From NCBI GenBank assembly GCA_021390615.1, contig JAJEJU010000024.1, positions 310,001 through 374,000 on the forward strand: DNA of 64,000 bases, in the 5' to 3' direction. Positions 1-64,000 of this stretch are shown piece after piece. Each line of letters begins with the position of its first letter. Positions within the stretch are counted from its first letter, which is position 1. The position numbers were made by a program, and so were the translations under genes. The notes under the pieces were generated by a model. The model was not told the DNA's origin, searched no databases, and was given only the letters and a program-made list of their open reading frames with translations. Source of the stretch: Rhodanobacteraceae bacterium ZG21-1. Its GTDB lineage: Bacteria > Pseudomonadota > Gammaproteobacteria > Xanthomonadales > Rhodanobacteraceae.

Positions 1-2
1 CG

Positions 3-1808
3 CATCGCATCCATGCCGAGATGACCGCGACGGACCATGCAGGCTTTCTGCGCTTCGATTTTCCCAAGACCTCCGCCGCCAGCGTGCTGATCGAGGCGAC
101 CCGGCCGGGCATCAAGGGCTTCGTGCAGGTCGATCCCGCGCGGCACGAGGTCAGCGGCTACAACCCCGATCGCATGGACGCCGACTTGGGGCCGCTGAAG
201 CTGGCTAACTTCAAGGGCTATTTCGTGGTGCGCTTCCGCCAGCCGTTCGCCGCCCGCACGGTCTACGAAGGCGTGCTGCAGTGGCCGGGCAAGGACAGCG
301 TGGACGGGGTCAACGTCGGCGCCTTCGTGTCCTTCGACACCGCGCAGTCCGGGCGGGTCGAAGCGCAGGTCGGCACCTCCTTCATCAGCATCGAACAGGC
401 GCGCGCCAATCTCGACGCCGAACTGCCGGACTGGAATTTCGACGCCGCGCGCGCGGCCTTGAAGGCAACTTGGAACCGCAAGCTCGGCATCGCCGCGATC
501 GACGGCGCCAGCGACGACCAGCGCCGCATCTTCTACACCGGGCTCTATCACGCGCTGCTGTATCCGAAGCTGTTTTCCGAGCACGGCCGCTACTACAGCG
601 CCTTCGACGACAAGCTGCACGACGGCGAGTCCTACACCGCCTATTCGATCTGGGACACCTTCCGCGCCGAGAACAGCCTGCTCACCTTGTTCGCGCCGGA
701 GCGCATCGACGGCATGGTGCGCGCGCTGCTGCAGGACTATGCCGAGGGCGGCTGGATGCCGAAGTGGCCGAATCCTTCCTACACCAACATCATGATCGGC
801 ACGCACGCCGACTCGCTGGTGGCCGAGGCCATCAATAAGGGCTTCAAGGGCTTCGACTACGCGCAGGCCTGGCAGGCCGTGTACAAGGACGCGATGACGC
901 CGCCCGACGGCGACACCACCCGGCGCTGGTTCGACCGCGAGCCGCATACGCCCTACGAGGCGCGCGCCGGGCTCACCTACGCGAAGCAGCTCGGCTACCT
1001 GCCCGCGGACAAGGTGGCGGAGTCGGCGTCGAGCACGCAGGAAGAAGCCTACGACGACTACGCCGTGGCCCAGGTGGCCAAGGCGCTCGGCCGCTCCGAC
1101 GACGATGCGTTCTTCCTCAAGCGTTCGCAGAATTACCGCCAACTGTTCAACCCCGCGCGCGGCTTCATGCAGGCGCGCAACAGCGACGGCAGCTGGGCTG
1201 CGCCGGAGGACGGCTGGACCGAAGGCGACCAGTGGGTCTACCTGTTCGCCGCGCTGCACGACATTCCCGGCGTGATCGAACTGCTCGGCGGCCGCGCCGC
1301 CGCCGCGGCCAAGCTGGACGAGCACTTCGCCGGCGGCCATAACCGTCACGACAACGAGCCCAGCCATCACTACGGCTATCTGTACGACTACGTGGGCCAG
1401 CCGTGGAAGACCCAGGCGCGCGTGCGCGAGATCGCACGCGACGCTTACTCGAACACGCCCAACGGCGTGCTCGGCAACGAGGACTGCGGGCAGATGTCGG
1501 CCTGGTACGTGTTCACCGCGCTGGGTTTCTATCCGCTCAACCCGGCGTCGGGCGACTACCTGATCGGCAGCCCGCTGTTCACGCGCGCTGCCTTGAATCT
1601 GCCCAACGGCAAGCGCTTCGAGATCAGCGCGCGCAACAACTCGCCGCAGAATGTCTATATCCAGTCCGCCATGTTGGACGGCAAGCCGCTGCTGCAGCCG
1701 CTGATCAGCTACCGGCAGATCGTCGCCGGCGGCAGGCTCGACTTCGTGATGGGCCCGCAGCCGTCGCGCTGGGCTGCCGACTGGACGCCGCCGCCGCTAC
1801 GGCCTTGA
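3..1808 (+). CDS. GH92 family alpha-mannosidase, 3' part (5' end outside window)
   Basis: The reading frame is open to the left edge. The residues before the first ATG at 21 (HRIHAE) continue naturally into the domain, so this is a gene cut by the window rather than one starting at 21. Family hallmarks are a central WDTFR segment and, near the C-terminus, SHHYGYLYDYVGQPWKTQ followed by NEDCGQMSAWYVFTALGFYPL, which belong to the (alpha/alpha)6 catalytic domain. Known GH92 enzymes are calcium-dependent exo-mannosidases trimming alpha-1,2/1,3 mannose from glycans and are usually exported. The missing N-terminus should hold the signal peptide and the rest of the beta-sandwich. It ends convergently with the next gene, overlapping it by 12 bases. 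The exact linkage specificity cannot be read from sequence. Confidence 0.93.
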   Translation, partial: HRIHAEMTATDHAGFLRFDFPKTSAASVLIEATRPGIKGFVQVDPARHEVSGYNPDRMDADLGPLKLANFKGYFVVRFRQPFAARTVYEGVLQWPGKDSVDGVNVGAFVSFDTAQSGRVEAQVGTSFISIEQARANLDAELPDWNFDAARAALKATWNRKLGIAAIDGASDDQRRIFYTGLYHALLYPKLFSEHGRYYSAFDDKLHDGESYTAYSIWDTFRAENSLLTLFAPERIDGMVRALLQDYAEGGWMPKWPNPSYTNIMIGTHADSLVAEAINKGFKGFDYAQAWQAVYKDAMTPPDGDTTRRWFDREPHTPYEARAGLTYAKQLGYLPADKVAESASSTQEEAYDDYAVAQVAKALGRSDDDAFFLKRSQNYRQLFNPARGFMQARNSDGSWAAPEDGWTEGDQWVYLFAALHDIPGVIELLGGRAAAAAKLDEHFAGGHNRHDNEPSHHYGYLYDYVGQPWKTQARVREIARDAYSNTPNGVLGNEDCGQMSAWYVFTALGFYPLNPASGDYLIGSPLFTRAALNLPNGKRFEISARNNSPQNVYIQSAMLDGKPLLQPLISYRQIVAGGRLDFVMGPQPSRWAADWTPPPLRP

Positions 1809-2384
1809 TCGCTCGTCATTCGGCGCAGGCGTCGCGGCGCCGGGCTGGCGCACGTACTCGACCGACCACAGGGTCTGCCAGTGGCCGTCGCTGCCCTTGC
1901 GCTCGTTGATCGCGACGTAGCGGTCGTCGCCGCTGCGATTCCAGCGCGTGCGCATGGTCATGTTCGGCGCTTGCGGCATCTGGCGCTCGGGAAACAGAAA
2001 GCCCTGGGCGACCGGCAGCACGCTGCTGTTGTCGATGTCGCCGTCGCTGGAGAAATACCAGTAGATGATCTGCTTCTTGGCCGCGTCGTAGCCGTAGATC
2101 GTCTCGCCGCGGTAGTCGCCGTGCTTGCCGTGCAGCACGTGGCGGTCGCGGATGAACTTGCCGCCGAACATCGGCTCGAAGCAGTGCGTGTCGCGGCCCA
2201 TGCCATGGGCGAAGTCGCCGGCCCAGCAATGGCCGACCAGGAAGCCGAGCGGCTGCAGCGGATCCGGCGCGGGCGCTTGCACGGGCGCGCTGCCGATCGG
2301 TCCCGATGCGGACGTCGGCACGGGCATGGGCACGGCGGAGGCCGGTCCCGACATGGCGGCGAGCAGGATCAGCGATGCAAGCAT
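1797..2384 (-). CDS. Secreted protein of unknown function (lipocalin-like size)
   Basis: This 195-residue protein starts at ATG 2384, chosen because GGGAGG lies seven bases upstream and the first 18 residues (MLASLILLAAMSGPASAV) form a clean signal peptide. Longer in-frame starts lack a ribosome site. After a proline/alanine linker the mature part (about residues 45-190) begins with a PLGFLVGHCWAGDF segment and has alternating aromatic and charged residues (GETIYGYDAAKKQIIYWYF). This resembles small periplasmic beta-barrel proteins of the DUF1579 or heme-binding type. The similarity is by eye only, and no catalytic motif is visible. It is convergent with the GH92 gene. Confidence 0.75.
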   Translation of the reverse strand: MLASLILLAAMSGPASAVPMPVPTSASGPIGSAPVQAPAPDPLQPLGFLVGHCWAGDFAHGMGRDTHCFEPMFGGKFIRDRHVLHGKHGDYRGETIYGYDAAKKQIIYWYFSSDGDIDNSSVLPVAQGFLFPERQMPQAPNMTMRTRWNRSGDDRYVAINERKGSDGHWQTLWSVEYVRQPGAATPAPNDERSRP

Positions 2385-2603
2385 GGAACACCTCCCGAAG
2401 GGTCGCGCAACGACTCGGTATGCATGCGGCTGGCCCCGACCTCGCCAAGCCTGACTTCCCCTGCACGGAAGCATAAGCTTTTGGGAAGAAGCGCGCCTGG
2501 TCGACGACGATTTGGCAGCCTGGCTGAGCGGTGCCCTCACGCGGCTCGCGGCCGGCTGAGCCGGTCGCTCCTGGTCAGGCACGGCGCACTCGTACTAGCC
2601 TAG

Positions 2604-3602
<999 letters not shown>

Positions 3603-3615
3603 TCCTTGCACGTCC

Positions 3616-3691
3616 GCTCGCGGCGATCTGCCGCGAGCATGCCATCACTGACTCGCTCGATCCTGGCCATGCCGTTGCGGCATGGCCAGGA
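3616..3691. terminator. Two perfect hairpins between convergent genes
   Basis: A 9-bp stem (3616-3624 with 3630-3638, loop GATCT) is followed by a 14-bp perfect stem (3661-3674 with 3678-3691, loop TTG). They lie between the ends of pip and the nuclease gene, so they could stop transcription in both directions. There is no long T-run, so they may act with Rho or simply protect 3' ends. Confidence 0.6.
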
Positions 3692-3714
3692 CGAGACGTT
3701 TCACGCTTTGCTGC

Positions 3715-6477
3715 TTACAGGCCGCGGCCGGTGCTGCCGGTCGCGCCGCGCAGCGTCGACCACTGCAGGTCGACCACGAAGCCGTCGTGGTCGGAGGCGC
3801 CGATGGCCTTGGTCCAGTCGACCGCCTTGGCGGCGTCGGCCTCGGTCTGGTCCGGCGCGTCGAGGTCGGCGCGGCCGTACTGCATCTGCAGGAAGCGCGC
3901 GGTGGCGCTCTTGCTGAGCAGGGCGTGGTCGAGCACCTGCACGGTCGGCACCGAGCGGCCGGTGTTGCCGCTGCCCGCCGCGGTGTAACCCTGGATCGGG
4001 CCGAAGTTCTCGGTGAACAGGAACGAATAGCGGTCGTTCTCCGGCACCGATTCCACCGCGTTCCACAGCGGCTGCTTGACGATGTTGCCACCCAGCTTGA
4101 GCAGGTTCTGGTCGTCGTTGTACTTGCCCGAGATCAGGCCCACCACGTCGACCCAGCCGTCGGTGAACTGATAGGCGTTGAAGTCGCCCACCACCAGCAG
4201 CGGCGTGGCGGCGCTGGCCTGCTGCAGAGCCTGCACCTGGGTGGCCAGCGACTTCGCCTGCAGGAAGCGCTTCTGGCGGTCGCGCACGGCGTCGCTGTTG
4301 TCCTTGTCGACGTTCTGCCGCGCCTTCGGGTGCACCGCGATCACTTCGAAGCGGGTGCCGCCGGCCTCGGCCGTCAGCAGCAGCGGCGGATGGTCGTGGA
4401 TGAAGGCGGTCTGGCCGTTGTCCAGCCAGGTTTCGTCGGCGCCCAGCTGGCGCACCGACAGCACGTGCACGCGATCGTTGCGTACCAGGAAGCCGACGTT
4501 GATGCCGCTGGGATCGTGACCGGGCACCAGATAAGCGTCATAGGGTACCTGGTAGTCGTCGCCCAACTGCTTGGCCAGGCCTTGCAGCACGGCCAGGCTC
4601 TTCACCTCTTCCACCGACAGCACGTCGGGCAGCTTCAGCACGCTGCCGATGTAGGCGGACAGCCGCTGCGTCTTCAGCGCCACGTCGGCCGGGGTCGGCT
4701 CGCTGCTGCCGCCGCTGCAGGTGAAGGTGGTGTTGAAGGTGGAATCGCAGAAGCGCTCGGTGTTGAAGCCGCCGATGCGCAGCGCGCTGGCCGGGGTCGG
4801 CGTCACCGCACGCGGAATCGACGCGGCCTGCTTCACCGTGATCGAGGTGGGGATCAGCGTGTAGGCGCCGAAGTCGTACGAGATCACGCCTTCGGCGCGG
4901 AAGGTGGTGCCGGCGTTGAACGGCGTGTTGACCGGTACGGCGCCGAAGTCGGCGGTGTTCATCTTGAACACCTGCGGGTTGCCGCTCCAGTTCGGCAGGT
5001 TCACCCCGGCCGGCACCGGCACGCTGAAGCGCACGCCCGGCTGGCGCAGCGAGCGCATGCCGTCGGCGCTGATGCTCACCTCGGCGAAGGGCTCGGTGCT
5101 GAAACGGCGGTTGCCGGTGTTGATCATGCCGTTCTCGATCACCACGCGCATGCCGACGAAGCACTGGAAGTTGGTGGCGCCGCAGGACAGGTGGTTCGGA
5201 TCGGAGGAGGGCGTGTGGCTGTCGAACACCACTGCCTTGGGCAGGGCGGCGCCGTGCGCGGTGACGTTGACGGTGGGATTCTTCAGCTCGGTGAGGTTGT
5301 AGTAGCTGTCGACCTTGGCATCCACGTCCACCACGTCGCCGATCGCCACGCTGGGCGCGCTGGCGGTGAACACGTAGACGCCGTCGGAGGTGAGCGGGTC
5401 GCCGTCCGAACGTGCGTCCGGCGTCTGCATGTTGAAGCCGGCCGGGCCGACCGCGGTGACGATGTTGCCGCTGGTCTTCACCGACTTGCCGAGCAGGGGC
5501 GAGGTCTGCTCGCGGCCCTGGATCTGCCAGATCTCGGCGGCGACCGGGATGTCGTACAGGATCGCGCCCACGGCGCTGCCGCGCGCCAGCGCGACGCCGG
5601 CGCTGGGTGCGCTGAGCTGCACGCTGAAGGCCTTGTCCGTGCTGCCCTGGGACGTGCCGTGCACGACCACGTTGAAGCTGGACTGGGTCTGCCCGGCGGC
5701 GATGTTGAGGGTGGTGTCCAGCGCGTCGTAGTCGCCGGCAGAGGCCACGGCGGTGTCGTCATGGGTGGCGACGTGCACGCTGACGCCGCCGCTGCCGGCC
5801 GGCTGGTTCAGGCTGACCGTGAACGGCATGCTCAGATCGCCAGGGCCGTGCACGGTGACGCTGCTGTCGGCGATCGACAGCGCCGGGCCCTGCGCCACGC
5901 AGTTGCTGGCACTGTTGTGCGGCGCCGAAGGGCTCAGCACCACGAAGTCGGTGCTGTTGTCGCCGCTGTTCTGCGGCGCGCCGCTGGTGTCGGCCTTGCG
6001 CGCATAGCTCTTGTCGGCGTTGGTGGTGCCGAGCGTGGCGAGCGGCGTGCCGGCCTTGTAGGCGGAGCCGGCGCTGAGGCCGACCTGGTCGACTAGCTTG
6101 CCGCCGGCGTCGAGCACGGCCAGGCCGCCGTCGTCGGTGATGCCGCTGGAATACTTCAGGTCGCCGGCGACGCTGCCCGAGTAGCCGCCGCTGGCGCTGT
6201 TGGTGAGCAGCAGATAGCAGCCCGGGGCGATGCTGGTGCCGGCCGGGAAGGTGAGCCGCGTGCCGGTGGTGCCGCTGGCATTGGAGGCGTTGAGCTTGTA
6301 GCCGGACAGGTCAGCGCTGCTGCTGCCGGCGTTGTACAACTCGATGAATTCATCGTTGCCGCCGGCCGGGCCGCGCACGCGGAACTGACTGATGTCGAGA
6401 CTGGCGGCCTGCGCCGCGCACGTCACGAGGCCAACGGAGACCGCCCATAGACGGTGGCGTCCGAGTCTGCTTGCCAT
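3715..6477 (-). CDS. Secreted lamin-tail-domain endonuclease/exonuclease (ExeM/NucH-like)
   Basis: This 920-residue exported protein starts at ATG 6477 with GAGGGG upstream. An ATG 15 bases further out lacks a ribosome site. It has a signal peptide ending around AAQAA, then a lamin-tail domain at about 25-150 (NDEFIELYNAGSSSADLSGYKL), then Calx-beta/OB-like beta regions at about 190-540. The C-terminal endonuclease/exonuclease/phosphatase domain runs from about 565 and contains GGFNTERF, GDFNAYQF and the terminal ASDHDGF metal/catalytic motif. Such proteins are extracellular or surface DNases used for nutrient release and biofilm control. It has no obvious operon partner. The substrate (DNA rather than RNA) is inferred from the architecture. 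Confidence 0.88.
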   Translation of the reverse strand: MASRLGRHRLWAVSVGLVTCAAQAASLDISQFRVRGPAGGNDEFIELYNAGSSSADLSGYKLNASNASGTTGTRLTFPAGTSIAPGCYLLLTNSASGGYSGSVAGDLKYSSGITDDGGLAVLDAGGKLVDQVGLSAGSAYKAGTPLATLGTTNADKSYARKADTSGAPQNSGDNSTDFVVLSPSAPHNSASNCVAQGPALSIADSSVTVHGPGDLSMPFTVSLNQPAGSGGVSVHVATHDDTAVASAGDYDALDTTLNIAAGQTQSSFNVVVHGTSQGSTDKAFSVQLSAPSAGVALARGSAVGAILYDIPVAAEIWQIQGREQTSPLLGKSVKTSGNIVTAVGPAGFNMQTPDARSDGDPLTSDGVYVFTASAPSVAIGDVVDVDAKVDSYYNLTELKNPTVNVTAHGAALPKAVVFDSHTPSSDPNHLSCGATNFQCFVGMRVVIENGMINTGNRRFSTEPFAEVSISADGMRSLRQPGVRFSVPVPAGVNLPNWSGNPQVFKMNTADFGAVPVNTPFNAGTTFRAEGVISYDFGAYTLIPTSITVKQAASIPRAVTPTPASALRIGGFNTERFCDSTFNTTFTCSGGSSEPTPADVALKTQRLSAYIGSVLKLPDVLSVEEVKSLAVLQGLAKQLGDDYQVPYDAYLVPGHDPSGINVGFLVRNDRVHVLSVRQLGADETWLDNGQTAFIHDHPPLLLTAEAGGTRFEVIAVHPKARQNVDKDNSDAVRDRQKRFLQAKSLATQVQALQQASAATPLLVVGDFNAYQFTDGWVDVVGLISGKYNDDQNLLKLGGNIVKQPLWNAVESVPENDRYSFLFTENFGPIQGYTAAGSGNTGRSVPTVQVLDHALLSKSATARFLQMQYGRADLDAPDQTEADAAKAVDWTKAIGASDHDGFVVDLQWSTLRGATGSTGRGL

Positions 6478-6640
6478 GTTTTCCCCTCGCATGATGTTTC
6501 GGATGGATCGTAATCCCGCCCGAACTTAGCAAGGTTTTGCGACAATTCCGCGAAACTGGCTGCCGGGCGTCCGGCGCGTCAGTCACTTAGCGTACCGACG
6601 CGACAGCACCATCATTACGCATTTCGCAATAATTTGCGCG

Positions 6641-7285
6641 TCAACCAGTTACCGGGAACTGCTTGGTGCCGAAAATCTTGTCCCCGGCGTCGCCCAGGCC
6701 GGGCAGGATGTAGCCCTGCTCGTTGAGGCGCTGATCGATCGCGGCGGTGTAGATCTCGATGTCGGGGTGCGCCGCTTCGATGCGGCGCAGGCCTTCCGGC
6801 GCGGCGACCAGGAACAGGCCCTTGATGCGCTTGCAGCCGGCGGCCTTGAGCATGTCCACCGTGGCGATCAGGGTGCCGGCGGTGGCCAGCATCGGGTCGA
6901 CGATCAGCGCGATGCGCTCGTCCATGCGCCCGGTGAGTTTTTCGTAGTAGGCGATCGGCTTGAGGGTTTCTTCGTCGCGCTGCAGGCCCACCACGCTGAC
7001 CTTGGCGGCGGGCACCATGTCCAGCACGCCGGGCAGCATGCCGAGGCCGGCGCGCAGGATCGGCACGATGGTGATCTTCTTGCCCTTGATCTGCTGCACC
7101 TCGAGCGGCCCGGCCCAGCCCTCGATGCGCTGCGCCACGGTTTCCAGGTCCTTGGTCGCCTCGTAGGTGAGCAGGGCGGCGACCTCGGAGGCCAGCTCGC
7201 GGAATTCCTTGGTGCTGATGCCCAGGCGGCGCATCAGGCCCAGCTTGTGCTGGATCAGCGGGTGACGAACTTCGACGATATGCAT
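6641..7285 (-). CDS. upp: Uracil phosphoribosyltransferase
   Basis: It converts uracil plus PRPP to UMP in pyrimidine salvage. The 214-residue protein starts [19 protein letters not shown], the canonical N-terminus of the family, so ATG 7285 is preferred over longer frames. The PRPP-binding signature is [17 protein letters not shown] near residue 130. [11 protein letters not shown] and the C-terminal [12 protein letters not shown] uracil-site loop are intact. Length is as expected (208-214). It is apparently monocistronic, and a hairpin separates it from psiF upstream. Confidence 0.97.
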
Positions 7286-7346
7286 GCAGACCCCGTGGAG
7301 CGGAACGACGGCTCGGCGTCGCGGCGGCCCGGAGCATAACCGCAAG

Positions 7347-7377
7347 CGCGGGGCGCCGGCAGCTGCGGCGCCCCGCG
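7347..7377 (-). terminator. GC-rich hairpin after the psiF-like gene
   Basis: A perfect 12-bp stem (7347-7358 with 7366-7377) with a 7-base loop lies just past the stop of the PsiF-type gene on the minus strand and before upp. There is no T-run, so intrinsic termination would be weak. Confidence 0.5.
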
Positions 7378-7400
7378 AAGCCCTGCGGATGTGACGGCGC

Positions 7401-7787
7401 TTACGGCGTCGCGGCGGGGCTGGCCTTCAGGCAATTGCTCATGAAGCTCTTGCGGGCGGCGCCGCTGAGCGCCTTGGCCTTGGCGTCGACGTTGCAGCTC
7501 TTCATCTTTTCCTGCTGGGTCTGCTTGGCGCTGGGCGCGGCTGCGGTCGCGGCGGTCGACGCGGCGGCCGGCTGGCCCTTCAGGCAGCTGCTCATGAAGG
7601 CCTTGCGGTCGGCACCCTTCTTGCCCGTCGCCTGCTTGTTGCAGTCGACCATCTGCTGCTGCGAGGAACTCAGGGTCTTGCTCGCCGGTGCGGCGGCGGG
7701 CGCGGCTGCCTGCGGGGCGGCGTAGACGCTGCTACAGGCGAGGGCCAGCAGGGCGCTGGCGGCGATCAGCGGGAAACGCAAGGACAT
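7401..7787 (-). CDS. PsiF-repeat periplasmic protein
   Basis: This 128-residue exported protein has a signal peptide ([23 protein letters not shown]) and two copies of the PsiF repeat, pattern CNxxAxxKxGxxRKxFMSxCL, at about residues 50-75 and 97-122. Each repeat has a conserved Cys pair that could form disulfides. ATG 7787 follows GGGGAGT. The E. coli namesake PsiF is phosphate-starvation inducible, but its molecular role is unknown. No Pho box was recognised here, so phosphate control is only a family-based guess. Confidence 0.88.
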
Positions 7788-7935
7788 GACGGTACTCCCC
7801 GGAAAGTGACCGGCGAGTGCCGGCAGGCGTAAGTCTATGCCGCCCCCGGATTCGCACAAGTATGCGCAACCACGTCGTGCATGCGGGATTCATGCGGGGC
7901 CGGCGCGGTCATCGCGCCGGCCCCGCGAACGCAGC

Positions 7936-9435
7936 TCAGGCCGCTTCGGCAGCCTGCTTGCGCGGCCCGTGCAGCAGGGCCTGGCGCAGGTGCGAGACGA
8001 TCAGGTCCACCTCGGCGGCGCCGATGCGGAAGTGCGGAGTGAAGCGCAGCGAATTGGTGCCGCCGTGGATCACGCCGATGCCGCGCTCGCGCATGTATTC
8101 CTCGATCGAGTCGGCGCCGTAGCACTTGAATTGCGGCGCCAGTTCGCAGGAGAACAGCAGGCCGGTGCCCTGCACCTTGGTGATCAGGCTGCCCAGCTCG
8201 CGCTGCAGCGCGCCGAGCTTGTCCAGGAATTCCTGGCCGCGCAGGCGGATGTTCTCGCGCACCTCGTCGGTGAGCAGGGCCAGCGTGGCCAGCGCCACGT
8301 CCAGCGCGCGCGGGTTGCTGGTCATGGTGTTGCCGTAGATGCCCTTGCGGTACAGGTTGGCGCCGCGCTCGGTCACCGCCAGCACCGACAGCGGATACTG
8401 GCCGGCGTTGAGCGCCTTGGAGAAGGTCTCCATGTCCGGCGGCGGCAATTGCTCGAAGCCGGGGTAGTCGACGATGGACAGCACGCCGTGCGCGCGCAGG
8501 CCGGCCTGGATCGAATCCACCACCAGCAAGGTGCCGTGCGCCTCGGTGAGCGCGCGCGCGGCCGCGTAGAACTCCGGCGTCACCGCACGGCCCGGATCGC
8601 CTTCGCCCATCACCGGCTCGAGGAACATCGCCTCGATGAACCAGCCGTGCCTGTCGGCGTCGGCGAACACCGCCTCCAGCTGGGCGCGGTCGTAGGGCTG
8701 CACGGTAATCAGGCTGTCCTCGTGCCGGTAGCTGGCCAGGTGCTGCTGATAATTGCGGCGCGAGGAGTCCGAATACAGCGCCGGCTTGTCGGTGCGGCCG
8801 TGGAAGGCGCCCTTCACGGCGAGGCGCTTGATGCTGCGCCCGGCATAGCGGCTGCCCGGATCGGTCATCAGCTTGGCGTTGACGTCGGCGATGCGGCAGG
8901 CCAGGCCGACGGCTTCGGAGCCGGAATTGAGGCACAGCACGCTCGGGTACGGCGAGTGGCCGCGGCGGTGGCCCAGCTCGCGCTGCAGGGCTTCGGTGAA
9001 GCGCCAGTGCGACAGATTGGGCGTCATCACGTTGGCCATCACCTGCGGCTGCGCCATCGCGGCCAGCACGGAAGGTTCGTTGTGGCCGAAGCCGAGCATG
9101 CCGTAGCCGCCGTTGTCGTGCAGCACGGCGCCCTTCAGGGTGACGACCCACGGCCCGCGCGCAGCGGCCGGCAGGTACGGGTTGATGGCGTCTTCCGGGT
9201 AGAAATTGACCAGGCCGTGCTGCACTCGCGTCAGCTGCTCGGCCTCGTCGAGGCGCAGGAAATCATCCAGCCCGTGCTCGCGCCAGGCGCGATGCTGCTC
9301 CAGCGCCTCCGCCACCGCCTGGCCCAGCAAGGGGTCGGCCGCGGCGATCGTCTCGATGCTGGCGTCGTCCAGGCCTACCGTACGCGGCTTGCCGCCGAAT
9401 TCGCGCAGGGCGCGCAGCTGATCAATGATACCCAT
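7936..9435 (-). CDS. Class III (fold type I) PLP-dependent aminotransferase
   Basis: This 499-residue enzyme starts at ATG 9435, which has a perfect AGGAGG seven bases upstream. The PLP-binding Lys lies in FSKALNAGQYPLSVLAV, and the acidic residue contacting the PLP ring nitrogen lies in LLVVDSIQAGLRAHG. The substrate-side motif GSEAVGLACRIAD and the glycine-rich GNTMTSNPRAL segment fit the ornithine/acetylornithine/GABA/putrescine aminotransferase superfamily. An extra N-terminal region of about 75 residues precedes the core. No biosynthetic neighbour is present, so the amino donor is not predictable. Confidence 0.85.
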   Translation of the reverse strand: MGIIDQLRALREFGGKPRTVGLDDASIETIAAADPLLGQAVAEALEQHRAWREHGLDDFLRLDEAEQLTRVQHGLVNFYPEDAINPYLPAAARGPWVVTLKGAVLHDNGGYGMLGFGHNEPSVLAAMAQPQVMANVMTPNLSHWRFTEALQRELGHRRGHSPYPSVLCLNSGSEAVGLACRIADVNAKLMTDPGSRYAGRSIKRLAVKGAFHGRTDKPALYSDSSRRNYQQHLASYRHEDSLITVQPYDRAQLEAVFADADRHGWFIEAMFLEPVMGEGDPGRAVTPEFYAAARALTEAHGTLLVVDSIQAGLRAHGVLSIVDYPGFEQLPPPDMETFSKALNAGQYPLSVLAVTERGANLYRKGIYGNTMTSNPRALDVALATLALLTDEVRENIRLRGQEFLDKLGALQRELGSLITKVQGTGLLFSCELAPQFKCYGADSIEEYMRERGIGVIHGGTNSLRFTPHFRIGAAEVDLIVSHLRQALLHGPRKQAAEAA

Positions 9436-9739
9436 AGACTTGCCTCCTGAAACCCGCCGGCGCCTCGCTCCCAACGCAAAGCAGGCCGGCGAAAGCTTGA
9501 ATGTGGGCGGGTCGCCGCGCGCGGCGCAGGCGTTCCGCAGGCCGTTCAGGCCCCTGTCGCATCGCCGCAAAAGCGCGGAGCCTGCGCAGGAATCCTGCGA
9601 GCATAACGCGAGCCTGTCCGCTCCGGTACCCCATCGATCGCTACGCATGACGGCTGTCACCTGTGCCGGTTGACGTCGGCCAATGTCCCGCCGGACGGCC
9701 CACGCTTAAGCTGGATGCATGCTAGAGGGAGGGCGTGGC
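9436..9739. other. Divergent intergenic region, no gene seen
   Basis: These 304 bases separate the divergent aminotransferase and the ABC-transporter operon and must hold both promoters. A TTGACG hexamer at 9670-9675 is a possible -35 for the operon, but no matching -10 at 17-bp spacing is evident. No ORF with a ribosome site was found. Confidence 0.5.
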
Positions 9740-10666
9740 ATGAACGGCAGGACCAATGTGGCCAGCCTGCGGGGCGTCACCAAGCGCTACGGCGCGCAGG
9801 TCGCCTTGCACGGCATCGATCTGGAGTTGCGGCGGGGCGAACTGCTGGCCTTGCTGGGGCCGAACGGCGCGGGCAAGAGCACGGCGATCGGCCTGCTGCT
9901 GGGGCTGATCCGTCCCGATGCCGGCGAAGTCGAGCTGTTCGGCCGTGATCCGCAGCAACTCGCGGCGCGTCGGCGCATCGGCGTGATGCTGCAGTCCGCC
10001 GAGTTGCCCGCGACCCTGCGCGTGGGCGAATTGCTGCGGCTTACCGCCAGCTACTATCCCGAGCCGCTCAGCGTGGCCGAGAGCGCGGAGCTGGCCGGCA
10101 TCGACGATCTGCTGATGCGGCCTTACGCGAAGCTGTCCGGCGGCCAGAAGCGCCGGGTGCAGTTCGCCCTGGCCTTGTGCGGCCGGCCCGAGTTGATTTT
10201 CCTGGACGAGCCCACGGTGGGTCTGGATATCGAGGCCCGCACGAAGCTGTGGGCGGCAATCCGCGAGCATGTGGCGGCAGGCTGTTCCGTCGTGCTCACC
10301 ACGCACTACCTTGAAGAGGCCGAGGCGCTGGCCGACCGGGTCTGCATGATGGCGCATGGCCGGATGATCCATGAGGGCTCTGTGGACGAGTTGCGTGCAC
10401 GGGTGGCGGTGAAGCGCATCCGCTGCCTGAGCGCGCTGCCGATCGACATCGTGCGTGGCTGGTCCGAGGTCAATGAAGTACGCCGGGACGGCGAACGCCT
10501 GCATATCGGTACGGCCGAGGCCGAGAACGTCGTGCGTCGACTGCTCGACGCCGACCATGCTCTGCGCGAGCTGGAAGTTCACCGCGCCGGCCTGGCCGAG
10601 GCGTTCACCGAACTGACTCGTGACGTGTCCGCCGAAGAGACCGCCATGGCAGAGCAGGCCGCGTGA
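9740..10666 (+). CDS. ABC transporter ATP-binding protein (ABC-2/drug-export type)
   Basis: This cytoplasmic ATPase of 308 residues pairs with the permease encoded two genes downstream. Walker A is GPNGAGKST, the signature is LSGGQKRR, Walker B is LIFLDEPTVGLD, and the switch His is in LTTHYLEEAE. A C-terminal extension of about 90 residues beyond the ATPase core is typical of CcmA-type exporters. ATG 9740 is chosen because GGGAGGG lies just upstream, while an in-frame ATG at 9719 has no such site. It begins a five-gene operon whose later genes encode a two-component system. The substrate is unknown. Confidence 0.93.
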   Translation: MNGRTNVASLRGVTKRYGAQVALHGIDLELRRGELLALLGPNGAGKSTAIGLLLGLIRPDAGEVELFGRDPQQLAARRRIGVMLQSAELPATLRVGELLRLTASYYPEPLSVAESAELAGIDDLLMRPYAKLSGGQKRRVQFALALCGRPELIFLDEPTVGLDIEARTKLWAAIREHVAAGCSVVLTTHYLEEAEALADRVCMMAHGRMIHEGSVDELRARVAVKRIRCLSALPIDIVRGWSEVNEVRRDGERLHIGTAEAENVVRRLLDADHALRELEVHRAGLAEAFTELTRDVSAEETAMAEQAA

Positions 10667-11151
10667 TGGAATCCGGAGTGATGGAGCGTTCCGTGTTCTG
10701 GCTGCCGCTGCTGGCCTCGCTGCTGCATATGATCGAGGAGTTTGTGGTGCCGGGCGGATTTCTTGTCTGGCATCGACGCTATCGGCCCGAACTGGCCGTC
10801 AGCATCACCGCGCGCAACGCTTTCGTATTGAACGCGCTGCTGCTGGCGGCCGGCTTGCTGCTGGGCTGGATGGGGCCGAACAGCTCGCGCGGGCTGTCGC
10901 TGTGGTTGACCCTGGCGGCCTTGCTGGCAGGCAATGCGGTTTTCCATCTCCTAGGCGCGCTGGCCCTGCGACGCTATTCGCCCGGCATGGTGACGGGGGT
11001 GCTGCTGTACCTGCCGCTGTGTCTGTGGGGTTATGGGCATTTTGTCGGTGCTGGCCTGGCCTCGCCGCAGAACGCGGTCGTGTCGTTCGCGCTCGGCGCT
11101 TCCTATCAACTCTGGTCGATGTTCCATCACTACTCGAGGGCCAAGCCGTGA
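10666..11151 (+). CDS. HXXEE-domain membrane protein
   Basis: This integral membrane protein of about 161 residues carries the defining motif HMIEE (His21, Glu24, Glu25) near the N-terminus and roughly four to five hydrophobic segments. A second His lies in NAVFHLLG, and a C-terminal FHHY follows. Family function is unknown. ATG 10666 shares bases with the TGA of the ATPase gene, implying translational coupling; ATG 10681, preceded by GGAG, is an alternative. Its place between the ATPase and permease genes suggests it is an accessory subunit or substrate-handling protein of that exporter. That is inference from context. Confidence 0.85.
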   Translation: MESGVMERSVFWLPLLASLLHMIEEFVVPGGFLVWHRRYRPELAVSITARNAFVLNALLLAAGLLLGWMGPNSSRGLSLWLTLAALLAGNAVFHLLGALALRRYSPGMVTGVLLYLPLCLWGYGHFVGAGLASPQNAVVSFALGASYQLWSMFHHYSRAKP

Positions 11152-11951
11152 GCCACGCCATTTCAGCAGTCGATACTGCTATCGATACACCGGCATTGAA
11201 GCGGCCGATGTCGCCACGGCGCGTTGCCGGCGCCTACCTGGCCGAAGCGCGCAGCGAGTGCCTGCGTTACCTGCGCGCGCCGAGTTTCATGTTGCCGATG
11301 ACGCTGTTCTCGACCGTGTTCTATCTGATGTTCGGAGTACTCATAAACCATGGCAACGGTGACGCCGCGCGTTACCTGCTGGCCAGCTACAGCACCTTCG
11401 GCATCATTGGCCCAGGCTTGTTCGGCTTCGGCGTCTCGCTGGCGATCGAACGCGATGGCGGCCTGCTGACACTCAAGCGGGCGTTGCCGATGCCGCCCGG
11501 CGCTTATTTGCTGGGCAAGATGCTGATGGCCATGCTGGCGGCGAGCTTCGTGACGGTACTGCTGCTATGCGTCGGTGTATTCCTGGCTCGCGTGGAACTG
11601 ACTCTGGGGCAGATGGCAGCACTGCTGGCGACCGGCATGTTCGGGGCACTGCCGTTCTGCGCGCTGGGCATGTTCGCCGGTACCCTGATCAAGGGGCAGG
11701 GGGCGCCGGGCATGCTCAACCTGATCTATATGCCGATGGCCTTCATGTCCGGATTGTGGCTGCCGTTGCCGATGCTGCCCAAGTTCATCCAGCAGCTCGC
11801 GCCGATCTGGCCGAGCTACCACCTCAACCAGATCACCTTGGCCGCGGTCGGCCTCAATCATCAGGCACTGTGGCCGCACGTGCTGGTGCTGTGCGCTTTT
11901 GCCGCGGCGTTTCTGTTGCTGGCGGCGCGCCGCCTGCGGCGTTACGGTTGA
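11148..11951 (+). CDS. ABC-2 type transporter permease
   Basis: This 267-residue permease starts at GTG 11148, which overlaps the upstream TGA (GTGA) and follows GAGGG. Six hydrophobic segments fit the ABC-2 fold, and the ABC-2 signature region appears as MLNLIYMPMAFMSGLWLPLPMLP with the final helices near the C-terminus. It forms the membrane channel for the ATPase at 9740. The operon order ATPase-permease-kinase-regulator resembles Bacillus YvfR/YvfS-YvfT/YvfU and DesKR-type loci. Confidence 0.9.
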   Translation: MSHAISAVDTAIDTPALKRPMSPRRVAGAYLAEARSECLRYLRAPSFMLPMTLFSTVFYLMFGVLINHGNGDAARYLLASYSTFGIIGPGLFGFGVSLAIERDGGLLTLKRALPMPPGAYLLGKMLMAMLAASFVTVLLLCVGVFLARVELTLGQMAALLATGMFGALPFCALGMFAGTLIKGQGAPGMLNLIYMPMAFMSGLWLPLPMLPKFIQQLAPIWPSYHLNQITLAAVGLNHQALWPHVLVLCAFAAAFLLLAARRLRRYG

Positions 11952-11995
11952 AGTAGCATCCTGTCCATGTCGATCCATTGGCGAGGGGCTGCGCG

Positions 11996-13230
11996 ATGAT
12001 CCCAGGGTTCGTCATTCGATGGCTCGCACCGGCGCCGGATTCGGACGCCGCCGGGAATATTCGCCGCGGTCGTTCGCCGTGGGCCGAAAGCATCCATCTG
12101 CTGTGGTCGGCCTGGGTCTTCATCACGCCGCTGTTCAACGGCGGGTTCCGCGGCTACACGCTGACCTGGCTGATCTTTACGCTTGCCACCTATCCGGTGT
12201 TTCTCATGCTGTTCTTCGGCATGCAGGTCACCGCGCGACGCTATGCGGCGTGGTTCCCGCTGGGCATGCTGATCCTCAACTTCGCCGTCATGAGGTGGTA
12301 TCCGAGCGGATTGAGCTATCTGATCTATGGCTGCGTCATGCTGCTCCATCTCCGCATGAGCAGGCGCCGCTACCTGGTTGCCCTCGCGCTCATCAACCTG
12401 GCGTTCGTGGCCTACGGCCGCTGGCTGGGTTACCCGTCGGTGATGCTGGTGATCATTCCCGGGATGATCTTCATCGTCTGCGTCAGCATTTTTGTGGAGC
12501 ATCTGGGCCGGCAGCGGGATGCCGCCCTGGCCCTGTCGCATGAAGAGGTGCGGCGGCTTGCCGCAACGGCGGAGCGCGAGCGCATCGGCCGCGACCTGCA
12601 CGACCTGCTTGGCCACACCCTCTCGCTGATCACACTCAAGCTGGAGCTGTCGCGCAAGCTGTTCGACCGCGACATCGAGGCGGCGCGGCGCGAAGTGACG
12701 GACGCCGAGCAGGTGGCGCGCAAGGCGCTGGCCGAAGTGCGTGCCGCAGTGACCGGCATCCGCGCCACCGACATCGCGGTCGAGTTGGCCGAGGCGAAGC
12801 TGCTGCTCGAATCCGCTTCGGTGCATCTGGAATACGACGCACCGCCGCCGCTGCCCACCGAGGTGGCGCGCGCGCTGGCGCTGATCCTGCGCGAAGCGGC
12901 CACCAATATTTCGCGGCATGCCGACGCCAGTACCGCGCGGATCGGCTTCCAGGGCGTGCCGGGCGGGGTGCAGATGTGCATCGCCGACAACGGCCGCGGC
13001 GGCATCGTGACGGACGGCAACGGCCTGCGCGGCATCCGCGAGCGGGTGAGCACGGTCGGCGGCCAGCTGGACATCGACTCGCCGCGCGGCGGCGGCACCC
13101 GGTTGTCGCTGCGCGTGCCGTTTGCGACGCCGGCGCGCGACGATGTCGCTCGCGCAACGACGACGTCGGCGGCGCCTAACGAGCCGGCCGCCGGGCGGCT
13201 CACTGATCCCTTGCTTGCCGGAGACCGTGC

Positions 13231-13234
<4 letters not shown>
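11996..13234 (+). CDS. NarL-type membrane sensor histidine kinase (HisKA_3)
   Basis: This kinase of 412 residues has an N-terminal block of about five transmembrane helices (residues 20-165) with no periplasmic sensor domain. A short coiled linker leads to the dimerisation box RDLHDLLGHTLSLITLKLE (phospho-acceptor His) and then the ATPase domain with the N box REAATNISRHAD and G box IADNGRGG. ATG 11996 follows GAGGGG. The DesK-like layout, with membrane helices as the sensor, suggests it detects membrane state or a signal from the linked transporter. It overlaps its response regulator gene by four bases. Confidence 0.93.
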
Positions 13235-13829
<595 letters not shown>

Positions 13830-13833
<4 letters not shown>

Positions 13834-13914
13834 ATCGGCCGGCGGCGTAAATCGGCCGATGGCGTAAATAGGTCGAAGCGGTAAATCGCACGACGCGGTA
13901 AATCGTCCCGTTAT
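13830..13914 (+). repeat. Five 17-bp degenerate tandem repeats
   Basis: Units begin at 13830, 13847, 13864, 13881 and 13898 with an exact 17-bp period. All start GTAAAT and most continue (C)GG(C)CGA with a GCG/GGC end; the last unit is diverged after eight bases. The TAA stop of the response-regulator gene lies in unit 1. Seventeen bases is not a whole number of helical turns, so a simple one-face operator array is not obvious. Confidence 0.85.
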
Positions 13915-13973
13915 CTCGTCGGGTGCCGGCGAAATTATTTTTCGCTGGGTGCTTGCAACGGCGAAATAATGCA

Positions 13974-14011
13974 GGTAATGTTCGCCGCCTTCGCCATTGC
14001 GGCGAATTACC
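13974..14011 (+). promoter_or_regulatory. Leader hairpin upstream of a small ORF
   Basis: GGTAAT plus TTCGCCGC on the left pairs with GCGGCGAA plus TTACC on the right, with a small bulge and a loop of about ten bases. It sits just ahead of an AGGA and the candidate ATG 14026. The same GGCGAAAT(T)AT word also occurs at about 13927 and 13960 in this relatively AT-rich patch. Confidence 0.45.
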
Positions 14012-14025
14012 AGGAATATGAGTCC

Positions 14026-14163
14026 ATGTCATTCCATTGCCACATTGCTGCACGGCCGAAAGCGTCGCCCCAGGGGCGCGTCGCTGGCCTGCGCGTGCCG
14101 GGCATGGAAGGCATGCTCCGCCGCGATACGCGCGGCAACCTGCTTCAAGTCATTGTGATGTAG
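14026..14163 (+). CDS. Possible 45-residue small protein
   Basis: ATG 14026 is preceded by AGGA at ten bases. The peptide begins MSFHCHIAARPK and ends GNLLQVIVM, with a basic middle. No family is recognised. Support comes from context rather than sequence: a structured leader precedes it and a strong intrinsic terminator follows 50 bases after its stop, so a short transcript ends here even though no longer ORF exists. It could equally be a non-coding small RNA. Confidence 0.35.
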   Translation: MSFHCHIAARPKASPQGRVAGLRVPGMEGMLRRDTRGNLLQVIVM

Positions 14164-14181
14164 CTCGACTGATCCCTGCGC

Positions 14182-14254
14182 GGAGATCGGTCACCCGATC
14201 TCCCGAGGCAAGGCGAACGCCCTCGGGTTCACCACCCGGGGGCGTTTTGTTTTT
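14182..14254 (+). terminator. Hairpin plus strong Rho-independent terminator
   Basis: A perfect 9-bp stem (14182-14190 with 14195-14203) is followed by an 11-bp stem with one T-G wobble (14217-14227 with 14235-14245) that runs straight into TTTTGTTTTT. This is the best intrinsic terminator in the first 17 kb, and it ends whatever is transcribed from about 13.9 kb. Confidence 0.88.
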
Positions 14255-14569
14255 GCCGTTCGCAGGAGAGTCAGTATCGAGAACATCGCGAGATCCGTTT
14301 CGCTCCGAAGCATCCGGCCGGATCGGCCGAGGCGGGAGCGTCGCTGCAGACAGGCGCAGGTGCGCCGCGCCAGGGTGCTTCGGCGCGGGCGGCGCGAGGA
14401 ACGGCTCCGGGAATCGGGCGCATGCGCCCTCAAGCATTGCCGACCGGCGACGGCCGGCAATCGGAAGCATGGGCAGAAAGGCTCCAGCGGTGCGGGTTCC
14501 ACCACCCGTCCGGTGCGCGCGGCATTGCCGTGGCGTATGCCGGGGCCGGCCTCGACCATGTTTCACATG
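14255..14569 (+). other. Gene-free, hairpin-rich stretch before the tRNA-like pair
   Basis: No credible ORF is seen. Visible structure includes inverted arms around 14309-14319 and 14368-14378, a GGGCGC/GCGCCC palindrome near 14416, an ATTGCCG/CGGCAAT hairpin near 14430-14460, and a T-arm-like CGGG-loop-CCCG at about 14494-14510. It may be the promoter/UTR of the downstream RNA-repair operon or part of a structured RNA. Confidence 0.45.
14519..14535 (+). promoter_or_regulatory. Weak sigma-54-like promoter candidate
   Basis: GG at 14521-14522 and GC at 14533-14534 have the required ten-base spacing, with GGCA at the -24 part. The -12 part (TGGCG) is a poor match to TTGCA. It would start transcription about 25 bases before the first tRNA-like module. 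It is offered because rtcBA operons are sigma-54 dependent in E. coli. No RtcR gene is in the window. Confidence 0.22.
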
Positions 14570-14640
14570 ATGACGTTAGCTCAGCGGTAGAGCTGCCGCT
14601 TCACGGCGGAAGGTCGCTGGTTCGATTCCGGCACGTCGTT
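14570..14640 (+). tRNA. tRNA-like module 1 (Val-CAC-like, short anticodon loop; probable pseudo-tRNA)
   Basis: It has a 7-bp acceptor stem (14570-14576 with 14633-14639, one wobble), TA at 8-9, a D-arm GCTC/GAGC with GG in its loop, a 5-base variable region, and a T-arm with the classic TTCGATT loop. The anticodon arm is defective: only a 4-bp CCGC/GCGG stem with a 6-base loop (TTCACG), one base short. If U33 is kept, the anticodon would read CAC. No CCA is encoded. The body is well preserved, so this is either a decayed tRNA or an RNA that mimics tRNA without decoding. Confidence 0.6.
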
Positions 14641-14713
14641 CACTGGATAGCTCAGGCGGTTAGAGCATCGGGGCCATGCCCCGACGGTCGCGGGTTCGAC
14701 TCCCGCTCCACCA
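14641..14713 (+). tRNA. tRNA-like module 2 (Met-CAT-like, defective; probable pseudo-tRNA)
   Basis: It abuts module 1 with no spacer. D-arm GCTC/GAGC, anticodon stem TCGGG/CCCGA, a 5-base variable region and T-arm GCGGG/CCCGC with loop TTCGACT are all good, and CCA is encoded. Defects are that only the inner four acceptor pairs form (TGGA/TCCA), that position 33 is C rather than the universal U, and that the loop flanks can pair to give a 7-bp stem with a CAT triloop. It is unlikely to decode. It lies upstream of slipin-rtcB. Confidence 0.6.
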
Positions 14714-15203
14714 TGACCTGTCACGTCATGACCACAGGAACGAAAGTTCCGCCAAGGAAGCGCCCCGCGCTGCGCGGGACGGGCCGCCAGGGATCGTGGC
14801 CGGCTTCGCGCAGCAGCGGTGGTGCGGCCGGGCCCGCATCCCCAGTCCGGGTTGCGCTTGTCGAGACACGCCCTGCGCGGTATGGCCGGGCCCTGTCGAG
14901 ATAATCGAAACCGGACCAGGCGTGCCGGCTCCGCCGCATGGTCGTCGGGGCGCTTCCGATTTATTTTAGTCGATCGCTTTTATAGCGATTCGATAATCCC
15001 GGGCGGGAGGATGAATTACGCCTCGGGATTATGTACTGAATATGGCGTCGTACCGGTTCGCCGGCGCCATGCTTTGTCATCCAGCGGACCGGTTATCGGC
15101 ATATACGGTGTCATTGCGTATGGCACCGGCTGGGTACGGACATGAGCCGTCCCAGACATGCCAGCGCCCCGCTTCAGCGGGGCAAATCACAAGGAGAGTC
15201 ATC
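14714..15203 (+). other. Long structured leader between the tRNA-like pair and slipin
   Basis: There are 490 bases without a credible gene but with many perfect stems: CATGAC/GTCATG (14712-14730), GGAAC/GTTCC (about 14738), CCCGCG/CGCGGG (about 14765), ATCGCT/AGCGAT (about 14972-14990), TAATCCCG/CGGGATTA (14994-15001 with 15024-15031), a 10-bp ACCGGTTCGC/GCGGACCGGT stem (about 15052-15093), GGTGTCA/TGGCACC (about 15107-15127), and CCCCGC/GCGGGG just before the slipin ribosome site. This density suggests a functional RNA or a 5' UTR that controls the operon. Confidence 0.5.
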
Positions 15204-16325
15204 ATGTCCTGGATCAAGCAAATCGTGATCGGCGACGGCGAGCTCGGTTTGCTGTATCGCAACCGTCGCTTCCAGCGCGTCCTGCGCGCCGGCGTCTATC
15301 GTCTGTTCGACCCGTTCGGCCGCAGTGCGGTCGGCGTGCACAACCTCGCGCGACCGGAATACGCCGGTACCGACGCCGAGCTGCTGATCGCGCAGATGGA
15401 CGGCCCGCTGGCCGATTACCTCAGCCTGGCCGACATCGGCACCCAGCAGGTCGGACTGGTGCTGAAGAACGGCAAGCTCGAGGACGTGCTCGCCCCGGGC
15501 ACGCGCCGGCTGTACTGGAAGGGACTGGTGCCGGTCGAGGTGCTGGCGCTACCGCTGGCCGACGCGCTGGAGCTGGACGCGCGCATCGCCGGACGCCTGC
15601 GCCAGCTCGGCCTGCTCGGCAAGCTGACGGTGACCGCGGAGGTGCCGGTGGAATCGGCCGGCCTGCTGTTCGTCGACAACAAGCTGGTGCGCACGCTGGC
15701 GCCGGGTTCCTACGCCTTCTGGAATTTCCAGAAGAACGTGGCGATCGAGGTGATCGACCTGCGCGTGCAGTCGCTGGAGGTGTCGGGCCAGGAGCTGTTG
15801 ACCCGCGACAAGGTGAGCCTGCGCGTGAACCTGGCCGCCAGCCTGCGCGTGACCGACCCGGTCGCCGCGCGCACCAAGGTGGCCAAGTACGGCGACTTCA
15901 TCTATCGCGAGCTGCAGTACGGTTTGCGCAAGGCGGTTTCCGGCAAGACGCTGGACGAGCTGCTGGGCGACAAGGCTTCGCTGGACGCGGATATCTTCGC
16001 CTACGTGCGTGGCCGGGTCGGTGAGCTGGGCGTCGAGATCCTCGGCGTAGGCGTCAAGGACGTGATCCTGCCGGGCGAGATGAAGGAGATCCTCAACGGC
16101 GTGGTGCAGGCGGAGAAGGCGGCGCAGGCCAACGTGATCCGCCGCCGTGAGGAGTCGAACGCCACGCGTTCGCTGCTCAACACCGCGCGCCTGATCGAGG
16201 AGAGTCCGGTGCTGATGCGCCTGAAGGAGCTGGAGGCTTTGGAGAAGGTCACCGAGAAGATCGACAAGCTCACTGTGTTCGGCGGCCTGGACGGCGTGCT
16301 GAATCAGCTGGTCAGCCTGAAGTAG
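15204..16325 (+). CDS. Slipin (SPFH/band-7 family) of the RtcB operon
   Basis: This 373-residue protein starts at ATG 15204 with AAGGAGAG upstream. It has no N-terminal membrane segment, unlike classical stomatins, and shows two N-terminal modules of the form GLLYRNRRFQRVLRAGVYRLF and VGLVLKNGKLEDVLAPG. The SPFH domain follows at about residues 150-320 (EVSGQELLTRDKVSLRVNLAASLRV), with a helical tail. Slipins of this type are repeatedly encoded next to rtcB in bacterial RNA-repair operons, where their role is unclear. The gene is 58 bases upstream of rtcB on the same strand. Confidence 0.9.
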   Translation: MSWIKQIVIGDGELGLLYRNRRFQRVLRAGVYRLFDPFGRSAVGVHNLARPEYAGTDAELLIAQMDGPLADYLSLADIGTQQVGLVLKNGKLEDVLAPGTRRLYWKGLVPVEVLALPLADALELDARIAGRLRQLGLLGKLTVTAEVPVESAGLLFVDNKLVRTLAPGSYAFWNFQKNVAIEVIDLRVQSLEVSGQELLTRDKVSLRVNLAASLRVTDPVAARTKVAKYGDFIYRELQYGLRKAVSGKTLDELLGDKASLDADIFAYVRGRVGELGVEILGVGVKDVILPGEMKEILNGVVQAEKAAQANVIRRREESNATRSLLNTARLIEESPVLMRLKELEALEKVTEKIDKLTVFGGLDGVLNQLVSLK

Positions 16326-16383
16326 CAAACCCGCGGCGGCGCAGGGAAGCGCCCGCCGCGGACGACGACAAGGAAAGGACATT

Positions 16384-17601
16384 ATGAGTACGCAAGACTA
16401 CCAATGGCTGCACGCCGAGGGCACCACGCCGATCAAGGGCTGGGTGCGCGGCGTGCCGCTGGAAGAGCAGGCCCATCGCCAGCTGCAGAACATCGCCGCG
16501 CTGCCCTTCGTCGGGCCGTGGGTGGCGGTGATGCCAGACGTGCACCTGGGTAAAGGCGCCACCGTGGGTTCGGTGGTGCCGACCCGCGGTGCGATCATCC
16601 CGGCCGCGGTCGGCGTGGACATCGGCTGCGGCATGGCGGCGGTACGCACCACGCTGCACGCGCGCCAGCTGCCGGACAGTCTGGCGCAACTGCGTTCGAG
16701 CATCGAGCGCGGCGTGCCGGTGGGCAACGGGCGCGGCGGCGATCACCGCCGACTGCCAGCGAGCATCGAAACGCGGCTGGCCGAGTCCGGCCTGGAAGCA
16801 AGGCTGGAGCAGATCAAGGCCAAGCACCGCCGCATCCGCACCGACAAGGTCGACAAGCAGATCGGCACCCTGGGCGGCGGCAACCACTTCATCGAGGTCT
16901 GCCTCGACGAGGCCGGCATGGTGTGGGTGATGCTGCATTCCGGCTCGCGCGGTACCGGCAACCTGATCGGCACGTATTTCATCGAGCGGGCGCGCGAACA
17001 GCTGGCGCATCGCGTGCTGGGTTTCCACCTGCCAGACAAGGATCTCGCCTTCTTCATGGAGGGTGAGCCGCTGTTCGACGACTACGTGGAGGCGGTCTCG
17101 TGGGCGCAGGATTATGCCCGCGCGAACCGCGAGGCGATGATGGCTCGCGTGCTGGCGGAGATGCGCCATCGCCTGCCCAGCTTCCAGCTCGACCGGCTGG
17201 CGGTGAATTGCCACCACAACTATGTGCAGCGGGAGACGCATCAGGGTGAATCGCTGCTGGTCACCCGCAAGGGCGCGGTCAGCGCGCAAGCGGGCGAGCT
17301 GGGCATCATCCCCGGCAGCATGGGCACACGCAGCTACATCGTGCGCGGCAAGGGCAACCCCGACAGCTTCTGCAGCTGCAGCCATGGCGCCGGTCGTGTG
17401 ATGAGCCGCACCCAGGCGCGTCAGAGCATCACCCTGAAGCAGCATCGCGAGGCCACCGCCCACGTGGAATGCCGCAAGGATGCGGCGGTCATCGACGAGT
17501 CGCCGGCCGCGTACAAGTCGATCGATGCGGTGATGGCCGCGCAGGGCGACCTGGTGGAGGTAGTGCACACACTGCGTCAGGTGCTGTGCGTGAAAGGCTG
17601 A
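16384..17601 (+). CDS. rtcB: RNA-splicing ligase RtcB (3'-phosphate / 5'-OH RNA ligase)
   Basis: RtcB joins 2',3'-cyclic phosphate or 3'-phosphate ends to 5'-OH ends using GTP and Mn2+, repairing cleaved tRNAs and other RNAs. The 405-residue length matches E. coli RtcB. Metal and active-site residues are present: Asp-Cys in GVDIGCGM, His in GGGNHFIE, the VNCHHN pair, and the guanylylated His in CSCSHGAGR. ATG 16384 follows AAGGAAAGG. It is the last gene of the slipin-rtcB operon and ends at an intrinsic terminator. No rtcA, RtcR or archease gene is in the window. Confidence 0.96.
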   Translation: MSTQDYQWLHAEGTTPIKGWVRGVPLEEQAHRQLQNIAALPFVGPWVAVMPDVHLGKGATVGSVVPTRGAIIPAAVGVDIGCGMAAVRTTLHARQLPDSLAQLRSSIERGVPVGNGRGGDHRRLPASIETRLAESGLEARLEQIKAKHRRIRTDKVDKQIGTLGGGNHFIEVCLDEAGMVWVMLHSGSRGTGNLIGTYFIERAREQLAHRVLGFHLPDKDLAFFMEGEPLFDDYVEAVSWAQDYARANREAMMARVLAEMRHRLPSFQLDRLAVNCHHNYVQRETHQGESLLVTRKGAVSAQAGELGIIPGSMGTRSYIVRGKGNPDSFCSCSHGAGRVMSRTQARQSITLKQHREATAHVECRKDAAVIDESPAAYKSIDAVMAAQGDLVEVVHTLRQVLCVKG

Positions 17602-17625
17602 AACAAGCTTGCCTCGGCAAGGCGG

Positions 17626-17652
17626 GCGCCGTCCCTCGGGGCGGCGCTTTTT
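17626..17652 (+). terminator. Rho-independent terminator after rtcB
   Basis: A GC-rich stem of about nine pairs (17626-17635 with 17638-17647, one wobble, tight loop) is followed by TTTTT. It closes the slipin-rtcB transcript. Confidence 0.88.
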
Positions 17653-17799
17653 CATGTCCGCATGCCGCCCAGGGCGGTGGCGATTGATCGATGGGTCTAA
17701 GGCTGGCTGACCCAAGTTGATGGTCGAAGGGTGCTGCGACATGCCGCATGTGCGCGTGATCGAGGCTGGCAGCGCTCGGTCGAGTCGCATCCTCGTTCA

Positions 17800-17925
17800 G
17801 CGCATTGGTTCCGGTCATCCCGCCGATGCCGTCCTGGTTTTTTCCGTCTCGCGCTCATCGCATCGGCCTGCCTCGGCGAGGCCGATATGGTGCGGCTTAT
17901 GCGGCATCCCGCTTCGCGCGACACC
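17800..17925 (+). pseudogene. Decayed 5' fragment of a paralogous lipoprotein gene
   Basis: About 80 bases here align by eye with the start region of the lipoprotein gene at 18882: both share CATTG..TCCGGTC..TCGCCGATGCCGTC and then GGCCTGCCT. After ATG 17826 the copy shifts frame at a T-run. In the shifted frame it still reads FFRLALIASACLG, a lipoprotein signal-peptide pattern like FLRFVVVVLACLIAGC of the intact gene. No body of the gene remains. Confidence 0.5.
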
Positions 17926-17940
17926 GGTAGACTCGGATGG

Positions 17941-18735
17941 TCACGGCAGTTTCCGCACAGGCTTCGGAATGGGTCTATGCCAGGCGAGCAAGATGCCTGC
18001 CTCGCCGCATGCTTCGTTCACCTTGTGCAAGTGTGCTTCTTCCACGGACCAGAGCCACATGTCGCGGGGAAGTTCCCGCAGGGAGCCGAAGGTCGGATCG
18101 GATTCAATCCATGCCTTGAGCGACAGCTCGCCGACGCGGATGGCCAGGTGCGCCGGGTTGAGCACATTGAGCGGGTAGACCATGCGGAGCTTCGTGCTCT
18201 CGTAGCTGGCCAGGCCCGGCGATCTGTTCGGCAGGTCCATGACGAAAAGCCAGGTCTTCTCGAAAGGAAAGAGGCGGAGCAGGTTGACGCCGAACGCGTA
18301 TGCGTAGGCGCTGAAGGCCTTGTCTGTGCTGTAGGCGATCGCGTACTTGAATGGCATGCGGCCGGCGATGAGTTCCAGGAAGCGGGCCAGCTCTTCGCGT
18401 ATGTCGTACACGGCTCGGCTTATCTGGGCGTCGATAAGCGACAGCCCGCCATAGGTCGGGACGTTGTGGCCGAACGAAATGGTTGGCGGGTGGCCTTGTT
18501 CGCTTCCGCCATCAAGCCGGAAGGCGGTAGCTATGCCCGAGGAAATCTTCGGGCTCAGCTCGGCAGGCGGAAGCTCCCGGCCGTCAACGGTTCTTTCGCC
18601 ATCGAGCAGGACGAATTCCAGGTAGCTGGCTTCGGTTACCTCGGCGCCGAACTCGCGAAAAAGCGCCTCGCCGGCCGACAGCGTTGCCAATGCCTGGCTT
18701 GGGTCAGTCCCGTAGATGGCGATGCCTGTGTACAT
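17941..18735 (-). CDS. Orphan protein of unknown function
   Basis: This 264-residue soluble protein has no signal peptide, membrane segment or recognised motif. ATG 18735 is chosen because GAGGAA lies just upstream; an upstream in-frame start at 18792 would add an unconvincing extension. Its composition is ordinary globular (WLFVMDLPNRSPG, MWLWSVEEAHLHK) with less G/C-biased codons than its neighbours. It is read against the flanking genes and sits between a decayed copy and an intact copy of a lipoprotein-gene start, suggesting recent insertion. An immunity or defence role is possible from size and isolation only. Confidence 0.75.
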   Translation of the reverse strand: MYTGIAIYGTDPSQALATLSAGEALFREFGAEVTEASYLEFVLLDGERTVDGRELPPAELSPKISSGIATAFRLDGGSEQGHPPTISFGHNVPTYGGLSLIDAQISRAVYDIREELARFLELIAGRMPFKYAIAYSTDKAFSAYAYAFGVNLLRLFPFEKTWLFVMDLPNRSPGLASYESTKLRMVYPLNVLNPAHLAIRVGELSLKAWIESDPTFGSLRELPRDMWLWSVEEAHLHKVNEACGEAGILLAWHRPIPKPVRKLP

Positions 18736-18881
18736 GTCTTCCTCGGCGTCCGATGTCGAATCGATCCATCCAGCGTGAGCCAAGCATGCCATGCAGTGTG
18801 CCCGGTGGCGTCAGCGCTTAGCGCCGCACGATCCAGGCGCTAACATGCGCGCTCATTGCATCCGCTCCGGTCCTCTCGCCG

Positions 18882-20078
18882 ATGCCGTCTCGGTTTCTTC
18901 GCTTCGTGGTCGTCGTTTTGGCCTGCCTGATCGCGGGCTGCGGCCGCGCGCCTGCGGCTTTGCCGAATGACGCGTATATCTGGCAGCGCGTGTGGACTCC
19001 GGCGGTGAGCGAGGCGATGCGCGACAGCGCGGTGGACATCCGTGCCTGGCGCGTGCTGGCCGCGCAGACCGATCGCAGCGGCCGCTTGCAGATGTTCCGT
19101 CCCGATCGCCAGGTGCTGCGGGAGAGCGCCAAGCCGGTGGTGCTGGTGGTGCGCATCGACGGCCAGCTCGCGGCATGGGACGAGTCGCGCCTGCTCGCCG
19201 ACACCGAGGCGCTGTGGACCGACTGGCAGGCCAGCGGCGTGCAGCTGGCCGGCCTGGAGATCGATCACGATTGCGGCACCGCGCGCCTGCCGGCCTATGC
19301 GCATTACCTGGCCGCTTTGCGTCCGCTGCTGCACGGTGCTTCGCTGAGCATCACCGCGTTGCCGGCCTGGCTGCATTCGCCGGCCCTCGAAAATCTGCTG
19401 GCCCAGACCGACGCTTCCGTGTTGCAGGTGCATGCCGTGCGCGATCCGCATGCCGGCCTGTTCGACGGCGCCCTGGCCTTAGCGTGGGCGCGCGAGTACG
19501 CGCAGCGCAGCGCCAAGCCGTTCTGGCTGGCCTTGCCTGACTACGGCTCGCGGGTGAGCTGGGATGCGCAGGGGCAACTGGTCGGCGTGCAGAGCGAAGG
19601 CGGCATGGCCGACGATCTCGACGACAGCCGCGAATTGCTGGCCATGCCGCAGCAGGTGGCGGATTTCCTGACGCAGCTGCGGCGCGCTGCGCCGCCCGGC
19701 CTGGCCGGCATCGTGTGGTTCCGCCTGCCGACCGCGCAGGACGGGCGCGCCTGGAGCATGGCGACCTGGCTGGCGGTGCTCCGCGGCCGACCGCTGGATG
19801 CGAGGGTCGAGGCAAGCACGCGTGCCGGTCAGGCGGCCGGGGCGCTGGACCTGCTGCTGGACAATCCGGGCGAGCTGGATGCGCCGCTGCCGGCACGGCT
19901 GATCCTGCCGCCTTCCTGCGCGCTCGCCGATGGCGTCAACGGCTATGCATTGCAGCGTGGACACGACACACTAATCGTCGAGCGTCAGCAGCAGGGCTTG
20001 CTGCCGGCGCACCGTCAACGGGTCATCGGCTGGGCGCGCTGCGCGTCCGACAAGGTAGTGCCACATGTCGAAACATAA
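18882..20078 (+). CDS. DUF3142-type lipoprotein
   Basis: This 398-residue protein has a lipoprotein signal (MPSRFLRFVVVVLACLIAGC, lipobox LIAGC). The mature start AYIWQRVWTPAVSEAM is typical of DUF3142 proteins, followed by a TIM-barrel-like pattern (VLVVRIDGQL, LAGLEIDHDCG, LSITALPAWLHSP, GLAGIVWFRLPT). Residues ELEIDHD suggest a glycoside-hydrolase-like acidic centre, but no activity is established. The stop overlaps the next gene by 14 bases, implying a two-gene operon. ATG 18882 lacks a strong ribosome site. Confidence 0.8.
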   Translation: MPSRFLRFVVVVLACLIAGCGRAPAALPNDAYIWQRVWTPAVSEAMRDSAVDIRAWRVLAAQTDRSGRLQMFRPDRQVLRESAKPVVLVVRIDGQLAAWDESRLLADTEALWTDWQASGVQLAGLEIDHDCGTARLPAYAHYLAALRPLLHGASLSITALPAWLHSPALENLLAQTDASVLQVHAVRDPHAGLFDGALALAWAREYAQRSAKPFWLALPDYGSRVSWDAQGQLVGVQSEGGMADDLDDSRELLAMPQQVADFLTQLRRAAPPGLAGIVWFRLPTAQDGRAWSMATWLAVLRGRPLDARVEASTRAGQAAGALDLLLDNPGELDAPLPARLILPPSCALADGVNGYALQRGHDTLIVERQQQGLLPAHRQRVIGWARCASDKVVPHVET

Positions 20079-22500
20079 TCATGCTGCGGCGATGCTCGCC
20101 GTGCTGCTGGCGGCTGCCGGCGTGGTCTGGGCCTGCGGTCCGGAATTTCCCAGCCAATTGCTGCAGCATCGCAGCGACACGTTGAAATCCGGACCGCAGA
20201 ACAGCTTCGCCTGGGAGGCGCAGCATCTGCTGCCGGCGGCCGACAAGCTGCAGGCGCACGAACCTAGCCTCTACGCCGTGCAAGCCAAGCCGGCCGACCC
20301 TGCCCAGGAGCAGGGGCTGACGTCGGAGCAGCTGCAGCGCGTGACTGCCCTGCGCGAGTCGGACGACGGCGATCAGGCCTATGAGGGCGGCAAGGATTTG
20401 CCGGAAGACCTGCGCCTGTACGTGGCTGCTGCGGTGGACTATGCCGCGGCGATGCACGCGCAGAACTGCTCGGACGCCGGCGACTCCTGCAGTCCGCCCG
20501 ACGCGGGCTTGCTGGACCGAGCCGCGGCCCGCTTCGAAAAAGTGCTGGCGCTGCCGCCGGACCAGGCCAACCTGCGCAGCGTATGGGCTGCCTACATGCT
20601 GGGCGTGATTCATGCGCGCCGCGCCGATGCCGCGACGGACGATGCCGCAACCTTCAAGAAGGAGCGCGAGGCCGCCGCCAAAGCCTTCCAGCTGGCGCGC
20701 ACGCGGGCGGTCGCCGGTGCCTCGGATACGCAGGGGCTGGCGGTGGCCAGCTTCGGCGAAGAGGCGCGCATGTACCTGTACAACGGCAAGCACCAATGCA
20801 GCTGGGCCGAGCTCAATGCCAGCGACAAGCATTGCGGCGACGGCATCGCCGCGGCCGACCTGAAGCATGCGATCGCCCTGTATGCGTCGCAGGCAGGGCA
20901 CGGCTCGGACAGCGCGGTGCATTCGCTGGCGGCCATCGCCGGCGACGTGCTGGGCGACGACAAGCGCACCGCCGCGCTGATCGACGGCCCGGTCTCGCAG
21001 CGTCTGCTGGTGGCCTACGAACTGGCGCGCCTTGCTGGCGGCAGTCCGCCCGCGGATGCCGGCGCCAAGCCGGACGCCAAGCCGGCTCCCGTCCTGTCCA
21101 CCCTGCTGCAGGCGATCGAGACGCAGGGGCTGGATCATGTGGCCGGCGCGGACCGGCTGGCGGCACTGGCCTATCGGGTCGGACGCTTCGACCTCGCGGC
21201 CACCCTGGTCACCAAGTCGTCCGGCCCCCTGGCCAGCTGGGTCAAGGCCAAGCTGGCCTTGCAGCGCGGCGACATGAGCGAGGCGGCGAACGACTACGTC
21301 GAAGCGATCAAGGCCTTCCCGCAGAACGACGATCCCAAGGCCGCGCTGCAGCCGACCAAGCTCGAGCTGATGAGCGGCGAGCAGGGCACGCTGGCTCTGG
21401 CGCGCGGCGAATACCTGGAGGCGATGACGCATCTGTACGATGCCGCGCTCAAGGTCGGCGGTGACGGCAATACCTTCGACGAAGACATCAATGTCGGCGT
21501 CGGCTACGGCAACGATGCGTCCTATGTCGCCGAGCGCGTGTTGAGCATCGACGAGCTGAAGGGTTTCGTCGACGCGCATGCGCCGGCCTCGCCGGTGCCG
21601 GGCCGCAGCCCCAACGACAACAACAGCTATATGGCGCGGCCGCTGGCCGACAACCTGCGCTGGCTGTTGGCGCGTCGGCTGATGCGCGCCGGCCGCTACG
21701 ACGAAGCGCAGGCCTATTTCCCGGCCAGCGGCGATTTCCGCTTCGGCGACGTCGACATGCGTGCGAAGGCGCGCGCCTACGCGCAGGCCCTGCACGACGC
21801 CGATCATGCCTGGACCGACATCGGCAAGGCGGAGGGCCTGTACGCGGCGGCGGTGATCCAGCGCGAAGACGGCATGGAGCTGTTCGGCTACGAGCAGGGA
21901 CCCGACTACACCAATATCGGCGGCGATTTCCCGGGCGGCAGCGGCCTCACCGCCGAAGAGCTGAAGCAGCCCTACGTCACCGACGGCGAGCGCCAGCGCT
22001 ACGCCGACAGCGTCGCCAAGCCGGACATCCGTTTCCACTACCGCTATCTCGCCGCCGATCAGGCCGTCGCTGCGGCCGATCTGGTGCCGGCGCGCTCGCA
22101 GGCCTTCGGTGCGCTGATGTGCCATGCCACGCGCTGGATGCTGCAGGGGCCGCCGGCCGAGTACGACGACTGGTATCTCTCGTCCGACCAGCCCGAGCCG
22201 TCGGCCGCCCAGCCCAAGCCGCCGGGCAAGCAGCCCGAGCGGCTGCAGCGCGCCGCGGCCTACTACGGCCGCTACATCAGGCAGGGCGCCTACATGCGCT
22301 GGACCGACGATTTCGGCCGTCGTTGTGAGGAGCCGGATTTCGACCGCGCCCGCCAGCTGCTGCTGCATCAGCGCGTGCAGAAGGCCAGGCATCTGGTGCG
22401 GCACTACCTGCCTTACGAAATCGCCGTCGCCGTGCTGCTGCTCGGTGGGCTGGGCTTTGCCTGGTCGCGCCGGCGGCGGATCAAGAAGAAGACCGCCTGA
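20065..22500 (+). CDS. Large exported membrane-anchored protein, helical-repeat type
   Basis: This 811-residue protein has a signal peptide ending near VVWACGPEFPSQLL, so it may be a lipoprotein at that Cys. The body is long, Ala-rich and helical with TPR-like pairs (ARFEKVLALPPDQANLRSVWAAYMLGVI; LARGEYLEAMTHLYDAA), and a single C-terminal transmembrane helix (PYEIAVAVLLLGGLGFAW) is followed by basic residues. AAGGTAG precedes ATG 20065. It overlaps the DUF3142 lipoprotein gene and probably works with it at the envelope. Function is unknown; the N-terminal CGPEFP motif recurs in proteins paired with DUF3142. Confidence 0.78.
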   Translation: MSKHNHAAAMLAVLLAAAGVVWACGPEFPSQLLQHRSDTLKSGPQNSFAWEAQHLLPAADKLQAHEPSLYAVQAKPADPAQEQGLTSEQLQRVTALRESDDGDQAYEGGKDLPEDLRLYVAAAVDYAAAMHAQNCSDAGDSCSPPDAGLLDRAAARFEKVLALPPDQANLRSVWAAYMLGVIHARRADAATDDAATFKKEREAAAKAFQLARTRAVAGASDTQGLAVASFGEEARMYLYNGKHQCSWAELNASDKHCGDGIAAADLKHAIALYASQAGHGSDSAVHSLAAIAGDVLGDDKRTAALIDGPVSQRLLVAYELARLAGGSPPADAGAKPDAKPAPVLSTLLQAIETQGLDHVAGADRLAALAYRVGRFDLAATLVTKSSGPLASWVKAKLALQRGDMSEAANDYVEAIKAFPQNDDPKAALQPTKLELMSGEQGTLALARGEYLEAMTHLYDAALKVGGDGNTFDEDINVGVGYGNDASYVAERVLSIDELKGFVDAHAPASPVPGRSPNDNNSYMARPLADNLRWLLARRLMRAGRYDEAQAYFPASGDFRFGDVDMRAKARAYAQALHDADHAWTDIGKAEGLYAAAVIQREDGMELFGYEQGPDYTNIGGDFPGGSGLTAEELKQPYVTDGERQRYADSVAKPDIRFHYRYLAADQAVAAADLVPARSQAFGALMCHATRWMLQGPPAEYDDWYLSSDQPEPSAAQPKPPGKQPERLQRAAAYYGRYIRQGAYMRWTDDFGRRCEEPDFDRARQLLLHQRVQKARHLVRHYLPYEIAVAVLLLGGLGFAWSRRRRIKKKTA

Positions 22501-22637
22501 GCGTTGACGGTCTGAGTGTGGACAGGCGGCATCGCGGCGGGCCGGAAGCCGGGTCCGCCGCGGCTTTCGTTGGAAAGCGCGGCGGCGATCGCGGCTTTGC
22601 GGGATAATCGACCACCCGCATCGCCGTCCGTGCCCCG

Positions 22638-23669
22638 TTGAAAAAATCCGATTTCGATTTCGAATTGCCGCCCGAGCTGATCGCCCAGGCGCCGCTGGCC
22701 GAACGCTCGGCCAGCCGGCTGCTGCTGCTCGACGTGTCCGCGCAGACGCGGCAGGACCGCATGTTCAAGGAGCTGCCGCAGTTGCTGCGCGCCGGCGACC
22801 TGCTGGTGTTCAACGACACCCGCGTGCTGCCGGCGCGGCTGTACGGGCGCAAGGAAACCGGCGGTGCGGTGGAGATCCTGATCGAGCGCGTCACCGGAGC
22901 GCATCAGGCCACGGTGCAGCTCGGGGTCAGCAAGAAGCCCAAGGAAGGCAGCCGCATCGAGCTGGCCGACGGCAGCTATGCGGTGGTGCTGGGGCGCGAC
23001 GAAGCCTTCTTCCGGCTGCGCTTCGAATCGCCCGAGCCGCTGGAGCGCCTGCTCTCGAAGCTGGGCGAGATGCCGCTGCCGCCGTACATCCAGCGGCATG
23101 CCGACGGCGACGACATGGAGCGCTATCAGACCGTCTACGCGCGCGAGCCCGGCGCGGTCGCCGCGCCCACCGCCGGCCTGCATTTCGACCAGCCGATGCT
23201 GGCGCGTTTGCGCGAGCGGGGCATCGACTTCGGCTACGTCACCCTGCATGTCGGTGCCGGCACCTTCCAGCCGATGCGCGCGGAAGAGGTGAAGGACCAC
23301 GTGATGCACCGCGAGTGGCTCAACGTCGGCGCCGAGCTGGTGGAGAAGATCCAGCGCACGCGCGCCGCCGGCGGCCGGGTGGTGGCGGTGGGCACCACCG
23401 TGGTGCGCGCGCTGGAAAGCGCCACCTGCGAAGGCGTGCTGCGCCCGTTCGCCGGCGAGACGCAGATCTTCATCGTGCCCGGCTACCGTTTCAGCAGCAT
23501 CGATGCGCTGATCACCAACTTCCACCTGCCGCAGTCGACCCTGCTGATGCTGGTGTCGGCGCTGGCCGGGCGGGAGTTCGTGCTGGAGTCGTATCGGCAC
23601 GCGGTGGCGCAGCGCTACCGCTTCTTCTCCTACGGCGACGCCATGCTGATCCTGCCCAGGGGCGCCTGA
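22638..23669 (+). CDS. queA: S-adenosylmethionine:tRNA ribosyltransferase-isomerase
   Basis: QueA transfers and isomerises the ribosyl moiety of SAM onto preQ1 in tRNA, giving epoxyqueuosine. The 343-residue protein uses a TTG start at 22638 (MKKSDFDFELPPELIAQAPL), the expected family N-terminus. No in-frame ATG is available. Diagnostic segments are LLVFNDTRVLPARLYGRK, AAPTAGLHFDQPML, LHVGAGTFQPMR and the C-terminal NFHLPQSTLLMLVSA. In relatives it is followed directly by tgt; here an 11.7-kb antisense gene intervenes. Confidence 0.97.
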   Translation: MKKSDFDFELPPELIAQAPLAERSASRLLLLDVSAQTRQDRMFKELPQLLRAGDLLVFNDTRVLPARLYGRKETGGAVEILIERVTGAHQATVQLGVSKKPKEGSRIELADGSYAVVLGRDEAFFRLRFESPEPLERLLSKLGEMPLPPYIQRHADGDDMERYQTVYAREPGAVAAPTAGLHFDQPMLARLRERGIDFGYVTLHVGAGTFQPMRAEEVKDHVMHREWLNVGAELVEKIQRTRAAGGRVVAVGTTVVRALESATCEGVLRPFAGETQIFIVPGYRFSSIDALITNFHLPQSTLLMLVSALAGREFVLESYRHAVAQRYRFFSYGDAMLILPRGA

Positions 23670-23680
23670 GCGCCCCTGGG
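23655..23680. terminator. Perfect hairpin containing the queA stop codon
   Basis: An 11-bp perfect stem (23655-23665 with 23670-23680) has the loop CTGA, which includes the TGA stop of queA. It lies between the convergent queA and autotransporter genes and could serve both strands. There is no strong T-run. Confidence 0.65.
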
Positions 23681-23741
23681 CCGTACCGTTTTCAGATGAC
23701 GCCGGCGCCGCGGCTGCTGGCGCCGCTGCGCTTCGATGCCC

Positions 23742-26700
23742 TCAGCCGCCGCACGACGGGTCCAGGTCCGGCGTCTGCTTCGCCAGCAGCACATGATGCT
23801 TGTGCTTGATCGGCTTGGCCGAGGCCAGCCCGGTGGTCTGCGCCGGCTTGTGGGCCACCGGATACTTCCTGTGCACGGTGGTCTTGGCCACCGTGCCGGG
23901 GGCGCGGTGATGCATCTTGCACTGGCCGAACGGCGCCGCGCCGGCGGGTGTCATGCCGGCCGCCGCAGGCGTCGCTGCGGGCGACTTGCTCGCCACGGCG
24001 CTGGTGGTGGTCCAGCCGCCGGCCGCCACGGCCAGGGCCGGCACGGCACTGCCGGTGTGCACGGCCGAGCTGCTGGTGACCAGCGGAGCCGCCGCAACGG
24101 CTGCCGTCGCCGGCACCGCGGCATGGCTTGCCGTGGCGTGGGCGGGCGTCGATTCGATCGCCACCGAAGCCGGCTGCGGCGACCGCGTGAAGGCCAGCGC
24201 CGGGGCCGCATGGCCGAAGCTCCAGCGGAAGCCCAGGTTCACCGCGTTGCTGGTGGTGTGCTTGGCGATGTCGGCGTCGTAGTAGATGAAGGTGCTGGCC
24301 TGCGGGGTGATGTCGAAGCTCACGCCCAGGCCGGCCTGCCAGTGGTTCTGCACCGGCGGCGTGCCCTGCACGGCGAAGCTGTCGGAGGCCGCGCCGGCGA
24401 AGGCATTGTCGATGCTCACCGTCTGGTCCTTGGTGTTGTGCAGGTAGCGCACCAGCAGGATCGGGTGCAGCGCGCTGCCGTCCGGCGACAGCGGGAAGTC
24501 GCCGACCAGCCGCACGCCCGCGCCGTAGGCGAGGCTGCTGGCATCCGCGCGGCCCACGTTGAGGTCCGCGTCGCCGGCACCATGCTCGGTGAAGGCGTCG
24601 TACTTGACCTTGGCGTAGTAGGCGCCGACGAAGGGCTCCACGTGCATGTGGCTGAACTGGAAGCGGTAGCCGCCTTCCAGTGCCGCGTTGATCGCCTTGC
24701 CGTCGTAGTGGCTGCTGGCCTGCGGTGCGAACGAGCCGACCTGGATCTGGCGATTGCCCTCGGCGCTCTGCCAGCCGTACGAGGCCAGTCCTTCCACCCA
24801 CCATTGCTCGGGCGTGAAGTACAGGCCGTGCAGGCCGATCGCGTACTGGTCGATGTCGGTGTAGTCGTTGCGCTGATCGACCGAGGTGCGCGAATTGGCG
24901 AAGCTGGCGTGCACGCCCAGGCGCAGGTCGGGCGTCACCGAGGTGTCCGCGCCGACGATCAGTCCGCGGATGCGGTAGTCGGTCTGCGCCACGTTGGTGT
25001 TGCCGTCGAAGTTGCTGCTGTCGGTGTAGGGCTCGGCCCATGCGGCGGTGCCTTGCTCACCGGTGTCGCGGGCCAGGCGCAGGCGGTCGAACACGGTGTC
25101 CTGGTATTGGCTCTGGCCATTCAGTTCGGCGCGCGCCGAGGAGGCGTAGGTCTCGCCGGTGAGGGTGTCGAAGGCATGCACTACCTGGGCCGCGGTCAGG
25201 CCGCGCGCATAGCCGAGCAGGGTGGGCAGCTGGGTCGAGCCGGGCGTGCTGGCGATGCCCTGCAGCACGCTGGCCATGTTGAGCTGGTTGTTGTTGAGTC
25301 CGGGGAACTGGTTGAACGGCGTGCCGCCGGTGCCGCCCCCGCCGCCGCCGGCTTGGGTCAGCGTCAGCACCACCTGGTTGCCCTGGGTCGCCACGCTGGC
25401 GTTGAGGAAGGGCAGCACGTTCTGGGTCACCCCGGCATAGCTGCCGGTGACGCCGCCGCCGGCATTGAGGATGGTGTAGCTGGTGCTCGGCGCGTAGCTG
25501 CCGGCCGATGGCAGGGCTACCAGCTGACCGCCCAGCGCGGCGCTGCCGCCGACCTGGATGCTGTCGCTGGCGCCGCCGCTGTTGGCGCGGATCTGGGTGG
25601 TCGAGCCGCTGCCGAGGGACAGGCTGCCGACGCTGAGCGTGCTGCCCGGCGTGCCGCTGCCCGCGGCACTGCCGCTGGCGCCGGCCAGGCCGCTGGGCGC
25701 CAGCGTGCCGCTCACCGTGACGGGACCGGTGATGCTGCCGCTGCCGATCAGCGCGCCGCCGCCGGCGACCGTGGCCGGACCGCTGAGGCTGCCATCCACC
25801 ACCAGGTTGCCGCCGACGGTGGTGCCGCCGCTGAAGCTCGCCGTGCTGCCGCTGGCGATGCTCAGCGTGCCGCTGCCCACATTGAGGTTGGCGACGTTGG
25901 AGAACGAGGCGGCGGGCAGGGTGGCGTCGCCGCTGCCGCTGAGGTTCAACGTGGTGCCGCTGCCCTGGCCGTTGACCGTGCCGGTGATGCCGGCCAGGTT
26001 GGCGTAGCTGACATTCAGGCTGCCGTTGTTGCCGAGATTCAGCGTGCCGGCGATCGGTCCGTTCGCGGTGGCCGCGCTGCCGCTGCCGTCCAGGCTGGCG
26101 GTGGCGCCGCTGCCGACGCTGATGCCGCCGCTGTAAGGCGTGCTGGCGGTGAGGCTGCCGCCGTTGACCGCCAGCGAGCCGCTGAAACCGGCGAGCGAGC
26201 CGCCCAAGGTGAGCGTGCCGCTGCCTTCCTTGTCCAGCGTGCCGCTGCCGCCCAGCGCGCCGTTGAGGCCGAGGTTCTGCGAGCCCTGCACGGTCGCGCC
26301 GTTGGAGCCCACATTGACCGCGTTGCCCAGCGTCACCGCCGTGTCTGCCTGCAGGCTGGCGCCGTTGATCGCCAGCGCACCGGTGCCGAGCGCGCTGTCG
26401 TTGCCGACCACCAGACCGCCGGCATTCACCGTGGTGCCGCCGCTGAAGCTGTTGGCTCCGTTCAAGGTGAGCGTGGAAGCGCCGTTCTTGACCAGGGCGC
26501 CGCTGCCTGAGAGCACGCCGCCCAGGGTCAGCGCCTGGCTGCCGGCGTCGGTCAGGGTGGCGCCGAGGGTGACCGCGTTGCCGGCATTCACCGGCGCGCT
26601 GGCGTCCAGGGTGGTGGCACCCGCCACGTTGAGTGCGCCGCTGCCGAGGGCGTTGTCGCTGCCCAGCGTCAGGCCGCCGCCGTTCGAGGTCACCCCGCCG

Positions 26701-29700
26701 CTGAAGCTGTTGTTGCCGCTCAAGGTCAGCGTGGACGCGCCGTTCTTGACCAGGCTGCCGCTGCCGCTGATGGCGCCGGACAGCGTGGCGGCCTGGTCGC
26801 CGGGCAAGGTCAGCGCGGCGCCGGCGTTCAGCGCCACCGCATTCGACAAGGACAGCGACGTGCCGCTGCTGCCGTCCAGCGTGGCGGCGCCGGCCACGGT
26901 GAGTGCGCCGCTGCCGAGCGCATTGGCATTGCCGAGGACCAAGCTGCCGCTGTTGAGGGTGACGCCGCCGCTGAAGCTGTTGTTGCCGTTCAAGGTCAGC
27001 GTGGAGGCGCCGCTCTTGTCCAGACTGCCAGCGCCCGACAGCGTGCCGTCGAGGGTGACCGCGCCGCCGGCGCCGGGCAGGGCGAGGCTGGCGCCGGCGG
27101 CGAGGTTCACCGCGTTGGCCAGGTCGAGCGGGCCGCTGGCATCCAGCGAGGCGTTGCCGCCGACTGTAAGAGCGCCACTGCCCAGGGCGTTGTTGTTGCC
27201 GAGCAGCAGGCCGCCGGCATCCAGCGCGACGCCGCCGCTGAAGGTATTGGCGCCGCTCAGCGTCTGCACGCCTGCACCAGTCTTCACCAGGCCACCGCTG
27301 CCGCTGATGGTGCCGGCGAAGCTCTGGTTGCTGGCGTCGCCGAAGCTCAGCGTATTGGCGCCGAGATTCACGCTGCCCGCCGCACCGGCCAGCGAGCCGA
27401 TGGTCTGGTTGCCGCTGGCGGCTGAAATATCCAGCGCACCGCTGCCGGCGAGATTCACTGCACCGGTGGCGGCAAGACTGCCGCCCGCGCCGATCGCCAA
27501 GGTGCCGGCATTGATGCTGGTGCCGCCGGTGTAGGTGTTGGCACCGGTGAGGGTCAGGGTGGCGCTGCCGTCCTTGCTCAGCGCACCGCTGCCGCTGATG
27601 GCGCCGCCGAGGGTGAGCGCCTGGCTGCCCAGCACATCGAGTCCTGCGCCGGCGGCCAGGCTGACGTTGTTGGCCAGGTTGCTCGCAGCGTTGGCGTCCA
27701 GCGTGGCATTGCCGCCGACGCTGAGCGTGCCGGTGCCGAGTGCGGCGTTGTTGCCGACCACCAGGCCGCCGGCATTGAGCGCGACGCCGCCGCTGAAGGT
27801 ATTGGCGCCGCTCAGCGTCTGCACGCCCGCACCGGTCTTGACCAGGCCGCCGCTGCCGCTGATGGTGCCGGCGAAGCTCTGGTTGCCGGCGTTGCCGAAG
27901 CTCAGCGTATTGGCGCCGAGATTCACGCTGCCCGCCGCACCGGCGAGCGAGCCGATGGTCTGGTTGCCGCCGGCGGCGGAAATATCCAGCGCGCCGCTGC
28001 CGGCGAGATTCACTGCACCGGTGGCGGCAAGACTGCCGCCCGCGCCGATCGCCAGCGTACCGGCATTGATGGTGGTGCCGCCGGTATAGGTGTTGGCGCC
28101 GGTGAGGGTCAGGGTGGCGCCGCCGTCCTTGCTCAGTGCACCGCCACCGCTGATGACGCCGCCGAGGGTGAGCGCCTGGCCGCCGAGCACGTCGAGATTG
28201 GCGCCGGCGCCGAGGCTCACGTTGTTGGCGAGGTTGCTGGCGACGCTGGCGTCGAGGCTGGCGTTGCCGCCGACGCTGAGCGTGCCGGTGCCGAGTGCGG
28301 CGTTGTTGCCGACCACCAGGCCGCCGGCATTGAGCGCGACGCCGCCGCTGAAGGTGTTGGCGCCGCTCAGCGTCTGCACGCCCGTACCGGTCTTCACCAG
28401 GCTGCCGGTGCCGTCGATGGTGCCGGCGAAGCTGGTATTGCCGATCCCGCCCAGGGTGAGCGCATTGCCGCCGAGATTCACGCTGCCCGCCGCACCGGCG
28501 AGCGAGCCGATGGTCTGGTTGCCGCCGGCAGCCGAGATATCCAGCGCGCCGCTGCCGGCGAGATTCACCGCGCCCGTGGCGGCGAGGCTGCCGCCGGCGC
28601 CGATCGCCAGCGTGCCGGCATTGATGGTGGTGCCGCCGGTATAGGTGTTGGCGCCGGTGAGGGTCAGGGTGGCGCCGCCGTCCTTGGTCAGCTCGCCGCT
28701 GCCGCTGATGACGCCGCCGAGGGTGAGTGCCTGGCTGCCGAGCACGTCGAGTCCTGCGCCGGCGGCCAGGCTGACGTTGTTGGCGAGACTGGTGGCGGCG
28801 TTGGTATCCAGCGTAACGGCACCGCCGACGCTGAGCGTGCCGGTGCCGAGGGCGGCGTTGTTGCCGACTACCAGGCCGCCGGCATTGAGCGCGACGCCGC
28901 CGCTGAAGGTGTTGGCGCCGCCCAGCGTCTGCACGCCCGCACCGATCTTGACCAGGCCGCCGGTGCCGCTGATGGCGCCGTCGTAGCTGGCGTTGCCGAC
29001 GCCGCCCAGGGTCAGGTTGTTGCCGCCCAGGTTCACGTTGCTGCCGGCGACGCCGCTGAGGGCGCCGATGGTCTGGTTGTTGCCGGCCGAGATATCGAAG
29101 CCGGTGCCGGCCGCGGCGAGATTCACCGCGCCGGTGGCGGCGAGACTGCCGCCCGCGCCGATGGCGAGCGTGCCGGCGTCGATGGTGGTGCCGCCGGTGA
29201 AGGTATTGGTGCCGGTCAGCGTTTCGGTGCCGCTGCCTTGCTTGATCAGCGAGCCGGTGCCGGCGATGCCGCCGCTGAACACGCCGTCGACGGCGCTGCC
29301 GATGCTCAGCGTGTTCGCGCCCAGGTTCACCGTGCCGCTGCCGACCAGGGTGCCGAAGCTCTGCGTGCCGTTGCCGGCGGACAGGTCGAAGGTGGCGCCG
29401 GTGGCCAGGTTCACGGTGCCGCTGCTGGCCAGGCTGGCGCCGGCGCCCAGGGCCAGGGTGCCGCTGTTGATGAAGGTGTTGCCGGTATAGGTGTTGCTGC
29501 CGTTGAGGGTGAGCGTGGCGCCGCCATCCTTGGTGAGGCTGCCGGTGCCGCTGAGGTTGCCGTCGAGGGTCAGGTCGTTGCTGCCCAGCACGCTCAACCC
29601 GGCATTGAGCACGATGTTGTTGGCCAGCGTCAGGGCCGCGTTGGAATCCAGCGTCGCCGTACCGCCTACCGTCAATGCGCCGGTACCCAGCGCCGCTGCG

Positions 29701-32700
29701 TTGCCGACCACCAGGCCGCCGGCATTGAGGGTGAGGCCGCCGCTGAAGGTGTTGGCGCCGCCGAGGGTCTGCACGCCGCTGCCGTTCTTGACCAGCCCGC
29801 CGGTGCCCGCGATGACGCCGCCGAAGCTGGTGTCGCCGACACCGCCCAAGGTCAGGGCATTGCCGCCGAGATTGACGTTGCCCGAGGCGCCCGCGAGCGA
29901 GCCGATGGCCTGATTGCCGCCGGCCGAGATGTCGAGCGTGCCGCTGCCGCTGAGGCTCACCGCGCCGGTGGACAACAGGCTGCCGCCGGCACCGATCGCC
30001 AGCGTGCCGGAGAGGATGTTGGTGCCGCCGCTGAAGGTGTTGGCGCCGGTGAGGGTGAGGGTCGAGCTGCCGTTCACGCTGAGTGCGCCGGTGCCGGAGA
30101 TCACGCCGCCCAGGGTCAGCGCATTGCTGCCTTGCACGGTCAGGCCCGCGCCTGCACCCAGGTTGATCGCGTTGCCGACCGCCAGATTAGCGTTCGAAGC
30201 CAGCGTGGCGGCGCCGTTGACGCTGAGCGTGCCGGTGCCCAGGGCGCTGGCATTGCCCAGCACCAGCCCGCCGGCGTTGAGCGCGACGCCGCCGCTGAAA
30301 GTGCTGGCGCCGCTCAGGGTCTGCGTACCCGAGCCGTTCTTGGTCAGGCTGCCGGTGCCGCTGAGGCTGCCGGCGAAGCTGGAGTCGCCGACGCCGCCCA
30401 GGGTCAGGCCGTTGCCGCCCAGGTTGACATTGCTGCCGGCCACGCCGGCGAGCGAGCCGATGGCCTGGTTGCCGCCGGCGGAGATGTCGAAGCCGGCGCC
30501 CACGCCGCTGAGGTTCACCGCGCTGCCGGCGGCGAGGCTGCCGCCGGCGCCGAGGGCGAGCGTGCCGGCGGCGATGTTCAGGCCGCCGCTGAAGGTGTTG
30601 GCGCCGGTCAGCGTCTCGGTGCCGCTGCCTTGCTTGAGCAGGCCGCCGGTGCCGGCGATGACGCCGCCGAAGCTGGCGTTGCCGGCGCCGCCGAAGCTCA
30701 GCGTATTGCCGCCGAGATTGAGGCTGCTGCCGGCAACGCCGGAGAGATTGCCGATGGTCTGGTTGCCGGCGCCGGAGATGTCGAAGCCGGCGCCGAGGCC
30801 GCTGAGGTTCACCGCACCGGTGGCGGCGAGGCTGCCGCCGGCGCCGAGCAGCACGTTGCCGCCGGCGATGTCGAGTCCGCCGGTGAAACTGTTGGCGCCG
30901 GTCAGGGTGAGGTCGGCGCTGCCGCTCTTGAGCAGACCGCCGCTGCCCGAGATCGCACCGCCCAGGCTCAGCGCCTGGTTGCCGAGCAGATCGAGCGAAG
31001 CGCCGGCGCCGAGGTCGATGCCATTGCCGAGATCGAGCGCTGCGCTGCCATCCAGGCTGACGTTGGCGCCGGCGCCGATATTGAGGCTGCCGATGCCGAG
31101 CGCGGCGTTGTTGCCGAGCAGCAGGCCGCCGCCGTTGAGGTCGAGTCCGCCGCTGAAGGTGTTGGCGCCATTGAGGCTGAGGATCGCGTTGCCGTCCTTG
31201 CTGAGGCTGCCGGTACCGGCGATCACGCCGTTGAGGGTGAGGGCATTGCTGCCGAGCAGGTCGAGCGCGGCGCCGGCGCCGAGATTGAGGTTGTTGCCGA
31301 CGCCGAGGGCGAGGCTGGCGTCGAGGCTGGCGTTGCCATTGACGTTGAGCGCGCCGCTGCCGAGCGCGCCGGCATTGCCGAGCAGCAGGCCGCCAGCGTT
31401 GAGATTGAAGCCGCCGCTGAAGGTATTGGCGCCGCCGAGACTGAGGACGGCATTGCCGTCTTTGCTGAGGCTGCCGGCGCCGCCGATCACGCCGTTGAGG
31501 GTGAGGGCGTTGCTGCCGAGGATGTCGAGTGCCGCGCCGGCGCCGAGATTGAGGTTGTTGCCGACGTTGAGTGCAAGGCCGGCGTCGAGGCTGGCATTGC
31601 CGTTGACGTTGAGTGCGCCGCTGCCGAGCGCGCCGGCATTGCCGAGCAGCAGGCCGCCGGCATTGAGATTGAGTCCGCCGCTGAAGGTGTTGGCGCCGCC
31701 GAGGCCGAGGATGGCGTTGCCGTCCTTGCTGAGGCTGCCGGCGCCGCCGATCACGCCATTGAGGGTGAGGGCGTTGCTGCCGAGGATGTCGAGCGCGGCG
31801 CCGGCGCCGAGATTGAGATTGTTGCCGACATTGAGGGCGAGGCCGGCATCGAGGCTGGCATTGCCGTTGACATTGAGCGCGCCGAGACCGAGCGCGCCGG
31901 CATTGCCGAGCAGCAGGCCGCCGGCATTGAGGTTGAGGCCGCCGCTGAAGGTATTGGCGCCATTGAGGCCGAGGATGGCGTTGCCGTCCTTGCTCAGGCT
32001 GCCGGCGCCGCCGATCACGCCATTGAGGGTGAGCGCATTGCTGCCGAGCAGGTCGAGCGCGGCGCCGGCGCCGAGATTGAGGTTGTTGCCGAGATTGAGG
32101 GCGAGGTTGGCGTCGAGGCTGGTGTTGCCGTTGACGTTGAGCGCGCCGCTGCCGAGTGCGCCGGCATTGCCGAGCAGCAGGCCGCCGGCATTGAGGTTGA
32201 AGCCGCCGCTGAAGGCATTGGTGCCGCTCAGGGTCTCCACGCCTGCACCGAGCTTGGTCAGCGCGCCGGTGCCGCTGATGCTGCCGCCGAAGCTGGCGTT
32301 GCCCGCGCCGCCGAAGCTGAGCGTGCTGGCGCCGAGGTTGATGCTGCTGCCGGCGATGCCGGAGAGATCGCCGATGGTCTGGTTGCCGGCCGCCGAAATG
32401 TCGAAGCCGGCGCCGAGGCCGCTGAGGTTCACCGCGCCGCCGGCGGCGAGGCTGCCGCCCGCGCCGAGGGCGACGGTGCCGCCGGCGATGTTCAGGCCGC
32501 CGGTGAAACTGTTGGCGCCGTTCAAGGTGAGCGAAGCCGCGCCGCTCTTGAGCAGGCCGCCATTGCCGCCGATCAGGCCATTGAGGGTGAGGGCGTTGCT
32601 GCCGAGGATGTTGAGCGAGGTGCCGGTGCCGAGATTGAGGTTGTTGCCGATGCCGAGGGCGAGGCTGGCGTCGAGGCTGACGTTGCCGTTGACGTTGAGC

Positions 32701-35420
32701 GCCCCGCTGCCCAGCGCGCCGGCGTTGCCGAGCAGCAGGCCGCCGGCATTGAGGTTGACGCCGCCGGTGAAGGTGCTGGCGCCGCTGAGAGTTTCCACAC
32801 CTGCGCCCAGCTTGGTCAGCACGCCGCCGCCGATGATGCTGCCGCCGAAGCTGGCATTGCCGGCACCGCCGAAGCTCAGCGTATTGCCGCCGAGGTTGAT
32901 GCTGCTGCCGGCGATGCCGGAGAGATCGCCGAGGGTCTGGTTGGTGGAGCCGGAGATGTCGAAGTCGGCGCCCACCCCGCTGAGGTTCAGCGCGCTGCCG
33001 GCGGCGAGGCTGCCGGCAGCGCCGAGGGCGACGGTACCGCCGGCGATGTTCAGGCCGCCGTTGAACGTGTTGGCGCCATTCAAGGTGAGCAGGGCGGCGC
33101 CGCTCTTGAGCAGGCCGCCACTGCCGCCGATCACGCCATTGAGAGTGAGCGCATTGCTGCCGAGGATGTTGAGCGAGGCGCCCGCGCCGAGATTGAGGTT
33201 GTTGCCGATGCCGAGGCCGAGGCTGGCGTCGAGGCTGACATTGCCGTTGACGTTGAGCGCGCCGCTGCCGAGCGCGCCGATGTTGCCGAGCAGCAGGCCG
33301 CCGGCATTGAGATTGAGGCCGCCGCTGAAGGTATTGGCGCCATTGAGGGTCAGGATGGCGCTGCCGTCCTTGCTCAGGCTGCCGCTGCCGCCGATCACGC
33401 CGTTGAAGGCGAGCGCATTGCTGCCGAGCACGTCGAGCGCGGCGCCGGCGCCGAGATTGACCGCGTTGCCGAAGCCCAGCGCGAGGCTGGCGTCGAGGCT
33501 GGTATTGCCGTTGACGCTGAGTGCGCCGCTGCCCAGGGCCGCGGCATTGCCCAGCACCAGGCCGCCGGCGTTGAGCGCCATGCCGCCGCCGAAGGTGTTG
33601 GCCCCGCTCAGGGTCTGGATGCCGGTGCCGAGCTTGATCAGGCCGCCGGTGCCGACGATGGTGCCGGCGTAGCTGGTGTTGCCCAGACCGCCGAGGGTGA
33701 GCGTGTGGGTGCCGAGGTTGACGTTGCCGCCCAGGCCGGCCAGCGAGCCGATGGTCTGGTCGGCGGCCGCCGAAAGATCCAGGCCGGTACCGACGGCGAG
33801 ATTGATCGCGCCGTTTGGCGACAGGCTGCCGCTTGCGCCCAGGGCGAGCAGGCCGCCGGTGATGGAGAAGTTGCCGCTCAGGCTGTCGGCGCCGTTCAAG
33901 GTGAGGTTGGCGGCGCCGCTCTTGGTCAGATTGCCGGCGCCCGACAAGGAGCCGCCGAGGGTCAGGGCATTGCCGCCGAGCAGGTTCAGCGACCCGCCGC
34001 CGTTGATCACGATGTTGTTGGCGAGACTGAAGCCCGCGCTGGTGTTCAGGGTGGCCGCGCCGCCGACGGTCAGGTTGCCGCTGCCCAGGGCACCGGCATT
34101 GCCCAGCAGCAGGCCGCCCGCATTCAGGGCAATGCCGCCGCTGAACAGGTTGGCGCCGCCGAGGGTAATCACGCCGGTGTCGTTGACCGCCAGCCCGCCG
34201 GCGCCGGAGAGCACGCCGCCCAGCGAGAAGGCATTGCTGCCGCCCAGGGTAAACAGGCCGGTGTTGAGCGAGATGTTGTTCGCCAGGTTTAGCCCGGCGG
34301 TGCTGGCGGCGATGCTGCCGCCGTTGATGTTCAACAGGCCGCTGCCGAACACGCCGGCGCTGTTGAAGTTGACCAGACCGTCGTTGATGGTGGCGTCGCC
34401 GCTGACCAGGTTGCCCTGCAGATTCCAGGTGCCGCTGTTGACCACCAGGTGCTGGAAGTCGAGATAGTTGCTCGCCGCGAGGGTGGTGGTGCCGCCGCCG
34501 GTGCCCGAACCCGGGCCGGTGGCGGAGTTCTGCAGCACCAGCTTGTTGTTGCCGCCGGTCCCGGCGTCGACCACGCCGGCGGCCGCCAGCTTCACGTTGA
34601 CGCCGCTGAGGGTGCCGGCGACGCCGACGCCGGCGTCGTTGACGCTGGAGCCGGACACCGCGGTGAAGGTGTTGCCGATGGGATTGGTAGGGGTGGGGGT
34701 GGTGTCGCCGAGATAGACGCTGCCGTTGATGGTGCCGGCGTTGAGGAAGCTATTGCCCGCGCTGGAGGTCGAGGCGGCAAAGCCGATGCGGCCGGTCACC
34801 GTAGCGCCGGCGGCGTTGGTGAAATTGGTCTGCGCGCCGCCGTAGCTGATCACCGCAGGCGCGTCGGCGGTGGTGAACGTGCCGACGCCGAAGATCGACA
34901 TGCCGATGGTGCCGCTGTTGCTGATGTTGGTGACGCCGCTGGCGCCGGCGCCGTTCTGGATCACCAACGCCTGGCCGCCGAAGCCGAAGAGGGAGGCGAT
35001 GTTGACCAGGCCGTCGATCCTGCCGCCGGCCTGGTTATTGACGGTGATCGTGTTGGCTGCGGCATTGCCGAGCACGGCGCCGCTGGCCGACAGGCTGAGG
35101 CCGCCGTTGATGGTCGGGTCGATCGCGCCCTGGTTGTTCAGGGTGATGCCGTTGCCGGTCAGGCTCAGCGCGCTGCCGCCGACGATCGGCGGCACGCTCA
35201 GCGTGGCGCCGGTCTGCACATTGACTGTGACGTTATTGGTGGCATTAGCGAAGCTATTGGTATTCGATCCCGTCGCGCAGGTAATCACGGTGCCGGCCGT
35301 GGTGCAGGTGGCATAGGCCGAGTTGGCCGTAAATGGCAGGATCAACGCGGGAGCGAGGGCGAATAAGATGCTCTTGGCGAGCAGATTGGGGCGAACCCGA
35401 GCATGGCGACGCTGATGCAT
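23742..35420 (-). CDS. Giant type V autotransporter adhesin with beta-strand repeats
   Basis: This 3892-residue protein starts at ATG 35420 with GGAGG six bases upstream. It has an extended basic N-region and signal peptide (residues 1-37, ending NSAYA). The passenger is a very long beta-helix of autotransporter-associated repeats (about 350-3100) with motifs such as GSGSLTKDGGATLTL and GANTYTGGTT. A linker with a GGGGGTG tract precedes the outer-membrane barrel at about residues 3450-3735, which ends in NLGFRWSF. A further 157 residues (3736-3892) follow the barrel, rich in Ala/Pro, then Lys/His, with two Cys; this is abnormal for the family. The passenger contains long tandem DNA repeats. 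It is a likely adhesin or biofilm protein. Confidence 0.93.
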   Translation of the reverse strand: MHQRRHARVRPNLLAKSILFALAPALILPFTANSAYATCTTAGTVITCATGSNTNSFANATNNVTVNVQTGATLSVPPIVGGSALSLTGNGITLNNQGAIDPTINGGLSLSASGAVLGNAAANTITVNNQAGGRIDGLVNIASLFGFGGQALVIQNGAGASGVTNISNSGTIGMSIFGVGTFTTADAPAVISYGGAQTNFTNAAGATVTGRIGFAASTSSAGNSFLNAGTINGSVYLGDTTPTPTNPIGNTFTAVSGSSVNDAGVGVAGTLSGVNVKLAAAGVVDAGTGGNNKLVLQNSATGPGSGTGGGTTTLAASNYLDFQHLVVNSGTWNLQGNLVSGDATINDGLVNFNSAGVFGSGLLNINGGSIAASTAGLNLANNISLNTGLFTLGGSNAFSLGGVLSGAGGLAVNDTGVITLGGANLFSGGIALNAGGLLLGNAGALGSGNLTVGGAATLNTSAGFSLANNIVINGGGSLNLLGGNALTLGGSLSGAGNLTKSGAANLTLNGADSLSGNFSITGGLLALGASGSLSPNGAINLAVGTGLDLSAAADQTIGSLAGLGGNVNLGTHTLTLGGLGNTSYAGTIVGTGGLIKLGTGIQTLSGANTFGGGMALNAGGLVLGNAAALGSGALSVNGNTSLDASLALGFGNAVNLGAGAALDVLGSNALAFNGVIGGSGSLSKDGSAILTLNGANTFSGGLNLNAGGLLLGNIGALGSGALNVNGNVSLDASLGLGIGNNLNLGAGASLNILGSNALTLNGVIGGSGGLLKSGAALLTLNGANTFNGGLNIAGGTVALGAAGSLAAGSALNLSGVGADFDISGSTNQTLGDLSGIAGSSINLGGNTLSFGGAGNASFGGSIIGGGVLTKLGAGVETLSGASTFTGGVNLNAGGLLLGNAGALGSGALNVNGNVSLDASLALGIGNNLNLGTGTSLNILGSNALTLNGLIGGNGGLLKSGAASLTLNGANSFTGGLNIAGGTVALGAGGSLAAGGAVNLSGLGAGFDISAAGNQTIGDLSGIAGSSINLGASTLSFGGAGNASFGGSISGTGALTKLGAGVETLSGTNAFSGGFNLNAGGLLLGNAGALGSGALNVNGNTSLDANLALNLGNNLNLGAGAALDLLGSNALTLNGVIGGAGSLSKDGNAILGLNGANTFSGGLNLNAGGLLLGNAGALGLGALNVNGNASLDAGLALNVGNNLNLGAGAALDILGSNALTLNGVIGGAGSLSKDGNAILGLGGANTFSGGLNLNAGGLLLGNAGALGSGALNVNGNASLDAGLALNVGNNLNLGAGAALDILGSNALTLNGVIGGAGSLSKDGNAVLSLGGANTFSGGFNLNAGGLLLGNAGALGSGALNVNGNASLDASLALGVGNNLNLGAGAALDLLGSNALTLNGVIAGTGSLSKDGNAILSLNGANTFSGGLDLNGGGLLLGNNAALGIGSLNIGAGANVSLDGSAALDLGNGIDLGAGASLDLLGNQALSLGGAISGSGGLLKSGSADLTLTGANSFTGGLDIAGGNVLLGAGGSLAATGAVNLSGLGAGFDISGAGNQTIGNLSGVAGSSLNLGGNTLSFGGAGNASFGGVIAGTGGLLKQGSGTETLTGANTFSGGLNIAAGTLALGAGGSLAAGSAVNLSGVGAGFDISAGGNQAIGSLAGVAGSNVNLGGNGLTLGGVGDSSFAGSLSGTGSLTKNGSGTQTLSGASTFSGGVALNAGGLVLGNASALGTGTLSVNGAATLASNANLAVGNAINLGAGAGLTVQGSNALTLGGVISGTGALSVNGSSTLTLTGANTFSGGTNILSGTLAIGAGGSLLSTGAVSLSGSGTLDISAGGNQAIGSLAGASGNVNLGGNALTLGGVGDTSFGGVIAGTGGLVKNGSGVQTLGGANTFSGGLTLNAGGLVVGNAAALGTGALTVGGTATLDSNAALTLANNIVLNAGLSVLGSNDLTLDGNLSGTGSLTKDGGATLTLNGSNTYTGNTFINSGTLALGAGASLASSGTVNLATGATFDLSAGNGTQSFGTLVGSGTVNLGANTLSIGSAVDGVFSGGIAGTGSLIKQGSGTETLTGTNTFTGGTTIDAGTLAIGAGGSLAATGAVNLAAAGTGFDISAGNNQTIGALSGVAGSNVNLGGNNLTLGGVGNASYDGAISGTGGLVKIGAGVQTLGGANTFSGGVALNAGGLVVGNNAALGTGTLSVGGAVTLDTNAATSLANNVSLAAGAGLDVLGSQALTLGGVISGSGELTKDGGATLTLTGANTYTGGTTINAGTLAIGAGGSLAATGAVNLAGSGALDISAAGGNQTIGSLAGAAGSVNLGGNALTLGGIGNTSFAGTIDGTGSLVKTGTGVQTLSGANTFSGGVALNAGGLVVGNNAALGTGTLSVGGNASLDASVASNLANNVSLGAGANLDVLGGQALTLGGVISGGGALSKDGGATLTLTGANTYTGGTTINAGTLAIGAGGSLAATGAVNLAGSGALDISAAGGNQTIGSLAGAAGSVNLGANTLSFGNAGNQSFAGTISGSGGLVKTGAGVQTLSGANTFSGGVALNAGGLVVGNNAALGTGTLSVGGNATLDANAASNLANNVSLAAGAGLDVLGSQALTLGGAISGSGALSKDGSATLTLTGANTYTGGTSINAGTLAIGAGGSLAATGAVNLAGSGALDISAASGNQTIGSLAGAAGSVNLGANTLSFGDASNQSFAGTISGSGGLVKTGAGVQTLSGANTFSGGVALDAGGLLLGNNNALGSGALTVGGNASLDASGPLDLANAVNLAAGASLALPGAGGAVTLDGTLSGAGSLDKSGASTLTLNGNNSFSGGVTLNSGSLVLGNANALGSGALTVAGAATLDGSSGTSLSLSNAVALNAGAALTLPGDQAATLSGAISGSGSLVKNGASTLTLSGNNSFSGGVTSNGGGLTLGSDNALGSGALNVAGATTLDASAPVNAGNAVTLGATLTDAGSQALTLGGVLSGSGALVKNGASTLTLNGANSFSGGTTVNAGGLVVGNDSALGTGALAINGASLQADTAVTLGNAVNVGSNGATVQGSQNLGLNGALGGSGTLDKEGSGTLTLGGSLAGFSGSLAVNGGSLTASTPYSGGISVGSGATASLDGSGSAATANGPIAGTLNLGNNGSLNVSYANLAGITGTVNGQGSGTTLNLSGSGDATLPAASFSNVANLNVGSGTLSIASGSTASFSGGTTVGGNLVVDGSLSGPATVAGGGALIGSGSITGPVTVSGTLAPSGLAGASGSAAGSGTPGSTLSVGSLSLGSGSTTQIRANSGGASDSIQVGGSAALGGQLVALPSAGSYAPSTSYTILNAGGGVTGSYAGVTQNVLPFLNASVATQGNQVVLTLTQAGGGGGGTGGTPFNQFPGLNNNQLNMASVLQGIASTPGSTQLPTLLGYARGLTAAQVVHAFDTLTGETYASSARAELNGQSQYQDTVFDRLRLARDTGEQGTAAWAEPYTDSSNFDGNTNVAQTDYRIRGLIVGADTSVTPDLRLGVHASFANSRTSVDQRNDYTDIDQYAIGLHGLYFTPEQWWVEGLASYGWQSAEGNRQIQVGSFAPQASSHYDGKAINAALEGGYRFQFSHMHVEPFVGAYYAKVKYDAFTEHGAGDADLNVGRADASSLAYGAGVRLVGDFPLSPDGSALHPILLVRYLHNTKDQTVSIDNAFAGAASDSFAVQGTPPVQNHWQAGLGVSFDITPQASTFIYYDADIAKHTTSNAVNLGFRWSFGHAAPALAFTRSPQPASVAIESTPAHATASHAAVPATAAVAAAPLVTSSSAVHTGSAVPALAVAAGGWTTTSAVASKSPAATPAAAGMTPAGAAPFGQCKMHHRAPGTVAKTTVHRKYPVAHKPAQTTGLASAKPIKHKHHVLLAKQTPDLDPSCGG
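27238..28902 (-). repeat. Three complete 555-bp tandem repeats inside the autotransporter
   Basis: The same segment (CTGAAGGT.TTGGCGCCG) recurs at 27238, 27793, 28348 and 28903, exactly 555 bp apart, and the sequence between is near-identical by eye. Each unit encodes 185 residues, preserving frame. Homogenisation by recombination is implied. Confidence 0.9.
31153..32208 (-). repeat. Four 264-bp tandem repeats inside the autotransporter
   Basis: Copies begin at 31153, 31417, 31681 and 31945, and the next anchor is at 32209, all exactly 264 bp (88 residues) apart and nearly identical. This is a second, independent amplification within the passenger region. Confidence 0.9.
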
Positions 35421-37011
<1,591 letters not shown>

Positions 37012-37188
37012 CCGCCCGATCCGGCGGGCATGGCCGCCGGGGCTTGCAAAGCGTGCCCGGCGCCAATATCCCGGGCCGATGCGCCTGCTGCCGCCGTGCA
37101 TGGCCCGGGGGCGCATGGCATAATCCCTGACCTTTGTTCAGGTGTCGGCAGAAATTGCTGCCGGTACCGCTACTTGCGAGACGAGCTG

Positions 37189-37527
37189 ATGAGTCTTTCG
37201 TTGCCCATCGTGTTTGCCCAGGCCGCTCCTGCCGGGGCGCAGCCGAACCCGTTCGGCCTGCCGTTCTTCGGCATCATGATCCTGATGTTCGGGGTGATGT
37301 ATTTCACCATGATCCGCCCGCAGCAGAAGCGCCAGCGCGAGCACCGCGACCTGCTGAGTTCGCTGTCGCGCGGCGACGAAGTGGTCACCAGCGGCGGCCT
37401 GGCTGGTCGCGTGGAAGAGGTCGGCGACAACTTCGTCACGGTGGAGATCGCGCCGAACGTGAAGATCAAGCTGCAGAAGAGCGCAGTGACGCAGGTGCTG
37501 CCCAAGGGCTCGTTGAAGTCCTCCTGA
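37189..37527 (+). CDS. yajC: Sec translocase accessory subunit YajC
   Basis: This 112-residue inner-membrane protein has one transmembrane helix (FFGIMILMFGVMYFTMIRPQQKRQ, the family signature) and a small cytoplasmic domain (GDEVVTSGGLAGRVEEVGDNF). It associates with SecDF and SecYEG. ATG 37189 gives MSLSLPIVFAQ, the normal N-terminus. It lies between tgt and secD, the conserved order. Confidence 0.96.
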   Translation: MSLSLPIVFAQAAPAGAQPNPFGLPFFGIMILMFGVMYFTMIRPQQKRQREHRDLLSSLSRGDEVVTSGGLAGRVEEVGDNFVTVEIAPNVKIKLQKSAVTQVLPKGSLKSS

Positions 37528-37614
37528 GTTTGCGAGGCGCGGCCGGAGGGGGCGCGCGACGATTCGACATTACCTGCCGCGGCGGCTGCGCCGCGGCCCT
37601 GAGGGATGCAAGGC

Positions 37615-39510
37615 ATGAGTGATTTTCCTCGCTGGAAGTACGCGCTGGTCGTGGTGGCGTTGCTGTTGGGTATCCTGTACGCCTTGCCGAATGCCTTCGT
37701 GCCGACGCCGTCGGTGCAGGTCTCGGCCACCCATACGGCCACCGTCGACCAGGCGCTGCAGGACAAGATCCAGGGCGTGCTGAACCAGCAGCACATCGCC
37801 TATACGGCGCTGTCGCTCAAGCACGACACCGCCAAGGGCGACTACGTGCTGGTCAGCGTCGCCAGCAACGACCTGCAGAAGAGCGCGGCCGATGCGGTGA
37901 AGAACGCGCTGGGCGACGACTACACCGTGGTGTTCAACCTCGAGTCCCGCGTGCCGGCCTGGCTGAGCGCGATCGGCGCGCACTCCATGCCGCTGGGCCT
38001 GGACCTGCAGGGCGGCGTGAACTTCCTCATGGAAGTCGACCAGAACGACGCCATCGACAAGCAGGAAACGCGTGACGCCGACGGCATCCGCGCGCTGCTG
38101 CGCCAGAAGAACATCCACTACGAATCGGTGGCCCGCAATGCGGTGCGCGGCCAGGGCGTGGCGGTGGTGCTGCGCTCGGCAGCCGATCGCGATACCGCTG
38201 CCAGCGTGATCACCACCGAATATCCGGACCTCGGCGTCGTCGATGGCAGCAGCGCTGGCGATCGCTTCGTGCTGAACGCGGCGATGAAGCCGGACAAGCT
38301 GCGCACTCTGGCGACGGGGGCTATTTCGCAGAACCTTGGCACGCTGCGCAACCGCATCAACGCGCTGGGCATCTCCGAGCCGGTCATCCAGCAGCAGGGC
38401 GACAGCCACATCGTGGTGCAGCTGGCCGGCGTGCAGGACCCGGCCGAGGCGAAGAAGGTGATCGGCGCCACCGCTACCCTGCAGTACCGCCCGGGCGTTG
38501 GTCAGGCGGGCGATCAGCAGGCGCAGGACGCGGCGCGCACCGGCAATATTCCGCCGGACGCGAACCTTTACTACATGCGCGGCACCAACCAGCCGGTGCT
38601 GGTCAGCAAGCAGGTGATCGCCACCGGCAACGAGCTGGTCAATGCCGATACCGGCACCGACCCGCAGACCGGCGCGGTGATCGTCAGCGTCACCCTCAAT
38701 GCCTCCGGCGCGCACAAGATGCTGGACTTCACTTCCGCCAACGTCGGCAAGCCGATGGCGGTGGTGTACAGCGAGACCGTGGTCGACACCAAGATCGTGG
38801 ACGGCAAGGAAGTGCGCACGCCGCGCGTCACCGAGAACGTGATCAGCGACGCCACCATCCAGGGCGTCTTCAGCAATCACTTCCAGACCACCGGCCTCAA
38901 CTCCCAGAAGGAAGCGCGCGAACTGGCCCTGCTGCTGAAAGGCGGTTCGCTGGCCGCGCCGATGTACATCGTGTCGGAAAGCGTGATCGGCCCCAGCCTG
39001 GGCAAGGAAAATATCGAGAAGGGCCTGATGGCCGTGCTGCTCGGCCTGGGTCTGGTGCTGGTGGCGGCGGCGATCTACTACAAGCTGTTCGGCCTGGTGG
39101 CGGACGTCGCGCTGTTCTTCAACCTGGTGATCCTGGTCGCGGTGATGTCGCTGATGGGCGTCACCCTCACCATGCCCGGCATCGCCGGTATCGTGCTCAC
39201 CCTCGGCATGGCGATCGACGCCAACGTGCTGATCTGCGAGCGCGTGCGCGAGGAACTGCGCAACGGCTCCACGCCGCTGGCCTCGATCCGCGCCGGTTAC
39301 GACAAGGCCTGGGCCACCATCCTGGACGCCAACGTGACCCACCTGATCGCCGCGCTGGCGCTGACCACCATGGGTTCCGGTCCGATCAAGGGCTTCGGCA
39401 TCACCTTGTTCATCGGTATCGCCACCTCGATGTTCACCTCGGTCACCCTGACGCATGCGATCACGGCGCTGATCCATGGCAACCGCAAGCTGAAGACGCT
39501 GTCGGTCTGA
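37615..39510 (+). CDS. secD: Protein translocase subunit SecD
   Basis: This 631-residue RND-type membrane protein uses the proton gradient to help pull proteins across the inner membrane. There is one N-terminal helix, a large periplasmic domain with MPLGLDLQGGVNFLMEVD, then five helices containing GIVLTLGMAIDANVLICERVREEL. ATG 37615 (MSDFPRWKY) is preferred over 37606 because GAGGG then has proper spacing. It is followed at once by secF. Confidence 0.97.
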   Translation: MSDFPRWKYALVVVALLLGILYALPNAFVPTPSVQVSATHTATVDQALQDKIQGVLNQQHIAYTALSLKHDTAKGDYVLVSVASNDLQKSAADAVKNALGDDYTVVFNLESRVPAWLSAIGAHSMPLGLDLQGGVNFLMEVDQNDAIDKQETRDADGIRALLRQKNIHYESVARNAVRGQGVAVVLRSAADRDTAASVITTEYPDLGVVDGSSAGDRFVLNAAMKPDKLRTLATGAISQNLGTLRNRINALGISEPVIQQQGDSHIVVQLAGVQDPAEAKKVIGATATLQYRPGVGQAGDQQAQDAARTGNIPPDANLYYMRGTNQPVLVSKQVIATGNELVNADTGTDPQTGAVIVSVTLNASGAHKMLDFTSANVGKPMAVVYSETVVDTKIVDGKEVRTPRVTENVISDATIQGVFSNHFQTTGLNSQKEARELALLLKGGSLAAPMYIVSESVIGPSLGKENIEKGLMAVLLGLGLVLVAAAIYYKLFGLVADVALFFNLVILVAVMSLMGVTLTMPGIAGIVLTLGMAIDANVLICERVREELRNGSTPLASIRAGYDKAWATILDANVTHLIAALALTTMGSGPIKGFGITLFIGIATSMFTSVTLTHAITALIHGNRKLKTLSV

Positions 39511-39523
39511 AGGAATAAGCGCA

Positions 39524-40489
39524 ATGGAAATTTTCAACCACAACAGCAACATCAACTTCCTGGGCATGCGCAAGATCAGCATCGGCATCGCCGTGCTGCT
39601 GATGATCGCCTCGATCGCGCTGATCGCCTCCCGCGGACTCAACTACGGCCTGGATTTCAGCGGCGGCGTCTCGGTGGACGTCACCTACCAGCAGCCGGTG
39701 GACACCACCGACGTGGTGGCCGCGCTGGAGAAGGGCGGCATCCATAATCCCCGCGTGCAGCTGCTGGGCGGCACCCGCCAGGTGACCATTCGCTTCCAGC
39801 CGAAGGACGATGCGAACCCGGCCGCGCTCAACGCCGGCAAGGCCAACCTCGACGCGATCCGCGCCGATGCGACCAAGGCGCTGCAGGCGGCGCGGCCCGA
39901 CGCCACGGTGGGCGCCAGCAGCCTGGTCAGCGCCGAAGTCGGCGACGAGCTGCGCAGCGATGGCGTGGTGGCCGCGATCGTGGTCATCATCGGCATCAGC
40001 GTGTACTTGTGGATCCGCTTCGAAAGCCGTTTCGCGATTGCGGCGGTGGCTACCGAAATCCACGACGCGCTGGTGACGGTGGGCATCTTCGCCCTGACCC
40101 GGCGCGAGTTCGACCTGACCGTGCTGGCCTCGGTGCTCGCGGTGATCGGCTACTCGATCAACGACAAGGTAGTGGTGTTCGACCGTATCCGCGAGCTGTT
40201 CCGCCTGGCGCGCAAGGCCGAGCCGGAAGAGATCCTAAACCGCTCGATCAACAACACCTTGTCGCGAACCATCATCACCTCGCTGTTCACCAGCATCACC
40301 ATGGCGGCGCTGTATTTCTTCGGCGGCCCGGTGGTGCACGGCTTCGCCATCACCATGCTGATCGGCATCCTGGTGGGCACCTTGTCCTCGATCTTCGTGG
40401 CCAGCCCGATCCTGCTGTGGCTGGGCGTGTCAAAGAAGGACCTGATGCCGAAGACCCGCGACAATCCCGAGTTGGCCCGCCGGCCCTGA
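39524..40489 (+). CDS. secF: Protein translocase subunit SecF
   Basis: This 321-residue partner of SecD has six predicted helices, the N-terminal periplasmic start motif YGLDFSGGVSVDV, and the membrane motif VIGYSINDKVVVFDRIRE with NRSINNTLSRTI following. AAGGAAT precedes ATG 39524, 13 bases after the secD stop. A strong terminator follows and closes the tgt-yajC-secDF unit. Confidence 0.97.
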   Translation: MEIFNHNSNINFLGMRKISIGIAVLLMIASIALIASRGLNYGLDFSGGVSVDVTYQQPVDTTDVVAALEKGGIHNPRVQLLGGTRQVTIRFQPKDDANPAALNAGKANLDAIRADATKALQAARPDATVGASSLVSAEVGDELRSDGVVAAIVVIIGISVYLWIRFESRFAIAAVATEIHDALVTVGIFALTRREFDLTVLASVLAVIGYSINDKVVVFDRIRELFRLARKAEPEEILNRSINNTLSRTIITSLFTSITMAALYFFGGPVVHGFAITMLIGILVGTLSSIFVASPILLWLGVSKKDLMPKTRDNPELARRP

Positions 40490-40513
40490 GGCAGGCGACC
40501 ACTCGGACGAACC

Positions 40514-40541
40514 AAGGCCCGGATCATCCGGGCCTTTTTTT
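40514..40541 (+). terminator. Rho-independent terminator after secF
   Basis: A perfect 10-bp stem (40514-40523 with 40527-40536, loop TCA) is followed by a run of T to 40541. It is a textbook intrinsic terminator. Confidence 0.95.
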
Positions 40542-40620
40542 GTGGTTTCGCTTGCGCGCCAGGCTCCTGTTGCCGTGATCGGAGCAGAGGCGGTGGGTCG
40601 ATACCTCGGCGCAGCGCCTG

Positions 40621-41220
40621 CTATCGGCCCGGCCTGGTCGGCGCCGGCGCAAGCATGGCCATGGCGCGCCGGCTGATTACCTTCGCGATGCGCTCGGACA
40701 GTGCAGGATCGGGCACGGCGCGCGCCAGGGTGACGCCGCCCGACAGCAGGGCCAGCAGGGCGATGGCGTCGTCCTGGCGCTGCGTGGCGCTGCCGTCCTG
40801 CAGCCCGGCAGCGACTTCCTCGACGATGCGTTGCAGCTCGGCGGCATAGGCCTCGCGGGTCGGCTCGTCGGCGCGAATCACTTCCGGCGACAGGCTCGGC
40901 AGGGCGCAGCTGTCGCCCAGCTCGCAGGTGCGCTTGTAGCCCAGGTAGAAGTCGACGAAGGGCTTCAACCAGCGCGCTCCGTGTTTTCCCTTGAAATGCA
41001 CCAGGCCCTGCCGGAGCTCTTCCATGCCGACCAGCATGGCTGCCCGAAAAGCCTCGCTCTTCGACTTGAAGTGGCCGTAGAAGGCGCCGTTGGTGACCCC
41101 GGCTGCCTTGGTCAGGCCGTCAATGCCCGAGCCGCCGTAGCCGTCCCGCCGGAACAACTTGCCGGCCGCATCGAGGATGCGTGAGCGGGTCTCTTGTTTG
41201 TGTTCGGCACTGTAGCGCAT
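40621..41220 (-). CDS. TetR-family transcriptional regulator
   Basis: This 199-residue repressor has a TetR_N helix-turn-helix at residues 5-50 (ETRSRILDAAGKLFRRDGYGGSGIDGLTKAAGVTNGAFYGHF cut short) and a divergent ligand domain. ATG 41220 (MRYSAEHKQETR) is the usual start; ATG 41229 is possible. It is divergent from a tautomerase-cupin pair, and a perfect 14-bp palindrome lies 13 bases upstream of its start, so it likely represses itself and those genes. The inducer is unknown; homologues often respond to electrophiles or xenobiotics. Confidence 0.92.
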   Translation of the reverse strand: MRYSAEHKQETRSRILDAAGKLFRRDGYGGSGIDGLTKAAGVTNGAFYGHFKSKSEAFRAAMLVGMEELRQGLVHFKGKHGARWLKPFVDFYLGYKRTCELGDSCALPSLSPEVIRADEPTREAYAAELQRIVEEVAAGLQDGSATQRQDDAIALLALLSGGVTLARAVPDPALSERIAKVISRRAMAMLAPAPTRPGR

Positions 41221-41232
41221 GGCACCCATCTT

Positions 41233-41303
41233 AGAGCGATCGCTCTTTTTCTGCTTGCATAGAGAGTGATTGATATCTATGATTAGAGAGCGATCAGTGT
41301 CTA
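41233..41303. promoter_or_regulatory. TetR operator region
   Basis: AGAGCGATCGCTCT at 41233-41246 is a perfect palindrome. Related half-sites AGAG(A/C)G(A/T)GAT recur at about 41261 and 41285 (AGAGAGCGATCAGTG). These sites cover the gap between the divergent tetR and tautomerase genes. Confidence 0.65.
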
Positions 41304-41336
41304 TGGGTCGCATCCATCCATCTCAAGGAAACTGTC

Positions 41337-41759
41337 ATGCCCATCACGCTCACCGTGCCGGAAGGCCTGCTGTCCGCCGACGCCGAAGTCCAGGTTTTCG
41401 GCGAACTCACGCGCGCCCTGCTCGAGGTTTCGCAGCTGCAAGGCAACGCCTTCATGACCCCCAACGTGGTCGGCACCCTCAACGTGCTGCCCACGAGCCG
41501 CATCTTCGCCGCCGGCAAGCCGGCTGCCGCCGCCTTTATCGAGCTGAAGCTGCCGGGGATCGCCTTGGCCTCCAAGGAATCCAAGCAGGCCTTTATCGAG
41601 GCGGCCACCGATGCGATGGAGCGCATCGCCGGCGGCAAGCTGCCGCGCGAGCGGATCTGGACCAACATCGTGTATGCCGCCGAGGATGCCTGGGGCATCG
41701 CCGGCCGCAGCTATGGCAGTGCCGATCTGATCGGCGCCATCCAGGCTGCGGCGGCATGA
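41337..41759 (+). CDS. Tautomerase-superfamily protein
   Basis: This 140-residue protein has Pro2 directly after the start Met (MPITLTVPEGLL), the catalytic amino-terminal proline position of 4-oxalocrotonate tautomerase/MIF relatives. A second beta-alpha-beta half (LPRERIWTNIVYAAEDAWGIAG) follows. AAGGAAA precedes ATG 41337. It is the first gene divergent from the TetR repressor and is coupled (ATGA) to a cupin gene. The substrate is not predictable. Confidence 0.85.
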   Translation: MPITLTVPEGLLSADAEVQVFGELTRALLEVSQLQGNAFMTPNVVGTLNVLPTSRIFAAGKPAAAAFIELKLPGIALASKESKQAFIEAATDAMERIAGGKLPRERIWTNIVYAAEDAWGIAGRSYGSADLIGAIQAAAA

Positions 41760-42250
41760 GGGCAGGCCGGCGCGAACGGCGGCACAGCCGGCGTGGCGTT
41801 GTCGGCGTCGAAGGGTCGGCGCAGCGATTGCCGACGGGCCTGAAATGGCTTGCCGCGTGGATGCTGGCGGCGGGCGTGTTCGGCTCGATATCGCCGCGCA
41901 CCGCCGACGCCGCCGAGGCTGCGGTGCCGCCGATCACCCGCACGGTGCTGGAGCGCAGGGCGATCCCGGGCACGGATCAGGAGATGCAGATGATCCTGGT
42001 GGTGTTCCAGCCGGGTGCCGCCTCGCCGCTGCATCACCATCCGGAGCCCGGCCTGAACTACATCCTGGAAGGAACGGCGGAATCGGCCTACGGGAAGGAG
42101 ACTCCGAAGCGCTACCACGCCGGCGACACGCTGCAGGACATTGCGGGCCTGCCGCATACGATCTTCAGGAATCCGGACCCGCACAAGGTCTTGCGCTTCC
42201 TGATCTTCGCCAACCTGCATGCCGGCGAGCCGTATCTGATCGTGCCCTAG
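41756..42250 (+). CDS. Exported cupin-domain protein
   Basis: This protein of about 164 residues overlaps the tautomerase stop by four bases. The N-terminus is basic then hydrophobic (LKWLAAWMLAAGVFGSISP...ADAAEA), a probable signal or Tat-like leader. The cupin barrel has the metal motif LHHHPEPGLNYILEG and a downstream LPHTIFRNPDPHK. It probably binds a metal and may act as a dioxygenase or isomerase on the same pathway as the tautomerase. The first residues are uncertain because no good ribosome site precedes ATG 41756. Confidence 0.75.
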   Translation: MRAGRRERRHSRRGVVGVEGSAQRLPTGLKWLAAWMLAAGVFGSISPRTADAAEAAVPPITRTVLERRAIPGTDQEMQMILVVFQPGAASPLHHHPEPGLNYILEGTAESAYGKETPKRYHAGDTLQDIAGLPHTIFRNPDPHKVLRFLIFANLHAGEPYLIVP

Positions 42251-42264
42251 TCTCGATCGTTGTT

Positions 42265-42304
42265 CTGCGTACGACCGGCACGGCGCCGGGCCGGTCGTAC
42301 GCAG
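42265..42304. terminator. 15-bp perfect hairpin between convergent genes
   Basis: The perfect stem (42265-42279 with 42290-42304) encloses ten bases and fills the gap between the convergent cupin and ltrA genes, so it can act on both strands. It has no T-run. Confidence 0.7.
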
Positions 42305-42305
42305 T

Positions 42306-43490
42306 TCATGCGGCGTGCGAAGCGCCGCGTACCTGCTGGCGTCGGGAGGAACTGCTCCAGGCCGCCACCACGATCAGCACGACGGTGGCCAGTCCGCTGA
42401 CCATCAACTGATCGGTGAGCAGGCCGCCCAGCGCCAGTGCCGCCAGCGCGGCAAGACCGGCCCAGTGCGACAGCGGAAAACGGCCGTACACCACTTTCTT
42501 GTAGATCCCGTTGCCGAACAGATAGAGCGCCGGGCCGGCGATCTGCACGGCCAGGCTGGCCAGGTCCATGCGCCGGTCCGGATGCGCGATGGTCATCTCG
42601 TTGCCGACCGCGCAGACGATCACCCCGGCGACGATCACCACGTGCACGTAGTGGAAGTAGGCGCCCATCCGGCCGGGGTCCCTGGAGTGCACGATCGCTT
42701 CGCTGCCGTCGCTGCTGCTGGTGTCGAAGTACACCCACCACATGGCCACGCTGCCGAGAAAGGCGACCAGGAAGGCGATCAAGATCGGCGGACTCCAATG
42801 CGCCGTGTGATCGAGGCTCATGCCGGTGTCCAGGATCGACTCGCCCAGCGCGACGATCACGAACAGCTGGCAGCGCTCGGCCAGGTGGCCGCCTTCGATG
42901 GTCCAGTCCGAAGTCTGCGAGCGACCCAGGCCGGGCAGGCGGAAGCCGGTCATCGGCGACAGGTATTCGCAGGCGATCGCAGCGCTCCACAGGCCCAGCC
43001 GCAGGCTGTCGTGGCACAGTCCGCCGGCGATCCACAGAGCCGCCGAAATGCACAGCCAGCCGAGCATGCGCTGGAAGTTGGGCGACAGTGGATGGCCGCG
43101 CCCCAGCTGCCACAGCACGAAGGCGGTGCGCCCCACCTGCAGGGTCGCGTAAGCCGCGGCGAAGATCAGCCCGCGTTCGCCGAAGGCTTCCGGGATCACC
43201 GCCGCCATCACCAGGCCGCACAGCATCACCGCGAAGATCAGCAGCCGGATCGGCAACTGCTCCGGGTCGAACCAGTTGGTGACCCAACAGGTGTACTGCC
43301 AGCCCAGCCACACGGCGAACCACAGCACCAGGGTCTGTACCGCGCCGAGCAGGCTGAGGTCTTCGCCCAGCCGATGCGCCAGCTGGGTGACCGCAAACAC
43401 GTAGACCAGGTCGAAGAACAGTTCGACGTAGGAAACCTTGGCTTCGTCGCCGTCGCGCTTGCGCAGCAACGTATGCTCGCCGGATGTCAT
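42306..43490 (-). CDS. ltrA: Low temperature requirement protein A family
   Basis: This 394-residue integral membrane protein has about ten to eleven helices and the diagnostic N-terminal segment VSYVELFFDLVYVFAVTQLAHRL. Family proteins were named for cold growth in Listeria, but the transport or enzymatic role is unknown. ATG 43490 has GGGAG at rather long spacing. It is monocistronic, with a large hairpin after the stop. Confidence 0.9.
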   Translation of the reverse strand: MTSGEHTLLRKRDGDEAKVSYVELFFDLVYVFAVTQLAHRLGEDLSLLGAVQTLVLWFAVWLGWQYTCWVTNWFDPEQLPIRLLIFAVMLCGLVMAAVIPEAFGERGLIFAAAYATLQVGRTAFVLWQLGRGHPLSPNFQRMLGWLCISAALWIAGGLCHDSLRLGLWSAAIACEYLSPMTGFRLPGLGRSQTSDWTIEGGHLAERCQLFVIVALGESILDTGMSLDHTAHWSPPILIAFLVAFLGSVAMWWVYFDTSSSDGSEAIVHSRDPGRMGAYFHYVHVVIVAGVIVCAVGNEMTIAHPDRRMDLASLAVQIAGPALYLFGNGIYKKVVYGRFPLSHWAGLAALAALALGGLLTDQLMVSGLATVVLIVVAAWSSSSRRQQVRGASHAA

Positions 43491-43550
43491 TCGCGTTTTT
43501 CTCCCGCTGGATGGCCCCCTGCGATGCCTTCCCGGCTGAGCCGTCCCGGC

Positions 43551-44231
43551 CTAGCCTGTGGGTCGATTCTGCAATGCCGCGTCCAGTTCGGCTAGCTGTG
43601 CCGGCGTGCCGATGTTGTGCCAGTCGCCGCCGTAGCGTTCGCCGCCGAGCAGACCCTGGCGCATCGCGCGCTGGTACATCGGCCGCAGCTTGAAGCGCCC
43701 AAGCGCTTCGCCACGCACCAGCTCCGGGCGATAGACCCCGATATTGCCGAAGGTGAGCCGCTCGCCCGGCCCATCCTCGGCGAGCAGGCCCCGCTGCAGC
43801 ACGAAGTCGCCTTCGGCGTACCAGGGCGGGTTGGGCACCATCACCAGATGGGCCAGGCCGTCGGGCTGCGCAGGCAATCGCGCGTAGTCGTAGTCGCTGT
43901 AGATGTCCGCGCTGAGCGCGATGAACGGCTCGGGTCCGAGCAGGGGCAGGGCGTTGAGCATGCCGCCGCCGGTTTCCAGCGGCGCCGGGCCTTCGTAGGC
44001 ATAGCGGATGCGCAAACCCCAGCGCGAGCCGTCGCCCAGGGTGTCGGGGAATTGCTCGGCCAGGTGCGAGGTGTTGATTACCACGTAGTTCACGCCGGCC
44101 GCGGCGAGTTTTTCCAGGTGCCAGACGATCAGCGGCTTGCCGCCGATCGCCAGCAGCGGCTTGGCCGTGACGTCGGTCAGCGGACGCATGCGCTCGCCCA
44201 GGCCGGCGGCAAAGATCAGCGCGTGCCTCAT
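43551..44231 (-). CDS. murU: N-acetylmuramate-1-phosphate uridylyltransferase
   Basis: This 226-residue nucleotidyltransferase has the signature ALIFAAGLGERMRPLTDVTAKPLLAIGGKPL cut across residues 4-34 and the metal-binding ALSADIYSDYDY. It makes UDP-MurNAc from MurNAc-1-phosphate in peptidoglycan recycling, the bypass described in Pseudomonas putida that lowers fosfomycin sensitivity. GGAGG precedes ATG 44231. The start overlaps the stop of amgK, its pathway partner, so the assignment is supported by context. Confidence 0.93.
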   Translation of the reverse strand: MRHALIFAAGLGERMRPLTDVTAKPLLAIGGKPLIVWHLEKLAAAGVNYVVINTSHLAEQFPDTLGDGSRWGLRIRYAYEGPAPLETGGGMLNALPLLGPEPFIALSADIYSDYDYARLPAQPDGLAHLVMVPNPPWYAEGDFVLQRGLLAEDGPGERLTFGNIGVYRPELVRGEALGRFKLRPMYQRAMRQGLLGGERYGGDWHNIGTPAQLAELDAALQNRPTG

Positions 44232-45241
44232 GCAGCCTCCACCCGGGTCAGGTCGCGCCCTTCGGCATGGCGTTTGAGCAGGGCGGCGAAGTCGGCCAGT
44301 TCCGGATAGCCGGCGGCGACCGAGCGGACGTAGTGGTAGATGCGCGGCACGTCGGCCAGATAGCCGGGTTTGCCGTCGCGATACCACAGGCGGTAGAACT
44401 GGCCAAGCACGCGCACGTGCCGGTGCAGGCCGGTCAGGTCGAACCAGCGCAGAAAGCGCGTGCGGTCCACGTCGGCGCCGATCGCGCCGGCGTCGCGCAG
44501 GCGCAGCCGGTACGACTCCGCCCAGGCCTCCACCCGCGTGCGCGGCCAGGCGATGTAGGCATCGCGCAGCAGCGAGGCGAGATCGTAGGTGATCGGGCCG
44601 GCCAGCGCGCCCTGGAAGTCGATCACGCCGGGATTGTCGACATCCACCAGCAGCAGGTTGCGGCTGTGGAAGTCGCGATGCACGAAGCAGCGCGGCTGCT
44701 CTTCCATGGTGGTCGCGATCAGCTCGAAGGCCGCCAGCAGCACACGCTGCTCGGATGCATCCGGCGCATGCCCGAGATGGCGACCGAGAAACCATTCCGG
44801 CATCACGCCCAGCCCTTGCATCACCACACTGCGGTCGAACGGCGGCAGATCCTGCCAGTCCAACCGCGTCTGCATGCGCAACAGCACCTGCATGGCGTCG
44901 CCGTACAGCGCGTCGGCATTAGCCTCGTTCAAGGCCTGCAGGTAAAGCTCGGTGCCCAGGTCTTCCAGCAGCAGGAAGCCCTGCTGCAGATCCTGCGCGT
45001 ACACCTGCGGCACGTGCACGCCGGCGGCGGCCAGCCGCGCGCCGATGGCCAGCCAGGGGCCTGGGTCTTCCCGCGCCGGCGGCGAATCCATGACGATATA
45101 GCTGCGGCCCTGGTGCCAGGCGCGCCAGTAGCTGCGGAAGCTGGCGTCGGACGAGGCGCTGGCCAGCGCGAGCTCGGGGTCGCCGAGCACGGAGCGGGCC
45201 CAGGCCAGGCGGGCGGTGGCGCGATCGTTGGGGGCATTCAT
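44228..45241 (-). CDS. amgK: Anomeric MurNAc/GlcNAc kinase
   Basis: This 337-residue aminoglycoside-phosphotransferase-fold kinase phosphorylates C1 of MurNAc, feeding MurU. The catalytic loop is CFVHRDFHSRNLLLVD, and the metal-binding motif is PGVIDFQGALAGPITYDLASL. LLLEDLG in the hinge fits the family. ATG 45241 has no strong ribosome site, but the N-terminus aligns with the family length. It forms a coupled operon with murU. Confidence 0.93.
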   Translation of the reverse strand: MNAPNDRATARLAWARSVLGDPELALASASSDASFRSYWRAWHQGRSYIVMDSPPAREDPGPWLAIGARLAAAGVHVPQVYAQDLQQGFLLLEDLGTELYLQALNEANADALYGDAMQVLLRMQTRLDWQDLPPFDRSVVMQGLGVMPEWFLGRHLGHAPDASEQRVLLAAFELIATTMEEQPRCFVHRDFHSRNLLLVDVDNPGVIDFQGALAGPITYDLASLLRDAYIAWPRTRVEAWAESYRLRLRDAGAIGADVDRTRFLRWFDLTGLHRHVRVLGQFYRLWYRDGKPGYLADVPRIYHYVRSVAAGYPELADFAALLKRHAEGRDLTRVEAA

Positions 45242-45554
45242 GGCGACGCATGGTAAGGCATCGCGCCAGGGCGATGCTGCTGCTGCGGGAGCGCGCCACA
45301 GCGCGTGCCGGCTTGTCGCGGCAGGGGGCTCTTCCGCTTCCGCGGTCGTGTGACTGTAACGGGACGGAGGGTATTGCCGCGCGATCCTATGCAGGGGCGA
45401 TCGAGCGGTGCGATCGATGGACGCCGCTGCGTTCGACGCCTGCGACTATGCTTATTCGTCACGGTATCGTGGCGCATCCGCTCGATAGAATCCGCTGCAA
45501 ACTCACGACGGGGTGACTTATGAGCCGTTGTTCCTACCTGCCGCAGGTGCAGCC
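45242..45554. other. Divergent intergenic region, no gene seen
   Basis: These 313 bases lie between amgK and the flavoprotein gene. In-frame codons upstream of 45555 allow a longer flavoprotein from GTG 45513, but that extension (TYEPLFLPAAGAA) is not family-like. No promoter or structured element stands out. Confidence 0.4.
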
Positions 45555-46934
45555 ATGAGCCGCCGCTTCGATGCGATCATCATCGGCGCCGGCCAGGCCG
45601 GGCCGCCGCTGGCCGGCCGCCTCACCGCCGCCGGCATGACGGTGGCCCTGGTGGAACGCCATTTGTTCGGCGGCACCTGCGTCAACACCGGCTGCATGCC
45701 GACCAAGACCCTGGTGGCCAGCGCGCGCGTCGCGCATCAGGCGCGACGTGCTGCGGACTACGGCGTGCTGTTGAACGGCGAGGTAGGCATCGACCTGCCG
45801 CGCGTGATGGCGCGGGCGCACAAGGTGAGCGAGACCTCGCGCGGCAATGTCGAGCGCTGGCTCGAAGGCATGCCGCACATCACCGTCCTGCGCGGACATG
45901 CGCGCTTCGAGAGCGCCGACACCCTGCGAGTCGACGACCAGACCATCACGGCGCCGCGCATCTTCATCAATGTCGGCGGCCGCGCGCGGGTGCCGGACGA
46001 TATGCCCGGCGTCGGCGACATCGACTACCTCACCAATACTTCCATACTGCAGCTTGCCGAGCTGCCGCGGCACCTCGCAGTGATCGGCGGCAGCTATATC
46101 GGGCTGGAATACGCGCAGATGTTTCGCCGCTTCGGCAGCGAGGTCACCGTTGTGGAGCGCCAGTCGCGCCTGATCGCCCGCGAAGACGAGGATGTTTCGG
46201 CAGCGGTGCGCGAGATGCTCGAGGCCGAAGGTGTCACCGTGCGCACGGGCGCCGAATGCATCGCCTTTGCGCGGCATGCCGAAGGCACCGTGGTGAAAGT
46301 CGATTGCCGCGCCGACGACAAGGACATCGTCGCCAGCCACGTGCTGCTGGCGGTGGGGCGCCGTCCCAACACCGACGATCTCGGACTCGAGCAGGCCGGC
46401 GTCAAGACCGACCAGCACGGCAACATCAGCGTCGACGACAGCCTCGTCACCAACGTGCCGGGCATCTGGGCCATGGGCGACTGCAACGGCCGCGGCGCCT
46501 TCACCCACACCGCGTACAACGACTTCGAAATCATTGCCGCGAACCTGCTCGACGGCGAACAGCGGCGCGTCTCCGCGCGCATTCCAGGCTATGCGCTGTT
46601 CACCGACCCGCCGCTGGGGCGCGTCGGCATGACCGAGGCGCAGGCGCGCGCCAGCGGCCGGCCCCTGCTGATATCCAAGCGACCCATGAGCCGCGTCGGC
46701 CGCGCGGTCGAGCGCGACGAAACGCGGGGCTTCATGAAGGTGGTCGCCGACGCCGATACGCGGCGCATTCTCGGCGCGGCGATCCTGGGCGTGAGCGGCG
46801 ACGAGGCCATCCACGGCGTGCTCGATCTGATGAATGCCGACCAGCCCTACGACACGCTGAAATGGGCGGTGCCGATTCATCCCACCGTGTCGGAATTGCT
46901 GCCTACCCTGGTCGGGGATCTCAAGCCTGCCTGA
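45555..46934 (+). CDS. Class I pyridine nucleotide-disulfide oxidoreductase (mercuric-reductase-like)
   Basis: This 459-residue flavoprotein has the FAD site IIIGAGQAGPPLAGRL, the redox disulfide GGTCVNTGCMPTKTL, the NAD(P) site VIGGSYIGLEYAQMF, the second FAD motif GIWAMGDCNG and the C-terminal catalytic HPTVSELLPTL with His and Glu. It resembles MerA/lipoamide dehydrogenase relatives but lacks the N-terminal metal domain and the C-terminal vicinal cysteines of true mercuric reductase. ATG 45555 follows AGGTG. It stands alone, so its electron acceptor is unknown. Confidence 0.88.
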   Translation: MSRRFDAIIIGAGQAGPPLAGRLTAAGMTVALVERHLFGGTCVNTGCMPTKTLVASARVAHQARRAADYGVLLNGEVGIDLPRVMARAHKVSETSRGNVERWLEGMPHITVLRGHARFESADTLRVDDQTITAPRIFINVGGRARVPDDMPGVGDIDYLTNTSILQLAELPRHLAVIGGSYIGLEYAQMFRRFGSEVTVVERQSRLIAREDEDVSAAVREMLEAEGVTVRTGAECIAFARHAEGTVVKVDCRADDKDIVASHVLLAVGRRPNTDDLGLEQAGVKTDQHGNISVDDSLVTNVPGIWAMGDCNGRGAFTHTAYNDFEIIAANLLDGEQRRVSARIPGYALFTDPPLGRVGMTEAQARASGRPLLISKRPMSRVGRAVERDETRGFMKVVADADTRRILGAAILGVSGDEAIHGVLDLMNADQPYDTLKWAVPIHPTVSELLPTLVGDLKPA

Positions 46935-47151
46935 CGGTAAGCGGATCGATGCGGAGCGGAGCTGTTCGCCACGGCTGGCAGGTGCGTTTTGCGGATCGCG
47001 TAGCCCGAAGCGACCGTGTTGTGCCTCGGCCGGAAGCCTGGGCTCGCCTTACGGCCATCGCGGGCGCATGCACTCCATGCTGTTCGGCTCACCTGCCTGA
47101 GCAGCCGCAAATCAAAGCTTCATGGCTACGAATCCGAAGCGGAGGCCGACG

Positions 47152-47535
47152 ATGGACGCGCAGAACATCCGAAGGGCGATCGACCGACACTGGGCGGCAT
47201 CCGCCGCCGGTGACCTGGTCGCCGAGCACGAGATCTATCACGACGATGCGGTGTGCGAGTACCCGCAGTCGGGCGAGGTCATCCGCGGCCGGCACAACTT
47301 GCAGGCACTGCGCAGCCATCACCCGGGCAAGCCCGCGGGATTCGCGGTGCGGCGCATCGTGGGAGAGGGCCACTTGTGGATCACCGAATACGTGATTGCT
47401 TACCAGGACAAGCCCAGCTACACGGTGAGCATCATGGAATTTCGCGACGGCAAGGTGTCGCGCGAGGTGCAGTATTTTGCCGATGCCTTCGAGGCTCCGG
47501 CCTGGCGCGCGCAGTGGGTCGAGCGGGAGCGGTGA
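47152..47535 (+). CDS. NTF2-like (SnoaL-type) protein
   Basis: This 127-residue protein starts at ATG 47152 with GGAGG six bases upstream; an in-frame ATG at 47122 is poorer. The alpha-helix plus curved-sheet pattern of the fold is visible: HWAASAAGDLVAEHEIYHDDAVCEYPQSGEVIRG, then GHLWITEYVIAYQDKPSYTVSIMEFRDGKVSREVQYFADAFEAPAWR, each broken here for length. The pocket usually binds small hydrophobic substrates; no catalytic role is assignable. It is a single gene. Confidence 0.85.
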   Translation: MDAQNIRRAIDRHWAASAAGDLVAEHEIYHDDAVCEYPQSGEVIRGRHNLQALRSHHPGKPAGFAVRRIVGEGHLWITEYVIAYQDKPSYTVSIMEFRDGKVSREVQYFADAFEAPAWRAQWVERER

Positions 47536-47943
47536 TCGACGAGCCGGGAGCGGCCCGAACCGGCCTGATGCTCCGGTGTCGATCGCAGTTCGAGCCTGGC
47601 GTGCGTGCTTCGCGCGCAGTGACGAACTCGACCTCGTCCCTCGACTCATTTCGACGCTGGCCAGTACAGGTGCGTCCTGCGTCGTGAGTTGCTTGCCGGG
47701 GTCTTTCAGAAATCGAACCGGCAAGGCCGGCGCGCTTGCCGGCCAGGGTGAAGCCGGCGCTGCTGACGCTGAGCGCCGATGTGCGCTACATGGGTCTTCG
47801 ATGCGCTTGCCGGGCTTTCTCGATCATGCAGCTTGCAGCCATCCGCCGGTATGACGGCTTGATTGCGATGGTCTCTCGCCGTCGCAGGCATCCGCACGCG
47901 AAGGCGCACGGATGCCTGCAGCTTCCGGAGATTTCGCTTTCGC
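47536..47943. other. Gene-free stretch with hairpins
   Basis: These 408 bases have no credible ORF. A CCGGCAAG/CTTGCCGG hairpin lies near 47720-47745, and an 11-bp perfect stem (47884-47894 with 47909-47919) lies just past the end of the SDR gene and may terminate it. The middle part has weak coding character on either strand and may be relic DNA. Confidence 0.45.
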
Positions 47944-48723
47944 CTAGAGGAACATGCCGCCCGAGGCCTCGATGCGCTGCCCGGTCACCCAGCGATTCGC
48001 GTCGTCGAGCAGGCTGGCGATCATTGGGCCGATGTCGTCGGGCAGGCCGGCTCGCCCCAGCGCGGTGTTCGCAGCGACCATGCGGTTGACCTCGGGGTTG
48101 TCGCGCACGGTGCCGCCGTTGAAGTCGGTCGCGATCGCGCCAGGCGCCACGGTGTTCACCGCGATACCGCGCGGACCGAGTTCCTTCGCCAGGTAGCGGG
48201 TGAGTACTTCGATGGCGCCTTTCATCGCCGCATAGGCCGAGGCGCCGGGCATCGAGAAGCGGGCCAGGCCGCTGGAGATGTTCACGATGCGGCCGCCGTC
48301 ATGGATCAGCGGCAGCAGCGCCTGGGTAAGAAAGTACACGCCCTTGAAGTGCACATTGCACAGGGCATCGAAGTGGGCCTCGGTGGTCTGCGCGAAGGGC
48401 GCGTGGTGGCCGGTGCCGGCATTGTTGATCAGGTAGTCGAATTGTTCTCGCTGCCACTGACGCTTCAGCGCGTCACGGACTTGTCCGGTGAAATCGCCGA
48501 ACGAGGCGACCTTGCCGGCGTCCAGCTGCAGCGCGACGGCCTGTCTGCCCAGCGCCTGGATCTCGGCGACGGCGGCGTCGGCCTCGGCGTGGTTGGCGTG
48601 ATAGGTGAGGATGACGTCCACGCCGCGCCGGGCCAGCGCGATCGCGGTGTTGCGGCCGAGGCCGCGGCTGCCGCCGGTGATCAGGGCGATCTTGGAGTGG
48701 GTGCCGTGGGTGTCGGGATTCAT
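47944..48723 (-). CDS. Short-chain dehydrogenase/reductase
   Basis: This 259-residue NAD(P)-dependent oxidoreductase has cofactor motif TGGSRGLGRN, NNAG, and the catalytic Ser with SAYAAMK (Tyr-x-x-x-Lys). The C-terminal WVTGQRIEASGGMFL is the classical SDR ending. The start at ATG 48723 is by family; it has no Shine-Dalgarno, and the bases before it read CCTCCTG, the opposite of one. It is divergent from an AraC regulator gene that probably controls it. Confidence 0.92.
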   Translation of the reverse strand: MNPDTHGTHSKIALITGGSRGLGRNTAIALARRGVDVILTYHANHAEADAAVAEIQALGRQAVALQLDAGKVASFGDFTGQVRDALKRQWQREQFDYLINNAGTGHHAPFAQTTEAHFDALCNVHFKGVYFLTQALLPLIHDGGRIVNISSGLARFSMPGASAYAAMKGAIEVLTRYLAKELGPRGIAVNTVAPGAIATDFNGGTVRDNPEVNRMVAANTALGRAGLPDDIGPMIASLLDDANRWVTGQRIEASGGMFL

Positions 48724-48899
48724 CAGGAGGCTCGCTCGGGAAGAAACGGGGAGGGCCACTCTAGACCCGCGAAGGTGCAGCCCGAATGCCGAAACTCACG
48801 AAGTTCTTGCCTGATCCTCCAGAGGGCGGTGGTGCGAGGCCGGATCGGGCGCACAATGCCAGGCCTGGCCGGGCTTGCCGGCAAGCGCAGAGATCCACC

Positions 48900-49787
48900 A
48901 TGCATCCCGCCCTGAAACTTGCCTTGAGTCGCTACATGGACGCCCACGGCGGCAGCGACGGCCCCTACGTCACCGCCGTCGACGGTTTCTACCTGTTGCG
49001 CGCCAGCGGCGAAACCCTGCCGAACCCGCGCATCTATCAGCCGGCGCTGTGCGTGGTGGCGCAGGGCGCCAAGCGGGTGATGCTCGGCGACGAGGTCTTC
49101 GACTACCGCGAAGGGCAGGCGCTGGTGATAAGCATCGAGCTGCCGGTGCTGGGCAAGGTGATCCATGCCAGCGCCGAGCGCCCCTTTCTCGGGCTCAGCC
49201 TGGATCTGGACCTGCACGCGCTGCGCGAGGTGATGGCGCAGCTCGACCCGCCGCCGCAGCCAGCGCCCGGCGGTCTCGGCCTGTTCGTCGGCGAGCTGGG
49301 CGAGGCGCTGGCCGACTGCCTGGTGCGGCTGGTCCGCCTGCTCGACACGCCGGAAGCGATCCCGGTGCTGCGGTCGGGGATCATGCGCGAGATCTGCTAT
49401 TGGCTGCTGGTCGGCCCGCACGGCGGCGAGGTGTGCAAGATCGCCTTGCCGAACGGTCCGGTGCAGCGCATCGCCGAGGCGCTGCACCTGCTGCGCGAGG
49501 ACATCGCCCGCCCGATCCGCATCGAGCGGCTGGCCGCAGTGGCAAGCATGAGCCCGTCGTCGTTCCACCAGCACTTCAAGACGCTCACTTCGCTGACCCC
49601 GCTGCAGTACCAGAAGCAACTGCGCCTGCAGGAAGCCAGGCGCCTGATGCTGGCTGGACAGGCCAATGCGGTCAGCGCGGCCTATCGGGTGGGCTACGAG
49701 AGCCCCTCCCAGTTCAGCCGCGAATACGCGCGCATGTTCGGCGCGCCGCCGCGGCGCGACATCGCCGCCCATGCGAGCGTGGCCTGA
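48900..49787 (+). CDS. AraC-family transcriptional regulator (AraC_N type)
   Basis: This regulator of 295 residues has the AraC-type N-terminal domain at about 25-170 (FYLLRASGETLPNPRIYQPALCVVAQGAKRV split here) and two helix-turn-helix motifs at the C-terminus (IERLAAVASMSPSSFHQHFK; AAYRVGYESPSQFSREYARMFG). ATG 48900 (MHPALKLALSRYM) is the typical start. AraC_N regulators are commonly divergent from oxidoreductases, as here with the SDR. Confidence 0.93.
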   Translation: MHPALKLALSRYMDAHGGSDGPYVTAVDGFYLLRASGETLPNPRIYQPALCVVAQGAKRVMLGDEVFDYREGQALVISIELPVLGKVIHASAERPFLGLSLDLDLHALREVMAQLDPPPQPAPGGLGLFVGELGEALADCLVRLVRLLDTPEAIPVLRSGIMREICYWLLVGPHGGEVCKIALPNGPVQRIAEALHLLREDIARPIRIERLAAVASMSPSSFHQHFKTLTSLTPLQYQKQLRLQEARRLMLAGQANAVSAAYRVGYESPSQFSREYARMFGAPPRRDIAAHASVA

Positions 49788-49837
49788 TCTCGCCTCGACA
49801 CGATGCGTAGCGCCGAAAGGCTCGGCGCCGGTCCGCT

Positions 49838-51575
<1,738 letters not shown>

Positions 51576-51627
51576 TCAAAAAGATAGATAATCCTTTCAG
51601 TGCCTCTCTAGCTAAAAAGAATTATTC

Positions 51628-51656
51628 TGGTGCGTCCATTTCACTTTAATGGTGCA
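51628..51656 (-). promoter_or_regulatory. Possible NtrC half-sites upstream of glnK
   Basis: TGGTGC at 51628-51633 and TGGTGCA at 51650-51656 (plus strand) are direct half-site matches to the NtrC element GCACCA/TGGTGC, 22 bp apart, roughly 90-110 bp upstream of the sigma-54 promoter. They are half-sites only; a full inverted site is not seen. Confidence 0.4.
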
Positions 51657-51743
51657 ACTCGCTGCAAATCGAGCGCAGGCCTGCATTGACCCTGTCTGCT
51701 CAAATCAGTACCATTTTGGTCTGGTATCGAGACGGGCATCCCC

Positions 51744-52181
51744 ATGCTGCGCGTCAGCCGACTCACCGATTACGCCACCGTGGTGATGACCTGCATCGCC
51801 GCGCACCCCGCCGACGTGCTCAGCACGGCGCAGATTGCCGACGAGGCGCATTTGGAATTGCCGACCGTGAGCAAGCTGCTGAAGACGCTGGGCCATGCCG
51901 GCCTGGTCGAATCGTTCCGGGGCGTGAACGGCGGTTACCGGCTGGCGCGCGACGCGCACGACATCTCCCTGGCGCAGATCGTCGAGGCGATGGAAGGACC
52001 GATCGGCATGACCGAATGCAGCGTGGCCGAAGGCCAGTGCGAACGCGAGGCGCGCTGCAACGTGCGCGGCAGCTGGCGGCAGGTGAACAGCGTGCTCAGC
52101 GGCGCGCTGCGCTCGGTCAGCCTGGCCGACATGCTGCCGGCCGCGTCGGTCGCCGTGCCGGAGCGGCCGGCGGCGAGTTGA
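51744..52181 (+). CDS. Rrf2-family SUF regulator
   Basis: This 145-residue winged-helix protein has LRVSRLTDYATVVMTCIA, recognition region TAQIADEAHLELPTVSKLLKTLG (split) and the [2Fe-2S] ligand cluster ECSVAEGQCEREARC, three Cys as in IscR-like regulators. It should sense iron-sulfur status and control the suf genes that begin 78 bases downstream. An ACCATTTTGGT palindrome at 51710-51720 is a possible autoregulatory site. Confidence 0.94.
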   Translation: MLRVSRLTDYATVVMTCIAAHPADVLSTAQIADEAHLELPTVSKLLKTLGHAGLVESFRGVNGGYRLARDAHDISLAQIVEAMEGPIGMTECSVAEGQCEREARCNVRGSWRQVNSVLSGALRSVSLADMLPAASVAVPERPAAS

Positions 52182-52259
52182 GGCCTTGAACGAGAGCGGC
52201 GGCCACGGACGGCTGCTTCAGACTTCCACCATCGGGACGATGGCAACACTGAGACAGCC

Positions 52260-53729
<1,470 letters not shown>

Positions 53730-53732
53730 GCG

Positions 53733-53978
53733 ATGCGGCGTTTTGCGGCCATCTGGCTTTTCCTGCTCTCGGCCCTGCTCACCTTGGTGGTGGTCACGGT
53801 GTGGATGGAGCATCGCAACGGCGCGGACTGCGGCAACCAGCGCATGGTCTGCTACGACAGCGCCGGCGGCATGGAGCCGTGGTTGGCCGCCGTGGTGTTC
53901 GGTGTGCTGGTGGCGCTCGGCCTGGCGTCCACGCTGTACTGGGCCGTGCAGATCTTCCGGCGGAGGCAGGCCTCGTGA
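53733..53978 (+). CDS. Small two-helix membrane protein
   Basis: This 81-residue protein has two transmembrane helices (residues 5-24 and 50-70) and a short periplasmic-side loop with two Cys (DCGNQRMVC). It starts three bases after the sufB stop and overlaps the next gene, so it is part of the operon. No family is recognised. The Cys pair in an iron-sulfur operon is suggestive but proves nothing. Confidence 0.72.
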   Translation: MRRFAAIWLFLLSALLTLVVVTVWMEHRNGADCGNQRMVCYDSAGGMEPWLAAVVFGVLVALGLASTLYWAVQIFRRRQAS

Positions 53979-54631
53979 ACCGCGTGGATGCCGAGCATTG
54001 GGACGCCGTCTATGGCACCAAGGGCGAGCTGCAGACCAGCTGGTTCCGCCCGCATCTCGACGAATCGCTGCGCCTGATCGACGCGCTGCAGCTGCCGCGC
54101 TCGGCGGCGCTGCTCGATGTCGGCGGCGGCCGTTCCAGCCTGGTCGATGACCTGCTCAAGCGCGGCTTTGGCGATGTCGACGTGCTCGATCTCTCGGCAG
54201 TCGCGCTGGCAGAGGCGCGCCAGCGGCTCGGCGCGCGCGGAGAGCAGGTGCGCTGGCTGGCCGGCGACGTCACTGAAATCGCCTTGCCGGTCGCGCGCTA
54301 CGCGCTCTGGCACGATCGCGCGGTGTTCCATTTTCTCACCGACGCCGAGGCGCAGGCACGCTACCTCGCCGCGGCTGCGCGCGCGGTGCGGCCGGGCGGC
54401 CATCTTGTGCTCGGCACCTTCGCCGAAGACGGTCCCGAGCGCTGCAGCGGCCTGCCGGTGGCGCGCTACGGCGCCGATGCGCTGGCCGCGCGATTCGCGC
54501 CGCTGTTCGAGCGAGTCGCCGACAGCCGCGAGCTGCATCGCACGCCGGCCGGCACCGAGCAGGCGTTTACCTATGTGGTGCTGCGCCGGCGCGATCGCGA
54601 CGACGCAGCCGAAGCGGACCTCCAGGCATGA
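53975..54631 (+). CDS. Class I SAM-dependent methyltransferase
   Basis: This 218-residue enzyme starts at GTG 53975, overlapping the previous stop (GTGA) and preceded by GGAGG. The SAM motif I is LLDVGGGRSSLVDDLL, followed by VDVLDLS (motif II Asp) and WLAGDVTEI, and a motif-IV-like WHDRAVFHFL. The WDAVYGTKGELQTSWF start is typical of thiopurine/tellurite-type small-molecule methyltransferases. The substrate is unknown. Confidence 0.88.
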   Translation: MNRVDAEHWDAVYGTKGELQTSWFRPHLDESLRLIDALQLPRSAALLDVGGGRSSLVDDLLKRGFGDVDVLDLSAVALAEARQRLGARGEQVRWLAGDVTEIALPVARYALWHDRAVFHFLTDAEAQARYLAAAARAVRPGGHLVLGTFAEDGPERCSGLPVARYGADALAARFAPLFERVADSRELHRTPAGTEQAFTYVVLRRRDRDDAAEADLQA

Positions 54632-55203
54632 GCAAGCCCGAACAGACGCAGGACCCCAACATCGTGGCCGATCACGGCCAGGATGCGGACGCGTTGCGGA
54701 TACGCCCGGCACGCGACGCCGACGCGGGCGACATCCTCGCCATGATCCGCGAGCTGGCGGTCTACGAAAAACTGCTGCATCAGGTGGATGCCAGTGAGGA
54801 CGACATCCGGCGCGATCTGTTCGGCCCCACGCCGGTGGCGCATGCCGACATTGCCGAATGGCAGGGCGAGGTCGCCGGCTTCGCGCTGTGGTTCTACAAC
54901 TACTCCACCTTCCGCGGCCGCGCCGGCATCTACCTGGAAGACCTGTTCGTGCGGCCGGCGTTCCGCGGCAACGGCCTGGGCAAGGCCTTGATCGCCCGGC
55001 TCGCCCAGCGCTGCGTGGACGAGGGCCTGCCGCGCCTGCAATGGCAGGTGCTGGACTGGAACACGCCCGCCATCGATTTTTACCGTTCGCTCGACGCCGA
55101 CCTGCTCGGCGAATGGGTGACCTGCCGCATGGGCGAATCGGCTATCGATGCGCTCGCCCGCCAATATCCGCCGCTCGGCCGCGAGCCGGGCGCCAAGCCT
55201 TGA
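54628..55203 (+). CDS. GNAT-family N-acetyltransferase
   Basis: This 191-residue protein overlaps the methyltransferase by four bases (ATGA). The acetyl-CoA site is LEDLFVRPAFRGNGLGKALIARLA (motif A, R-G-x-G-x-G), followed by LQWQVLDWNTPAIDFYRSLDA, a pattern close to diamine/spermidine acetyltransferases (SSAT-like). A roughly 20-residue acidic N-terminal extension precedes the domain. It sits between sufB and sufC. Confidence 0.9.
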   Translation: MSKPEQTQDPNIVADHGQDADALRIRPARDADAGDILAMIRELAVYEKLLHQVDASEDDIRRDLFGPTPVAHADIAEWQGEVAGFALWFYNYSTFRGRAGIYLEDLFVRPAFRGNGLGKALIARLAQRCVDEGLPRLQWQVLDWNTPAIDFYRSLDADLLGEWVTCRMGESAIDALARQYPPLGREPGAKP

Positions 55204-55213
55204 AGTCGAGACC

Positions 55214-55977
<764 letters not shown>

Positions 55978-55981
<4 letters not shown>

Positions 55982-57300
55982 GCAGTCCGTTCGTGCAGTC
56001 CATGCTGGCGGCGGCGGAGACCATGCCGCCAGCGCATAAATTGCTGGATGCACAGCGGCGCGAGCGGCTGCAGGCCTTCGTGGAACACGGCTTGCCCACG
56101 ACGCGCCGGGAAGCATGGAAATACACCAGCCTGCGTGCGCTGGAGCAGCGCAGCTTTGTGGCGGTCGACCCTGATGCGCCGGTCGAGGTGGATGCGGCGC
56201 AATGGGCATTGCCCGGTGTGGATGGTCCGCGTCTGGTTTTCGTCGATGGTGTGTTCCGCGCCGAGTTGTCGCGGCTCGACGCGCTGCCGGCTGGGTTGCG
56301 ACTGCAGCCTTTCGCTGCGCCTGCCGAGGCGAAGCAGGCCACGCAGGACGACATGCTCGCGATTTACCGGCAGGAAATCCGGCGCACGCGCGATGCAGAT
56401 CATGCCTTCACCAATCTCGACCTGGCCTTGGCGCGCAGTGGCGCGATCCTGGTGGTCGAACAAGATGCCGTGCTGACGCAGCCGATCCATCTGGTATTTG
56501 CCGGCGCGCCGGCATCGCAGGCGCTGGCGTGGCACACGCGCAACATGCTGCTGGTGGAGTCGGGCGCCCGCGCCAGCGTGGTCGAGCATCATCTGGGATG
56601 GGGCGAGCAGAGCTATCTGAGCAATGCTTTCTCCGACATCCAGGTGGACCGCGGCGGCACGCTCGAGTTGATCGTCCTGCAGCAGAGTGCCGCCAAAGCG
56701 ACCCTGATCCGCCATACCGACTGCCACCTTGGCGCAGCGGCGACGCTGCGCCTGCACGTGCTCGAACTGGGCGGTGGCCTGGTGCGCCACGACCTGCATG
56801 CCAGGCTGGCGGGAGAGGGGGCGCGGCTCGATACGCGCGGGGTGTTCATGCTGCGCGAGCGCCAGCACGTCGATACCCAGCTGGCTATCCATCATCAGGC
56901 GCCGAACACCGCTTCGGATTCGGTCTGGCGTGGCGTGGCGGACGAGCGCGCGCGCGGCGTGTTCCGCGGCGCGATCAAGGTGGCCGAGGGCGCCGACGGC
57001 GCTGACGCAGCGCTCAGCAACAAGAACCTGCTGCTTTCGGCCCAGGCCGAGATCGACACCAAGCCCGAACTGGAGATTTACGCCGACGAGGTGAAGGCAG
57101 CCCACGGCGCCACCATCGGCCAACTCGACGAGCGCGCGCTGTTCTATCTGCGCTCGCGCGGCATTCCCCTCGCCGAGGCGCGCGCCCTGCTGACCGCGGC
57201 GTTCTGCCGCGCCGTGCTGCAGGACCTGCCGAACGAGGCCTTGCGCGAGCATCTTTCGACCCTGCTGAGCGAGCGCCTGCCTGCCGACGAGGCGGCATGA
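55978..57300 (+). CDS. sufD: Fe-S cluster assembly protein SufD
   Basis: This 440-residue SufB paralogue is the partner in SufBC2D. N-terminal RREAWKYTSLRALEQR, central beta-helix and C-terminal HGATIGQLDERALFYLRSRGIPLAEARALLTAAF (split) mark the family. It is coupled to sufC by ATGA and followed by sufS 43 bases later. Confidence 0.97.
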
Positions 57301-57343
57301 GCGGACGCTGCGGCCGCCACCGGCATTTCGCGGACACCCATCG

Positions 57344-58588
57344 ATGAACGCACAGACCCGACCGATCGCTCCCTTCGACGTGCAGCGCGTGCGCGCGGAT
57401 TTTCCGCTGCTGGCGCGACAGGTGCACGGCAAGCCGCTGGTCTACTTCGACAACGCCAACACCAGCCAGAAACCGCGGCAGGTGATCGAGGCGGTGGACC
57501 GGCACTACCGCGAGCACAACGCCAACGTGGCGCGCGCGGTGCATCAGCTGGGCGAGGAAGCCACCGCCGCCTATGAGGGCGCGCGCGACCGGCTGGCGGG
57601 CCTGCTGCATGCCGCTTCGCGCGACGAAGTGGTGCTCACCAGCGGCACCACCCAGTCGATCAACCTGGTCGCCTACAGCTTCGCCTTGCCGAAGCTGCAG
57701 CCCGGCGACGCGATCCTCACCACGGTGATGGAGCATCACGCCAATATCGTGCCGTGGCAGCTGGTCGCCGCGCGCAGCGGCGCCACGGTGAAGGCCGCGC
57801 CGATCGACGAGCGCGGCGAGCTGATCGTCGAGAAGTACCTGGCGATGCTCACGCCGGAAGTGAAGCTGGCCTGCGTCGCGCACGTCTCCAACGTGCTCGG
57901 GACGGTGAATCCGGTGCAGGAGATCGCGCGCGAGTGCCGCCGGCGCGGCATCCCGCTGCTGGTCGACGGCTCGCAGGCCGTGCCGCATCGGCCGGTGGAT
58001 GTGCAGGCGCTGGGCTGCGACTTCTACGCGATCACCGGGCACAAGATGCTGGCGCCCACCGGCACCGGCGCGCTGTGGGCGAAGCGCGAGCACCTGCAGG
58101 CCATGCCGCCGTTCTTCGGCGGCGGCGAGATGATCCGCGAGGTGCGCTTCGACGGCACCACCTTCGCCGAACCGCCGCACAAGTTCGAGGCCGGCACGCC
58201 GAACATCGCCGGCTTCGCCGGCATCGGCGTCGCGATCGACTACTACGCGTCGCTGGGCTTCGAGGCCCTGCACGCGTGGGAGCAGGAGCTGATGCGCTAT
58301 GCGCTGGAGCGCATCGAGGAGATTCCGGGCGTCCGCATCTTCGGTACCGCGCAGGAACGCGAGCCGGTGATCTCCTTCCTGCTCGACGGTGCGCAGGCGA
58401 CCGACCTGGCCACCTTGCTCGACCTGGAAGGCGTGGCGGTGCGCTCGGGCCATCATTGCGCCCATCCGCTGATGCAGTTCTTCGGCGTACCGGCCACGTT
58501 GCGCGCCTCGCTGGCGTTCTACAACACCCGTGAGGAAGTCGACGCCTTCATCGCCGCCCTGCTGAAGGCGCGCAAGCTGCTGCGCTGA
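57344..58588 (+). CDS. sufS: Cysteine desulfurase SufS
   Basis: This PLP enzyme of 414 residues supplies sulfur from cysteine. The PLP Lys is in YAITGHKMLAPTGTG, the persulfide Cys is in VRSGHHCAHPLMQF, and TSGTTQSINLVAYS binds cofactor phosphate. ATG 57344 gives MNAQTRPIAPFDVQRVRADF. It is the last suf gene seen. No sufE, sufU or sufA follows within the window. Confidence 0.96.
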   Translation: MNAQTRPIAPFDVQRVRADFPLLARQVHGKPLVYFDNANTSQKPRQVIEAVDRHYREHNANVARAVHQLGEEATAAYEGARDRLAGLLHAASRDEVVLTSGTTQSINLVAYSFALPKLQPGDAILTTVMEHHANIVPWQLVAARSGATVKAAPIDERGELIVEKYLAMLTPEVKLACVAHVSNVLGTVNPVQEIARECRRRGIPLLVDGSQAVPHRPVDVQALGCDFYAITGHKMLAPTGTGALWAKREHLQAMPPFFGGGEMIREVRFDGTTFAEPPHKFEAGTPNIAGFAGIGVAIDYYASLGFEALHAWEQELMRYALERIEEIPGVRIFGTAQEREPVISFLLDGAQATDLATLLDLEGVAVRSGHHCAHPLMQFFGVPATLRASLAFYNTREEVDAFIAALLKARKLLR

Positions 58589-58605
58589 GCCGGCGCGAGA
58601 CGGTT

Positions 58606-58642
58606 CAGCGCGCGACGACCCAGCGCGCGACGACCCAGCGCG
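58606..58642 (+). repeat. 15-bp tandem repeat, 2.5 copies
   Basis: The unit CAGCGCGCGACGACC occurs at 58606-58620 and 58621-58635, with a partial third copy, just after the sufS stop. The meaning is unknown. Confidence 0.8.
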
Positions 58643-58844
58643 ATGCCGTCCGGATCGCCGTGCTCGCGCGATCCGGCAGACGTGGATAAGTCGGCGTTCG
58701 TCGCGCCAGCCCAAGCTGGGCAGCGTGAATGCGATGCGGCTCATGCTGCGCGCCGCGTGGGCATGAATGCCTGGCACAGCCGCCCCGATCTCACCAAGAA
58801 CCCGACCGCTGCGGCATCGAAGCCGCAGCCTCGCAATGCCTGCG

Positions 58845-59225
58845 TTAGGCGGCGAATTTGCGGTCGAAGCTGCGATTGTGGCGCTCGATCGCCGGCAGGG
58901 ACTGCTCGGCCCAGTCCTTCAGCGCGCTGACGATGGGCAGCAGGCTGCGCGCCAGCGGACTCAGTGCGTACTCCACCCGCAGCGGGCGCTCGTCGTACAG
59001 GCGGCGCTCGACCAGGCCGTCGCGCTCCATCGCGCGCAAGGTCTGAGTCAGCACTTTCTGCGAGACGCCTTCCAGGCGGCGGCGGATGTCGCCGAAGCGC
59101 AGGGCGGAATCCTGCAAGGCGACCATGCTCAGCACGGTCCATTTCTGGCCGACGCGCGAAAGCACGGCGCGCGACGGGCATACCTTGAGGAAGGCATCGG
59201 GCGGCAGCAGGATCTTCTTCGACAT
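58845..59225 (-). CDS. HxlR-type winged-helix regulator
   Basis: This 126-residue regulator has the HxlR pattern CPSRAVLSRVGQKWTVLSMVAL, GDIRRRLEGVSQKVLTQTLRAMERDGLVERR (split) and a C-terminal helix. ATG 59225 (MSKKILLPPDAF) is selected by family; no strong ribosome site is seen. It is divergent from a NADPH-binding oxidoreductase gene, the usual arrangement in which the regulator controls a redox enzyme. Confidence 0.9.
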   Translation of the reverse strand: MSKKILLPPDAFLKVCPSRAVLSRVGQKWTVLSMVALQDSALRFGDIRRRLEGVSQKVLTQTLRAMERDGLVERRLYDERPLRVEYALSPLARSLLPIVSALKDWAEQSLPAIERHNRSFDRKFAA

Positions 59226-59302
59226 GGTTACTTTTGGGTACCTAATTGCCAATTCACACCATGAGGCCATGATAGCCGCTCCCCAACACAGAGGCGGCAG
59301 AC

Positions 59303-59926
59303 ATGAACATCGGATTTCTCGGCGGTGGCAGTTTCGGCGGCAGCCTGGCGCCGCTGCTGGCGGCGGCCGGGCACGAGGTGGTGGTGGGCCTGCGTGACCC
59401 GCGCAAGGCTGCCGACGGAGCGCCATATCGCGTCGCTTCGCTGGAGCAGGCAGCCGAGCACGGCGAGGCGATCATCATCGCCATCCCGTATCTGGCCTGC
59501 GCGGACGTGCTGCCGGCCCTGGCTTCCCGCCTGGCCGGCAAGATCGTGGTGGACGCCACCAATCCGCTGCGCGAGGACTGGTCGCCGCTGTCCTTCGACG
59601 ACGGAGTTTCGGCGGCCGAAACCCTGCGGCGGCTGTTGCCGGGCGTGCGCCTGGTGAAGGCGTTCAACACCGTGTTCGCCGACGCCATCCGCTGCGCGCC
59701 GCTGGAAACGTCGCCGCAGCGTCCCACCGTCTTCGTGGCCGGCGACGATGCGTCGGCCAACGAAAGCATCGCCGGCCTGGCGGCCAGCGCGGGATTCACG
59801 CCGATGATCGCCGGGCCGCTGAGCCATGCGCGCTACCTGGAGGCGATGGCGCATCTCAACATCCAGCTTGCGGTGGTGCGCGGCGGCGGCACCAATGCCG
59901 GCTACTTTTACCGGCAGGGCTTGTGA
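59303..59926 (+). CDS. NADPH-dependent F420-reductase-like protein
   Basis: This 207-residue Rossmann protein has a glycine-rich start MNIGFLGGGSFGGSLAPLLAAAG and an Arg at the end of beta2 (VGLRDPRK) that favours NADP. DATNPL and VKAFNTVFAD are typical of this family. True F420 is unlikely in this lineage, so it probably reduces another substrate. GAGG precedes ATG 59303. It lies between two HxlR regulator genes. Confidence 0.88.
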   Translation: MNIGFLGGGSFGGSLAPLLAAAGHEVVVGLRDPRKAADGAPYRVASLEQAAEHGEAIIIAIPYLACADVLPALASRLAGKIVVDATNPLREDWSPLSFDDGVSAAETLRRLLPGVRLVKAFNTVFADAIRCAPLETSPQRPTVFVAGDDASANESIAGLAASAGFTPMIAGPLSHARYLEAMAHLNIQLAVVRGGGTNAGYFYRQGL

Positions 59927-59978
59927 GTCCGCAGGCGATGCGTACCCACGAAGGGCAGGGCGAGGATCGCCGTCGGCG

Positions 59979-60425
59979 CTAGGCGATCCGCTTCACCAGG
60001 GTGTCGTCGGCCTCCAGCGGACGGCCGTCGCGGCCCAGCGGGCGCATCGGCGGCAGCGGCTTGCCGTCCGCGCGCGCGACCAGCTTGGAATGGCGTTCGC
60101 CCTTGCCGTACAGATGCGCCTCGCCCCACTGGCGCAGGCCGACGATGACCGGGAACAGGTCCTTGCCACGGCGGGTCAGCGCATATTCGCTGTGGCTGCC
60201 GCCGTCGGCGGCGGCCACCTGTTCCAGGATGCCGGCCTCGACCAGGCGCCGCAGCCGGTCGGCCAGGATGTTGCGCGCGATACCGAGGTCGTCGAGGAAC
60301 TCGCCGTAGCGGCGCATGCCGTCGAAGGCGTTACGTACGATCAGCAGGGACCAGGCGTCGCCGACCTGTTCCAGCGAGCGGGCCACCGGGCATTGCCCGT
60401 CCTGTCGATGCTTTTGCCGGGCCAT
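59979..60425 (-). CDS. HxlR-type winged-helix regulator (second)
   Basis: This 148-residue regulator starts at ATG 60425 with GGAGAGG upstream. It shows CPVARSLEQVGDAWSLLIVRNAFDG and FLDDLGIARNILADRLRRLVEAGIL, plus a C-terminal extension (HSKLVARADGKPLPPMRPLG) found in HxlR members of the larger subgroup. It converges on the F420-reductase-like gene and is divergent from the acyltransferase. Confidence 0.92.
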   Translation of the reverse strand: MARQKHRQDGQCPVARSLEQVGDAWSLLIVRNAFDGMRRYGEFLDDLGIARNILADRLRRLVEAGILEQVAAADGGSHSEYALTRRGKDLFPVIVGLRQWGEAHLYGKGERHSKLVARADGKPLPPMRPLGRDGRPLEADDTLVKRIA

Positions 60426-60659
60426 GGGCCTCTCCTGTGCGGCGACGCGATGCATGCGAGCGGGGTTGTATTTTAAAACCGGTGAGACGGTTGTCGCCAT
60501 CGAGCCGGCGCCAGCGCCTGGCTGGCCCCCACGTCCGGCCAGCCGCTGCAGGGTCTGGGGGATGGGCGGGCCAGCGGGCCGCGGCGCTGCCGGATGCGGC
60601 GCGAGCCGCCGACCAGCTACTCTTAGGGACCTATTGCCCGCCGCCACGGACGGTCCCTG

Positions 60660-61544
60660 ATGCTTGCCTCGCTGCCCCGCCTGATCCGCCTGCCGCTCGT
60701 CATGCTGCTGCTGGCCGGCAACATCGTGCTGCACGTGCTGCCGCTGTTCGCGCTGACCCTCGCCAAGCTGCTGCTGCCGCTGCGCGGGTTCCGTCGCGCC
60801 TGCTCGCGCGGCCTGGTCGCGATCGCGGAGAGCTGGATCGGCTTCAACAACCGGCTGTTCGGCTGGTTCACCCGCATCCGCTGGCAGATGGAGGGGCTGA
60901 CCGAGTTCCGCCCGGGCCGCAATTACCTGGTGCTGTGCAACCACCAGAGCTGGGCCGACATCCCGGCCTTGCAGAAGGCGTTCAACCGGCGCATCCCGTT
61001 CCTGCGCTTCTTCCTCAAGAGCCAGCTGATCTGGGTACCCCTGCTCGGGCCGGCCTGGTGGGCGCTGGATTTCCCCTTCATGAAGCGCTATTCGAAAGAA
61101 ACTCTGGCCAAGCATCCGGAGCTGCGCGGCAAGGACCGCGACGCCACCCGCCGCGCCTGCGAGAAATTCAGCCACATGCCGGTGTCGGTGATGAACTTCG
61201 TGGAAGGCACCCGCTTCACCCCAGGCAAGCACCGCGCGCAGGAATCGCCCTACCAGCACCTGCTGCGGCCCAAGGCCGGCGGCGTGGCCTTCGTGCTGGA
61301 CGCGATGGGTGAGGCGCTGCATGCGATCCTCGACGTCACCATCGTCTATCCCACCGGCGTGGCCAACATGATGGACCTGATCAGCGGGCGCATCGGCGAG
61401 GTGCGCATGCACGTGCGTGAACTGCCGATCGACGCCGAGCTGCGCGGCGACTACGAGAACGACCCCGCCTACCGCGAGCGCTTCCAGGCCTGGGTCAATA
61501 CGCTGTGGGCCGACAAGGATGCGCGCATCGCGCAGATGCTGTAG
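60660..61544 (+). CDS. PlsC-type acyltransferase (YihG-like)
   Basis: This 294-residue protein has one or two N-terminal hydrophobic helices (LPLVMLLLAGNIVLHVLPLFALTLAKLLLP region) and the acyltransferase block with HX4D in CNHQSWADIPAL and the FVEGTRFTPGK substrate motif. It probably makes phosphatidic acid or a related acylated lipid at the inner membrane, as E. coli YihG does. It is monocistronic. Confidence 0.9.
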   Translation: MLASLPRLIRLPLVMLLLAGNIVLHVLPLFALTLAKLLLPLRGFRRACSRGLVAIAESWIGFNNRLFGWFTRIRWQMEGLTEFRPGRNYLVLCNHQSWADIPALQKAFNRRIPFLRFFLKSQLIWVPLLGPAWWALDFPFMKRYSKETLAKHPELRGKDRDATRRACEKFSHMPVSVMNFVEGTRFTPGKHRAQESPYQHLLRPKAGGVAFVLDAMGEALHAILDVTIVYPTGVANMMDLISGRIGEVRMHVRELPIDAELRGDYENDPAYRERFQAWVNTLWADKDARIAQML

Positions 61545-61598
61545 GCGAGGCCTGGGGGCGGCAGCATAAGGCAGCAGGCGCTGCCGGGCCTCCGTGCG

Positions 61599-61623
61599 GA
61601 TGCACCAGTGGGCATGGTGCATC
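61599..61623. promoter_or_regulatory. 25-bp palindrome upstream of the PAS/LuxR gene
   Basis: GATGCACCA and TGGTGCATC, perfect 9-bp arms, are separated by seven bases. A near copy occurs at 63217-63241, so this is probably an operator, most simply for the LuxR-type regulator encoded between the two copies. Confidence 0.65.
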
Positions 61624-61686
61624 TGCTTCAGGCGGGACGGCCGCTGCGAAGGCGATCATGGGAAATCATTTCCCATTCGCCCATCG

Positions 61687-63201
61687 ATGACCCGTCCAGT
61701 TCTCCGCGCCACCGCCGATCGCCGCCGCCTGCAACCCATCGTCGAGTACCTGCGCGACGGCGTCATCCTGCTCGAACCCGACGGGACTATCGGCTGGGCG
61801 AATCGCGCCGCACTGGACATGCACGGCGTCGACGAACTGGCGGCGCTGGGGCGGAACCTGCGCGAGTACCGTGCACGCTTTCGCCTGCGCTATCGCAATC
61901 ATCGGCGCCTCGAAGCCGGGCAATACCCGCTCGAGCGCCTGGCGGCGGGCGAGTCGTTCGACGACGTGGTGGTCGAGGTCGCCAGCGTGGCCACGCCCAA
62001 GCGGCGCTGGGTGCATCGCGTGCGCGGCCTGGCGCTGACCGACCGCGCCGGACGGCCGGACGGCCTGGTGCTGATCGCCGCCGACGTCACCGACTGGGCC
62101 GAGGCCGAGCAGCGCTTCGAGAAGACCTTTCAGGCGAATCCGGCGCCGGCGCTGATCTGTCGGCTGGAGGATCTGCGCTACATCAAGGTCAATCACGGCT
62201 TCCTGGACATGACCGGCTACGCCCGCGAACAGGTGCTGGGACGTTCGCTCCACGATCTCGACGTGTTCGAACAGGCGGACCGCCGCGAGCTGGCGCTCGA
62301 GTCGCTCGAGGCCGGCGAAACCATCCCGCAGATGGAAGCCGAGTTGCGCCTGCCGGACGGCGGCGCCAAGCTGGTGATCGTCGCTGGCCAGCCGATCGAG
62401 CTGGGCGACGCCGCCTGCATGCTGCTCACCTTCGTCGACCTTGAGCCGCGGCGGCAGGCCGAGCAAGCGCTGCGGCAGAGTGAGGAACGCTTCGCCAAGG
62501 CTTTCCGCATGACGCCGGTGGCGACCCTGCTGTGCAGCGCAGCGCGCCTGCGCGTGATGGACGTGAACGAGGCCTTCGTCGCCAGCCTGGGTTACGCCGC
62601 GGAGGAAGTGCGGGATCGGCCGCTGGACGATCTGGACCTGTTCGTCGACCGCCACGCCGGCGCGCGCCTGGGCGAGCGCCTCAGGCGCAACGGCAGTGTG
62701 CGCAGCGACGCCTGCCAGGTGAAGAAGAAAGACGGCGGCGTGCTCGACTGCCTGCTGTCGGTGGAGACCGTCGGTATCCAGCACGAGGTCTGCCGCCTGC
62801 TGGTGCTGTTCGACGTCACCGAGCGCCGCCGCAGCGAGGGCGAGCTGATGGCGGCGATCGAGGAAGTGATGAAGGACGCGACCTGGTTCAGCCGCAGCCT
62901 GGTCGAGAAGCTGGCCCATGTGCGCCACGGGCGCCCGGCCGAGCTGGCCGCGGCGGAACTGGCCGGGCTCACCGCGCGCGAGCGCGATGCGCTCAGCCTG
63001 ATCTGCGAAGGGCTGGCCGACAAGGAGATCGCCGCGCGGCTCGGCCTGGCGCCGAACACCGTGCGCAACCATGTGGCGGCGCTGTATTCCAAGCTCGACG
63101 TGCACAGCCGCAGCGAGGCGATCGTGTGGGCGCGCGAGCGCGGTCTGTTCGGCCGCCTGGGTCGATCGACGCTGCCGGGGCGGCGCGTGCGTCGGCGCTG
63201 A
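61687..63201 (+). CDS. Triple-PAS sensor with LuxR DNA-binding domain
   Basis: This 504-residue one-component regulator has PAS domains at about 15-130, 145-265 and 275-395 (YIKVNHGFLDMTGYAREQVLG; VMDVNEAFVASLGYAAEEVRD) and a LuxR-type helix-turn-helix at about 430-490 (LTARERDALSLICEGLADKEIAARLGLAPNTVRNHV split). It has no membrane segment and no receiver or kinase domain, so it should sense a cytoplasmic ligand or redox cue. ATG 61687 has no clear ribosome site; a longer frame runs into the upstream palindrome and is rejected. Confidence 0.9.
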   Translation: MTRPVLRATADRRRLQPIVEYLRDGVILLEPDGTIGWANRAALDMHGVDELAALGRNLREYRARFRLRYRNHRRLEAGQYPLERLAAGESFDDVVVEVASVATPKRRWVHRVRGLALTDRAGRPDGLVLIAADVTDWAEAEQRFEKTFQANPAPALICRLEDLRYIKVNHGFLDMTGYAREQVLGRSLHDLDVFEQADRRELALESLEAGETIPQMEAELRLPDGGAKLVIVAGQPIELGDAACMLLTFVDLEPRRQAEQALRQSEERFAKAFRMTPVATLLCSAARLRVMDVNEAFVASLGYAAEEVRDRPLDDLDLFVDRHAGARLGERLRRNGSVRSDACQVKKKDGGVLDCLLSVETVGIQHEVCRLLVLFDVTERRRSEGELMAAIEEVMKDATWFSRSLVEKLAHVRHGRPAELAAAELAGLTARERDALSLICEGLADKEIAARLGLAPNTVRNHVAALYSKLDVHSRSEAIVWARERGLFGRLGRSTLPGRRVRRR

Positions 63202-63216
63202 GCCGGGCGCCGTTCG

Positions 63217-63241
63217 AATGTACCAATTGCGCTGGTGCATC
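63217..63241. promoter_or_regulatory. Second copy of the 9-7-9 palindrome, upstream of csbD-like gene
   Basis: AATGTACCA and TGGTGCATC with a seven-base spacer match the site at 61599-61623 in layout; the right arm is identical and the left differs at two bases. It lies 15 bases past the regulator's stop and about 100 bases before the CsbD-like gene. Confidence 0.65.
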
Positions 63242-63343
63242 TGCGGCTATCGCCGTCATCGTCGCGGCGAGCATGCTCTTCGACAGGCCGCGCGGCCTGT
63301 CGTCGCCCGGCCTGTCGACCCCCACAACCCAGAGGACATCGAG

Positions 63344-63526
63344 ATGGACAAGAACCGCATCGACGGCGCCGCGAAGCAGGTCAAGGGCTCGATCAAGGAG
63401 GCCGTGGGCAAGCTCACCGGCGACAAGCGGACGCAACTTGAGGGCACGGCCGAGAAGCAGGTCGGCAAGGCCCAGCGCAAGGCCGGCGAGGCCGCCGACA
63501 AAGTGCGCGACACCCTGAAGAAGTGA
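63344..63526 (+). CDS. CsbD-family stress protein
   Basis: This 60-residue, highly charged helical protein has the family start MDKNRIDGAAKQVKGSIKEAVGKLTGD (split) and alternating Lys/Ala/Glu. CsbD proteins are general-stress induced and have no known biochemical role. GAGGA precedes ATG 63344. A palindrome shared with the upstream PAS/LuxR gene suggests it is that regulator's target. Confidence 0.93.
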   Translation: MDKNRIDGAAKQVKGSIKEAVGKLTGDKRTQLEGTAEKQVGKAQRKAGEAADKVRDTLKK

Positions 63527-63661
63527 GTGCCGCCGCGGTCGGCACCGCCGGAGCCGGCACCCGGCAAATCCGGCGGCGTCGACTGCGCTTCCATGGCTGC
63601 ATGGGAACGGTGTCGTTCCGGCCGAATCGGAACTCATGCACAGCAACGAGGTATCGAAACG

Positions 63662-63919
63662 ATGGGCAGACATGAAGTGGAAGGCACGCTGCGCGAAGCG
63701 GCCGGTCGGGTCGAAGACGCCACCGGCGCGCTGATCGGCGATGCCGGCCTGCAGGCTAGGGGCAAGGCTCGTCGATGGGCCGGCAAGGCCGAAGCCGAGG
63801 CCGGCGAGGCATGGGACGAAGCGCGAAGCTTCGTGGTGCGACAACCGCTCGCTGCCGCGCTGCTGGCGGCAACGGCGGGCTTCTTGCTCGGCGCTTGCTG
63901 GATGCGCCGGCGCGACTAG
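63662..63919 (+). CDS. CsbD-like protein with C-terminal membrane anchor (DUF883/ElaB-like)
   Basis: This 85-residue protein begins MGRHEVEGTLREAAGRVEDATGALIGD, a CsbD-like module. A helical stretch and a C-terminal transmembrane segment (PLAAALLAATAGFLLGACW) with RRRD follow, as in ElaB/YqjD proteins that tether ribosomes to membrane. GAGG precedes ATG 63662. It is probably co-regulated with the CsbD gene 135 bases upstream. Confidence 0.85.
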   Translation: MGRHEVEGTLREAAGRVEDATGALIGDAGLQARGKARRWAGKAEAEAGEAWDEARSFVVRQPLAAALLAATAGFLLGACWMRRRD

Positions 63920-63954
63920 AACGGAACCGGCGAGCCAGGCTTGATCGATGCAGG

Positions 63955-63983
63955 CTCGATCAGATCAGACTCGATCAGATCAG
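63955..63983 (+). repeat. Short direct repeat at right edge
   Basis: CTCGATCAGATCAG occurs twice at a 15-bp period (63955-63968 and 63970-63983), running to the window edge. It may be part of a longer array outside the window. Confidence 0.7.
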
Positions 63984-64000
63984 GTCGCGCAGGACCAGCT

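Follow-up and report, generated by a model that had tools for sequence, protein, structure and literature searches.

The slipin gene of Rhodanobacteraceae bacterium ZG21-1 is preceded, in the window considered here (the whole 64 000-nucleotide stretch of DNA that was analysed), by a predicted structured RNA, in which a branched domain is followed by two tRNA look-alikes, 5' of slipin and on the same strand (table 1). Comparison of related loci shows the RNA to be under selection, and its description as a selected tandem tRNA mimic is almost certainly correct. The fuller explanation favoured below, a selected leader RNA of the slipin transcript that acts in trans, has in our estimate an even chance of being right.

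Table 1. Features of the slipin leader region and of the genes that follow it (window positions).
Feature	Position	Strand	Basis or remarks
Promoter-like boxes TTGCAA-N17-TAATGT	13953..13981	+	Sequence reading; conservation
Leader ORF, 45 aa	14026..14163	+	Start conserved; stop conserved, just 5' of hairpin 1
Hairpin 1 of terminator block	14182..14204	+	GGAGATCGG / CGATCTCC
Intrinsic-terminator-like hairpin and T tract	14213..14263	+	5' arm largely complementary to the sequence that follows
Covarying hairpin of the large RNA	14439..14458	+	Pairs 14440-14457 and 14443-14454 covary
Branched domain just 5' of the modules (model R1)	14462..14566	+	Conserved CCGGTGCGCGCGGC..TGCCGTGGCGTATGCC
tRNA-like module 1	14570..14639	+	Short loop instead of an anticodon loop; ARAGORN, Rfam, direct reading
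tRNA-like module 2	14644..14710	+	Four-pair acceptor TGGA/TCCA; ARAGORN, Rfam, direct reading
Hairpin CATGAC/GTCATG, 3' of module 2	14712..14730	+	Alignment, RNAalifold
Hairpin GGAAC-GAAA-GTTCC	14737..14750	+	Pairs 14737-14750, 14739-14748 and 14740-14747 covary
3' domain, then T-rich tail	14756..14957	+	Closed by GGAAGCGCCCC/GGGGCGCTTCC (14756-14766 with 14947-14957)
Slipin (SPFH/Band 7 membrane scaffold protein)	15204..16325	+	Pfam Band_7, 3e-28
RtcB RNA ligase	16384..17601	+	Pfam RtcB, 2.6e-126

Both modules are called by ARAGORN (14570-14641 as tRNA-??? with the two-base anticodon 'ca', 14641-14714 as tRNA-Met(cat)) and both pass the Rfam tRNA model (RF00005; 46.4 and 41.6 bits versus a gathering score of 29), as the lowest two of the 45 tRNA matches of the whole genome, the next one up scoring 52.2 bits. 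By direct reading, module 1 has an acceptor of seven pairs including one G-U (ATGACGT/ACGTCGT), the D stem GCTC/GAGC, the anticodon stem CCGC/GCGG with a 6-base loop and the T arm GCTGG-TTCGATT-CCGGC, while module 2 combines its shortened acceptor with C at position 33 and the T arm GCGGG-TTCGACT-CCCGC. The first-pass annotation, made from the sequence of the window, had reported two tRNA-shaped modules with sound D and T arms, a 6-base loop in the first, and C33 and four acceptor pairs in the second: the reading agrees in each of these details, and the existence of the modules is confirmed by ARAGORN, the Rfam scores, covariation and the relatives. That they abut without a spacer is nearly so, the paired acceptor stems lying approximately 4 nt apart (14640-14643), and they do stand upstream of slipin and rtcB as had been stated, but the slipin start is approximately 490 nt further 3', with additional conserved structure in between.

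Conservation was evaluated at loci found by a slipin search of named genomes, which confirmed 207 relatives; the best 80 of the 207 loci were kept and, by title, nearly all are from Lysobacterales (Rhodanobacter, Dyella, Lysobacter, Luteimonas, Pseudoxanthomonas, Xanthomonas and others). ARAGORN recognised one or more tRNA-like sequences in 64 of these 80 core loci and a minimum of two in 34, all on the slipin strand and upstream of slipin, with anticodons that change or are missing. It found no tRNA in the other 16, two of which are cut short; the modules are discernible in the alignment even at silent loci (e.g. L006, L017 and L054). The main alignment has 79 rows (78 loci and the window, L005 and L058 being left out of all alignments for too little upstream sequence); subset A2 retains 53 of the 79 after thinning of near-duplicates, A1 is additionally without L080, and A3 additionally without L015, the mapped stretch of which was too long.

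Across the 53 rows, 95.0% of the cells of the double cloverleaf are paired (shuffled mean, 84.6%; slid controls, 33.6-46.6%), and two-sided changes occur in 28 of its 38 pairs, a number reached in none of 500 shuffles, with 195 cells carrying such a change versus 52.1 in shuffles. In the same rows pairing is 83.5-98.5% in the four helices of module 1 and 99.5% in the module 2 acceptor, for which four pairs were modelled; the T arms, at 98.5% and 100%, belong to the parts that vary least. The divergent locus L056 has GAGA/TCTC as module 2 acceptor where most others have the TGGA/TCCA of the window; its record is titled Verrucomicrobia, its slipin is 73% identical to that of the window, and an array of 14 apparently normal tRNA genes (L056:30-2043) ends approximately 1.4 kb upstream of the tandem modules. 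The broken decoding parts seen in the window could by themselves indicate pseudogene debris or a chance resemblance, but the compensatory changes and the conservation over the order and further make this extremely improbable, and debris as such is ruled out by the covariation of the double cloverleaf. The first-pass annotation had likewise preferred a selected RNA to tRNA debris and had named a lack of conservation in related genomes, or of compensatory change, as the outcome against it; both were looked for and both are present.

The decoding parts behave differently from the arms. The commonest state of module 1, in 27 of 53 rows, is to have four letters between the aligned anticodon-stem columns, and in 40 of 52 rows the outermost pair of its acceptor does not form. 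The module 2 anticodon loop is 7 nt long in 49 of the 53 rows, 38 of these 49 loops having T33 and 46 a purine at position 37, and the triplet varies freely, taking 25 different forms. Thus, the earlier statement that the decoding parts are lost holds for the window and for module 1 in general, but not for module 2 of most relatives. An odd but functional pair of decoding tRNAs would account for ARAGORN assigning module 2 an isotype in many loci. A decoding tRNA is expected to have a 7-base anticodon loop with U33, which neither module of the window has; an isotype that is stable across orthologues, and not 25 triplets at an orthologous position; and a seven-pair acceptor with a CCA end, where module 2 has four nearly unchanged pairs in the window and in the aligned set (CCA stands immediately 5' of module 2 in 37 of 53 rows). 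By taking into account also that module 1 commonly has a four-letter loop and that the two modules are the poorest tRNA matches of the genome, decoding is very improbable. Since the T arms are constant, the module 2 triplet varied and the module 1 loop short, the RNA, as far as can be judged from the alignment, imitates the body of a tRNA and is not a codon reader.

The same features of module 2 (a 7-nt loop, mostly with T33 and a purine at 37, around a fast-changing triplet) are also those expected of a bait for anticodon nucleases, which would be cut instead of a tRNA, or the cut ends of which would signal damage. According to the excerpt available of a study in Salmonella, the RNA-repair operon is activated when RtcR binds cut 5' tRNA halves that carry a cyclic phosphate (PMC7790460), and such a signal would fit this scheme. 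However, the window's own module 2 loop carries C33, plain drift of an unconstrained triplet yields the same pattern, and in the Burkholderia locus L159 and the similar L144 the folds, as read, show a module 2 with a 4-base loop and a module 1 so shortened that there is no room for both D and anticodon arms. These two loci indicate that an anticodon is not needed everywhere, and the bait is regarded as improbable.

As modelled from the alignment, the modules are the core of a structured RNA of approximately 660 nt (14300-14960). Covariation was assessed over 79 rows and 1107 columns by a script that ran 30 simulations under a simplified R-scape null, in which tree and substitution counts are preserved. 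At E ≤ 0.05 it picked out 18 pairs of columns as covarying, every one within 14318-14929 and with a share of standard pairs from 0.77 to 1.0; a 19th pair, 15056-15089, has an E value of 0.067. An RNAalifold fold of 14300-14975 contains 18 of the 18 pairs, which is agreement and no independent proof, as the program used the same alignment and itself rewards covariation. The branched domain is 90.4% paired, with two-sided changes in 22 of 38 pairs (52 rows), and in the 3' domain the pairs 14832-14929, 14833-14928 and 14850-14911 covary. The T-rich tail that follows the 3' domain is a possible end of the RNA, and a scanner lists a terminator-like site at 14944-14960 of the window. A firm terminator near 14960 was considered and is weakened, as just 30 of the 79 rows show a T tract at this point, which leaves the 3' end of the RNA uncertain.

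The region ahead of this RNA is also conserved. At the promoter-like boxes, which likely mark the start of the leader transcript, TTGC and GTA..gT.CGCg are kept in the 79-row alignment; a consensus scanner reported no promoter-like site, so that the boxes are put forward on their conservation. The ATG of the leader ORF is aligned in 75 of 79 rows, and all 75 have the first stop 11-22 nt before column 14185 (approx. 8-19 nt before hairpin 1), versus 3 and 16 of the 75 with a first stop 5-30 nt before that column in frames +1 and +2, respectively. It comes in 16 different lengths among the 75 rows and has no Pfam match. Within it, an SRxxRDAG-like stretch recurs in many relatives, possibly with an RNA hairpin behind it; the crude pattern used for such a hairpin matched 26 rows and was not counted as evidence. 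Hairpin 1 is paired in 99.8% of cells, with two-sided change in 3 of 9 pairs (A3), the terminator helix is 95.8% and an outer helix 92.3% paired, and three terminator-like sites, the intrinsic-terminator-like hairpin being one, fall in 13850-15220 versus 1.2 expected in shuffles. A candidate competing helix, CCGAGG/CCTCGG, is 98.7% paired and nearly invariant; as an antiterminator it is unsupported by covariation, with no two-sided change. Boxes, ORF and terminator together would make up the anatomy of an attenuator, which may act as a switch, and a small gene with its own terminator is a possible alternative reading of the ORF. The pair of modules described in the first-pass annotation is real, but it is part of a much longer RNA with these elements ahead of it.

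Slipin is the constant partner of the RNA. The branched-domain model R1 matches 25 of 151 genomes of the order at E ≤ 1e-3; at E ≤ 1e-5 there are 20 matching genomes, all 20 among the 37 that have a close slipin and none among the 114 others, the five with matches between the two thresholds being without close slipin. Outside the window's own genome R1 has nine matches at class level, of which six were looked at for slipin in the neighbourhood (the others are G235, G270 and G195): three adjoin slipin (G388, G315 and G387), and around the other three (G365, G219 and G319) the stretch examined contains none. R1 does give weak chance matches.

Slipin loci of lower identity (n = 56: 20 of the order, 33 of the wider class or phylum, and the Burkholderia, Citrobacter and E. 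coli records, leaving out L154 at a contig edge and L138-L141 of core type) were searched with the tandem-module model R2, and the nearest upstream match was taken where a locus had several. There is a match upstream and on the same strand in 51 of the 56, from at least two classes, and 43 of the 51 lie 200-600 nt from slipin; those of L137, L109, L104 and L130 are at 931-1370 nt. R2 also scores ordinary neighbouring tRNA genes, with up to 91.7 bits in the window's own genome, a value that 18 of the 51 exceed, the other 33 resting on position, ARAGORN oddities and R1. The match of L095 has just 24.4 bits, and that of L127 is inside an array of ordinary-looking tRNAs (in this locus, on contig 148 of G392, 13 ARAGORN tRNA calls flank slipin on both sides, and a partial rtcB is upstream). 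No R2 match was found upstream of slipin in L092 (with only approx. 550 nt available), L124, L135, L157 and L158. R1 matches 24 of 37 distant sources at E ≤ 0.01 (25 matches; L124 has two, one inside the slipin gene), mostly directly 5' of, or overlapping, the module match, and outside the class it reaches 55.7 bits in L156 and 36-41 bits in L148, L151 and L152. Locus L146, folded singly, gives two cloverleaves.

The slipin leaders of E. coli (L157) and Citrobacter (L158) have no tRNA call and no R2 match, despite the presence of slipin; L157:5680-5998 and L158:5680-5995 hold a sigma-54-like site and a T-arm-like GGGTTCGATTCCC, recognisable modules being absent. Of 5426 E. coli genomes, 1621 cover at least 80% of the stretch made up of leader and slipin. 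Three loci have an extra tRNA call just 3' of slipin (L105:3211-3285, L107:2306-2380 and L112:5415-5493), and in L093, L094, L095 (with its weak match) and L097 the gene order is rtcB, RNA, slipin, not RNA, slipin, rtcB.

The link with RNA repair made in the first-pass annotation stands as a positional one. Of 69 slipin genomes, 58 have RtcB (the counts of RtcB and RtcR are without G069, G103 and G025, in which slipin is in fragments), but it is missing from seven of the eight outside the window's class; on this ground RtcB is not a universal partner, and a reading in terms of repair only is too narrow. RtcR is above the cut-off in 20 of the 69, in none of the 14 close genomes of the order and not in the window's own genome; RtcA, searched for in 26 of the 69, turned up in 5 of them, in none of the 14 close ones and not in the window's own. 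The window accordingly has neither RtcB together with RtcA nor an adjacent rtcR with a sigma-54 site, as an RtcR-controlled operon is expected to have; the latter arrangement occurs in five distant relatives. There (G565, G644, G816, G693 and G871), rtcR and slipin are oriented divergently, 679-722 nt apart, the leaders (L143-L146 and L149) have a sigma-54-like site with a score of 0.94 at 524-578 nt, and the RNA sits between the two genes, behind the site. The module match is clear in four of the five and weak (37.6 bits) in G871 (L149). The score of 0.94 recurs in the Burkholderia leader L159 and, at 313-315 nt, in L157 and L158, while the rest of the 56 distant leaders lack it; one of ten sigma-54 shuffles of L102 scored 1.0. 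In G288 rtcR is adjacent too, with a weaker site (0.83), and in Citrobacter it is annotated beside slipin. Sigma-54 control of the window's own leader was rejected, no site of 0.9 or above being found in the core leaders scanned and RtcR being absent.

The rtc locus of Pseudomonas aeruginosa, according to excerpts of PMC13086221 and PMC8619066, contains an SPFH gene together with rtcA, rtcB and rtcR. PA4581.1, annotated as a 'tRNA gene' of this species, is among the top rises in expression in a later isolate (excerpt of PMC8743555). From the locus-tag numbers and the adjacent rtcR (PMC8619066, excerpt), we infer that PA4581.1 sits between rtcR and the SPFH gene PA4582; by its number, it may be the same element as the slipin-leader RNA, and the rise would then be a hint that this RNA is expressed.

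When known RNAs were considered, tRNA was the only Rfam family to pass its gathering score, among five matches at E ≤ 1. Of the other four, tmRNA reaches 23.9 bits versus 47 (E = 2e-07; it shares a clan with tRNA), ctRNA_pGA1 25.1 versus 45 and Tymo_tRNA-like 22.2 versus 40. The modules resemble tRNA (RF00005) in the cloverleaf and its D and T arms, and differ in the four-pair acceptor of module 2, in a module 1 anticodon arm without an anticodon and in an isotype that is not kept across orthologues. GOLLD and ROOL are large ornate RNAs with nearby tRNA genes; the present RNA is similarly long and branched with tRNA-like parts, but the five Rfam matches include neither family, and it is the leader of a chromosomal slipin gene. 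A phage origin was rejected: no slipin relative was found in phage records at E ≤ 1e-20, none of 11 pattern stretches in viral contigs was confirmed as such, and one junction pattern had no exact match in viral contigs. The fourth family is YrlA (RF02553), with which the first-pass annotation had compared the modules; as an identity the comparison fails, bacterial Y RNA scoring 22.6 bits where 69 would be needed to pass. The nearest known kind is, nonetheless, the tRNA-like Y RNA that is encoded in RNA-repair operons, a noncoding RNA with a tRNA-like part in an operon governed by RtcR (PMC7790460, excerpt), whereas here there are two modules, another branched domain and slipin, not Rsr, as the constant neighbour. 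No earlier description of this RNA was found in the open-access literature among the matches listed, and a prior mention is possible.

The explanation that we favour is that a structured RNA is carried in the 5' leader of the slipin transcript, which in many species would be part of an RNA-repair locus. The locus would be switched on by RtcR and sigma-54 in some lineages and, in the close Lysobacterales without RtcR, the leader ORF and terminator would serve as the switch. Once the locus is on, the RNA would be produced along with slipin and RtcB, and proteins that handle tRNA would bind its tRNA-shaped arms, so that it could work in trans as a bait, tether or sensor, in a way that may roughly parallel the Y RNA of the rsr-yrlBA-rtcBA operon. 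The first-pass annotation had proposed a decoy, sensor or guide for the repair machinery, a role that is likewise putative. For this trans-acting role taken singly the chances fall slightly short of even. The RNA is 5' of slipin wherever it is found, which suits a role in cis at least equally, and a clear transcript end before slipin is absent, by taking into account the scarcity of the T tract.

A cis-acting leader is the main rival explanation, with a substantial, if minority, probability. The modules would then serve the slipin(-rtcB) mRNA as an operator or as a site of processing, bound or cut by RNase P, RNase Z, RtcB or another protein that sets the output of slipin and RtcB. The upstream, same-strand placement in the distant loci, the leader ORF and terminator that precede the RNA in the close set (a sigma-54-like site in others) and the few T tracts after the 3' domain are all in its favour, even though the window does have a scanner-listed terminator-like site there. 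A precedent is the tRNA-like operator in the mRNA of thrS, the threonyl-tRNA synthetase gene of E. coli. That operator also places a tRNA-like fold 5' of a coding region, but here there are two full modules and several hundred nucleotides of further structure, and regulation is putative. Against a cis role, the RNA is far bigger and more ornate than typical operators, and the modules and the branched domain are kept in both gene orders, rtcB-RNA-slipin and RNA-slipin-rtcB, which points to slipin and not to regulation of rtcB.

Returning to action in trans, a bolder proposal, which we hold only tentatively and consider rather unlikely as a whole, is that an old class of tRNA-mimic RNA, present in at least two classes of one phylum, works with the slipin scaffold. 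The RNA, and not RtcB, would be the constant partner, slipin would keep the tRNA mimics at the membrane, where damaged tRNA would be gathered, sensed or shielded, and RtcB and RtcR would be later or optional additions.

The present findings suggest that bacterial RNA repair has an RNA partner that has been overlooked. With them, the RNA-repair neighbourhood gains a structured and widely kept mimic of tRNA, which is a concrete candidate for binding to slipin, RtcB and RtcR. If PA4581.1 is the same element, existing RNA-seq of P. aeruginosa may already hold data on it (PMC8743555, excerpt). Where RtcR is absent, the leader ORF and the terminator may provide a second mode of control.
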